Of a DNA stretch of 64,000 nt, positions 1 to 64,000 are shown piece after piece. The notes under the pieces were generated by a model, which searched no databases, had not been told where the DNA came from, and saw only the letters and a list, made by a program, of their open reading frames with translations. Each line of letters starts with the position of its first letter. Within the stretch, counting starts at the first letter, position 1. The DNA is from Cornus controversa. Its lineage: Eukaryota; Streptophyta; Magnoliopsida; Cornales; Cornaceae. Both the position numbers and the translations under genes were made by a program. The stretch covers positions 4,216,001-4,280,000 of the forward strand of contig CM048847.1 of NCBI GenBank assembly GCA_026545225.1. The letters are read 5' to 3'.

Positions 1-1488
1 CTCTTGGAATGCGGTTTTCGAATCAAAACAACTCAAATAAACAAGTTTAAAATTGTCGGTAGCTTGCTAATTGTCTCCTTTAGATGTCCAAACGGTCGAA
101 CTTGGAACGAAGCACCATACGGTTGTGATGAAGATCGGATTGACATGTTTGTCATTTCTTTTGGATGTTTTGATGGTCTAATTTGGAAAAAAGAAACTTA
201 CGATTCTGATTATGGCACGACTTCTCAAGGAATAGGTTTTTGAATCAGAACAACTCAAACTAAACTTGTTTAAAATCCTCGGTAGCTTGGGAATTGTTTC
301 TTTTACTTTTCCGGATGGTTGAAGTTTGCATAGAGCACCATACGGTTGTGATCATTCATGAGTGCAGCAAGGAATTACTATTTTTGATTCAGGATGTCCT
401 GATGGTTGAATTTGGCATAAAGCAATGTATAATTCTAAGTATGGCACGATTTCACGTGGATTGGACTTTTCGAATCAGGAGAAATAAAACGAAACAAGTT
501 CGAAACCGTTGTTGTCATTCTCTATTTTTCTGAACATCTAGATGGTCAATTCTAGCACAAAGCGCCATACGGTTGTCGTCATCCTGATTATTACAAGCAA
601 TTGTTCTTTTAGACTCAGAACAACTCAAACAAACATGGATGAAGATCGGAACGACATGCGCGTCGTTTCTTTGGGACGCTTTGATAGTTTCATTTAAAAA
701 AATGCAGCGTACGATTAGTATTATGGCACAACTTCTCTTGGAATGCGGTTTTCGAATCAAAATAACTCAAATGAAACAAGTTTAAAATGGTCGGTAGCTT
801 GCTAATTGTTTCCTTTAGATGTCCAAACGGTCGAACTTGGAACGAAGCACCATACGGTTGTGATGAAGATTGGATTGACATGTTCGTCACTTCTTTTGGA
901 TGCTTTGATGGTCTAATTTGGAAAAAAGAAACTTACGATTCTGATTATGGCACGACTTCTCAAGGAATAGGTTTTTGAATCAGAACAACTCAAACTAAAC
1001 TTGTTTAAAATCCTCGGTAGCTTGGGAATTGTTTCTTTTACTTTTCCAGATGGTTGAAGTTGGCATAGAGCACCATACGGTTGTGATCATTCATGAGTGC
1101 AGCAAGGAATTACTATTTTTGATTCAGGATGTCCTGATGGTTGAATTTGGCATAAAGCAATGTATAATTCTAAGTATGGCACGATTTCACGTGGATTGGA
1201 CTTTTCGAATCAGGACAAGTAAAATGAAACAAGTTCGAAACCGTTGTTGTCATTCTCTATTTTTCTGAACATCCAGATGGTCAATTCTAGCACAAAGCGC
1301 CATACGGTTGTCGTCATGCCTGATTATTACAAGCAATTGTTCTTTTCGACTCAGAACAACTCAAACAAACATGGATGAATATCGGAACGACATGCTCGTC
1401 GTTTCTTTGGGACGCTTTGATAGTTTCATTTAAAAAAATGCAGCGTACGATTAGTATTATGGCACAACTTCTCTTGGAATGCGGTTTT

Positions 1489-1711
1489 CGAATCAAAACA
1501 ACTCAAATGAAACAAGTTTAAAATGGTCGGTAGCTTGCTAATTGTTTCCTTTAGATGTCCAAACGGTCGAACTTGGAACGAAGCACCATACGGTTGTGAT
1601 GAAGATCGGATTGACATGTTCGTCACTTCTTTTGGATGCTTTGATGGTCTAATTTGGAAAAAAGAAACTTACGATTCTGATTATGGCACGACTTCTCAAG
1701 GAATAGGTTTT
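1489..1711. repeat. Satellite monomers 1 and 2 (223 bp, linker lost between them)
   Basis: Monomer 1 carries the box GCACCATACGGTTGTGAT at 1583-1600. Monomer 2 carries the diverged equivalent ending TTATGGCACG at about 1664-1690. Their cores start at 1562 and 1643, only 81 bp apart against about 142 bp elsewhere, so about 60 bp including the linker is missing between them. The part after the box (GATGAAGATCGG) recurs in monomer 6. Confidence 0.75.
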
Positions 1712-1941
1712 TGAATCAGAACAACTCAAACTAAACTTGTTTAAAATCCTCGGTAGCTTGGGAATTGTTTCTTTTACTTTTCCAGATGGTTGAAGTTGGC
1801 ATAGAGCACCATACGGTTGTGATCATTCATGAGTGCAGCAAGGAATTACTATTTTTGATTCAGGATGTCCTGATGGTTGAATTTGGCATAAAGCAATGTA
1901 TAATTCTAAGTATGGCACGATTTCACGTGGATTGGACTTTT
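1712..1941. repeat. Satellite monomers 3 and 4 (230 bp, linker lost between them)
   Basis: This pair shows the monomer homology most clearly. The 23-base core at 1785-1807 and the one at 1872-1894 differ at only two positions. Monomer 3 has the CCATACGGTTGT box at 1806-1823; monomer 4 has its degraded form at 1893-1919. Core spacing is 87 bp, about 55 bp less than the full monomer. Confidence 0.78.
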
Positions 1942-2082
1942 CGAATCAGGACAAGTAAAACGAAACAAGTTCAAAACCGTTGTTGTCATTCTCTATTTTT
2001 CTGAACATCTAGATGGTCAATTCTAGCACAAAGCGCCATACGGTTGTCGTCATGCCTGATTATTACAAGCAATTGTTCTTTT
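1942..2082. repeat. Satellite monomer 5 (141 bp, full length)
   Basis: Runs from the linker CGAATCAGGACAAG to the next linker at 2083. It contains the core at 2012 and the box GCGCCATACGGTTGTCGT at 2033-2050. The retrotransposon inserted into the equivalent monomer of the unit that starts at 22122, just before this core. Confidence 0.75.
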
Positions 2083-2224
2083 CGACTCAGAACAACTCAA
2101 ACAAACATGGATGAAGATCGGAACGACATGCTCGTCGTTTCTTTGGGACGCTTTGATAGTTTCATTTAAAAAAATGCAGCGTACGATTAGTATTATGGCA
2201 CAACTTCTCTTGGAATGCAGTTTT
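2083..2224. repeat. Satellite monomer 6 (142 bp, full length)
   Basis: Begins with the linker CGACTCAGAACAACTC. It has the core at 2155 (GATAGTTTCATTTAAA) and the diverged box at 2176-2201 ending TTATGGCAC. Its segment GATGAAGATCGGAACGAC resembles the post-box part of monomer 1, which supports common descent. An A-tract of 6-8 bases here changes length between units and accounts for much of the 735/736-bp variation. Confidence 0.75.
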
Positions 2225-5200
2225 CGAATCAAAACAACTCAAATGAAACAAGTTTAAAATGGTCGGTAGCTTGCTAATTGTTTCCTTTAGATGTCCAAAC
2301 GGTCGAACTTGGAACGAAGCACCATACGGTTGTGATGAAGATCGGATTGACATGTTCGTCACTTCTTTTGGATGCTTTGATGGTCTAATTTGGAAAAAAG
2401 AAACTTACGATTCTGATTATGGCACGACTTCTCAAGGAATAGGTTTTTGAATCAGAACAACTCAAACTAAACTTGTTTAAACTCCTCGGTAGCTTGGCAA
2501 TTGTTTCTTTTACTTTTCCAGATGGTTGAAGTTGGCATAGAGCACCATACGGTTGTCATCATTCATGAGTGCAGCAAGGAATTACTATTTTTGATTCAGG
2601 ATGTCCTGATGGTTGAATTTGGCATAAAGCAATGTATAATTCTAAGTATGGCACGATTTCACGTGGATTGGACTTTTCGAATCAGGAGAAGTAAAACGAA
2701 ACAAGTTCGAAACCGTTGTTGTCATTCTCTATTTTTCTGAACATCCAGATGGTCAATTCTAGCACAAAGCGCCATACGGTTGTCGTCATGCCTGATTATT
2801 ACAAGCAATTGTTCTTTTCGACTCAGAACAACTCAAACAAACATGGATGAAGATCGGAACGACATGCTCGTCGTTTCTTTGGGACGCTTTGATAGTTTCA
2901 TTTAAAAAAATGCAGCGTACGATTAGTATTATGGCACAACTTCTCTTGGAATGCAGTTTTCGAATCAAAACAACTTAAATGAAACAAGTTTAAAATGGTC
3001 GGTAGCTTGCTAATTGTTTCCTTTAGATGTCCAAACGGTCGAACTTGGAACGAAGCACCATACGGTTGTGATGAAGATCGGATTGACATGTTCGTCACTT
3101 CTTTTGGATGCTTTGATGGTCTAATTTGGAAAAAAGAAACTTACGATTCTGATTATGGCACGACTTCTCAATGAATAGGTTTTTGAATCAGAACAACTCA
3201 AACTAAACTTGTTTAAAATCCTCGGTAGCTTGGGAATTGTTTCTTTTACTTTTCCAGATGGTTGAATTTTGCATAGAGCACCATACGGTTGTCATCATTC
3301 ATGAGTGCAGCAAGGAATTACTATTTTTGATTCAGGATGTCCTGATGGTTGAATTTGGCATAAAGCAATGTATAATTCTAAGTATGGCACGATTTCACGT
3401 GGATTGGACTTTTCGAATCAGGAGAAATAAAACGAAACAAGTTCGGAACCGTTGTTGTCATTCTCTATTTTTCTGAACATCTAGATGGTCAATTCTAGCA
3501 CAAAGCGCCATACGGTTGTCGTCATGCCTGATTATTACAAGCAATTGTTCTTTTAGACTCAGAACAACTCAAACAAACATGGATGAAGATCGGAACGACA
3601 AGCTCGTCGTTTCTTTGGGACGCTTTGATAGTTTCATTTAAAAAATGCAGCGTACGATTAGTATTATGGCACAACTTCTCTTGGAATGCGGTTTTCGAAT
3701 CAAAATAACTCAAATGAAACAAGTTTAAAATGGTCGGTAGCTTGCTAATTGTTTCCTTTAGATGTCCAAACGGTCGAACTTGGAACGAAGCACCATACGG
3801 TTGTGATGAAGATTGGATTGACATGTTCGTCACTTCTTTTGGATGCTTTGATGGTCTAATTTGGAAAAAAGAAACTTACGATTCTGATTATGGCACGACT
3901 TCTCAAGGAATAGGTTTTTGAATCAGAACAACTCAAACTAAACTTGTTTAAAATCCTCGGTAGCTTGGGAATTGTTTCTTTTACTTTTCCAGATGGTTGA
4001 AGTTGGCATAGAGCACCATACGGTTGTGATCATTCATGAGTGCAGCAAGGAATTACTATTTTTGATTCAGGATGTCCTGATGGTTGAATTTGGCATAAAG
4101 CAATGTATAATTCTAAGTATGGCACGATTTCACGTGGATTGGACTTTTCGAATCAGGACAAGTAAAACGAAACAAGTTCGAAACCGTTGTTGTCATTCTC
4201 TATTTTTCTGAACATCCAGATGGTCAATTCTAGCACAAAGCGCCATACGGTTGTCGTCATGCCTGATTATTACAAGCAATTGTTCTTTTCGACTCAGAAC
4301 AACTCAAACAAACATGGATGAAGATCGGATCGACATGCTCGTCGTTTCTTTGGGACGCTTTGATGGTTTCATTTAGAAAAAAGTAGCGTACGGTTAGTAT
4401 TATGGCACAACTTCTCTTGGAATGCGGTTTTCGAATCAAAACAACTCAAATAAACAAGTTTAAAATTGTCGGTAGCTTGCTAATTGTCTCCTTTAGATGT
4501 CCAAACGGTCGAACTTGGAACGAAGCACCATACGGTTGTGATGAAGATCGGATTGACATGTTCGTCATTTCTTTTGGATGTTTTGATGGTCTAATTTGGA
4601 AAAAAGAAACTTACGATTCTGATTATGGCACGACTTCTCAAGGAATAGGTTTTTGAATCAGAACAACTCAAACTAAACTTGTTTAAAATCCTCGGTAGCT
4701 TGGGAATTGTTTCTTTTACTTTTCCGGATGGTTGAAGTTGGCATAGAGCACCATACGGTTGTGATCATTCATGAGTGCAGCAAGGAATTACTATTTTTGA
4801 TTCAGGATGTCCTGATGGTTGAATTTGGCATAAAGCAATGTATAATTCTAAGTATGGCACGATTTCACGTGGATTGGACTTTTCGAATCAGGACAAGTAA
4901 AACGAAACAAGTTCGAAACCGTTGTTGTCATTCTCTATTTTTCTGAACATCCAGATGGTCAATTCTAGCATAAAGCACCATACGGTTGTCGTCATGCCTG
5001 ATTATTACAAGCAATTGTTCTTTTCGACTCAGAACAACTCAAACAAACATGGATGAAGATCGGAACGACATGCTCGTCGTTTCTTTGGGACGCTTTGATA
5101 GTTTCATTTAAAAAAATGCAGCGTACGATTAGTATTATGGCACAACTTCTCTTGGAATGCAGTTTTCGAATCAAAACAACTCAAATGAAACAAGTTTAAA

Positions 5201-8200
5201 ATGGTCGGTAGCTTGCTAATTGTTTCCTTTAGATGTCCAAACGGTCGAACTTGGAACGAAGCACCATACGGTTGTGATGAAGATCGGATTGACATGTTCG
5301 TCACTTCTTTTGGATGCTTTGATGGTCTAATTTGGAAAAAAGAAACTTACGATTCTGATTATGGCACGACTTCTCAAGGAATAGGTTTTTGAATCAGAAC
5401 AACTCAAACTAAACTTGTTTAAAATCCTCGGTAGCTTGGGAATTGTTTCTTTTACTTTTCCAGATGGTTGAATTTTGCATAGAGCACCATACGGTTGTGA
5501 TCATTCATGAGTGCAGCAAGGAATTACTATTTTTGATTCAGGATGTCCTGATGGTTGAATTTGGCATAAAGCAATGTATAATTCTAAGTATGGCACGATT
5601 TCACGTGGATTGGACTTTTCGAATCAGGAGAAATAAAACGAAACAAGTTCGAAACCGTTGTTGTCATTCTCTATTTTTCTGAACATCTAGATGGTCAATT
5701 CTAGCACAAAGCGCCATACGGTTGTCGTCATGCCTGATTATTACAAGCAATTGTTCTTTTAGACTCATAACAACTCAAACAAACATGGATGAAGATCGGA
5801 ACGACATGCTCGTCGTTTCTTTGGGACGCTTTGATAGTTTCATTTAAAAAATGCAGCGTACGATTAGTATTATGGCACAACTTCTCTTGGAATGCGGTTT
5901 TCGAATCAAAATAACTCAAATGAAACAAGTTTAAAATGGTCGGTAGCTTGCTAATTGTTTCCTTTAGATGTCCAAACGGTCGAACTTGGAACGAAGCACC
6001 ATACGGTTGTGATGAAGATTGGATTGACATGTTCGTCACTTCTTTTGGATGCTTTGATGGTCTAATTTGGAAAAAAGAAACTTACGATTCTGATTATGGC
6101 ACGACTTCTCAAGGAATAGGTTTTTGAATCAGAACAACTCAAACTAAACTTGTTTAAAATCCTCGGTAGCTTGAGAATTGTTTCTTTTACTTTTCCAGAT
6201 GGTTGAAGTTGGCATAGAGCACCATACGGTTGTGATCATTCATGAGTGCAGCAAGGAATTACTATTTTTGATTCAGGATGTCCTGATGGTTGAATTTGGC
6301 ATAAAGCAATGTATAATTCTAAGTATGGCACGATTTCACGTGGATTGGACTTTTCGAATCAGGACAAGTAAAATGAAACAAGTTCGAAACCGTTGTTGTC
6401 ATTCTCTATTTTTCTGAACATCCAGATGGTCAATTCTAGCACAAAGCGCCATACGGTTGTCGTCATGCCTGATTATTACAAGCAATTGTTCTTTTCGACT
6501 CAGAACAACTCAAACAAACATGGATGAAGATCGGAACGACATGCTCGTCGTTTCTTTGGGACGCTTTGATAGTTTCATTTAAAAAAATGCAGCGTACGAT
6601 TAGTATTATGGCACAACTTCTCTTGGAATGCGGTTTTCGAATCAAAACAACTCAAATGAAACAAGTTTAAAATGGTCGGTAGCTTGCTAATTGTTTCCTT
6701 TAGATGTCCAAACGGTCGAACTTGGAACGAAGCACCATACGGTTGTGATGAAGATCGGATTGACATGTTCGTCACTTCTTTTGGATGCTTTGATGGTCTA
6801 ATTTGGAAAAAAGAAACTTACGATTCTGATTATGGCACGACTTCTCAAGGAATAGGTTTTTGAATCAGAACAACTCAAACTAAACTTGTTTAAAATCCTC
6901 GGTAGCTTGGGAATTGTTTCTTTTACTTTTCCAGATGGTTGAAGTTGGCATAGAGCACCATACGGTTGTGATCATTCATGAGTGCAGCAAGGAATTACTA
7001 TTTTTGATTCAGGATGTCCTGATGGTTGAATTTGGCATAAAGCAATGTATAATTCTAAGTATGGCACGATTTCACGTGGATTGGACTTTTCGAATCAGGA
7101 CAAGTAAAACGAAACAAGTTCGAAACCGTTGTTGTCATTCTCTATTTTTCTGAACATCCAGATGGTCAATTCTAGCACAAAGCGCCATACGGTTGTCGTC
7201 ATGCCTGATTATTACAAGCAATTGTTCTTTTCGAATCAGAACAACTCAAACAAACATGGATGAAGATCGGATCGACATGCTCGTCGTTTCTTTGGGACGA
7301 TTTGATGGTTTCATTTAGAAAAAAGTAGCGTACGATTAGTATTATGGCACAACTTCTCTTGGAATGCGGTTTTCGAATCAAAACAACTCAAATAAACAAG
7401 TTTAAAATGGTCGGTAGCTTGCTAATTGTTTCCTTTAGATGTCCAAACGGTCGAACTTGGAACGAAGCACCATACGGTTGTGATGAAGATCGGATTGACA
7501 TGTTCGTCATTTCTTTTGGATGCTTTGATGGTCTAATTTGGAAAAAAGAAACTTACGATTCTGATTATGGCACGACTTCTCAAGGAATAGGTTTTTGAAT
7601 CAGAACAACTCAAACTAAACTTGTTTAAAATCCTCGGTAGCTTGGGAATTGTTTCTTTTACTTTTCCGGATGGTTGAAGTTGGCATAGAGCACCATACGA
7701 TTGTGATCATTCATGAGTGCAGCAAGGAATTACTATTTTTGATTCAGGATGTCCTGATGGTTGAATTTGGCATAAAGCAATGTATAATTCTAAGTATGGC
7801 ACGATTTCACGTGGATTGGACTTTTCGAATCAGGACAAGTAAAACGAAACAAGTTCGAAACCGTTGTTGTCATTCTCTATTTTTCTGAACATCCAGATGG
7901 TCAATTCTAGCACAAAGCGCCATACGGTTGTCGTCATGCCTGATTATTACAAGCAATTGTTCTTTTCGACTCAGAACAACTCAAACAAACATGGATGAAG
8001 ATCGGAACGACATGCTCGTCGTTTCTTTGGGACGCTTTGATAGTTTCATTTAAAAAAATACAGCGTACGATTAGTATTATGGCACAACTTCTCTTGGAAT
8101 GCGGTTTTCGAATCAAAACAACTCAAATGAAACAAGTTTAAAATGGTCGGTAGCTTGCTAATTGTTTCCTTTAGATGTCCAAACGGTCGAACTTGGAACG

Positions 8201-10352
8201 AAGCACCATACGGTTGTGATGAAGATCGGATTGACATGTTCGTCACTTCTTTTGCATGCTTTGATGGTCTAATTTGGAAAAAAGAAACTTACGATTCTGA
8301 TTATGGCACGACTTCTCAAGGAATAGGTTTTTGAATCAGAACAACTCAAACTAAACTTGTTTAAAATCCTCGGTAGCTTGGGAATTGTTTCTTTTACTTT
8401 TCCAGATGGTTGAAGTTGGCATAGAGCACCATACGGTTGTGATCATTCATGAGTGCAGCAAGGAATTACTATTTTTGATTCAGGATGTCCTGATGGTTGA
8501 ATTTGGCATAAAGCAATGTATAATTCTAAGTATGGCACGATTTCACGTGGATTGGACTTTTCGAATCAGGACAAGTAAAACGAAACAAGTTCGAAACCGT
8601 TGTTGTCATTCTCTATTTTTCTGAACATCCAGATGGTCAATTCTAGCACAAAGCGCCATACGGTTGTCGTCATGCCTGATTATTACAAGCAATTGTTCTT
8701 TTCGACTCAGAACAACTCAAACAAACATGGATGAAGATCGGATCAACATGCTCGTCGTTTCTTTGGGACGCTTTGATAGTTTCATTTAAAAAAATGCAGC
8801 GTACGATTAGTATTATGGCACAACTTCTCTTGGAATGCGGTTTTCGAATCAAAACAACTCAAATGAAACAAGTTTAAAATGATCGGTAGCTTGCTAATTG
8901 TTTCCTTTAGATGTCCAAACGGTCGAACTTGGAACGTAGCACCATACGGTTGTGATGAAGATCGGATTGACATGTTCGTCATTTCTTTTGGATGCTTTGA
9001 TGGTCTAATTTGGAAAAAAGAAACTTACGATTCTGATTATGGCACGACTTCTCAAGGAATAGGTTTTTGAATCAGAACAACTCAAACTAAACTTGTTTAA
9101 AATCCTCGGTAGCTTGGGAATTGTTTCTTTTACTTTTCCGGATGGTTTAAGTTGGCATAGAGCACCATACGGTTGTGATCATTCATGAGTGCAGCAAGGA
9201 ATTACTATTTTTGATTCAGGATGTCCTAATGGTTGAATTTGGCATAAAGCAATGTATAATTCTAAGTATGGCACGATTTCACGTGGATTGGACTTTTCGA
9301 ATCAGGACAAGTAAAACGAAACAAGTTCGAAACCGTTGTTGTCATTCTCTATTTTTCTGAACATCCAGATGGTCAATTCTAGCACAAAGCGCCATACGGT
9401 TGTCGTCATGCCTGATTATTACAAGCAATTGTTCTTTTCGACTCAGAACAACTCAAACAAACATGGATGAAGATCGGAACGACATGCTCGTCGTTTCTTT
9501 GGGACGCTTTGATAGTTTCATTTAAAAAAATGCAGCGTACGATTAGTATTATGGCACAACTTCTCTTGGAATGCGGTTTTCGAATCAAAACAACTCAAAT
9601 GAAACAAAAATTTAAAATGGTCGGTAGCTTGCTAATTGTTTCCTTTAGATGTCCAAACGGTCGAACTTGGAACGAAGCACCATACGGTTGTGATGAAGAT
9701 CGGATTGACATGTTCGTCACTTCTTTTGGATGCTTTGATGGTCTAATTTGGAAAAAAGAAACTTACGATTCTGATTATGGCACGACTTCTCAAGGAATAG
9801 GTTTTTGAATCAGAACAACTCAAACTAAACTTGTTTAAACTCCTCGGTAGCTTGGCAATTGTTTCTTTTACTTTTCCAGATGGTTGAAGTTGGCATAGAG
9901 CACCATACGGTTGTGATCATTCATGAGTGCAGCAAGGAATTACTATTTTTGATTCAGGATGTCCTGATGGTTGAATTTGGCATAAAGCAATGCATAATTC
10001 TAAGTATGGCACGATTTCACGTGGATTGGACTTTTCGAATCAGGAGAAGTAAAACGAAACAAGTTCGAAACCGTTGTTGTCATTCTCTATTTTTCTGAAC
10101 ATCCAGATGGTCAATTCTAGCACAAAGCGCCATACGGTTGTCGTCATGCCTGATTATTACAAGCAATTGTTCTTTTCGACTCAGAACAACTCAAACAAAC
10201 ATGGATGAAGATCGGAACGACATGCTCGTCGTTTCTTTGGGACGCTTTGATAGTTTCATTTAAAAAAATGCAGCGTACGATTAGTGTTATGGCACAACTT
10301 CTCTTGGAATGCGGTTTTCGAATCAAAACAACTTAAATGAAACAAGTTTAAA
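5201..10352. repeat. Seven-unit higher-order repeat, copy 1 (5152 bp)
   Basis: Seven 736-bp units whose marker variants recur exactly 5152 bp downstream. Examples are the shortened A-tract in the unit at 5443-6040 (matched at 10595-11192), CCATACGATTGT at about 7690 (matched at 12848), the broken GATGGTTTAAG at about 9143 (matched at 14295), and the extra AA before TTTAAAATGG at about 9606 (matched at 14758). Confidence 0.85.
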
Positions 10353-13300
10353 ATGGTCGGTAGCTTGCTAATTGTTTCCTTTAGATGTCCAAACGGTCGA
10401 ACTTGGAACGAAGCACCATACGGTTGTGATGAAGATCGGATTGACATGTTCGTCACTTCTTTTGGATGCTTTGATGGTCTAATTTGGAAAAAAGAAACTT
10501 ACGATTCTGATTATGGCACGACTTCTCAAGGAATAGGTTTTTGAATCAGAACAACTCAAACTCAACTTGTTTAAAATCCTCGGTAGCTTGGGAATTGTTT
10601 CTTTTACTTTTCCAGATGGTTGAATTTTGCATAGAGCACCATACGGTTGTCATCATTCATGAGTGCAGCAAGGAATTACTATTTTTGATTCAGGATGTCC
10701 TGATGGTTGAATTTGGCATAAAGCAATGTATAATTCTAAGTATGGCACGATTTCACGTGGATTGGACTTTTCGAATCAGGAGAAATAAAACGAAACAAGT
10801 TCGAAACCGTTGTTGTCATTCTCTATTTTTCTGAACATCTAGATGGTCAATTCTAGCACAAAGCGCCATACGGTTGTCGTCATGCCTGATTATTACAAGC
10901 AATTGTTCTTTTAGACTCAGAACAACTCAAACAAACATGGATGAAGATCGGAACGACATGCTCGTCGTTTCTTTGGGACGCTTTGATAGTTTCATTTAAA
11001 AAATGCAGCGTACGATTAGTATTATGGCACAACTTCTCTTGGAATGCGGTTTTCGAATCAAAATAACTCAAATGAAACAAGTTTAAAATGGTCGGTAGCT
11101 TGCTAATTGTTTCCTTTAGATGTCCAAACGGTCGAACTTGGAACGAAGCACCATACGGTTGTGATGAAGATTGGATTGACATGTTCGTCACTTCTTTTGG
11201 ATGCTTTGATGGTCTAATTTGGAAAAAAGAAACTTACGATTCTGATTATGGCACGACTTCTCAAGGAATAGGTTTTTGAATCAGAACAACTCAAACTAAA
11301 CTTGTTTAAAATCCTCGGTAGCTTGGGAATTGTTTCTTTTACTTTTCCAGATGGTTGAAGTTGGCATAGAGCACCATACGGTTGTGATCATTCATGAGTG
11401 CAGCAAGGAATTACTATTTTTGATTCAGGATGTCCTGATGGTTGAATTTGGCATAAAGCAATGTATAATTCTAAGTATGGCACGATTTCACGTGGATTGG
11501 ACTTTTCGAATCAGGACAAGTAAAATGAAACAAGTTCGAAACCGTTGTTGTCATTCTCTATTTTTCTGAACATCCAGATGGTCAATTCTAGCACAAAGCG
11601 CCATACGGTTGTCGTCATGCCTGATTATTACAAGCAATTGTTCTTTTCGACTCAGAACAACTCAAACAAACATGGATGAAGATCGGAACGACATGCTCGT
11701 CGTTTCTTTGGGACGCTTTGATAGTTTCATTTAAAAAAATGCAGCGTACGATTAGTATTATGGCACAACTTCTCTTGGAATGCGGTTTTCGAATCAAAAC
11801 AACTCAAATGAAACAAGTTTAAAATGGTCGGTAGCTTGCTAATTGTTTCCTTTAGATGTCCAAACGGTCGAACTTGGAACGAAGCACCATACGGTTGTGA
11901 TGAAGATCGGATTGACATGTTCGTCACATCTTTTGGATGCTTTGATGGTCTAATTTGGAAAAAAGAAACTTACGATTCTGATTATGGCACGACTTCTCAA
12001 GGAATAGGTTTTTGAATCAGAACAACTCAAACTAAACTTGTTTAAAATCCTCGGTAGCTTGGGAATTGTTTCTTTTACTTTTCCAGATGGTTGAAGTTGG
12101 CATAGAGCACCATACGGTTGTGATCATTCATGAGTGCAGCAAGGAATTACTATTTTTGATTCAGGATGTCCTGATGGTTGAATTTGGCATAAAGCAATGT
12201 ATAATTCTAAGTATGGCACGATTTCACGTGGATTGGACTTTTCGAATCAGGACAAGTAAAACGAAACAAGTTCGAAACCGTTGTTGTCATTCTCTATTTT
12301 TCTGAACATCCAGATGGTCAATTCTAGCACAAAGCGCCATACGGTTGTCGTCATGCCTGATTATTACAAGCAATTGTTCTTTTCGAATCAGAACAACTCA
12401 AACAAACATGGATGAAGATCGGATCGACATGCTCGTCGTTTCTTTGGGACGATTTGATGGTTTCATTTAGAAAAAAGTAGCGTACGATTAGTATTATGGC
12501 ACAACTTCTCTTGGAATGCGGTTTTCGAATCAAAACAACTCAAATAAACAAGTTTAAAATGGTCGGTAGCTTGCTAATTGTTTCCTTTAGATGTCCAAAC
12601 GGTCGAACTTGGAACGAAGCACCATACGGTTGTGATGAAGATCGGATTGACATGTTCGTCATTTCTTTTGGATGCTTTGATGGTCTAATTTGGAAAAAAG
12701 AAACTTACGATTCTGATTATGGCACGACTTCTCAAGGAATAGGTTTTTGAATCAGAACAACTCAAACTAAACTTGTTTAAAATCCTCGGTAGCTTGGGAA
12801 TTGTTTCTTTTACTTTTCCGGATGGTTGAAGTTGGCATAGAGCACCATACGATTGTGATCATTCATGAGTGCAGCAAGGAATTACTATTTTTGATTCAGG
12901 ATGTCCTGATGGTTGAATTTGGCATAAAGCAATGTATAATTCTAAGTATGGCACGATTTCACGTGGATTGGACTTTTCGAATCAGGACAAGTAAAACGAA
13001 ACAAGTTCGAAACCGTTGTTGTCATTCTCTATTTTTCTGAACATCCAGATGGTCAATTCTAGCACAAAGCGCCATACGGTTGTCGTCATGCCTGATTATT
13101 ACAAGCAATTGTTCTTTTCAACTCAGAACAACTCAAACAAACATGGATGAAGATCGGAACGACATGCTCGTCGTTTCTTTGGGACGCTTTGATAGTTTCA
13201 TTTAAAAAAATGCAGCGTACGATTAGTATTATGGCACAACTTCTCTTGGAATGCGGTTTTCGAATCAAAACAACTCAAATGAAACAAGTTTAAAATGGTC

Positions 13301-14960
13301 GGTAGCTTGCTAATTGTTTCCTTTAGATGTCCAAACGGTCGAACTTGGAACGAAGCACCATACGGTTGTGATGAAGATCGGATTGACATGTTCGTCACTT
13401 CTTTTGCATGCTTTGATGGTCTAATTTGGAAAAAAGAAACTTACGATTCTGATTATGGCACGACTTCTCAAGGAATAGGTTTTTGAATCAGAACAACTCA
13501 AACTAAACTTGTTTAAAATCCTCGGTAGCTTGGGAATTGTTTCTTTTACTTTTCCAGATGGTTGAAGTTGGCATAGAGCACCATACGGTTGTGATCATTC
13601 ATGAGTGCAGCAAGGAATTACTATTTTTGATTCAGGATGTCCTGATGGTTGAATTTGGCATAAAGCAATGTATAATTCTAAGTATGGCACGATTTCACGT
13701 GGATTGGACTTTTCGAATCAGGACAAGTAAAACGAAACAAGTTCGAAACCGTTGTTGTCATTCTCTATTTTTCTGAACATCCAGATGGTCAATTCTAGCA
13801 CAAAGCGCCATACGGTTGTCGTCATGCCTGATTATTACAAGCAATTGTTCTTTTCGACTCAGAACAACTCAAACAAACATGGATGAAGATCGGATCAACA
13901 TGCTCGTCGTTTCTTTGGGACGCTTTGATAGTTTCATTTAAAAAAATGCAGCGTACGATTAGTATTATGGCACAACTTCTCTTGGAATGCGGTTTTCGAA
14001 TCAAAACAACTCAAATGAAACAAGTTTAAAATGATCGGTAGCTTGCTAATTGTTTCCTTTAGATGTCCAAACGGTCGAACTTGGAACGAAGCACCATACG
14101 GTTGTGATGAAGATCGGATTGACATGTTCCTCATTTCTTTTGGATGCTTTGATGGTCTAATTTGGAAAAAAGAAACTTACGATTCTGATTATGGCACGAC
14201 TTCTCAAGGAATAGGTTTTTGAATCAGAACAACTCAAACTAAACTTGTTTAAAATCCTCGGTAGCTTGGGAATTGTTTCTTTTACTTTTCCGGATGGTTT
14301 AAGTTGGCATAGAGCACCATACGGTTGTGATCATTCATGAGTGCAGCAAGGAATTACTATTTTTGATTCAGGATGTCCTAATGGTTGAATTTGGCATAAA
14401 GCAATGTATAATTCTAAGTATGGCACGATTTCACGTGGATTGGACTTTTCGAATCAGGACAAGTAAAACGAAACAAGTTCGAAACCGTTGTTGTCATTCT
14501 CTATTTTTCTGAACATCCAGATGGTCAATTCTAGCACAAAGCGCCATACGGTTGTCGTCATGCCTGATTATTACAAGCAATTGTTCTTTTCGACTCAGAA
14601 CAACTCAAACAAACATGGATGAAGATCGGAACGACATGCTCGTCGTTTCTTTGGGACGCTTTGATAGTTTCATTTAAAAAAATGCAGCGTACGATTAGTA
14701 TTATGGCACAACTTCTCTTGGAATGCGGTTTTCGAATCAAAACAACTCAAATGAAACAAAAATTTAAAATGGTCGGTAGCTTGCTAATTGTTTCCTTTAG
14801 ATGTCCAAACGGTCGAACTTGGAACGAAGCACCATACGGTTGTGATGAAGATCGGATTGACATGTTCGTCACTTCTTTTGGATGCTTTGATGGTCTAATT
14901 TGGAAAAAAGAAACTTACGATTCTGATTATGGCACGACTTCTCAAGGAATAGGTTTTTGA
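10353..14960. repeat. Seven-unit higher-order repeat, copy 2 (incomplete)
   Basis: Matches copy 1 at a constant offset of 5152 bp up to about 14950. After that the sequence switches to a different unit type (GGACAAGTAAAAC in place of GGAGAAGTAAAAC), so the second copy is cut short. A few private changes separate the copies, for example GTTCCTCATT at about 14126 against GTTCGTCATT at about 8974. Confidence 0.82.
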
Positions 14961-16239
14961 ATTAGAACAACTCAAACTAAACTTGTTTAAAATCCTCGGT
15001 AGCTTGGGAATTGTTTCTTTTACTTTTCCAGATGGTTGAAGTTGGCATAGAGCACCATACGGTTGTGATCATTCATGAGTGCAGCAAGGAATTACTATTT
15101 TTGATTCAGGATGTCCTGATGGTTGAATTTGGCATAAAGCAATGTATAATTCTAAGTATGGCACGATTTCACGTGGATTGGACTTTTCGAATCAGGACAA
15201 GTAAAACGAAACAAGTTCGAAACCGTTGTTGTCATTCTCTATTTTTCTGAACATCCAGATGGTCAATTCTAGCACAAAGCGCCATACGGTTGTCGTCATG
15301 CCTGATTATTACAAGCAATTGTTCTTTTCGAATCAGAACAACTCAAACAAACATGGATGAAGATCGGATCGACATGCTCGTCATTTCTTTGGGACGATTT
15401 GATAGTTTCATTTAGAAAAAAGTAGCGTACGATTAGTATTATGGCACAACTACTCTTGGAATGCGGTTTTCGAATCAAAACAACTCAAATAAACAAGTTT
15501 AAAATGGTCGGTAGCTTGCTAATTGTTTCCTTTAGATGTCCAAACGGTCGAACTTGGAACGAAGCACCATACGGTTGTGATGAAGATCGGATTGACATGT
15601 TCGTCATTTCTTTTGGATGCTTTGATGGTCTAATTTGGAAAAAAGAAACTTACGATTCTGATTATGGCACGACTTCTCAAGGAATAGGTTTTTGAATCAG
15701 AACAACTCAAACTAAACTTGTTTAAAATCCTCGGTAGCTTGGGAATTGTTTCTTTTACTTTTCCGGATGGTTGAAGTTGGCATAGAGCACCATACGGTTG
15801 TGATCATTCATGAGTGCAGCAAGGAATTACTATTTTTGATTCAGGATGTCCTGATGGTTGAATTTGGCATAAAGCAATGTATAATTCTAAGTATGGCACG
15901 ATTTCACGTGGATTGGACTTTTCGAATCAGGACAAGTAAAACGAAACAAGTTCGAAACCGTTGTTGTCATTCTCTATTTTTCTGAACATCCAGATGGTCA
16001 ATTCTAGCACAAAGCGCCATACGGTTGTCGTCATGCCTGATTATTACAAGCAATTGTTCTTTTCGACTCAGAACAACTCAAACAAACATGGATGAAGATC
16101 GGAACGACATGCTCGTCGTTTCTTTGGGACGCTTTGATAGTTTCATTTAAAAAAATGCAGCGTACGATTAGTATTATGGCACAACTTCTCTTGGAATGCG
16201 GTTTTCGAATCAAAACAACTCAAATGAAACAAGTTTAAA
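14961..16239. repeat. Transitional satellite units between two HOR domains
   Basis: About 1.7 ordinary units join the 7-unit and 4-unit domains. They carry markers of the following domain: the YFF-type monomer 6 with TTTAGAAAAAAGTAGC, and the GATGGTTTCATT family. No inserted sequence or gene is present. Confidence 0.7.
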
Positions 16240-19200
16240 ATGGTCGGTAGCTTGCTAATTGTTTCCTTTAGATGTCCAAACGGTCGAACTTGGAACGAAG
16301 CACCATACGGTTGTGATGAAGATCGGATTGACATGTTCGTCACTTCTTTTGGATGCTTTGATGGTCTAATTTGGAAAAATGAAACTTACGATTCTGATTA
16401 TGGCACGACTTCTCAAGGAATAGGTTTTTGAATCAGAACAACTCAAACTAAACTTGTTTAAAATCCTCGGTAGCTTGGGAATTGTTTCTTTTACTTTTCC
16501 AGATGGTTGAAGTTGGCATAGAGCACCATCCGGTTGTGATCATTCATGAGTGCAGCAAGGAATTACTATTTTTGATTCAGGATGTCCTGATGGTTGAATT
16601 TGGCATAAAGCAATGTATAATTCTAAGTATGGCACGATTTCACGTGGATTGGACTTTTCGAATCAGGACAAGTAAAACGAAACAAGTTCGAAACCGTTGT
16701 TGTCATTCTCTATTTTTCTGTACATCCAGATGGTGAATTCTAGCACAAAGCGCCATACGGTTGTCGTCATGCCTGATTATTACAAGCAATTGTTCTTTTC
16801 GAATCAGAACAACTCAAACAAACATGGATGAAGATCGGATCGACATGCTCGTCATTTCTTTGGGACGATTTGATGGTTTCATTTAGAAAAAAGTAGCGTA
16901 CGATTAGTATTATGGCACAACTTCTCTTGGAATGCGGTTTTCGAATCAAAACAACTCAAATAAACAAGTTTAAAATGGTCGGTAGCTTGCTAATTGTTTC
17001 CTTTAGATGTCCAAACGGTCGAACTTGGAACGAAGCACCATACGGTTGTGATGAAGATCGGATTGACATGTTCGTCATTTCTTTTGGATGCTTTGATGGT
17101 CTAATTTGGAAAAAAGAAACTTACGATTCTGATTATGGCACGACTTCTCAAGGAATAGGTTTTTGAATCAGAACAACTCAAACTAAACTTGTTTAAAATC
17201 CTCGGTAGCTTGGGAATTGTTTCTTTTACTTTTCCGGATGGTTGAAGTTGGCATAGAGCACCATACGGTTGTGATCATTCATGAGTGCAGCAAGGAATTA
17301 CTATTTTTGATTCAGGATGTCCTGATGGTTGAATTTGGCATAAAGCAATGTATAATTCTAAGTATGGCACGATTTCACGTGGATTGTACTTTTCGAATCA
17401 GGACAAGTAAAATGAAACAAGTTCGAAACCGTTGTTGTCATTCTCTATTTTTCTGAACATCCAGATGGTCAATTCTAGCACAAAGCGCCATACGGTTGTC
17501 GTCATGCCTGATTATTACAAGCAATTGTTCTTTTCGACTCAGAACAACTCAAACAAACATGGATGAAGATCGGAACGACATGCTCGTCGTTTCTTTGGGA
17601 CGCTTTGATAGTTTCATTTAAAAAAATGCAGCGTACGATTAGTATTATGGCACAACTTCTCTTGGAATGCGGTTTTTGAATCAAAACAACTCAAATGAAA
17701 CAAGTTTAAAATGGTCGGTAGCTTGCTAATTGTTTCCTTTAGATGTCCAAACGGTCGAACTTGGAATGAAGCACCATACGGTTGTGATGAAGATCGGATT
17801 GACATGTTCGTCACTTCTTTTGGATGCTTTGATGGTCTAATTTGGAAAAAAGAAACTTACGATTCTGATTATGGCACGACTTCTCAAGGAATAGGTTTTT
17901 GAATCAGAACAACTCAAACTAAACTTGTTTAAAATCCTCGGTAGCTTGGGAATTGTTTCTTTTACTTTTCCAGATGGTTGAAGTTGGCATAGAGCACCAT
18001 ACGGTTGTGATCATTCATGAGTGCAGCAAGGAATTACTATTTTTGATTCAGGATGTCCTGATGGTTGAATTTGGCATAAAGCAATGTATAATTCTAAGTA
18101 TGGCACGATTTCACGTGGATTGGACTTTTCGAATCAGGACAAGTAAAACGAAACAAGTTCGAAACCGTTGTTGTCATTCTCTGTTTTTCTGAACATCCAG
18201 ATGGTCAATTCTAGCACAAAGCGCCATACGGTTGTCATCATGCCTGATTATTACAAGCAATTGTTCTTTTCGACTCAGAACAACTCAAACAAAAATGGAT
18301 GAAGATCGGATCGACATGCTCATCGTTTCTTTGGGACGATTTGATGGTTTCATTTAGAAAAAAGTAGCGTACGAGTAGTATTATGGCACAACTTCTCTTG
18401 GAATGCGGTTTTCGAATCAAAACAACTCAAATAAACAAGATTAAAATGGTCGGTAGCTTGCTAATTGTTTCCTTTAGATGTCCAAACGGTCGAACTTGGA
18501 ACGAAGCACCATACGGTTGTGATGAAGATCGGATTGACATGTTCGTCATTTCTTTTGGATGCTTTGATGGTCTAATTTGGAAAAAAGAAACTTACGATTC
18601 TGATTATGGCACGACTTCTCAAGGAATAGGTTTTTGAATCAGAACAACTCAAACTAAACTTGTTTAAAATCCTCGGTAGCTTGGGAATTGTTTCTTTTAC
18701 TTTTCCGGATGGTTTAAGTTGGCATAGAGCACCATACGGTTGTGATCATTCATGAGTGCAGCAAGGAATTACTATTTTTGATTCAGGATGTCCTGATGGT
18801 TGAATTTGGCATAAAGCAATGTATAATTCTAAGTATGGCATGATTTCACGTGGATTGGACTTTTCGAATCAGGACAAGTAAAACGAAACAAGTTCGAAAC
18901 CGTTGTTGTCATTCTCTATTTTTCTGAACATCCAGATGGTCAATTCTAGCACAAAGCGCCATACGGTTGTCGTCATGCCTGATTATTACAAGCAATTGTT
19001 CTTTTCGACTCAGAACAACTCAAACAAACATGGATGAAGATCGGAACGACATGCTCGTCGTTTCTTTGGGACGCTTTGATAGTTTCATTTAAAAAAATGC
19101 AGCGTACGATTAGTATTATGGCACAACTTCTCTTGGAATGCGGTTTTCGAATCAAAACAACTCAAATGAAACAAGTTTAAAATGGTCGGTAGCTTGCTAA

Positions 19201-22200
19201 TTGTTTCCTTTAGATGTCCAAACGGTCGAACTTGGAACGAAGCACCATACGGTTGTGATGAAGATCGGATTGACATGTTCGTCACTTCTTTTGGATGCTT
19301 TGATGGTCTAATTTGGAAAAATGAAACTTACGATTCTGATTATGGCACGACTTCTCAAGGAATAGGTTTTTGAATCAGAACAACTCAAACTAAACTTGTT
19401 TAAAATCCTCGGTAGCTTGGGAATTGTTTCTTTTACTTTCCAGATGGTTGAAGTTGGCATAGAGCACCATCCGGTTGTGATCATTCATGAGTGCAGCAAG
19501 GAATTACTATTTTTGATTCAGGATGTCCTGATGGTTGAATTTGGCATAAAGCAATGTATAATTCTAAGTATGGCACGATTTCACGTGGATTGGACTTTTC
19601 GAATCAGGACAAGTAAAACGAAACAAGTTCGAAACCGTTGTTGTCATTCTCTATTTTTTTGTACATCCAGATGGTCAATTCTAGCACAAAGCGCCATACG
19701 GTTGTCGTCATGCCTGATTATTACAAGCAATTGTACTTTTCGACTCAGAACAACTCAAACAAACATGGATGAAGATCGGATCGACATGCTCGTCATTTCT
19801 TTGGGACGATTTGATGGTTTCATTTAGAAAAAAGTAGCGTACGATTAGTATTATGGCACAACTTCTCTTGGAATGCGGTTTTCGAATCAAAACAACTCAA
19901 ATAAACAAGTTTAAAATGGTCGGTAGCTTGCTAATTGTTTCCTTTAGATGTCCAAACGGTCGAACTTGGAACGAAGCACCATACGGTTGTGATGAAGATC
20001 GGATTGACATGTTCGTCATTTCTTTTGGATGCTTTGATGGTCTAATTTGGAAAAAAGAAACTTACGATTCTGATTATGGCACGACTTCTCAAGGAATAGG
20101 TTTTTGAATCAGAACAACTCAAACTAAACTTGTTTAAAATCCTCGGTAGCTTGGGAATTGTTTCTTTTACTGTTCCGGATGGTTGAAGTTGGCATAGAGC
20201 ACCATACGGTTGTGATCATTCATGAGTGCAGCAAGGAATTACTATTTTTGATTCAGGATGTCCTGATGGTTGAATTTGGCATAAAGCAATGTATAATTCT
20301 AAGTATGGCACGATTTCACGTGGATTGTACTTTTCGAATCAGGACAAGTAAAATGAAACAAGTTCGAAACCGTTGTTGTCATTCTCTATTTTTCTGAACA
20401 TCCAGATGGTCAATTCTAGCACAAAGCGCCATACGGTTGTCGTCATGCCTGATTATTACAAGCAATTGTTCTTTTCGACTCAGAACAACTCAAACAAACA
20501 TGGATGAAGATCGGAACGACATGCTCGTCGTTTCTTTGGGACGCTTTGATAGTTTCATTTAAAAAAATGCAGCGTACGATTAGTATTATGGCACAACTTC
20601 TCTTGGAATGCGGTTTTTGAATCAAAACAACTCAAATGAAACAAGTTTAAAATGGTCGGTAGCTTGCTAATTGTTTCCTTTAGATGTCCAAACGGTCGAA
20701 CTTGGAATGAAGCACCATACGGTTGTGATGAAGATCGGATTGACATGTTCGTCACTTCTTTTGGATGCTTTGATGGTCTAATTTGGAAAAAAGAAACTTA
20801 CGATTCTGATTATGGCACGACTTCTCAAGGAATAGGTTTTTGAATCAGAACAACTCAAACTAAACTTGTTTAAAATCCTCGGTAGCTTGGGAATTGTTTC
20901 TTTTACTTTTCCAGATGGTTGAAGTTGGCATAGAGCACCATACGGTTGTGATCATTCATGAGTGCAGCAAGGAATTACTATTTTTGATTCAGGATGTCCT
21001 GATGGTTGAATTTGGCATAAAGCAATGTATAATTCTAAGTATGGCACGATTTCACGTGGATTGGACTTTTCGAATCAGGACAAGTAAAACGAAACAAGTT
21101 CGAAACCGTTGTTGTCATTCTCTGTTTTTCTGAACATCCAGATGGTCAATTCTAGCACAAAGCGCCATACGGTTGTCATCATGCCTGATTATTACAAGCA
21201 ATTGTTCTTTTCGACTCAGAACAACTCAAACAAACATGGATGAAGATCGGATCGACATGCTCATCGTTTCTTTGGGACGATTTGATGGTTTCATTTAGAA
21301 AAAAGTAGCGTACGAGTAGTATTATGGCACAACTTCTCTTGGAATGCGGTTTTCGAATCAAAACAACTCAAATAAACAAGATTAAAATGGTCGGTAGCTT
21401 GCTAATTGTTTCCTTTAGATGTCCAAACGGTCGAACTTGGAACGAAGCACCATACGGTTGTGATGAAGATCGGATTGACATGTTCGTCATTTCTTTTGGA
21501 TGCTTTGATGGTCTAATTTGGAAAAAAGAAACTTACGATTCTGATTATGGCACGACTTCTCAAGGAATAGGTTTTTGAATCAGAACAACTCAAACTAAAC
21601 TTGTTTAAAATCCTCGGTAGCTTGGGAATTGTTTCTTTTACTTTTCCGGATGGTTGAAGTTGGCATAGAGCACCATACGGTTGTGATCATTCATGAGTGC
21701 AGCAAGGAATTACTATTTTTGATTCAGGATGTCCTGATGGTTGAATTTGGCATAAAGCAATGTATAATTCTAAGTATGGCACGATTTCACGTGGATTGTA
21801 CTTTTCGAATCAGGACAAGTAAAATGAAACAAGTTCGAAACCGTTGTTGTCATTCTCTATTTTTCTGAACATCCAGATGGTCAATTCTAGCACAAAGCGC
21901 CATACGGTTGTCGTCATGCCTGATTATTACAAGCAATTGTTCTTTTCGACTCAAAACAACTCAAACAAACATGGATGAAGATCGGATCGACATGCTCGTC
22001 ATTTCTTTGGGACGATTTGATGGTTTCATTTAGAAAAAAGTAGCGTACGATTAGTATTATGGCACAACTTCTCTTGGAATGCGGTTTTCGAATCAAAACA
22101 ACTCAAATAAACAAGTTTAAAATGGTCGGTAGCTTGCTAATTGTTTCCTTTAGATGTCCAAACGGTCGAACTTGGAACGAAGCACCATACGGTTGTGATG

Positions 22201-22610
22201 AAGATCGGATTGACATGTTCGTCATTTCTTTTGGATGCTTTGATGGTCTAATTTGGAAAAAAGAAACTTACGATTCTGATTATGGCACGACTTCTCAAGG
22301 AATAGGTTTTTGAATCAGAACAACTCAAACTAAACTTGTTTAAAATCCTCGGTAGCTTGGGAATTGTTTCTTTTACTTTTCCGGATGGTTGAAGTTGGCA
22401 TAGAGCACCATACGGTTGTGATCATTCATGAGTGCAGCAAGGAATTACTATTTTTGATTCAGGATGTCCTGATGGTTGAATTTGGCATAAAGCAATGTAT
22501 AATTCTAAGTATGGCACGATTTCACGTGGATTGTACTTTTCGAATCAGGACAAGTAAAATGAAACAAGTTCGAAACCGTTGTTGTCATTCTCTATTTTTC
22601 TGAACATCCA
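16240..22610. repeat. Four-unit higher-order repeat domain, left of the insertion (2941-bp period)
   Basis: Unit types recur in the order d-a-b-c. Type d has GGAAAAATGAAAC and CACCATCCGG. Type a has GTGGATTGTACTTTT. Type b has CTCTGTTTTTCTG. Type c has AACAAGATTAAAATGG then GATGGTTTAAG. Type d occurs at 16240 and 19182, and type a at 16975 and 19916. After 21387 the order breaks: the unit begins as type c (AACAAGATTAAAATGG) but continues as type a (GTGGATTGTAC at about 21790), and another type a follows at 22122. That looks like an unequal-exchange product just left of the transposon. Confidence 0.8.
22606..22610. repeat. Target-site duplication, left copy (ATCCA)
   Basis: ATCCA lies directly before the element end TGTCACGCCC and is repeated directly after the other end at 33768-33772. 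The uninterrupted satellite reads CTGAACATCCAGATGG at this place, so 5 bp of target was duplicated, the size expected for Ty3/gypsy integrase. Confidence 0.97.
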
Positions 22611-22655
22611 TGTCACGCCCCGATTCCCGAGGCCCGGAAACCGAGGTGTGAACCC

Positions 22656-22673
22656 CGTGAGATCACCCTCACG
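22656..22673. other. Perfect inverted repeat near LTR end
   Basis: CGTGAG and CTCACG flank a 6-base centre (ATCACC), giving a 6-bp perfect stem about 45 bp from the outer LTR end. In the transcript it would lie near the end of U5. The same sequence is at 29501-29518. Confidence 0.6.
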
Positions 22674-22788
22674 ACATAACCTCCACCTGATCATACAATT
22701 CGATTCCCTATTATTTTTACGAAAATCGGGCATGACCCATTCTAAATAATCAGCTCCTGGCATATTACACCTGCTTTACAATTCATAT

Positions 22789-22861
22789 GGACACTTCTGG
22801 GCACGTGTCCCCCCAGCATTTATATCCAACAATAAATATGGACACTTCTGGGCCCGTGTCC
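22789..22861. repeat. Tandem pair of GGACAC...GTGTCC hairpins
   Basis: Two near-identical inverted repeats at 22789-22810 and 22840-22861. Each has stem GGACAC/GTGTCC and a 10-base loop beginning TTCTGGGC, and they lie 51 bp apart. The second differs by one loop base. They recur in the other LTR at 29634-29706. Confidence 0.75.
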
Positions 22862-23631
22862 CCCCAATATTTCTACAACATGCATAAACAATTATAAATA
22901 TACATGCCTCAGTCCTTGAATATCCGTATTAAATACATACATCACATGAATAAAATACAACTGAAGGAACTGAATCTACACAAACGCTTTATACATTTAA
23001 TCCAAATGTAAAGCATCTATCTATCCACTATCCTGGACATACATTAGATTCTAAGGAATCTACCTACTACCTCTGCAACCGGTGCTGTCAGTCCCCTAAC
23101 TAACTCCGAAATCAGCAATACCTGCAAAACCTGGGAGGGGGTGAGCTCAAAGGCCCAACAAGGTATGTAGAACCATACTATCACCGCTGCAGCAGGTCGA
23201 TTCTCACATATTCTCAAAAAATATACATGCAGTTAAATATATCACAATATTTAAGACCATGCCCTACCTAGCATGCATAAACCAATGACGTATATGGCTA
23301 CTCTAGCACATATGAACATACAAAATCCACTATACATGATTTTAGAAATCATTTTCAACATGCTTGAAAGCAGTAAACATCAGGCATCTATATGTATATA
23401 GAACATATATGTCAACACATTTACATAACCGATGTAAATCAACTACCACATCTCCTACTCGTCAAGTAGCACATCTCAAATGCAATATAGATGCATTTAA
23501 ACATAAAAACGTGCTTAACAGATAAACACATAAGCATAAAGGTATTTTCACATTCTACGGTCATAATCCGATACATGAGACAAGTATCTAAGCTTGCACA
23601 TACTCTCACTCTCGGTCCTCATCCGATACCC

Positions 23632-24034
23632 CACATGATTGGGCCGCTCCGAGGATCATGTGACCTAGGACAACTCCGATAACTAACCTATGACCTAGAC
23701 CACTCCGAAAGGTCATCCTACCCTGGCAATGTATAGGATTGCCATTTTGTGAGGGGACAGCTCCGAGGCTCACATTCATTGGACATACTCCGAATTCCAG
23801 GCATTAGGCCTGAGCATGGCGGGTCCACTCCGAGGGCCATACTTGTTGGACATATTCCGATGGCAATATATTGGTTTGCCAAATTGTGAGGGGGCAACTC
23901 CGAAACTCACTAATGTTGGACACACTCCGATTCTAGGCATAAAGCCTTCGTATGGCGGGTCCACTCCGAGGGCCATACGCATGGATAATTATACCACTTC
24001 TCGTGACACGGTTGGACCACTCCGAAGTCCCGTG
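23632..24034. repeat. Array of inverted repeats with a constant CTCCGA loop
   Basis: A run of short hairpins whose stems differ while the loop keeps (A/G)CTCCGA. They are CACATGAT/ATCATGTG (23632-23662), ATGACCT/AGGTCAT (23690-23716), GTGAG/CTCAC (23749-23773), ATGGC/GCCAT (23816-23840), GTGAG/CTCAC (23886-23910), CGTATGGC/GCCATACG (23949-23979) and CACGG with GGAC/GTCC,CCGTG (24007-24034). Interspersed are stems without the motif, such as TGGCAAT/ATTGCCA (23724-23744) and TGGCAA/TTGCCA (23861-23881). Part of the region is an imperfect tandem repeat of about 136-138 bp. The second LTR has the same array at 30477-30879. A role in RNA structure, packaging or replication is possible but unproven. 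Confidence 0.82.
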
Positions 24035-24059
24035 CACCTCTTTTTGCGTTAATTTTCCC

Positions 24060-25090
24060 GCAACCTCTCATATATGCAATATGGATGCATACGTAACCAA
24101 GCATTCTATTTTATGCTATCCCAATGCACCAGCTAGTATATAAGTACGTAGCATGCATTTTCCTCTACAAAAACCCACATATAACCACGTATGTGTCATT
24201 TCCCTCCTATACATGCAATATGGATGCATATATACACAGCATAATACTTTCATGCTTCAACCCATGCTTATGAATACTAAAAAGAAGTATTTAGCATGCT
24301 TTTCACCACATTCTAACACATATAGCACATATATGTTCAAAACCTGCATAACACCTCATATATGCAAAACACTTCAATCTTAGCACATTTTTATCGTGCT
24401 ATAACCAATGCATACATTTTCTATAAACAGATAGCATGCATTTCATTCACGTAACCCTACATGTAAACACGTACATGTCAAATCATGCATATAAATCACA
24501 CATGCACACACACTAGCATAAATACAGTCATGCTATCATTCAACACATGTATCCACTACAAGAAGCTAACATGCATTCCAATCACAACACATATACACAC
24601 ATATGTATATTACGTCACCCACGTATGTATCAAGAACATATAAAACAGTTAGCACATTTCATGCTTTTCAAATGCTCGCTAAAAGTTATATTCAACTTAG
24701 CATGCATTTCTACCACTGCAACCATATATATATATATATAATCACATATATATATATACATCCTGAACACCATGCATAAGAACCACATATGCATACAAGA
24801 CAACACAGAGCTAAACAGGTATTATTTAGCATGCTTTACATAGACTTTAATCTATACATACATGCATATCACAATGCAATCAGGCGATTAATCTAACATG
24901 TTATCGCTTCCCAAACCCACACATATATATATATATACACACGCATATATATATCCTCTCATATCCCATGTATGCACAACATCCACCTATACCCACATAT
25001 ATATAAGCACCTATATATATATGTATAGACACATACCACATATGATTAAATTAATAACATATGTAAATTACTCAACGTAAATAAAAAGTA
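24060..25090. other. AT-rich non-coding LTR segment with ATGCAT/CATATA words
   Basis: About 1 kb dominated by GCATGCATTT, ATATGCAATATGGATGC and CACATATATG motifs, plus short (TA) runs at about 24725-24760 and 24925-24955. I see no open frame of interest and no regulatory site I can defend. It is repeated at about 30905-31935. Confidence 0.7.
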
Positions 25091-25099
25091 AGTAAGAGG

Positions 25100-26460
25100 T
25101 AGAGGCAAGAATCAACTTGCCTTAAGTCCCGCTCTCCAATGAATCCGCGTCTGCAAAGCGGTCCATGCCAAGCCCGGTCAAGTCCTGTGTCAAGGCCGAC
25201 ACGAACACTCCCTGAACCATTTCCTTGCCCTTTCTGATTTCCGGTCCAACCCAAAACACGAGTCATAACATCTTGTTATGCAAGTCTATCAAGCCAACAC
25301 CAAGGCCGGCATCCTCAAACCATCCAATCGAAGCTCCAAGCTTCGGCACTATTGTCGACTCCAAAGCCGAACTCATTGACCACCGTTGTCAACCTCCAGT
25401 TATACCCCCTTTTCCGGTCACCGTGAACAGACCCAGCATGAACCGAGACCACCAACAATTTAAACTCCAAAATCAAGCCACTAAGGCCGAGCCTCCACTA
25501 GCCACTGTTGCAATCTCACGGCTGCAACACTCAAACTAGCCGAAGCCAATCACCAACCGCAACCCCTATGGAAAACCCACCGGAAGCCGCCTATTTCCAC
25601 CATTTTTAGACCAATCAACACAACCCAGCAACCACTTCAATTTCCGATACCGAGCTGTCACCTTTTACTTTACAAACCATGGCAGCCACCGTCATCACCA
25701 CTTCGGTGAAGACCCATAGTCGAACCCAAATCCGCAAGCTACAACCACAAAGGCCACCCTTTTGAAGCCTCTCTAACCGAACCCAGCCGAGCTCAGTCTA
25801 AACCCGGACCAAACACCACCTGCTACCATGAACCCCTCAAACTGTGGCTAGCCTATGAAGACTAACCAAAACTCAACTCAAAATCAACCATTGCAACACC
25901 AACCATAACCAAATCAGACCAAGAAGGCCCAGTCAATAAACCAAGTTCAGCCAACACAATCAACCGAAGCCCAAACAGCCGTGGAACCATCGTCGGGCCA
26001 TCCAAAGCCAACCCAACACGACCCACCTGCCGAAGACCCTTCATCGCCGCCGCTAGAGTCGCCGAAACCAACAGAAACCCAGCCGCGAAACCCCCTTCGC
26101 GAACGGCTCGGCTGAACCGAGCCACCACCAGCCCGAACCGAAGACCCATCGTCGGAACCAAACAGGGCCATTTTGATCCCGCACCACTACCGCTATTCAC
26201 CGCCGGAGCTCGTCGAGACAGATCCAGCACGGCCCGAGCACCAGCCGAAGCCAAACGGACCCCCGTTTCTGCCATCCACCCGCAAGCCACGGACGAGCTG
26301 AGCGTCGCCACCCGAGCCGGAGCCCCACCGCGAGCAACCCAGCCGCCGCTGTCGCCAGACCGAAGCTGGTCGGCCGCCACGGCCACCGTCGGCGCCGGAT
26401 CACCCCTCTCGGCTTCTCTCCCGATCCCTCTTCTTGGTTTCGGTTTCTCTCTCCCCGATT
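25100..26460. other. GC-richer non-coding LTR segment
   Basis: CCG- and GCC-rich sequence with many CAACC/AAGGCCGA words. The long open frame on the minus strand here (25862-26599) is shifted by the 29-bp length change in the other LTR, so it is not conserved as protein even between two nearly identical copies. The counterpart is about 31945-33334. Confidence 0.7.
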
Positions 26461-26533
26461 CTCTTTTTCCTTCTTTTCTTTTCCTTTTCTTTTTCTTTTC
26501 TTTTCTTTTCTCTTTTCTTTCTTCTCTTTCTTT
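26461..26533. repeat. Polypyrimidine tract in LTR
   Basis: A run of CTTTT/CTTTC words, purine-rich on the element's sense strand. The counterpart is at 33335-33407. It lies about 360-430 bp into the LTR in element orientation, downstream of the likely promoter region. Confidence 0.85.
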
Positions 26534-26737
26534 AATTGCAACCACAACTTTACTTACACCATTCTCCTCCACATAAAATAATACATATGTATATATCATC
26601 CATATATGTATCTAACTCCACATGTGTATTTTTTCTAAATACACTTACACACATAATACAATATGCTCCCACAATTTCTCATAATTGCGTAAAAGCCCAC
26701 CACATATTTATAATTAAATATAAATATAGGTACTATG

Positions 26738-26757
26738 TATATATATATATATATATA
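26738..26757. repeat. (TA)n microsatellite, 20 bp, in LTR
   Basis: Twenty bases of alternating TA after CTATG. The other LTR has 24 bases at 33612-33635. This is one of only two length differences between the LTRs, as expected of replication slippage since insertion. Confidence 0.9.
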
Positions 26758-26889
26758 GACATAAACACACACCTTCCACTTATATGGAAACATAAATGTC
26801 CACACCCTTTCCGGAATTTAATTAATCCGAAAAAAAATCAATCCGGTCCAAATTCACCTGCACCGGTCAAAATAATTCCGGTCCTTACA

Positions 26890-26903
26890 ACCTCCCCTCC
26901 TTC
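26890..26903 (-). other. Polypurine tract (plus-strand primer site)
   Basis: On the minus strand the sequence GAAGGAGGGGAGGT abuts the 3' LTR start TGTAAGG. This is the expected position and composition for the RNase H-resistant primer of plus-strand DNA synthesis. It independently confirms the minus-strand orientation of the element. Confidence 0.93.
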
Positions 26904-26970
26904 AAGGAATTTCGTCCTCGAAATTTGCATAGTCATGGTCTTTCCAAAACCAATCCTTACCAGACGTCAT
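26902..26970 (-). pseudogene. Vestige of Ty3/gypsy polyprotein C-terminus
   Basis: On the minus strand a 22-codon frame ends ...DYANFEDEIP-stop immediately before the polypurine tract. An acidic NFEDEI-type tail just upstream of the purine tract is common at the end of plant chromovirus polyproteins. Upstream in the same frame is a stop within about 30 bp, so only the tail remains. I infer that the parent was a chromovirus, perhaps of the long-LTR Tekay/Del type; a chance match over so few residues remains possible. Confidence 0.5.
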
Positions 26971-27216
26971 TCTCGCCAATGATCGTCACTTTCCCTTTCC
27001 ACATACCCTAGGCGTTACACTTGCAACACCTAACTCATAACACTCAAGTCTAGCACAATCAGTGCGTCTCAACTGCCGTAAGGCAATATAACCCTTTCCG
27101 TGACATGGCTGAGTGACTCCTAAGCTCATGTACGGTTCACTCACAAAATCCTCTGAAGCACTTGCTTCCTAGAGTCCACAGTCTCTACCTCAAGACCTAC
27201 CCAGTCCATCTCTATC

Positions 27217-27290
27217 TCTAGTCTAAGGCAATACCTTTGACTAATCATACCAATCACTCACAGTGATACTTCCCTACAATCCGGGATCGT
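27217..27290. repeat. Internal duplication A, copy 1
   Basis: The words AGTCTAAGGCA, CCTTTGACTA, ATACCAATCACT and CAGTGA appear in this order here and again at 28669-28740 (AGTCTAAGGCA, CCTTGACTA, ATACCAATCACT, CAGTGA). This is an old, diverged duplication inside the element. Confidence 0.7.
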
Positions 27291-27430
27291 CAATACTCAA
27301 AATCATTCTTTTATTATCAAACATGACTTTCAATCTCTAGCATATCATTCCCGGGCTTAGTCCAATATCCTGGGCCTCATCGCAACACAAACCACATCAA
27401 TCCAGTGCACATCACAAGCGCACTCACCAG

Positions 27431-27610
27431 TAAGGCACATGACAGTGTACTCGCTGATAAAAACAACACAAAGAGTGTACTTGCCGCAACAAGCCACATA
27501 ATCCTGCCCAGTATCATAGACTACGACCCACTGAAATCCAATGCCAAGTCTAGGATCTCACATCCCACTGATTTCACAATCTCATTATTCAAGAGGAGAT
27601 TCATTTCCCA
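27431..27610. repeat. Internal duplication B, copy 1
   Basis: Resembles 27931-28082. Shared ordered words include AAGGCACAT, GTGTACTTG or GTGCACTTG, GACTACG, CCAAG and CACAATCTCATT or CACAAATCTCATT. The two copies are well diverged and non-coding. Confidence 0.55.
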
Positions 27611-27930
27611 TTTTCATCCTTCACACCAAGGAGCCAGTTGACAATTAGAGAGAATTCCTTTCATATCAGCACTTCACTTTAGACAACCCTTACCAATGAA
27701 AGTTTGAGGTCACCTACAGTAGCCAAACAGCAGCCATACAGTGGCCGCAGTCCACTGCGTCTACACGTCCACTGCGTCCACCTCTCCCCTTCACGGCAAG
27801 AAATTATCCTCACTTCAGATACCATATGTCAGGATCCTCGTCCACTATCAACCCATCCTTCTCTTAACATCATATCCACACTATGATCTAACTGCATCTA
27901 TCATGCGCATATCACAGCACACCACTGAGG

Positions 27931-28082
27931 TCAAGGCACATAAGGAGTGCACTTGTCAAAACAAATCATCCCGTCCTGTCCATTTTTGTTGACTACGTTC
28001 CATTGGCATTTAGTGCCAAGATTAAGGTTTTTCATGCTCTTAACTTCACAAATCTCATTTCCTAAGGAATGAATCCAATTTA
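27931..28082. repeat. Internal duplication B, copy 2
   Basis: Diverged partner of 27431-27610, offset about 500 bp. The rest of 28083-28668 shows nothing I can name. Confidence 0.55.
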
Positions 28083-28668
28083 CTTACTCGTCCATTAATC
28101 CTAACGGACGTTTCCGGCTTCCCGGGTATTTATCCATTCCTTTCCAGCATCTCCTTTGAGACTCCAAGATCCTGACTGCTTCGTCTAGGACCCTACAATT
28201 CCAGACTTACTTTCAAAGCCTATCACTACGTGCCTATTTCAACATCATAGTCCACTCGGGTTCAAACCTCTACCTAGGTTTACCAATTCTCAAAACCAGA
28301 ACTCTCTAGGGGACTACATGTCACTACTAGCCATGCAACGCAAAATGAAACACTAAAGTGCAATGCTCAATTACATGAATCACATATACCACATAGCATA
28401 TAACACACAACATGATAACCAAATAATCACATACCATGCATGATATGACATATGATGCATAAATCAAACCCCTAGCCCTCGGGCTAATACTAGGAAAATA
28501 CCCTTGACCATACACGGTCCTAGTACCTCCTCTGCCTGAGCAAGCGTGTAAAACACGGCCCAGTCCCCCTAGTATACACACATACTAGAACACAAAATCT
28601 AGAGTGGTTCAAACCAACCTACCCTCATCCTCTGTACTCATTGGTAAACACCTACCAATCTACCCACT

Positions 28669-28740
28669 TCTATAGTCTAAGGCAGCAACCTTGACTATCA
28701 ATACCAATCACTTTCAGTGACATATCCCTACTATTGGGAA
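28669..28740. repeat. Internal duplication A, copy 2
   Basis: Diverged partner of 27217-27290, about 1450 bp away. It is followed by two direct copies of AACTCCGGCAACA-like sequence at 28858 and 28906. Confidence 0.7.
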
Positions 28741-29140
28741 TCCTTTATCTATCATCATCCAGACGAAACAACTCAACGTCTACAAGAGCCGGCGTATTGT
28801 AAGAGGAACGCTAATCCAAGAAAAATGTCTGATCAGGCCATTTTTCCCAGTTAGCCCAACTCCGGCAACATGCCTTCCTTGTATCCCATCTCAATCCCAA
28901 TTGCCAACTCCGGCAACACTCATCAATCTCATAAGTCCCTAAGTATCTCTAAGGACTTGAACACTCGCAAACTTCCTTGCGGTACCTCTTCATTGCTCAC
29001 TACTGAGACTTAATCACTAAATCAAAGGTCTAAACTCAACCAATTCTGGGAGTTTTACCAACTAAATCCAATTTTATACCAACACTTTAATCTTTCATTT
29101 GGGTTGCTCAACCGAGCAATTCATAACACTACCGTCCATA

Positions 29141-29440
29141 GGTATTCAAACCTATCATCTAGACAACTATCAACCATTGCCTATCTCCAAACCAACATGT
29201 GATTTGACCATCCGTCCTCAGGTATTCGAACCTACGACTTTGATACCCTAGGTTTTTCAAACCTAATGCCTTAACAGCAATCCAAAGTTCCTCAAATCCT
29301 CAACTCTATCCTATCGCCCCTAGGTATTCCAACCTAGTGCTCTGACAGATACCATTCTGACATCAAGTACAAAATCCAACATTCCCAACCATACACATGG
29401 TATGTCCATTCCCCGTCGTCCCTAGGTATTCCAACCTAGA
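29141..29440 (-). repeat. Leader modules with T-arm-like hairpins beside the PBS
   Basis: GGTATTC-type modules start at 29141, 29221, 29323 and 29425 (spacings 80, 102 and 102 bp), with a related GGTTTTTCAAACC at about 29251. Several fold as short hairpins with changed but matching stems: ATAGGT-ATTCAA-ACCTAT (29139), TAGGTTT-TTC-AAACCTA (29249) and CTAGGT-ATTCCA-ACCTAG (29321 and 29423). Three modules are followed by a PBS-like string: GACTTTGATACC, GCTCTGACAGATACCA and the real GCTCTGATACCA. The hairpin plus GCTCTGATACCA resembles the T-arm and acceptor end of initiator tRNA-Met. Confidence 0.7.
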
Positions 29441-29452
29441 GCTCTGATACCA
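29441..29452 (-). other. Primer-binding site, tRNA-iMet type
   Basis: The minus strand reads TGGTATCAGAGC, the standard plant retrotransposon PBS complementary to the 3' end of initiator methionine tRNA. It lies 3 bp inside the 5' LTR end (29456). It fixes the direction of minus-strand DNA synthesis and of the element. Confidence 0.97.
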
Positions 29453-29633
29453 TCCTGTCACGCCCCGATTCCCGAGGCCCGGAAACCGAGGTGTGAACCC
29501 CGTGAGATCACCCTCACGACATAACCTCCACCTGATCATACAATTCGATTCCCTATTATTTTTACGAAAATCGGGCATGACCCATTCTAAATAATCAGCT
29601 CCTGGCATATTACACCTGCTTTACAATTCATAT

Positions 29634-29706
29634 GGACACTTCTGGGCACGTGTCCCCCCAGCATTTATATCCAACAATAAATATGGACACTTCTGGGCCC
29701 GTGTCC
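29634..29706. repeat. Tandem pair of GGACAC...GTGTCC hairpins (5' LTR copy)
   Basis: Same two inverted repeats as in the other LTR, offset 6845 bp and unchanged. Confidence 0.75.
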
Positions 29707-30476
29707 CCCCAATATTTCTACAACATGCATAAACAATTATAAATATACATGCCTCAGTCCTTGAATATCCGTATTAAATACATACATCACATGAATAAAA
29801 TACAACTGAAGGAACTGAATCTACACAAACGCTTTATACATTTAATCCAAATGTAAAGCATCTATCTATCCACTATCCTGGACATACATTAGATTCTAAG
29901 GAATCTACCTACTACCTCTGCAACCGGTGCTGTCAGTCCCCTAACTAACTCCGAAATCAGCAATACCTGCAAAACCTGGGAGGGGGTGAGCTCAAAGGCC
30001 CAACAAGGTATGTAGAACCATACTATCACCGCTGCAGCAGGTCGATTCTCACATATTCTCAAAAAATATACATGCAGTTAAATATATCACAATATTTAAG
30101 ACCATGCCCTACCTAGCATGCATAAACCAATGACGTATATGGCTACTCTAGCACATATGAACATACAAAATCCACTATACATGATTTTAGAAATCATTTT
30201 CAACATGCTTGAAAGCAGTAAACATCAGGCATCTATATGTATATAGAACATATATGTCAACACATTTACATAACCGATGTAAATCAACTACCACATCTCC
30301 TACTCGTCAAGTAGCACATCTCAAATGCAATATAGATGCATTTAAACATAAAAACGTGCTTAACAGATAAACACATAAGCATAAAGGTATTTTCACATTC
30401 TACGGTCATAATCCGATACATGAGACAAGTATCTAAGCTTGCACATACTCTCACTCTCGGTCCTCATCCGATACCC

Positions 30477-30879
30477 CACATGATTGGGCCGCTCCGAGGA
30501 TCATGTGACCTAGGACAACTCCGATAACTAACCTATGACCTAGACCACTCCGAAAGGTCATCCTACCCTGGCAATGTATAGGATTGCCATTTTGTGAGGG
30601 GACAGCTCCGAGGCTCACATTCATTGGACATACTCCGAATTCCAGGCATTAGGCCTGAGCATGGCGGGTCCACTCCGAGGGCCATACTTGTTGGACATAT
30701 TCCGATGGCAATATATTGGTTTGCCAAATTGTGAGGGGGCAACTCCGAAACTCACTAATGTTGGACACACTCCGATTCTAGGCATAAAGCCTTCGTATGG
30801 CGGGTCCACTCCGAGGGCCATACGCATGGATAATTATACCACTTCTCGTGACACGGTTGGACCACTCCGAAGTCCCGTG
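30477..30879. repeat. CTCCGA-loop inverted-repeat array (5' LTR copy)
   Basis: Unchanged copy of the array at 23632-24034. In a genomic transcript starting in this LTR the loop would read UCGGAG on the sense strand. Confidence 0.82.
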
Positions 30880-32872
30880 CACCTCTTTTTGCGTTAATTT
30901 TCCCGCAACCTCTCATATATGCAATATGGATGCATACGTAACCAAGCATTCTATTTTATGCTATCCCAATGCACCAGCTAGTATATAAGTACGTAGCATG
31001 CATTTTCCTCTACAAAAACCCACATATAACCACGTATGTGTCATTTCCCTCCTATACATGCAATATGGATGCATATATACACAGCATAATACTTTCATGC
31101 TTCAACCCATGCTTATGAATACTAAAAAGAAGTATTTAGCATGCTTTTCACCACATTCTAACACATATAGCACATATATGTTCAAAACCTGCATAACACC
31201 TCATATATGCAAAACACTTCAATCTTAGCACATTTTTATCGTGCTATAACCAATGCATACATTTTCTATAAACAGATAGCATGCATTTCATTCACGTAAC
31301 CCTACATGTAAACACGTACATGTCAAATCATGCATATAAATCACACATGCACACACACTAGCATAAATACAGTCATGCTATCATTCAACACATGTATCCA
31401 CTACAAGAAGCTAACATGCATTCCAATCACAACACATATACACACATATGTATATTACGTCACCCACGTATGTATCAAGAACATATAAAACAGTTAGCAC
31501 ATTTCATGCTTTTCAAATGCTCGCTAAAAGTTATATTCAACTTAGCATGCATTTCTACCACTGCAACCATATATATATATATATAATCACATATATATAT
31601 ATACATCCTGAACACCATGCATAAGAACCACATATGCATACAAGACAACACAGAGCTAAACAGGTATTATTTAGCATGCTTTACATAGACTTTAATCTAT
31701 ACATACATGCATATCACAATGCAATCAGGCGATTAATCTAACATGTTATCGCTTCCCAAACCCACACATATATATATATATACACACGCATATATATATC
31801 CTCTCATATCCCATGTATGCACAACATCCACCTATACCCACATATATATAAGCACCTATATATATATGTATAGACACATACCACATATGATTAAATTAAT
31901 AACATATGTAAATTACTCAACGTAAATAAAAAGTAAGTAAGAGGTAGAGGCAAGAATCAACTTGCCTTAAGTCCCGCTCTCCAATGAATCCGCGTCTGCA
32001 AAGCGGTCCATGCCAAGCCCGGTCAAGTCCTGTGTCAAGGCCGACACGAACACTCCCTGAACCATTTCCTTGCCCTTTCTGATTTCCGGTCCAACCCAAA
32101 ACACGAGTCATAACATCTTGTTATGCAAGTCTATCAAGCCAACACCAAGGCCGGTATCCTCAAACCATCCAATCGAAGCTCCAAGCTTCGGCACTATTGT
32201 CGACTCCAAAGCCGAACTCATTGACCACCGTTGTCAACCTCCAGTTATACCCCCTTTTCCGGTCACCGTGAACAGACCCAGCATGAACCGAGACCACCAA
32301 CAATTTAAACTCCAAAATCAAGCCACCAAGGCCGAGCCTCCACTAGCCACTGTTGCAATCTCACGGCTGCAACACTCAAACTAGCCGAAGCCAATCACCA
32401 ACCGCAACCCCTATGGAAAACCCACCGGAAGCCGCCTATTTCCACCATTTTTAGACCAATCAACACAACCCAGCAACCACTTCAATTTCCGATACCGAGC
32501 TGTCACCTTTTACTTTACAAACCATGGCAGCCACCGTCATCACCACTTCGGTGAAGACCCATAGTCGAACCCAAATCCGCAAGCTACAACCACAAAGGCC
32601 ACCCTTTTGAAGCCTCTCTAACCGAACCCAGCCGAGCTCAGTCTAAACCCGGACCAAACACCACCTGCTACCATGAACCCCTCAAACTGTGGCTAGCCTA
32701 TGAAGACTAACCAAAACTCAACTCAAAATCAACCATTGCAACACCAACCATAACCAAATCAGACCAAGAAGGCCCAGTCAATAAACCAAGTTCAGCCAAC
32801 ACAATCAACCGAAGCCCAAACAGCCGTGGAACCATCGTCGGGCCATCCAAAGCCAACCCAACACGACCCACC

Positions 32873-32901
32873 GCCGACCACTGCCATGGCCGGAACCCAC
32901 C
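32873..32901. repeat. 29-bp segment present in only one LTR
   Basis: Lies between two CCCACC words. The other LTR has a single CCCACC (26022-26027). The simplest explanation is deletion between 6-bp direct repeats in the left LTR after insertion; tandem gain on the right is the alternative. Confidence 0.9.
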
Positions 32902-33334
32902 TGCCGAAGACCCTTCATCGCCGCCGCTAGAGTCGCCGAAACCAACAGAAACCCAGCCGCGAAACCCCCTTCGCGAACGGCTCGGCTGAACCGAGCCACC
33001 ACCAGCCCGAACCGAAGACCCATCGTCGGAACCAAACAGGGCCATTTTGATCCCGCACCACTACCGCTATTCACCGCCGGAGCTCGTCGAGACAGATCCA
33101 GCACGGCCCGAGCACCAGCCGAAGCCAAACGGACCCCCGTTTCTGCCATCCACCCGCAAGCCACGGACGAGCTGAGCGTCGCCACCCGAGCCGGAGCCCC
33201 ACCGCGAGCAACCCAGCCGCCGCTGTCGCCAGACCGAAGCTGGTCGGCCGCCAAGGCCACCGTCGGCGCCGGATCACCCCTCTCGGCTTCTCTCCCGATC
33301 CCTCTTCTTGGTTTCGGTTTCTCTCTCCCCGATT

Positions 33335-33407
33335 CTCTTTTTCCTTCTTTTCTTTTCCTTTTCTTTTTCTTTTCTTTTCTTTTCTCTTTTCTTTCTTCTC
33401 TTTCTTT
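33335..33407. repeat. Polypyrimidine tract in LTR (5' LTR copy)
   Basis: Counterpart of 26461-26533, unchanged. GAAAAG-rich on the element's sense strand. Confidence 0.85.
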
Positions 33408-33576
33408 AATTGCAACCACAACTTTACTTACACCATTCTCCTCCACATAAAATAATACATATGTATATATCATCCATATATGTATCTAACTCCACATGTG
33501 TATTTTTTCTAAATACACTTACACACATAATACAATATGCTCCCACAATTTCTCATAATTGCGTAAAAGCCCACCA

Positions 33577-33586
33577 CATATTTATA
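33577..33586 (-). promoter_or_regulatory. Candidate TATA box of the retrotransposon
   Basis: TATAAATATG on the minus strand lies about 180 bp into the 5' LTR, where a U3 promoter could be. Neighbouring AT-rich words and the (TA) run at 33612-33635 are alternatives, so the choice is weak. Confidence 0.25.
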
Positions 33587-33611
33587 ATTAAATATAAATA
33601 TAGGTACTATG

Positions 33612-33635
33612 TATATATATATATATATATATATA
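33612..33635. repeat. (TA)n microsatellite, 24 bp, in LTR
   Basis: Longer counterpart of 26738-26757. Confidence 0.9.
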
Positions 33636-33767
33636 GACATAAACACACACCTTCCACTTATATGGAAACATAAATGTCCACACCCTTTCCGGAATTTAAT
33701 TAATCCGAAAAAAAATCAATCCGGTCCAAATTCACCTGCACCGGTCAAAATAATTCCGGTCCTTACA

Positions 33768-33772
33768 ATCCA
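33768..33772. repeat. Target-site duplication, right copy (ATCCA)
   Basis: Directly follows the LTR end CCTTACA and continues into satellite GATGGTCAATTC. It pairs with 22606-22610. The split unit adds up to 489 + 247 = 736 bp once one copy is discounted. Confidence 0.97.
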
Positions 33773-36700
33773 GATGGTCAATTCTAGCACAAAGCGCCAT
33801 ACGGTTGTCGTCATGCCTGATTATTACAAGCAATTGTTCTTTTCGACTCAGAACAACTCAAACAAACATGGATGAAGATCAGAACGACATGCTCGTCGTT
33901 TCTTTGGGACGCTTTGATAGTTTCATTTAAAAAAATGCAGCGTACGATTAGTATTATGGCACAACTTCTCTTGGAATGCGGTTTTTGAATCAAAACAACT
34001 CAAATGAAACAAGTTTAAAATGGTCGGTAGCTTGCTAATTGTTTCCTTTAGATGTCCAAACGGTCGAACTTGGAACGAAGCACCATACGGTTGTGATGAA
34101 GATCGGATTGACATGTTCGTCACTTCTTTTGGATGCTTTGATGGTCTAATTTGGAAAAAAGAAACTTACGATTCTGATTATGGCACGACTTCTCAAGGAA
34201 TAGGTTTTTGAATCAGAACAACTCAAACTAAACTTGTTTAAAATCCTCGGTAGCTTGGGAATTGTTTCTTTTACTTTTCCAGATGGTTGAAGTTGGCATA
34301 GAGCACCATACGGTTGTGATCATTCATGAGTGCAGCAAGGAATTACTATTTTTGATTCAGGATGTCCTGATGGTTGAATTTGGCATAAAGCAATGTATAA
34401 TTCTAAGTATGGCACGATTTCACGTGGATTGGACTTTTCGAATCAGGACAAGTAAAACGAAACAAGTTCGAAACCGTTGTTGTCATTCTCTGTTTTTCTG
34501 AACATCCAGATGGTCAATTCTAGCACAAAGCGCCATACGGTTGTCATCATGCCTGATTATTACAAGCAATTGTTCTTTTCGACTCAGAACAACTCAAACA
34601 AACATGGATGAAGATCGGATCGACATGCTCATCGTTTCTTTGGGACGATTTGATGGTTTCATTTAGAAAAAAGTAGCGTACGAGTAGTATTATGGCACAA
34701 CTTCTCTTGGAATGCGGTTTTCGAATCAAAACAACTCAAATAAACAAGATTAAAATGGTCGGTAGCTTGCTAATTGTTTCCTTTAGATGTCCAAACGGTC
34801 GAACTTGGAACGAAGCACCATACGGTTGTGATGAAGATCGGATTGACATGTTCGTCATTTCTTTTGGATGCTTTGATGGTCTAATTTGGAAAAAAGAAAC
34901 TTACGATTCTGATTATGGCACGACTTCTCAAGGAATAGGTTTTTGAATCAGAACAACTCAAACTAAACTTGTTTAAAATCCTCGGTAGCTTGGGAATTGT
35001 TTCTTTTACTTTTCCGGATGGTTTAAGTTGGCATAGAGCACCATACGGTTGTGATCATTCATGAGTGCAGCAAGGAATTACTATTTTTGATTCAGGATGT
35101 CCTGATGGTTGAATTTGGCATAAAGCAATGTATAATTCTAAGTATGGCATGATTTCACGTGGATTGGACTTTTCGAATCAGGACAAGTAAAACGAAACAA
35201 GTTCGAAACCGTTGTTGTCATTCTCTATTTTTCTGAACATCCAGATGGTCAATTCTAGCACAAAGCGCCATACGGTTGTCGTCATGCCTGATTATTACAA
35301 GCAATTGTTCTTTTCGACTCAGAACAACTCAAACAAACATGGATGAAGATCGGAACGACATGCTCGTCGTTTCTTTGGGACGCTTTGATAGTTTCATTTA
35401 AAAAAATGCAGCGTACGATTAGTATTATGGCACAACTTCTCTTGGAATGCGGTTTTCGAATCAAAACAACTCAAATGAAACAAGTTTAAAATGGTCGGTA
35501 GCTTGCTAATTGTTTCCTTTAGATGTCCAAACGGTCGAACTTGGAACGAAGCACCATACGGTTGTGATGAAGATCGGATTGACATGTTCGTCACTTCTTT
35601 TGGATGCTTTGATGGTCTAATTTGGAAAAATGAAACTTACGATTCTGATTATGGCACGACTTCTCAAGGAATAGGTTTTTGAATCAGAACAACTCAAACT
35701 AAACTTGTTTAAAATCCTCGGTAGCTTGGGAATTGTTTCTTTTACTTTCCAGATGGTTGAAGTTGGCATAGAGCACCATCCGGTTGTGATCATTCATGAG
35801 TGCAGCAAGGAATTACTATTTTTGATTCAGGATGTCCTGATGGTTGAATTTGGCATAAAGCAATGTATAATTCTAAGTATGGCACGATTTCACGTGGATT
35901 GGACTTTTCGAATCAGGACAAGTAAAACGAAACAAGTTCGAAACCGTTGTTGTCATTCTCTATTTTTTTGTACATCCAGATGGTCAATTCTAGCACAAAG
36001 CGCCATACGGTTGTCGTCATGCCTGATTATTACAAGCAATTGTACTTTTCAACTCAGAACAACTCAAACAAACATGGATGAAGATCGGATCGACATGCTC
36101 GTCATTTCTTTGGGACGATTTGATGGTTTCATTTAGAAAAAAGTAGCGTACGATTAGTATTATGGCACAACTTCTCTTGGAATGCGGTTTTCGAATCAAA
36201 ACAACTCAAATAAACAAGTTTAAAATGGTCGGTAGCTTGCTAATTGTTTCCTTTAGATGTCCAAACGGTCGAACTTGGAACGAAGCACCATACGGTTGTG
36301 ATGAAGATCGGATTGACATGTTCGTCATTTCTTTTGGATGCTTTGATGGTCTAATTTGGAAAAAAGAAACTTACGATTCTGATTATGGCACGACTTCTCA
36401 AGGAATAGGTTTTTGAATCAGAACAACTCAAACTAAACTTGTTTAAAATCCTCGGTAGCTTGGGAATTGTTTCTTTTACTTTTCCGGATGGTTGAAGTTG
36501 GCATAGAGCACCATACGGTTGTGATCATTCATGAGTGCAGCAAGGAATTACTATTTTTGATTCAGGATGTCTTGATGGTTGAATTTGGCATAAAGCAATG
36601 TATAATTCTAAGTATGGCACGATTTCACGTGGATTGTACTTTTCGAATCAGGACAAGTAAAATGAAACAAGTTCGAAACCGTTGTTGTCATTCTCTATTT

Positions 36701-39700
36701 TTCTGAACATCCAGATGGTCAATTCTAGCACAAAGCGCCATACGGTTGTCGTCATGCCTGATTATTACAAGCAATTGTTCTTTTCGACTCAGAACAACTC
36801 AAACAAACATGGATGAAGATCGGAACGACATGCTCGTCGTTTCTTTGGGACGCTTTGATAGTTTCATTTAAAAAAATGCAGCGTACGATTAGTATTATGG
36901 CACAACTTCTCTTGGAATGCGGTTTTTGAATCAAAACAACTCAAATGAAACAAGTTTAAAATGGTCGGTAGCTTGCTAATTGTTTCCTTTAGATGTCCAA
37001 ACGGTCGAACTTGGAACGAAGCACCATACGGTTGTGATGAAGATCGGATTGACATGTTCGTCACTTCTTTTGGATGCTTTGATGGTCTAATTTGGAAAAA
37101 AGAAACTTACGATTCTGATTATGGCACGACTTCTCAAGGAATAGGTTTTTGAATCAGAACAACTCAAACTAAACTTGTTTAAAATCCTCGGTAGCTTGGG
37201 AATTGTTTCTTTTACTTTTCCAGATGGTTGAAGTTGGCATAGAGCACCATACGGTTGTGATCATTCATGAGTGCAGCAAGGAATTACTATTTTTGATTCA
37301 GGATGTCCTGATGGTTGAATTTGGCATAAAGCAATGTATAATTCTAAGTATGGCACGATTTCACGTGGATTGGACTTTTCGAATCAGGACAAGTAAAACG
37401 AAACAAGTTCGAAACCGTTGTTGTCATTCTCTGTTTTTCTGAACATCCAGATGGTCAATTCTAGCACAAAGCGCCATACGGTTGTCATCATGCCTGATTA
37501 TTACAAGCAATTGTTCTTTTCGACTCAGAACAACTCAAACAAACATGGATGAAGATCGGATCGACATGCTCATCGTTTCTTTGGGACGATTTGATGGTTT
37601 CATTTAGAAAAAAGTAGCGTACGAGTAGTATTATGGCACAACTTCTCTTGGAATGCGGTTTTCGAATCAAAACAACTCAAATAAACAAGATTAAAATGGT
37701 CGGTAGCTTGCTAATTGTTTCCTTTAGATGTCCAAACGGTCGAACTTGGAACGAAGCACCATACGGTTGTGATGAAGATCGGATTGACATGTTCGTCATT
37801 TCTTTTGGATGCTTTGATGGTCTAATTTGGAAAAAAGAAACTTACGATTCTGATTTTGGCACGACTTCTCAAGGAATAGGTTTTTGAATCAGAACAACTC
37901 AAACTAAACTTGTTTAAAATCCTCGGTAGCTTGGGAATTGTTTCTTTTACTTTTCCGGATGCTTTAAGTTGGCATAGAGCACCATACGGTTGTGATCATT
38001 CATGAGTGCAGCAAGGAATTACTATTTTTGATTCAGGATGTCCTGATGGTTGAATTTGGCATAAAGCAATGTATAATTCTAAGTATGGCATGATTTCACG
38101 TGGATTGGACTTTTCGAATCAGGACAAGTAAAACGAAACAAGTTCGAAACCGTTGTTGTCATTCTCTATTTTTCTGAACATCCAGATGGTCAATTCTAGC
38201 ACAAAGCGCCATACGGTTGTCGTCATGCCTGATTATTACAAGCAATTGTTCTTTTCGACTCAGAACAACTCAAACAAACATGGATGAAGATCGGAACGAC
38301 ATGCTCGTCGTTTCTTTGGGACGCTTTGATAGTTTCATTTAAAAAAATGCAGCGTACGATTAGTATTATGGCACAACTTCTCTTGGAATGCGGTTTTCGA
38401 ATCAAAACAACTCAAATGAAACAAGTTTAAAATGGTCGGTAGCTTGCTAATTGTTTCCTTTAGATGTCCAAACGGTCGAACTTGGAACGAAGCACCATAC
38501 GGTTGTGATGAAGATCGGATTGACATGTTCGTCACTTCTTTTGGATGCTTTGATGGTCTAATTTGGAAAAATGAAACTTACGATTCTGATTATGGCACGA
38601 CTTCTCAAGGAATAGGTTTTTGAATCAGAACAACTCAAACTAAACTTGTTTAAAATCCTCGGTAGCTTGGGAATTGTTTCTTTTACTTTCCAGATGGTTG
38701 AAGTTGGCATAGAGCACCATCCGGTTGTGATCATTCATGAGTGCAGCAAGGAATTACTATTTTTGATTCAGGATGTCCTGATGGTTGAATTTGGCATAAA
38801 GCAATGTATAATTCTAAGTATGGCACGATTTCACGTGGATTGGACTTTTCGAATCAGGACAAGTAAAACGAAACAAGTTCGAAACCGTTGTTGTCATTCT
38901 CTATTTTTTTGTACATCCAGATGGTCAATTCTAGCACAAAGCGCCATACGGTTGTCGTCATGCCTGATTATTACAAGCAATTGTACTTTTCGACTCAGAA
39001 CAACTCAAACAAACATGGATGAAGATCGGATCGACATGCTCGTCATTTCTTTGGGACGATTTGATGGTTTCATTTAGAAAAAAGTAGCGTACGATTAGTA
39101 TTATGGCACAACTTCTCTTGGAATGCGGTTTTCGAATCAAAACAACTCAAATAAACAAGTTTAAAATGGTCGGTAGCTTGCTAATTGTTTCCTTTAGATG
39201 TCCAAACGGTCGAACTTGGAACGAAGCACCATACGGTTGTGATGAAGATCGGATTGACATGTTCGTCATTTCTTTTGGATGCTTTGATGGTCTAATTTGG
39301 AAAAAAGAAACTTACGATTCTGATTATGGCACGACTTCTCAAGGAATAGGTTTTTGAATCAGAACAACTCAAACTAAACTTGTTTAAAATCCTCGGTAGC
39401 TTGGGAATTGTTTCTTTTACTTTTCCGGATGGTTGAAGTTGGCATAGAGCACCATACGGTTGTGATCATTCATGAGTGCAGCAAGGAATTACTATTTTTG
39501 ATTCAGGATGTCCTGATGGTTGAATTTGGCATAAAGCAATGTATAATTCTAAGTATGGCACGATTTCACGTGGATTGTACTTTTCGAATCAGGACAAGTA
39601 AAATGAAACAAGTTCGAAACCGTTGTTGTCATTCTCTATTTTTCTGAACATCCAGATGGTCAATTCTAGCACAAAGCGCCATACGGTTGTCGTCATGCCT

Positions 39701-39901
39701 GATTATTACAAGCAATTGTTCTTTTCGACTCAGAACAACTCAAACAAACATGGATGAAGATCGGAACGACATGCTCGTCGTTTCTTTGGGACGCTTTGAT
39801 AGTTTCATTTAAAAAAATGCAGCATACGATTAGTATTATGGCACAACTTCTCTTGGAATGCGGTTTTTGAATCAAAACAACTCAAATGAAACAAGTTTAA
39901 A
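33773..39901. repeat. Four-unit higher-order repeat domain, right of the insertion
   Basis: Continues the 2941-bp pattern in the order b (34020), c (34755), d (35491), a (36225), b (36961), c (37696), d (38432), a (39166). Type d units share a 1-bp loss (TTTTACTTTCCAG) and TTTTTTTGTACATCC. Type c units share GATTAAAATGG and a broken GATGGTTTAAG or GATGCTTTAAG. The same types occur left of the transposon, so it landed inside an already formed HOR array. Confidence 0.85.
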
Positions 39902-40828
39902 ATGGTCGGTAGCTTGCTAATTGTTTCCTTTAGATGTCCAAACGGTCGAACTTGGAACGAAGCACCATACGGTTGTGATGAAGATCGGATTGACATGTTC
40001 GTCACTTCTTTTGGATGCTTTGATGGTCTAATTTGGAAAAAAGAAACTTACGATTCTGATTATGGCACGACTTCTCAAGGAATAGCTTTTTGAATCAGAA
40101 CAACTCAAACTAAACTTGTTTAAAATCCTCGGTAGCTTGGGAATTGTTTCTTTTACTTTTCCGGATGGTTGAAGTTGGCGTAGAGCACCATACGGTTGTG
40201 ATCATTCATGAGTGCAGCAAGGAATTACTATTTTTGATTCAGGATGTCCTGATGGTTGAATTTGGCATAAAGCAATGTATAATTCTAAGTATGGCACGAT
40301 TTCACGTGGATTGGACTTTTCGAATCAGGACAAGTAAAACGAAACAAGTTCGAAACCGTTGTTGTCATTCTCTATTTTTCTGAACATCCAGATGGTCAAT
40401 TCTAGCACAAAGCGCCATACGGTTGTCGCCATGCCTGATTATTACAAGCAATTGTTCTTTTCGACTCAGAACAACTCAAACAAACATGGATGAAGATCGG
40501 ATCGACATGCTCGTCGTTTCTTTGGGACGATTTGATGGTTTCATTTAGAAAAAAGTAGCGTACGATTAGTATTATGGCACAACTTCTCTTGGAATGCGGT
40601 TTTCGAATCAAAACAACTCAAATAAACAAGTTTAAAATGGTCGGTAGCTTGCTAATTGTTTCCTTTAGATGTCCAAACGGTCGAACTTGGAACGAAGCAC
40701 CATACGGTTGTGATGAAGATCGGATTGACATGTTCGTCATTTCTTTTGGATGCTTTGATGGTCTAATTTGGAAAAAAGAAACTTACGATTCTGATTATGG
40801 CACGACTTCTCAAGGAATAGGTTTTTGA

Positions 40829-43800
40829 ATCAGAACAACTCAAACTAAACTTGTTTAAAATCCTCGGTAGCTTGGGAATTGTTTCTTTTACTTTTCCGGA
40901 TGGTTGAAGTTGGCGTAGAGCACCATACGGTTGTGATCATTCATGAGTGCAGCAAGGAATTACTATTTTTGATTCAGGATGTCCTGATGGTTGAATTTGG
41001 CATAAAGCAATGTATAATTCTAAGTATGGCACGATTTCACGTGGATTGGACTTTTCGAATCAGGACAAGTAAAACGAAACAAGTTCGAAACCGTTGTTGT
41101 CATTCTCTATTTTTCTGAACATCCAGATGGTCAATTCTAGCACAAAGCGCCATACGGTTGTCGTCATGCCTGATTATTACAAGCAATTGTTCTTTTCGAC
41201 TCAGAACAACTCAAACAAACATGGATGAAGATCGGATCAACATGCTCGTCGTTTCTTTGGGACGCTTTGATAGTTTCATTTAAAAAAAAGCAGCGTATGA
41301 TTAGTATTATGGCACAACTTCTCTTGGAATGCGGTTTTTGAATCAAAACAACTCAAATGAAACAAGTTTAAAATGGTCGGTAGCTTGCTAATTGTTTCCT
41401 TTAGATGTCCAAACGGTCAAACTTGGAACGAAGCACCATACGGTTGTGATGAAGATCGGATTGACATGTTCGTCACTTCTTTTGGATGCTTTTATGGTCT
41501 AATTTGGAAAAAAGAAACTTACGATTCTGATTATGGCAGGACTTCTCAAGGAATAGGTTTTTGAATCAGAACAACTCAAACTAAACTTGTTTAAAATCCT
41601 CGGTAGCTTGGGAATTGTTTCTTTTACTTTTCCAGATGGTTGAAGTTGGCATAGAGCACCATACGGTTGTGATCATTCATGAGTGCAGCAAGGAATTACT
41701 ATTTTTGATTCAGGATGTCCTGATGGTTGAATTTGGCATAAAGCAATGTATAATTCTAAGTATGGCACGATTTCACGTGGATTGGACTTTTCGAATCAGG
41801 ACAAGTAAAACGAAACAAGTTCGAAACCGTTGTTGTCATTCTCTATTTTTCTGAACATCCAGATGGTCAATTCTAGCACAAAGCGCCATACGGTTGTCGT
41901 CATGCCTGATTATTACAAGCAATTGTTCTTTTCGACTCAGAACAACTCAAACAAACATGGATGAAGATCGGATCAACATGCTCGTCGTTTCTTTGGGACG
42001 CTTTGATAGGTTCATTTAAAAAAAAGCAGCGTACGATTACTATTATGGCACAACTTCTCTTGGAATGCGGTTTTCGAATCAAAACAACTCAAATGAAACA
42101 AGTTTAAAATGGTCGGTAGCTTGCTAATTGTTTCCTTTAGATGTCCAAACGGTCAAACTTGGAACGAAGCACCATACGGTTGTGATGAAGATCGGACTGA
42201 CATGTTCGTCACTTCTTTTGGATGCTTTGATGGTCTAATTTGGAAAAAAGAAACTTACGATTCTGATTATGGCACGACTTCTCAAGGAATAGGTTTTTGA
42301 ATCAGAACAACTCAAACTAAACTTGTTTAAAATCCTCGGTAGCTTGGGAATTGTTTCTTTTACTTTTCCAGATGGTTGAAGTTGGCATAGAGCACCATAC
42401 GGCTGTGATCATTCATGAGTGCAGCAAGGAATTACTATTTTTGATTCAGGATGTCCTGATGGTTGAATTTGGCATAAAGCAATGTATAATTCTAAGTATG
42501 GCACGATTTCACGTGGATTGGACTTTTCGAATCAGGATAAGTAAAACGAAACAAGTTCGAAACCGTTGTTGTCATTCTCTATTTTTCTGAACATCCAGAT
42601 GGTCAATTCTAGCACAAAGCGCCATACGGTTGTCGTCATGCCTGATTATTACAAGCAATTGTTCTTTTCGACTCAGAACAACTCAAACAAACATGGATGA
42701 AGATCGGATCGACATGCTCGTCGTTTCTTTGGGATGCTTTGATGGTTTCATTTAGAAAAAAGCAGCGTACGATTAGTATTATGGCACAACTTCTCTTGGA
42801 ATGCGGTTTTTGAATCAAAACAACTCAAATGAAACAAGTTTAAAATGGTCGGTACCTTGCTAATTGTTTCCTTTAGATGTCCAAACGGTCGAACTTGGAA
42901 CGAAGCACCATACGGTTGTGATGAAGATCGGATTGACATGTTCGTCACTTCTTTTGGATGCTTTGATGGTCTAATTTGGAAAAAAGAAACTTACGATTCT
43001 GATTATGGCACGACTTCTCAAGGAATAGCTTTTTGAATCAGAACAACTCAAACTAAACTTGTTTAAAATCCTCGGTAGCTTGGGAATTGTTTCTTTTACT
43101 TTTCCGGATGGTTGAAGTTGGCGTAGAGCACCATACGGTTGTGATCATTCATGAGTGCAGCAAGGAATTACTATTTTTGATTCAGGATGTCCTGATGGTT
43201 GAATTTGGCATAAAGCAATGTATAATTCTAAGTATGGCACGATTTCACGTGGATTGGACTTTTCGAATCAGGACAAGTAAAACGAAACAAGTTCGAAACC
43301 GTTGTTGTCATTCTCTATTTTTCTGAACATCCAGATGGTCAATTCTAGCACAAAGCGCCATACGGTTGTCGCCATGCCTGATTATTACAAGCAATTGTTC
43401 TTTTCGACTCAGAACAACTCAAACAAACATGGATGAAGATCGGATCGACATGCTCGTCGTTTCTTTGGGACGATTTGATGGTTTCATTTAGAAAAAAGTA
43501 GCGTACGATTAGTATTATGGCACAACTTCTCTTGGAATGCGGTTTTTGAATCAAAACAACTCAAATGAAACAAGTTTAAAATGGTCGGTAGCTTGCTAAT
43601 TGTTTCCTTTAGATGTCCAAACGGTCAAACTTGGAACGAAGCTCCATACGGTTGTGATGAAGATCGGATTGACATGTTCGTCACTTCTTTTGGATGCTTT
43701 TATGGTCTAATTTGGAAAAAAGAAACTTACGATTCTGATTATGGCACGACTTCTCAAGGAATAGGTTTTTGAATCAGAACAACTCAAACTAAACTTGTTT

Positions 43801-45243
43801 AAAATCCTCGGTAGCTTGGGAATTGTTTCTTTTACTTTTCCAGATGGTTGAAGTTGGCATAGAGCACCATACGGTTGTGATCATTCATGAGTGCAGCAAG
43901 GAATTACTATTTTTGATTCAGGATGTCCTGATGGTTGAATTTGGCATAAAGCAATGTATAATTCTAAGTATGGCACGATTTCACGTGGATTGGACTTTTC
44001 GAATCAGGACAAGTAAAACGAAACAAGTTCGAAACCGTTGTTGTCATTCTCTATTTTTCTGAACATCCAGATGGTCAATTCTAGCACAAAGCGCCATACG
44101 GTTGTCGTCATGCCTGATTATTACAAGCAATTGTTCTTTTCGACTCAGAACAACTCAAACAAACATGGATGAAGATCGGATCAACATGCTCGTCGTTTCT
44201 TTGGGACGCTTTGATAGTTTCATTTAAAAAAAAGCAGCGTACGATTACTATTATGGCACAACTTCTCTTGGAATGCGGTTTTCGAATCAAAACAACTCAA
44301 ATGAAACAAGTTTAAAATGGTCGGTAGCTTGCTAATTGTTTCCTTTAGATGTCCAAACGGTCAAACTTGGAACGAAGCACCATACGGTTGTGATGAAGAT
44401 CGGACTGACATGTTCGTCACTTCTTTTGGATGCTTTGATGGTCTAATTTGGAAAAAAGAAACTTACGATTCTGATTATGGCACGACTTCTCAAGGAATAG
44501 GTTTTTGAATCAGAACAACTCAAACTAAACTTGTTTAAAATCCTCGGTAGCTTGGGAATTGTTTCTTTTACTTTTCCAGATGGTTGAAGTTGGCATAGAG
44601 CACCATACGGCTGTGATCATTCATGAGTGCAGCAAGGAATTACTATTTTTGATTCAGGATGTCCTGATGGTTGAATTTGGCATAAAGCAATGTATAATTC
44701 TAAGTATGGCACGATTTCACGTGGATTGGACTTTTCGAATCAGGATAAGTAAAACGAAACAAGTTCGAAACCGTTGTTGTCATTCTCTAATTTTCTGAAC
44801 ATCCAGATGGTCAATTCTAGCACAAAGCGCCATACGGTTGTCGTCATGCCTGATTATTACAAGCAATTGTTCTTTTCGACTCAGAACAACTCAAACAAAC
44901 ATGGATGAAGATCGGATCGACATGCTCGTCGTTTCTTTGGGATGCTTTGATGGTTTCATTCAGAAAAAAGCAGCGTACGATTAGTATTATGGCACAACTT
45001 CTCTTGGAATGCGGTTTTCGAATCAAAACAACTCAAATAAACAAGTTTAAAATGGTCGGTAGCTTGCTAATTGTTTCCTTTAGATGTCCAAACGGTCGAA
45101 CTTGGAACGAAGCACCAGACGGTTGTGATGAAGATCGGATTGACATGTTCGTCACTTCTTTTGGATGCTTTGATGGTCTAATTTGGAAAAAAGAAACTTA
45201 CGATTCTGATTATGGCACGACTTCTCAAGGAATAGGTTTTTGA
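40829..45243. repeat. Six-unit higher-order repeat, copy 1 (4415 bp)
   Basis: Matches the following 4415 bp almost perfectly. Shared private changes include GGCAGGACTTCTC (about 41535 and 45950), GATAGGTTCATT (about 42006 and 46421) and CACCAGACGG (about 45113 and 49528). Inside it a 3-unit period of 2208 bp is visible: 41373 with 43581, 42109 with 44317. This gives nested repeats of 736, 2208 and 4415 bp. Confidence 0.85.
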
Positions 45244-48200
45244 ATCAGAACAACTCAAACTAAACTTGTTTAAAATCCTCGGTAGCTTGGGAATTGTTTC
45301 TTTTACTTTTCCGGATGGTTGAAGTTGGCGTAGAGCACCATACGGTTGTGATCATTCATGAGTGCAGCAAGGAATTACTATTTTTGATTCAGGATGTCCT
45401 GATGGTTGAATTTGGCATAAAGCAATGTATAATTCTAAGTATGGCACGATTTCACGTGGATTGGACTTTTCGAATCAGGACAAGTAAAACGAAACAAGTT
45501 CGAAACCGTTGTTGTCATTCTCTATTTTTCTGAACATCCAGATGGTCAATTCTAGCACAAAGCGCCATACGGTTGTCGTCATGCCTGATTATTACAAGCA
45601 ATTGTTCTTTTCGACTCAGAACAACTCAAACAAACATGGATGAAGATCGGATCAACATGCTCGTCGTTTCTTTGGGACGCTTTGATAGTTTCATTTAAAA
45701 AAAAGCAGCGTATGATTAGTATTATGGCACAACTTCTCTTGGAATGCGGTTTTTGAATCAAAACAACTCAAATGAAACAAGTTTAAAATGGTCGGTAGCT
45801 TGCTAATTGTTTCCTTTAGATGTCCAAACGGTCAAACTTGGAACGAAGCACCATACGGTTGTGATGAAGATCGGATTGACATGTTCGTCACTTCTTTTGG
45901 ATGCTTTTATGGTCTAATTTGGAAAAAAGAAACTTACGATTCTGATTATGGCAGGACTTCTCAAGGAATAGGTTTTTGAATCAGAACAACTCAAACTAAA
46001 CTTGTTTAAAATCCTCGGTAGCTTGGGAATTGTTTCTTTTACTTTTCCAGATGGTTGAAGTTGGCATAGAGCACCATACGGTTGTGATCATTCATGAGTG
46101 CAGCAAGGAATTACTATTTTTGATTCAGGATGTCCTGATGGTTGAATTTGGCATAAAGCAATGTATAATTCTAAGTATGGCACGATTTCACGTGGATTGG
46201 ACTTTTCGAATCAGGACAAGTAAAACGAAACAAGTTCGAAACCGTTGTTGTCATTCTCTATTTTTCTGAACATCCAGATGGTCAATTCTAGCACAAAGCG
46301 CCATACGGTTGTCGTCATGCCTGATTATTACAAGCAATTGTTCTTTTCGACTCAGAACAACTCAAACAAACATGGATGAAGATCGGATCAACATGCTCGT
46401 CGTTTCTTTGGGACGCTTTGATAGGTTCATTTAAAAAAAAGCAGCGTACGATTACTATTATGGCACAACTTCTCTTGGAATGCGGTTTTCGAATCAAAAC
46501 AACTCAAATGAAACAAGTTTAAAATGGTCGGTAGCTTGCTAATTGTTTCCTTTAGATGTCCAAACGGTCAAACTTGGAACGAAGCACCATACGGTTGTGA
46601 TGAAGATCGGACTGACATGTTCGTCACTTCTTTTGGATGCTTTGATGGTCTAATTTGGAAAAAAGAAACTTACGATTCTGATTATGGCACGACTTCTCAA
46701 GGAATAGGTTTTTGAATCAGAACAACTCAAACTAAACTTGTTTAAAATCCTCGGTAGCTTGGGAATTGTTTCTTTTACTTTTCCAGATGGTTGAAGTTGG
46801 CATAGAGCACCATACGGCTGTGATCATTCATGAGTGCAGCAAGGAATTACTATTTTTGATTCAGGATGTCCTGATGGTTGAATTTGGCATAAAGCAATGT
46901 ATAATTCTAAGTATGGCACGATTTCACGTGGATTGGACTTTTCGAATCAGGATAAGTAAAACGAAACAAGTTCGAAACCGTTGTTGTCATTCTCTATTTT
47001 TCTGAACATCCAGATGGTCAATTCTAGCACAAAGCGCCATACGGTTGTCGTCATGCCTGATTATTACAAGCAATTGTTCTTTTCGACTCAGAACAACTCA
47101 AACAAACATGGATGAAGATCGGATCGACATGCTCGTCGTTTCTTTGGGATGCTTTGATGGTTTCATTTAGAAAAAAGCAGCGTACGATTAGTATTATGGC
47201 ACAACTTCTCTTGGAATGCGGTTTTTGAATCAAAACAACTCAAATGAAACAAGTTTAAAATGGTCGGTACCTTGCTAATTGTTTCCTTTAGATGTCCAAA
47301 CGGTCGAACTTGGAACGAAGCACCATACGGTTGTGATGAAGATCGGATTGACATGTTCGTCACTTCTTTTGGATGCTTTGATGGTCTAATTTGGAAAAAA
47401 GAAACTTACGATTCTGATTATGGCACGACTTCTCAAGGAATAGCTTTTTGAATCAGAACAACTCAAACTAAACTTGTTTAAAATCCTCGGTAGCTTGGGA
47501 ATTGTTTCTTTTACTTTTCCGGATGGTTGAAGTTGGCGTAGAGCACCATACGGTTGTGATCATTCATGAGTGCAGCAAGGAATTACTATTTTTGATTCAG
47601 GATGTCCTGATGGTTGAATTTGGCATAAAGCAATGTATAATTCTAAGTATGGCACGATTTCACGTGGATTGGACTTTTCGAATCAGGACAAGTAAAACGA
47701 AACAAGTTCGAAACCGTTGTTGTCATTCTCTATTTTTCTGAACATCCAGATGGTCAATTCTAGCACAAAGCGCCATACGGTTGTCGCCATGCCTGATTAT
47801 TACAAGCAATTGTTCTTTTCGACTCAGAACAACTCAAACAAACATGGATGAAGATCGGATCGACATGCTCGTCGTTTCTTTGGGACGATTTGATGGTTTC
47901 ATTTAGAAAAAAGTAGCGTACGATTAGTATTATGGCACAACTTCTCTTGGAATGCGGTTTTTGAATCAAAACAACTCAAATGAAACAAGTTTAAAATGGT
48001 CGGTAGCTTGCTAATTGTTTCCTTTAGATGTCCAAACGGTCAAACTTGGAACGAAGCTCCATACGGTTGTGATGAAGATCGGATTGACATGTTCGTCACT
48101 TCTTTTGGATGCTTTTATGGTCTAATTTGGAAAAAAGAAACTTACGATTCTGATTATGGCACGACTTCTCAAGGAATAGGTTTTTGAATCAGAACAACTC

Positions 48201-49658
48201 AAACTAAACTTGTTTAAAATCCTCGGTAGCTTGGGAATTGTTTCTTTTACTTTTCCAGATGGTTGAAGTTGGCATAGAGCACCATACGGTTGTGATCATT
48301 CATGAGTGCAGCAAGGAATTACTATTTTTGATTCAGGATGTCCTGATGGTTGAATTTGGCATAAAGCAATGTATAATTCTAAGTATGGCACGATTTCACG
48401 TGGATTGGACTTTTCGAATCAGGACAAGTAAAACGAAACAAGTTCGAAACCGTTGTTGTCATTCTCTATTTTTCTGAACATCCAGATGGTCAATTCTAGC
48501 ACAAAGCGCCATACGGTTGTCGTCATGCCTGATTATTACAAGCAATTGTTCTTTTCGACTCAGAACAACTCAAACAAACATGGATGAAGATCGGATCAAC
48601 ATGCTCGTCGTTTCTTTGGGACGCTTTGATAGTTTCATTTAAAAAAAAGCAGCGTACGATTACTATTATGGCACAACTTCTCTTGGAATGCGGTTTTCGA
48701 ATCAAAACAACTCAAATGAAACAAGTTTAAAATGGTCGGTAGCTTGCTAATTGTTTCCTTTAGATGTCCAAACGGTCAAACTTGGAACGAAGCACCATAC
48801 GGTTGTGATGAAGATCGGACTGACATGTTCGTCACTTCTTTTGGATGCTTTGATGGTCTAATTTGGAAAAAAGAAACTTACGATTCTGATTATGGCACGA
48901 CTTCTCAAGGAATAGGTTTTTGAATCAGAACAACTCAAACTAAACTTGTTTAAAATCCTCGGTAGCTTGGGAATTGTTTCTTTTACTTTTCCAGATGGTT
49001 GAAGTTGGCATAGAGCACCATACGGCTGTGATCATTCATGAGTGCAGCAAGGAATTACTATTTTTGATTCAGGATGTCCTGATGGTTGAATTTGGCATAA
49101 AGCAATGTATAATTCTAAGTATGGCACGATTTCACGTGGATTGGACTTTTCGAATCAGGATAAGTAAAACGAAACAAGTTCGAAACCGTTGTTGTCATTC
49201 TCTAATTTTCTGAACATCCAGATGGTCAATTCTAGCACAAAGCGCCATACGGTTGTCGTCATGCCTGATTATTACAAGCAATTGTTCTTTTCGACTCAGA
49301 ACAACTCAAACAAACATGGATGAAGATCGGATCGACATGCTCGTCGTTTCTTTGGGATGCTTTGATGGTTTCATTCAGAAAAAAGCAGCGTACGATTAGT
49401 ATTATGGCACAACTTCTCTTGGAATGCGGTTTTCGAATCAAAACAACTCAAATAAACAAGTTTAAAATGGTCGGTAGCTTGCTAATTGTTTCCTTTAGAT
49501 GTCCAAACGGTCGAACTTGGAACGAAGCACCAGACGGTTGTGATGAAGATCGGATTGACATGTTCGTCACTTCTTTTGGATGCTTTGATGGTCTAATTTG
49601 GAAAAAAGAAACTTACGATTCTGATTATGGCACGACTTCTCAAGGAATAGGTTTTTGA
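45244..49658. repeat. Six-unit higher-order repeat, copy 2 (4415 bp)
   Basis: Near-identical partner of 40829-45243 at offset 4415. The near-identity over several kilobases indicates a recent duplication, or possibly an assembly artefact. Ends where the sequence changes to divergent units. Confidence 0.85.
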
Positions 49659-50202
49659 ATCAGAACAACTCAAACTAAACTTGTTTAAAATCCTCGGTAG
49701 CTTGGGAATTATTTCTTTTACTTTTCCAGATGGTTGAAGTTGGCATAGAGCACCATACGGTTGTAATCATTCATAAGTGCAGCAAAGAATTACTATTTTT
49801 GATTCAGGATGTCCTGATGGTTGAATTTGGCATAAAGCAATGTATAATTCTAAGTATGGCACATTTTGACGTGGATTGGACTTTTCGAATCAGGACAAGT
49901 AAAATGAAACAAGTTCGAAACCGTTGTTGTCATTCTCTATTTTTCTGAACATCCAGATGGTCAATTCTAGCACAAAGCACCATACGGTTGTCGTCATGCC
50001 TGATTATTACAAGCAATTGTTCTTTTTGACTCAGAATAACTCAAACAAACATGGATGAAGATCGGATCGACATGCTCGTCGTTTCTTTGGGACGCTTTGA
50101 TGGTTTCATTTAGAAAAAAGTAGCGTACGATTAGTATTATGGCACGACTTCTCTTGGAATGTGGTTTTCTAATCAAAACAACTCAAATGAAACAAGTTTA
50201 AA

Positions 50203-50658
50203 ATGGTTGGTAGCTTGCTAATTGTTTCCGTTAGATTTCCAAACGGTCGAATTTGGAACAAAGCACCATACGGTTGTGATGAAGATCGGATTGACATGTT
50301 CGTCACTTCTTTTGGATGCTTTGATGGTCTAATTTGGAAAAAAGAAACTTACGATTCTGATTATGACACGTCTTTGAATCAGAACAACTGAAACTAAACT
50401 TGTTTAAAATAATCGATAGCTTGGGAATTGTTTCTTTTACTTATCCAGATGCTTGAAGTTGGCATAGAGCACCATACGGTTGTGATCATTCATGAGTGCA
50501 ACAAGGAATTACTCTTTTCGGATCAACTTGCTCGTCGTTTCTTTGGGACGCTTTGATGGTTTCATTTAGAAAAAAGCAGCGTACGATTAGTATTATGGCA
50601 CAACTTCTCTTGGAATGCGGTTTTCGAATCAAAACAACTCAAATGAAACAAGTTTAAA
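50203..50658. repeat. Shortened satellite unit (456 bp)
   Basis: About 262 bp is missing between monomer 3 and monomer 6, at the junction ACTCTTTTCGGATCAAC (about 50511-50527). A second small loss of about 18 bp occurs after GACACGTCTT (about 50374). Confidence 0.88.
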
Positions 50659-51393
50659 ATGGTCGGTAGCTTGCTAATTGTTTCCTTTAGATGTCCAAAC
50701 GGTCAAACTTGGAATGAAGCACCATACGGTTGTGATGAAGATCGGATTGACATGTTCGTCACTTCTTTTGGATGCTTTGATGGTCTAATTTGGAAAAAAG
50801 AAACTTACAATTCTGATTATGGCACGACTTCTCAAGGAATAGGTTTTTGAATCAGAACAACTCAAACTAAACTTGTTTAAAATCCTCGGTAGCTTGGGAA
50901 TTGTTTCTTTTAGTTTTCCAGATGGTTGAAGTTGGCATAGAGCACCATACGGTTGTGATCATTCATGAGTGCAACAAGGAATTACTATTTTTGATTCAGG
51001 ATGTCCTGATGGTTGAATTTGGCATAAAGCAATGTATAATTCTAAGTATGGCACGATTTCACGTGGATTGGACTTTTCGAATCAGGACAAGTAAAACGAA
51101 ACAAGTTCGAAACCGTTGTTGTCATTCTCTAATTTTCTGAACATCCAGATGGTCAATTCTAGCACAAAGCGCCATACGATTGTCGTCATGCCTGATTATT
51201 ACAAGCAATTGTTCTTTTCGACTCAGAACAACTCAAACAAACATGGATGAAGATCGGATCGACATGCTCGTCGTTTCTTTGGGACGCTTTGATGGTTTCA
51301 TTTAGAAAAAAGCAGCGTACGATTAGTATTATGGCACAACTTCTCTTGGAATACGGTTTTCGAATCAAAACAACTCAAATAAACAAGTTTAAA

Positions 51394-51867
51394 ATGGTCG
51401 GTAGCTTGCTAATTGTTTCCTTTAGATGTCCAAAGGGTCGAACTTGGAACAAAGCTCCATACGGTTGTGATGAAGATCGGATTGACATGTTCGTCACTTC
51501 TTTTGGATGCTTTGATGGTCTAATTTGGAAAAAAGAAACTTACGATTCTGATTATGACACGTCTTCTCAAGGAATGGGGTTTTTGAATCAGAACAACAGA
51601 AACTAAACTTGTTTAAAATAATCGATAGCTTGGGAGTTGTTTCTTTTACTTATCCAGATGCTTGAAGCTGGCATAGAGCACCATACGGTTGTGATCATTC
51701 ATGAGTGCAACAAGGAATTACTCTTTTCGGATCAACTTGCTCGTCGTTTCTTTGGGACGCTTTGATGGTTTCATTTAGAAAAAAGCAGCGTACGATTAGT
51801 TTTATGGCTCGACTTCTCTTGGAATGCGGTTTTGGAATCAAAACAACTTAAATGAAACAAGTTTAAA
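51394..51867. repeat. Shortened satellite unit (474 bp)
   Basis: Same monomer 3 to monomer 6 junction (about 51720-51736), without the extra 18-bp loss. Confidence 0.88.
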
Positions 51868-54809
51868 ATGGTTGGTAGCTCGCTAATTGTTTCCTTTAGA
51901 TGTCCAAACGGTCGAACTTGGAACAAAGCACCATACGGTTGTGATGAGGATCGGATTGACATGTTCGTCAGTTCTTTTGGATGCTTTGATGGTCTAATTT
52001 GGAAAAAAGAAACTTACGATTCTGATTATGGCACGACTTCTCAAGGAATGGGTTTTTGAATCAGAACAACTCAAACTAAACTTGTTTAAAATCATCGATA
52101 GCTTGGGAATTGTTTCTTTTACTTGTCCAGATGGTTGAAGTTGGCATAGAGCATCATACGGTTGTGATCATTCATGAGTGTAGCATGGAATTACAATTTT
52201 CAATTCAGGACGTCCTGACGGTTGAATTTGGCATAAAGCAACGTATAATTCTAAGTATGGCACGATTTCACGTGGATTAGACTTTTCGAATCAGGACAAG
52301 TCAAAGGAAACAAGTTTGAAACCGTTGTTGTCATTCTCTATTCCTCTGGACATCCAGATGCTCAATTCTAGCACAAAGCGCCATACGGTTATCGTCATGC
52401 CTGATTATTGCAAGCAATTGTTCTTTCCGACTCAGAACAACTCAAACAAACATGGATTAAGATTGGATCGACATGCTTGTCATTTCTTTGGGACGCTTTA
52501 ATGCTTTCATTTAGAAAAAAGCAGCATACCATTAGTATTATGGCACAACTTCTCTTGGAATGCGGTTTTTGAATCAAAACAGGTCAAATGAAACAAGTTC
52601 AAAATGGTTGGTAGCTTGCGAATTGTTTCCTTTAGATGTCCAAACGGTCGAACTTGGAACAAAGCACCCTACGGTTGTGATGAAGATCGGATTGACATGT
52701 TCGTCACTTCTATTGCATGCTTTGATGGTCTAATTTGGAAAAAAGAAACTTTCGATTCTGATTATGGCACGACTTCTCAAGGAATGGGTTTTTGATTCAG
52801 AACAACTCAAACTAAACTTGTTTAAAATCATCGATAGCTTGGGAATTGTTTCTTTTACTTGTCTAGATGGTTGAAGTGGGCATAGAGCACCATACGGTTG
52901 TGATCATGCATGAGTGCAGCATGGAATTACTCTTTTCGATTCAAGACGTCCTGACGGTTGAATTTGGCATAAAGCAACGTATAATTGTAGGTATGGCACG
53001 ATTTCACGTGGATTGGAACTTTTTGAATCAGGACAAGTCAAACGAAACAAGTTCGAAACCGTTGTTGTCATTCTCTATTCTTCTGGACATCCAGATGGTC
53101 AATTCTAGCACAAAGCGCCATACGGTTGTCGTCATGCCTGATTATTGCAAGCAATTGTTCTTTCGACTCAGAACAACTCAAACAAACATGGATGAAGATC
53201 GGATTGAAAAGCTCGTCGTTTCTTTGGGACGCTTTGATGGTTTCATTTAGAAAAAAGTAGCGTACGATTAGTATTATGGCATGACTTCACTTGGAATGCG
53301 GTTTTCGAATCAAAATAAGTCAAATGAAACAAGTTTAAAATAGTTGGTAGCTTGCTAATTGTTTCGTTAGATGTCCAAACGGTCGAATTTGGAACAAAGC
53401 ACCATACGGTTGTGATGAAGATCGGATTGACATGTTCGTCACTTCTTTTGGATGCTTTGATGGTCTAATTTGGAAAAAAAAAACTTACGATTCTGATTAT
53501 GGCACGACTTCTCAAGGAATGGGTTTTTGAATCAGAAAAACTCAAACTAAACTTGTTTAAAATCCTTGATAGCTTGGAAATTGTTTCTTTTACTTTTCCA
53601 GATGCTTGAAGTTGGCATAGAGCACCATACGGTTGTGATCATTCATGAGTGCAGCAAGGAATTACTATTTTTGATTCAGGATGTCCTGATGGTTGAATTT
53701 GGCATAAAGCAATGTATAATTCTAAGTATGGCACGATTTCACGTGGATTGGACTTTTCGAATCAGGACAAGTAAAACGAAACAAGTTCGAAACCGTTGTT
53801 GTCATTCTCTAATTTTCTGAACATCCAGATGGTCAATTCTAGCACAAAGCGCCATACGGTTGTCGTCATGCCTGATTATTACAAGCAATTGTTCTTTTCG
53901 ACTCAGTACAACTCAAACAAACATGGATGAAGATCGGATCGACATGCTCGTCGTTTCTTTGGGACGCTTTGATGGTTTCATTTAGAAAAAAGCAGCGTAC
54001 GATTAGTATTATGGCACAACTTCTCTTGGAATGCGGTTTTTGAATCAAAACAACTCAAATAAACAAGTTTAAAATGGTCGGTAGCTTGCTAATTGTTTCC
54101 TTTAGATGTCCAAACGGTCGAACTTGGAACGAAGCACCATACGGTTGTGATGAAGATCGGATTGACATGTTCGTCACTTCTTTTGGATGCTTTGATGGTC
54201 TAATTTGGAAAAAAGAAACTTACGATTCTGATTATGGCACGACTTCTCAAGGAATAGGTTTTTGAATCAGAACAACTCAAACTAAACTTGTTTAAAATCC
54301 TCGGTAGCTTGGGAATTGTTTCTTTTACTTATCTAGATGCTTGAAGTTGGCATAGAGCACCATACGGTTGTGATCATTCATGAGTGCAGCAAGGAATTAC
54401 TATTTTTGATTCAGGATGTCCTGATGGTTGAATTTGGCATAAAGCAATGTATAATTCTAAGTATGGCACGATTTGAAGTGGATTGGACTTTTCGAATCAG
54501 GACAAGTAAAACGAAACAAGTTCGAAACCGTTGTTGTCATTCTCTATTTTTCTGAACATCAAGATGGTCAATTCTAGCACAAAGCGCCATACGGTTGTCG
54601 TCATGCCTGATTATTACAAGCAATTGTTCTTTTCGACTCAGAACAACTCAAACAAACATGGATGAAGATCGGATCGACATGCTCGTCATTTCTTTGGGAC
54701 GCTTTGATGGTTTCATTTAGAAAAAAGTAGCGTACGATTAGTATTATGGCACGACTTCTCTTAGAATGTGGTTTTCTAATCAAAACACCTCAAATGAAAC
54801 AAGTTTAAA

Positions 54810-55283
54810 ATGGTTGGTAGTTTGCTAATTGTTTCTGTTAGATTTCCAAACGGTCGAATTTGGAACAAAGCACCATACGGTTGTGATGAAGATCGGATTG
54901 ACATGTTCGTCACTTCTTTTGGATGCTTTGATGGTCTAATTTGGAAAAAAGAAACTTACGATTCTGATTATCACACGTCTTCTCAAGGAATGGGGTTTTT
55001 AAATCAGAACAACTGAAACTAAACTTGTTTAAAATAATCGATAGCTTGGGAATTGTTTCTTTTACTTATCCAGATGCTTGAAGTTGGCATAGAGCACCAT
55101 ACGGTTGTGATCATTCATGAGTGCAACAAGGAATTACTCTTTTCGGATCAACTTGCTCGTCGTTTCTTTGGGACGCTTTGATGGTTTCATTTAGAAAAAA
55201 GTAGCGTACGATTAGTATTATGGCATGACTTCTCTTGGAATGCGGTTTTCGAATCAAAATAACTCAAATGAAACAAGTTTAAA
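54810..55283. repeat. Shortened satellite unit (474 bp)
   Basis: Same junction at about 55136-55152. Begins with the variant GTTAGATTTCCAAACGG. Confidence 0.88.
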
Positions 55284-56018
55284 ATAGTTGGTAGCTTGCT
55301 AATTGTTTCCGTTAGATGTCCAAACGGTCGAATTTGGAACAAAGCACCATACGGTTGTGATGAAGATCGGATTGACATGTTCGTCACTTCTTTTGGATGC
55401 TTTGATGGTCTAATTTGGAAAAAAAAAACTTACGATTCTGATTATGGCACGACTTCTCAAGGAATGGGTTTTTGAATCAGAAAAACTCAAACTAAACTTG
55501 TTTAAAATCCTTGATAGCTTGGGAATTGTTTCTTTTACTTTTCCAGATGGTTGAAGTTGGCATAGAGCACCATACGGTTGTGATCATTCATGAGTGCAGC
55601 AAGGAATTACTATTTTTGATTCAGGATGTCCTGATGGTTGAATTTGGCATAAAGCAATGTATAATTCTAAGTATGGCACGATTTCACGTGGATTGGACTT
55701 TTCGAATCAGGACAAGTAAAACGAAACAAGTTCGAAACCGTTGTTGTCATTCTCTAATTTTCTGAACATCCAGATGGTCAATTCTAGCACAAAGCGCCAT
55801 ACGGTTGTCGTCATGCCTGATTATTACAAGCAATTGTTCTTTTCGACTCAGAACAACTCAAACAAACATGGATGAAGATCGGATCGACATGCTCGTCGTT
55901 TCTTTGGGACGCTTTGATGGTTTCATTTAGAAAAAAGCAGCGTACGATTAGTATTATGGCACAACTTCTCTTGGAATGCGGTTTTCGAATCAAAACAACA
56001 CAAATAAACAAGTTTAAA

Positions 56019-56492
56019 ATGGTCGGTAGCTTGCTAATTGTTTCCTTTAGATGTCCAAAGGGTCGAACTTGGAACAAAGCTCCATACGGTTGTGATGAAG
56101 ATCGGATTGACATGTTCGTCACTTCTTTTGGATGCTTTGATGGTCTAATTTGGAAAAAAGAAACTTACGATTCTGATTATGACACGTCTTCTCAAGGAAT
56201 GGGGTTTTTGAATCAGAACAACAGAAACTAAACTTGTTTAAAATAATCGATAGCTTGGGAATTGTTTCTTTTACTTATCTAGATGCTTGAAGTTGGCATA
56301 GAGCACCATACGGTTGTGATCATTCATGAGTGCAACAAGGAATTACTCTTTTCGGATCAACTTGCTCGTCGTTTCTTTGGGACGCTTTGATGGTTTCATT
56401 TACAAAAAAGCAGCGTACGATTAGTATTATGGCTCGACTTCTCTTGGAATGCGATTTTGGAATCAAAACAACTTAAATGAAACAAGTTTAAA
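56019..56492. repeat. Shortened satellite unit (474 bp)
   Basis: Same junction at about 56345-56361. Carries CCAAAGGGTCG in place of CCAAACGGTCG. Confidence 0.88.
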
Positions 56493-57228
56493 ATGGTTGG
56501 TAGCTTGCTAATTGTTTCCTTTAGATGTCCAAACGGTCGAACTTGGAACAAAGCACCATACGGTTGTGATGAGGATCGGATTGACATGTTCGTCACTTCT
56601 TTTGGATGCTTTGATGGTCTAATTTGGAAAAAAGAAACTTACGATTCTGATTATGGCACGACTTCTCAAGGAATGGGTTTTTGAATCAGAACAACTCAAA
56701 CTAAACTTGTTTAAAATCATCGATAGCTTGGGAATTGTTTCTTTTACTTGTCCAGATGGTTGAAGTTGGCATAGAGCATCATACGGTTGTGATCATTCAT
56801 GAGTGTAGCATGGAATTACACTTTTCGATTCAGGACGTCCTGACGGTTGAATTTGGCATAAAGCAACGTATAATTCTAAGTATGGCACGATTTCACGTGG
56901 ATTAGACTTTTCGAATAAGGACAAGTCAAAGGAAACAAGTTTGAAACCGTTGTTGTCATTCTCTATTCCTCTGGACATCCAGATGCTCAATTCTAGCACA
57001 AAGCGCCATACGGTTATCGTCATGCCTGATTATTGCAAGCAATTGTTCTTTCCGACTCAGAACAACTCAAACAAACATGGATTAAGATTGGATCGACATG
57101 CTTGTCGTTTCTTTGGGACGCTTTAATGCTTTCATTTAGAAAAAAGCTGCATACCATTAGTATTATGGCACAACTTCTCTTGGAATGCGGTTTTTGAATC
57201 AAAACAGGTCAAATGAAACAAGTTCAAA

Positions 57229-59435
57229 ATGGTTGGTAGCTTGCTAATTATTTCCTTTAGATGTCCAAACGGTCGAACTTGGAACAAAGCACCATACGGT
57301 TGTGATGAAGATCGGATTGACATGTTCGTCACTTCTATTGCATGCTTTGATGGTCTAATTTGGAAAAAAGAAACTTTCGATTCTGATTATGGCACGACTT
57401 CTCAAGGAATGGGTTTTTGAATCAGAACAACTCAAACTAAACTTGTTTAAAATCATCGATAGCTTGGGAATTGTTTCTTTTACTTGTCTAGATGGTTGAA
57501 GTTGGCATAGAGCACCATACAGTTGTGATCATGCATGAGTGCAGCATGGAATTACTCTTTTCGATTCAAGACGTCCTGACGGTTGAATTTGGCATAAAGC
57601 AACGTATAATTCTAGGAATGGCACGATTTCACGTGGATTGGAACTTTTCGAATCAGGACAAGTCAAACGAAACAAGTTCGAAACCGTTGTTGTCATTCTC
57701 TAATTTTCTGAACATCCAGATGGTCAATTCTAGCACAAAGCGCCATACGGTTGTCGTCATACCTGATTATTACAAGCAATTGTTCTTTTCGACTCAGAAC
57801 AACTCAAACAAACATGGATGAAGATCGGATCGACATGCTCATCGTTTCTTTGGGACGCTTTGATGGTTTCATTTAGAAAAAAGCAGCGTACGATTAGTAT
57901 TATGGCACAACTTCTCTTGGAATGCGGTTTTTGAATCAAAACAACTCAAATAAACAAGTTTAAAATGGTCGGTAGCTTGCTAATTGTTTCCTTTAGATGT
58001 CCAAACGGTCGAACTTGGAACGAAGGACCATACGGTTGTGATGAAGATCGGATTGACATGTTCGTCACTTCTTTTGGATGCTTTGATGGTCTAATTTGGA
58101 AAAAAGAAACTTACGATTCTGATTATGGCACGACTTCTCAAGGAATAGGTTTTTGAATCAGAACAACTCAAACTAAACTTGTTTAAAATCCTCGGAAGCT
58201 TGGGAATTGTTTCTTTTACTTTTCCAGATGGTTGAAGTTGGCATAGAGCACCATACGGTTGTGATCATTCATGAGTGCAGCAAGGAATTACTATTTTTGA
58301 TTCAGGATGTCCTGATGGTTGAATTTGGCATAAAGCAATGTATAATTCTAAGTATGGCACGATTTGAAGTGGATTGGACTTTTCGAATCAGGACAATTAA
58401 AACGAAACAAATTTGAAACCGTTGTTGTCATTCTCTATTTTTTTGACAATCCAGATGGTCAATTCTAGCACAAAGCGCCATACGGTTGTCGTCATGCCTG
58501 ATTATTACAAGCAATTGTTCTTTTCGACTCAGAACAACTCAAACAAACATGGATGAAGATCGGATCGACATGCTCGTCGTTTCTTTGGGACGCTTTGATG
58601 GTTTCATTTAGAAAAAAGCAGCGTACGATTAGTATTATGGCACAACTTCTCTTGGAATGCGGTTTTTGAATCAAAACAACTCAAATAAACAAGTTTAAAA
58701 TGGTCGGTAGCTTGCTAATTGTTTCCTTTAGATGTCCAAACGGTCGAACTTGGAACGAAGCACCATACGGTTGTGATGAAGATCGGATTGACATGTTCGT
58801 CACTTCTTTTGGATGCTTTGATGGTCTAATTTGGAAAAAAGAAACTTACGATTCTGATTATGGCACGACTTCTCAAGGAATAGGTTTTTGAATCAGAACA
58901 ACTCAAACTAAACTTGTTTAAAATCCTCGGTAGCTTGGGAATTGTTTCTTTTACTTTTTCAGATGGTTGAAGTTGGCATAGAGCACCATACGGTTGTGAT
59001 CATTCATGAGTGCAGCAAGGAATTACTATTTTTGATTCAGGATGTCCTGATGGTTGAATTTGGCATAAAGCAATGTATAATTCTAAGTATGGCACGATTT
59101 CACGTGGATTGGACTTTTCGAATCAGGACAAGTCAAACGAAACAAGTTCAAAACCGTTGTTGTCATTCTCTATTTTTCTGAACATCCAGATGGTCAATTC
59201 TAGCACAAAGCGCCATACGGTTGTCGTCATGCCTGATTATTACAAGCAATTGTTCTTTTCGACTCAGAACAACTCAAACAAACATGGATGAAGATCGGAT
59301 CGACATGCTCGTCATTTCTTTGGGACGCTTTGATGGTTTCATTTAGAAAAAAGTAGCGTACGATTAGTATTATGGCACGACTTCTCTTAGAATGTGGTTT
59401 TCTAATCAAAACAACTCAAATGAAACAAGTTTAAA
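57229..59435. repeat. Three-unit duplication, copy 1 (2207 bp)
   Basis: Matches 59436-61642 over most of its length. Shared markers include GCCATACAGTTG or CACCATACAGTTG at about 57525 and 59732, GAAGGACCATACGG at about 58024 and 60231, and TTTTTTTGACAATCC at about 58440 and 60647. Confidence 0.85.
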
Positions 59436-61642
59436 ATGGTTGGTAGTTTGCTAATTGTTTCTGTTAGATTTCCAAACGGTCGAATTTGGAACAAAGCACC
59501 ATACGGTTGTGATGAAGATCGGATTGACATGTTCGTCACTTCTATTGCATGCTTTGATGGTCTAATTTGGAAAAAAGAAACTTTCGATTCTGATTATGGC
59601 ACGACTTCTCAAGGAATGGGTTTTTGAATCAGAACAACTCAAACTAAACTTGTTTAAAATCATCGATAGCTTGGGAATTGTTTCTTTTACTTGTCTAGAT
59701 GGTTGAAGTTGGCATAGAGCACCATACAGTTGTGATCATGCATGAGTGCAGCATGGAATTACTCTTTTCGATTCAAGACGTCCTGACGGTTGAATTTGGC
59801 ATAAAGCAACGTATAATTCTAGGAATGGCACGATTTCACGTGGATTGGAACTTTTCGAATCAGGACAAGTCAAACGAAACAAGTTCGAAACCGTTGTTGT
59901 CATTCTCTAATTTTCTGAACATCCAGATGGTCAATTCTAGCACAAAGCGCCATACGGTTGTCGTCATACCTGATTATTACAAGCAATTGTTCTTTTCGAC
60001 TCAGAACAACTCAAACAAACATGGATGAAGATCGGATCGACATGCTCATCGTTTCTTTGGGACGCTTTGATGGTTTCATTTAGAAAAAAGCAGCGTACGA
60101 TTAGTATTATGGCACAACTTCTCTTGGAATGCGGTTTTTGAATCAAAACAACTCAAATAAACAAGTTTAAAATGGTCGGTAGCTTGCTAATTGTTTCCTT
60201 TAGATGTCCAAACGGTCGAACTTGGAACGAAGGACCATACGGTTGTGATGAAGATCGGATTGACATGTTCGTCACTTCTTTTGGATGCTTTGATGGTCTA
60301 ATTTGGAAAAAAGAAACTTACGATTCTGATTATGGCACGACTTCTCAAGGAATAGGTTTTTGAATCAGAACAACTCAAACTAAACTTGTTTAAAATCCTC
60401 GGAAGCTTGGGAATTGTTTCTTTTACTTTTCCAGATGGTTGAAGTTGGCATAGAGCACCATACGGTTGTGATCATTCATGAGTGCAGCAAGGAATTACTA
60501 TTTTTGATTCAGGATGTCCTGATGGTTGAATTTGGCATAAAGCAATGTATAATTCTAAGTATGGCACGATTTGAAGTGGATTGGACTTTTCGAATCAGGA
60601 CAATTAAAACGAAACAAATTTGAAACCGTTGTTGTCATTCTCTATTTTTTTGACAATCCAGATGGTCAATTCTAGCACAAAGCGCCATACGGTTGTCGTC
60701 ATGCCTGATTATTACAAGCAATTGTTCTTTTCGACTCAGAACAACTCAAACAAACATGGATGAAGATCGGATCGACATGCTCGTCGTTTCTTTGGGACGC
60801 TTTGATGGTTTCATTTAGAAAAAAGCAGCGTACGATTAGTATTATGGCACAACTTCTCTTGGAATGCGGTTTTTGAATCAAAACAACTCAAATAAACAAG
60901 TTTAAAATGGTCGGTAGCTTGCTAATTGTTTCCTTTAGATGTCCAAACGGTCGAACTTGGAACGAAGCACCATACGGTTGTGATGAAGATCGGATTGACA
61001 TGTTCGTCACTTCTTTTGGATGCTTTGATGGTCTAATTTGGAAAAAAGAAACTTACGATTCTGATTATGGCACGACTTCTCAAGGAATAGGTTTTTGAAT
61101 CAGAACAACTCAAACTAAACTTGTTTAAAATCCTCGGTAGCTTGGGAATTGTTTCTTTTACTTTTTCAGATGGTTGAAGTTGGCATAGAGCACCATACGG
61201 TTGTGATCATTCATGAGTGCAGCAAGGAATTACTATTTTTGATTCAGGATGTCCTGATGGTTGAATTTGGCATAAAGCAATGTATAATTCTAAGTATGGC
61301 ACGATTTGAAGTGGATTGGACTTTTCGAATCAGGACAAGTAAAACGAAACAAGTTCGAAACCGTTGTTGTCATTCTCTATTTTTCTGAACATCCAGATGG
61401 TCAATTCTAGCACAAAGCGCCATACGGTTGTCGTTATGCCTGATTATTACAAGCAATTGTTCTTTTCGACTCAGAACAACTCAAACAAACATGGATGAAG
61501 ATCGGATCGACAAGCTCGTCATTTCTTTGGGACGCTTTGATGGTTTCATTTAGAAAAAAGTAGCGTACGATTAGTATTATGGCACGACTTCTCTTAGAAT
61601 GTGGTTTTCTAATCAAAACAACTCAAATGAAACAAGTTTAAA
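59436..61642. repeat. Three-unit duplication, copy 2, starting with a chimeric unit
   Basis: The first unit starts like the one at 61643 (TTGGTAGTTTGC, GTTAGATTTCC) but from about 59543 continues like the one at 57229 (TCTATTGCATGC, AACTTTCGATTC). The switch lies in the identical stretch at about 59487-59543. This is the product expected from unequal crossing-over with a three-unit offset. Confidence 0.85.
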
Positions 61643-62116
61643 ATGGTTGGTAGTTTGCTAATTGTTTCTGTTAGATTTCCAAACGGTCGAATTTGGAACA
61701 AAGCACCATACGGTTGTGATGAAGATCGGATTGACATGTTCGTCACTTCTTTTGGATGCTTTGATGGTCTAATTTGGAAAAAAGAAACTTACGATTCTGA
61801 TTATGACACGTCTTCTCAAGGAATGGGGTTTTTGAATCAGAACAACTGAAACTAAACTTGTTTAAAATAATCGATAGCTTGGGAATTGTTTCTTTTACTT
61901 ATCCAGATGCTTGAAGTTGGCATAGAGCACCATACAGTTGTGATCATTCATGAGTGCAACAAGGAATTACTCTTTTCGGATCAACTTGCTCGTCGTTTCT
62001 TTGGGACGCTTTGATGGTTTCATTTAGAAAAAAGTAGCGTACGATTAGTATTATGGCATGACTTCTCTTGGAATGCGGTTTTCGAATCAAAATAACTGAA
62101 ATGAAACAAGTTTAAA
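61643..62116. repeat. Shortened satellite unit (474 bp)
   Basis: Same monomer 3 to monomer 6 junction at about 61969-61985; partner of 54810-55283 at offset 6833. Confidence 0.88.
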
Positions 62117-62851
62117 ATAGTTGGTAGCTTGCTAATTGTTTCCGTTAGATGTCCAAACGGTCGAATTTGGAACAAAGCACCATACGGTTGTGATGAAGAT
62201 CGGATTGACATGTTCGTCACTTCTTTTGGATGCTTTGATGGTCTAATTTGGAAAAAGAAAACTTACGATTCTGATTATGGCACGACTTCTCAAGGAATGG
62301 GTTTTTGAATCAGAAAAACTCAAACTAAACTTGTTTAAAATCCTTGATAGCTTGGGAATTGTTTCTTTTACTTTTCCAGATGGTTGAAGTTGGCATAGAG
62401 CACCATACGGTTGTGATCATTCATGAGTGCAGCAAGGAATTACTATTTTTGATTCAGGATGTCCTGATGGTTGAATTTGGCATAAAGCAATGTATAATTC
62501 TAAGTATGGCACGATTTCACGTGGATTGGACTTTTCGAATCAGGACAAGTAAAACGAAACAAGTTCGAAACCGTTGTTGTCATTCTCTAATTTTCTGAAC
62601 ATCCAGATGGTCAATTCTAGCACAAAGCGCCATACGGTTGTCGTCATGCCTGATTATTACAAGCAATTGTTCTTTTCGACTCAGAACAACTCAAACAAAC
62701 ATGGATGAAGATCGGATCGACATGCTCGTCGTTTCTTTGGGACGCTTTGATGGTTTCATTTAGAAAAAAGCAGCGTACGATTAGTATTATGGCACAACTT
62801 CTCTTGGAATGCGGTTTTCGAATCAAAACAACATAAATAAACAAGTTTAAA

Positions 62852-63325
62852 ATGGTCGGTAGCTTGCTAATTGTTTCCTTTAGATGTCCAAAGGGTCGAA
62901 CTTGGAACAAAGCTCCATACGGTTGTGATGAAGATCGGATTGACATGTTCGTCACTTCTTTTGGATGCTTTGATGGTCTAATTTGGAAAAAAGAAACTTA
63001 CGATTCTGATTATGACACGTCTTCTCAAGGAATGGGGTTTTTGAATCAGAACAACAGAAACTAAACTTGTTTAAAATAATCGATAGCTTGGGAATTGTTT
63101 CTTTTACTTATCTAGATGCTTGAAGTTGGCATAGAGCACCATACGGTTGTGATCATTCATGAGTGCAACAAGGAATTACTCTTTTCGGATCAACTTGCTC
63201 GTCGTTTCTTTGGGACGCTTTGATGGTTTCATTTACAAAAAAGCAGCGTACGATTAGTATTATGGCTCGACTTCTCTTGGAATGCGATTTTGGAATCAAA
63301 ACAACTTAAATGAAACAAGTTTAAA
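62852..63325. repeat. Shortened satellite unit (474 bp)
   Basis: Same junction at about 63178-63194; partner of 56019-56492. Confidence 0.88.
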
Positions 63326-64000
63326 ATGGTTGGTAGCTTGCTAATTGTTTCCTTTAGATGTCCAAACGGTCGAACTTGGAACAAAGCACCATACGGTTGT
63401 GATGAGGATCGGATTGACATGTTCGTCACTTCTTTTGGATGCTTTGATGGTCTAATTTGGAAAAAAGAAACTTACGATTCTGATTATGGCACGACTTCTC
63501 AAGGAATGGGTTTTTGAATCAGAACAACTCAAACTAAACTTGTTTAAAATCATCGATAGCTTGGGAATTGTTTCTTTTACTTGTCCAGATGGTTGAAGTT
63601 GGCATAGAGCATCATACGGTTGTGATCATTCATGAGTGTAGCATGGAATTACACTTTTCGATTCAGGACGTCCTGACGGTTGAATTTGGCATAAAGCAAC
63701 GTATAATTCTAAGTATGGCACGATTTCACGTGGATTAGACTTTTCGAATCAGGACAAGTCAAAGGAAACAAGTTTGAAACCGTTGTTGTCATTCTCTATT
63801 CCTCTGGACATCCAGATGCTCAATTCTAGCACAAAGCGCCATACGGTTATCGTCATGCCTGATTATTGCAAGCAATTGTTCTTTCCGACTCAGAACAACT
63901 CAAACAAACATGGATTAAGATTGGATCGACATGCTTGTCGTTTCTTTGGGACGCTTTAATGCTTTCATTTAGAAAAAAGCTGCATACCATTAGTATTATG

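Follow-up and report, generated by a model that had tools for sequence, protein, structure and literature searches.

A tandem array of hairpins with differing stems and a near-fixed loop in the long terminal repeats of a Cornus controversa retrotransposon and related families

The window analysed here is a stretch of 64 000 nt of the Cornus controversa genome (C3:4216001-4280000), and the genome searched comprises 771.7 Mb in 61 contigs. The window contains one LTR retrotransposon (22611-33767), which interrupts satellite DNA (table 1). Its two LTRs differ by three mismatches and 33 gap positions, and the 5-nt direct repeat ATCCA at 22606-22610 and 33768-33772 is the target duplication. The primer binding site, which we take to be of the tRNA-iMet type, lies beside 29456 and the polypurine tract lies at 26890; on this ground the minus strand is the sense strand of the element. 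The first-pass annotation of this DNA had taken the plus strand as sense, and that assignment has to be reversed: plus is antisense. Six minus-strand ORFs, of which four lie within the interior or overlap it, were scanned against Pfam; none has a match above the cut-off, and no gag or pol domain was recognised in them. As two LTRs, a target duplication, a primer binding site and a polypurine tract are all present, the element is classed as a non-autonomous LTR retrotransposon. We liken it to the LARD type (barley Sukkula group): the two have in common the LTRs, the primer binding site, the polypurine tract, the target duplication, the great length of the LTRs (4.3 kb), an interior in which no proteins are recognised and the presence of many copies. 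Unlike a LARD, the element has a shorter interior (2.57 kb), and its structured portion lies in the LTR and is common to a relative that bears gag and pol. The flanks of the element are satellite-like, with a 223-nt repeat of which two copies, about 80 per cent alike, lie at 22000-22422. Composition is even along the window.

Table 1. Features of the LTR retrotransposon and of its hairpin array. Positions are those of the window; stems are written as sense RNA.
Feature	Position	Strand	Length, basis or remark
LTR 1 (3' LTR in sense)	22611..26889	-	4279 nt
LTR 2 (5' LTR in sense)	29456..33767	-	4312 nt
Internal region, no protein domains recognised	26890..29455	-	2566 nt
Primer binding site TGGTATCAGAGC	29441..29452	-	adjoins 29456; same site in L065
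Polypurine tract GAAGGAGGGGAGGT	26890..26903	-	adjoins 26889; similar tract precedes L065 LTR
Hairpin array, LTR 1	23631..24035	-	sense LTR positions ~2855-3259
Same array, LTR 2, identical	30476..30880	-	offset +6845
Hairpin U1 (H1), stem GCACGG/CCGUGU	24006..24035	-	arm matching
Hairpin U2 (H2), stem CGUAUGGC/GCCAUACG	23949..23979	-	arm matching; alignment A2
Hairpin hA, AGGC..GCCU	23935..23947	-	sequence; 98.7% paired in alignment A2
Unstemmed motif U3, TCGGAG	23925..23930	-	sequence
Hairpin U4, stem GUGAG/CUCAC	23886..23910	-	arm matching
Hairpin hB, UGGCAA..UUGCCA	23861..23881	-	sequence; helix 5 in alignment A1
Unstemmed motif U5, TCGGAA	23855..23860	-	sequence
Hairpin U6, stem AGUAUGGC/GCCAUGCU, second copy of U2 block	23813..23843	-	arm matching
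Hairpin hA second copy, CAGGC..GCCUG	23798..23812	-	sequence
Unstemmed motif U7, TCGGAG	23788..23793	-	sequence
Hairpin U8, stem UGUGAG/CUCACA	23748..23774	-	arm matching
Hairpin hB second copy, UGGCAAU..AUUGCCA	23724..23744	-	sequence
Hairpin U9, stem AUGACCU/AGGUCAU	23690..23716	-	arm matching
Unstemmed motif U10, TCGGAG	23674..23679	-	sequence
Hairpin U11 (H7), stem UCACAUGAU/AUCAUGUGG	23631..23663	-	arm matching

The array spans 407 nt (23630-24036) and recurs identically in the other LTR at +6845. Between 23647 and 24025 there are ten copies of CTCCGA and one of TTCCGA; read on the sense strand, these are 11 motifs per LTR, all TCGGAG except one TCGGAA, and the RNA loop is UCGGAG(U/C). 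One extra CTCCGA per LTR lies beyond the array, at 23104 and 29949. Seven of the 11 motifs stand within stems of 5-9 bp, whose sequences differ and whose arms match their own partners; the earlier description of repeated inverted repeats with differing stems around a near-fixed CTCCGA loop is therefore upheld. The other four (U3, U5, U7 and U10) have no good stem, and each of them lies exactly 27 nt upstream, in the sense direction, of a stemmed motif. Two other kinds of hairpin, AGGC..GCCT and TGGCAA..TTGCCA, are interspersed, each occurring twice. The block U2-U5 has been duplicated in tandem as U6-U8, and this duplication is an older one.

The matching of arms goes well beyond chance. The summed arm-match score of the array is 154; swapping arms from one unit to another lowers it to 108 ± 9.6 (none of 20 000 trials as high), and shuffling the flanks to 94 ± 8.8 (none of 500). 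Stems are also more frequent than in shuffled sequence, contrary to the outcome that the first-pass annotation had named as refuting: the array has seven Watson-Crick stems of 6 bp or longer, dinucleotide shuffles have 1.4 on average, and none of 300 shuffles reaches seven. Folding, which it had put forward for the sense RNA, shows an ordinary energy on both strands: the array's minimum free energy does not fall below that of shuffles (z -0.07 on the plus strand, +0.74 on the minus strand). The arm-matching tests were used because an energy signal is absent on both strands. The array is set apart by its register and its loop, not by its stability.

Searching the genome with 461 nt of the array yielded 2299 first-look candidates; the 40 that were scored have identities of 97-100 per cent. 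Patterns built on the loop reach other families: there are 42 places at a spacing of 29 nt, 12 at a spacing of 30 nt and 61 that combine the loop with hA, and the reversed-pattern control gave none for each of the three. Other LTR families of the genome thus also carry the array, and the order of the hairpins is kept in distant families. The distribution of the array in plants was surveyed in this one genome; one exact pattern, run against viral contigs, found no match. Divergence along the LTR is lowest in the array, a comparison unusable as evidence since the copies compared were selected by their array.

One relative, L065, was traced from two same-family matches lying 9.7 kb apart on C10. 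This copy belongs to Ty3/gypsy and has both gag and pol, the latter interrupted by stop codons. Its ORF pieces match, above the cut-off, models of gag, CCHC knuckle, protease, reverse transcriptase, RNase H and the integrase zinc-binding domain; the match to the integrase core is below the cut-off. Its LTRs carry the array, 84-87 per cent identical to that of the window over the main pieces. The array is common to this gag/pol-bearing copy and to the protein-less element. The idea, raised from the window, of a signal belonging to an element without proteins of its own holds for the element itself, in so far as Pfam recognised nothing in the six minus-strand ORFs, but the array is not special to such elements; the same loops, which the first-pass annotation proposed to seek in autonomous relatives, are present in L065 with its gag and pol genes.

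Several copies have unusual layouts. At C3:2374660-2384998 (L003 and L004), two arrays are 100 per cent identical to that of the window over 461 nt and stand 6878 nt apart, against 6845 in the window. At C4:21505488-21519673 (L012-L014), three arrays follow each other at an equal spacing of 6862 nt, as in a tandem LTR-interior-LTR-interior-LTR. The array of L054, which overlaps L055, has extra block duplications, with 17 TCGGAG in about 600 nt and two more at the LTR end.

Pairing across copies was analysed in two alignments. Alignment A1 holds 33 old arrays, namely 32 of a set of 40 arrays and L074, eight having been left out by eye as apparently truncated or belonging to another group; L081, L083, L101 and L110, which are partly decayed, were retained in its pairing, G·U/A·C and covariation counts. 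Alignment A2 combines 27 of this set of 40 with 12 rows from other families, hand-picked for variety, and its L074 row is badly cut and nearly all gap. In A1, 89.1 per cent of 1585 cells are paired in register, against 25-44 per cent when the arms are slid, a figure favoured by the fact that we drew the structure from the same 33 sequences.

Taken over all 61 places of the pattern, which leaves the stems unconstrained, hairpin H2 has 358 Watson-Crick and 43 G·U pairs in 427 cells and is 94 per cent paired over pairs 1-7; L110 is kept in this later set and was left out of the earlier one, in which 41 of 42 places were counted. Across families (A2), H2 has 17 double-changed cells against 9.8 in shuffles and a covariation score of 0.194 against 0.160, neither value being reached in 500 shuffles. 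Its second pair is G-C in the lineage of the window and A-U elsewhere, and its outer pair is C-G in the window and G-C elsewhere. These double changes may represent few events, and the shuffles ignore relatedness. For the whole A2 structure the count of double-changed pairs is less clear (6 against 4.2, reached by 47 of 500 shuffles; in H2, six of eight pairs), as is that of further pair types (42 of 500 shuffles as high). Within A1 the covariation score is at the level of shuffles (236 of 500 reach it), with the exception of the number of pairs showing a double change, 18 against 12.3 (3 of 500). The claim that selection acts on the folded form is partly supported: H2 across families speaks for it, the covariation score within the 33 arrays does not.

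Arm matching was also tested in pooled units. Among 84 representatives of 293 distinct units, the preference of an arm for its own partner in the expected register has a z of 5.7 for 39 short-loop and 3.0 for 45 long-loop representatives, this split having been adopted after unsplit pooling looked weak; unsplit, three of the 16 top covarying column pairs are expected ones. In a test that drew on 386 distinct arm pairs, 95 non-redundant units gave an own-partner z of 5.4, and all other registers tested gave 0.8 or less. Arm swapping within H2 gave no covariation signal.

Part of this record might be expected if the array were a mutational by-product, its inverted repeats formed and kept perfect by template switching during reverse transcription and by tandem duplication, with no present function. 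The U2-U5 block is clearly duplicated as U6-U8, L054 is duplicated further, and covariation inside one group is at shuffle level. Copying from arm to arm, however, leaves unexplained why unrelated stems have a loop and a CC anchor in common, or why distant families keep their hairpins in one order; we consider such an origin improbable.

Which strand would be under selection was considered next to these pairing data. If the sense RNA is selected, G·U should be tolerated on the sense strand and A·C should not. At the 61 H2 places there are 43 G·U and 12 A·C, where composition alone predicts 1.4:1, and at the 19 places found later the ratio is 8:0. In the 33 arrays it is 118:83, and shuffling of partners within columns gives 124.7:91.5; as the ratio survives this shuffling, the signal, if any, lies in which base changes. 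Fourteen further well-aligned arrays, a subset of 29 further rows taken by a filter on identity and length, have 59 G·U and 32 A·C. Strand asymmetry is absent from 150 pooled units (26 G·U, 25 A·C), and 33 representatives have four G·U and 11 A·C, seven of the latter at the closing pair. In stems, after standardization for context, C>T is favoured over G>A (column permutation p 0.0002). The substitution-rate ratio against spacers alone was 1.87 (1.26-3.11) in the first set; the excess was not reproduced in the added rows (1.07 in the 29 rows and 1.16, 0.49-3.38, in the 14 well-aligned ones), and the pooled value is 1.72 (1.13-2.66). Mixed as they are, these figures suggest the sense strand as the selected one.

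The same figures bear on a reading of the array as a DNA element, in which tandem transcription-factor sites would lie in U3 and the inverted repeats would be part of the DNA site or by-products. A conserved core of 12-13 nt is indeed repeated; of two TATAAAT sequences, the one at sense position 4066 would place the array in U3 and the one at 178 would not. The lack of strand asymmetry in the pooled units fits such a site, as does consensus folding, in which the two strands behave alike: RNAalifold, left unconstrained on the 33 arrays, beats column shuffles in energy with z -18.6 for sense and -16.9 for antisense. Its 19 pairs recover H2 and hA and none of the six other named hairpins, and they include a helix that runs across the right arm of H1. 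A DNA site, on the other hand, does not need unit-specific arms that match each other, and the 43:12 ratio in H2 speaks against it. We regard this reading as rather unlikely, and a structure of the sense RNA as probably the property under selection.

The structure of the array is well supported by these comparisons, and from it we infer a function. Our working proposal, which we put somewhat short of an even chance, is that the array acts in cis in the sense RNA, where Gag zinc knuckles would bind its GGAG loops and so bring about packaging. It would belong to the genomic RNA of a Ty3/gypsy lineage having members with and without gag/pol, in which, by the biology of LTRs, every LTR segment is present in the full-length RNA. 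Each unit of the sense strand would fold into a short stem with a UCGGAGUNGNCC-type loop exposed at its tip; any pairing sequence could serve as stem, and the loop would be the part that is read. The zinc knuckles of a partner's Gag would bind the GGAG of the loops in multiple copies, so that the RNA would be selected for packaging, and by way of the partner's Gag the protein-less element would be carried along.

Gag binding is favoured because the GGAG loop is constant, because pairs of CCHC knuckles read GGAG and because the Gag ORF of L065 has such a pair (two knuckles, in the one copy examined). The CCHC knuckles of HIV NC and Lin28 are described, in excerpts of the sources, as binding GGAG in RNA loops (PMC7599994, PMC3759924). 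Caution comes from HIV itself, where replacement of the GGAG loop is reported to be without significant effect on packaging (excerpt of PMC7599994). By this analogy, a role of the array in Gag binding and packaging may be entertained, with more doubt than confidence. A bolder version, in which the LTR array of a plant Ty3/gypsy lineage would be a platform on which Gag zinc knuckles dock multivalently and a built-in trans-packaging tag common to both kinds of member, seems to us doubtful.

The anatomy that suggests a sense-RNA element would also serve for RNA export or stability, if the loops recruited a host RNA-binding protein for nuclear exit, as for the mouse RTE and MTE or for CAR elements. 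With its short motif repeated several times in some 400 nt, the array resembles CAR elements, which are 160-285 nt long with one or more 10-nt motifs and whose presence in plant LTR elements is unclear according to the portion consulted of a review (PMC12786077). RTE, MTE and CAR are likewise cis-acting RNA structures or repeated short motifs (same source); unlike them, the window array, to which no sequence match was found, has a putative export role. The same excerpt states that the export of plant LTR retrotransposon RNA has not been studied directly and that steps of the cycle in the host are poorly characterized. Against export, described RNA families (Rfam) have no match at the gathering score, no host factor is known and the related Gag would be a simpler reader; we judge it unlikely. 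An export element and a U3 enhancer explain the anatomy less specifically than Gag binding does, and a mutational origin explains it least.

The hairpins of a multi-copy LTR could also be processed to siRNA, as a small-RNA source or a silencing target. Stems of 5-9 bp are, to our knowledge, too short for known Dicer substrates, all miRNA matches are below the cut-off and none lies in the array, so this seems very improbable. Rfam as a whole gave no family at the gathering score and five weaker matches, none of them in the array; among curated families, the only ones that can match, no small-RNA, ribozyme or other Rfam origin is indicated.

Among known systems, HIV Psi bears on Gag-mediated packaging. 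Both have short stem-loops presenting GGAG, read here from the sequence (unconstrained folding recovers only H2 and hA), and in both a related Gag (here that of L065) has two CCHC knuckles. Psi, a signal of the 5' leader that splicing removes, consists of few loops after the primer site, whereas in the window seven units or more form an array within the LTR, with Gag binding putative. The Lin28 sites of let-7 precursors are alike in that CCHC knuckles read GGAG in RNA (excerpt of PMC3759924), and differ in that Lin28 is an animal host protein in an unrelated context. In the barley pair BARE1/BARE2, the member unable to make Gag, BARE2, is packaged and has conserved dimerization and packaging signals, as far as the available text of PMC3735527 goes; these are Ty1/copia elements, and the term stem-loop is absent from the main text of that paper as available. 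Retrozymes, in partial descriptions, are plant non-autonomous LTR elements with a structured RNA, a hammerhead ribozyme; unlike them, the window element has no hammerhead match at the Rfam gathering threshold.

LTR elements, cis-acting hairpins and trans-packaging are all of known kinds, and among them a tandem array that is conserved in the LTRs of related families while its stems are exchangeable looks like a new form. No array of this kind was found among the listed titles and opening lines of abstracts of openly licensed PMC literature, and the accessible part of PMC3601003, which treats LTR structure, does not mention one. A compact fixed-loop array that protein-less elements and a gag/pol-bearing relative both carry is a directly testable candidate signal, and it offers a handle for matching non-autonomous families to their drivers. 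If the docking-platform reading were true, an array common to both kinds of member would tag their RNA for trans-packaging.

Other motifs of the element, all on the minus strand, may be recorded here. A splice-like pair consists of a GC-type donor, AAG/GCAAGT, at about 25120 (sense LTR position about 1770) and an acceptor, TTTTGCAG/GT, at about 23123 (about 3767); together they would enclose the array in a 2-kb intron of the LTR. The GC-type donor was looked for in L065 and none was found. Just inside the primer site, at 29130-29442, lies another series of small hairpins whose stems change, for example CTAGGTTGGAATACCTAG with its relatives TAGGTTTGAATACCTA and AGGTTCGAATACCT; the hairpin of this series that adjoins the primer site is present in L065 too. 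The interior has two TTGCCGGAGTTGG motifs, at 28901-28916 and about 28853-28868, the first of which, TTGCC-GGAGT-TGGCAA, is a hairpin with a GGAG loop about 540 nt past the primer site. Near the sense 3' end of the LTR, at 22789-22870, there are two GGACAC..GTGTCC hairpins with a near-fixed CCCAGAA loop.
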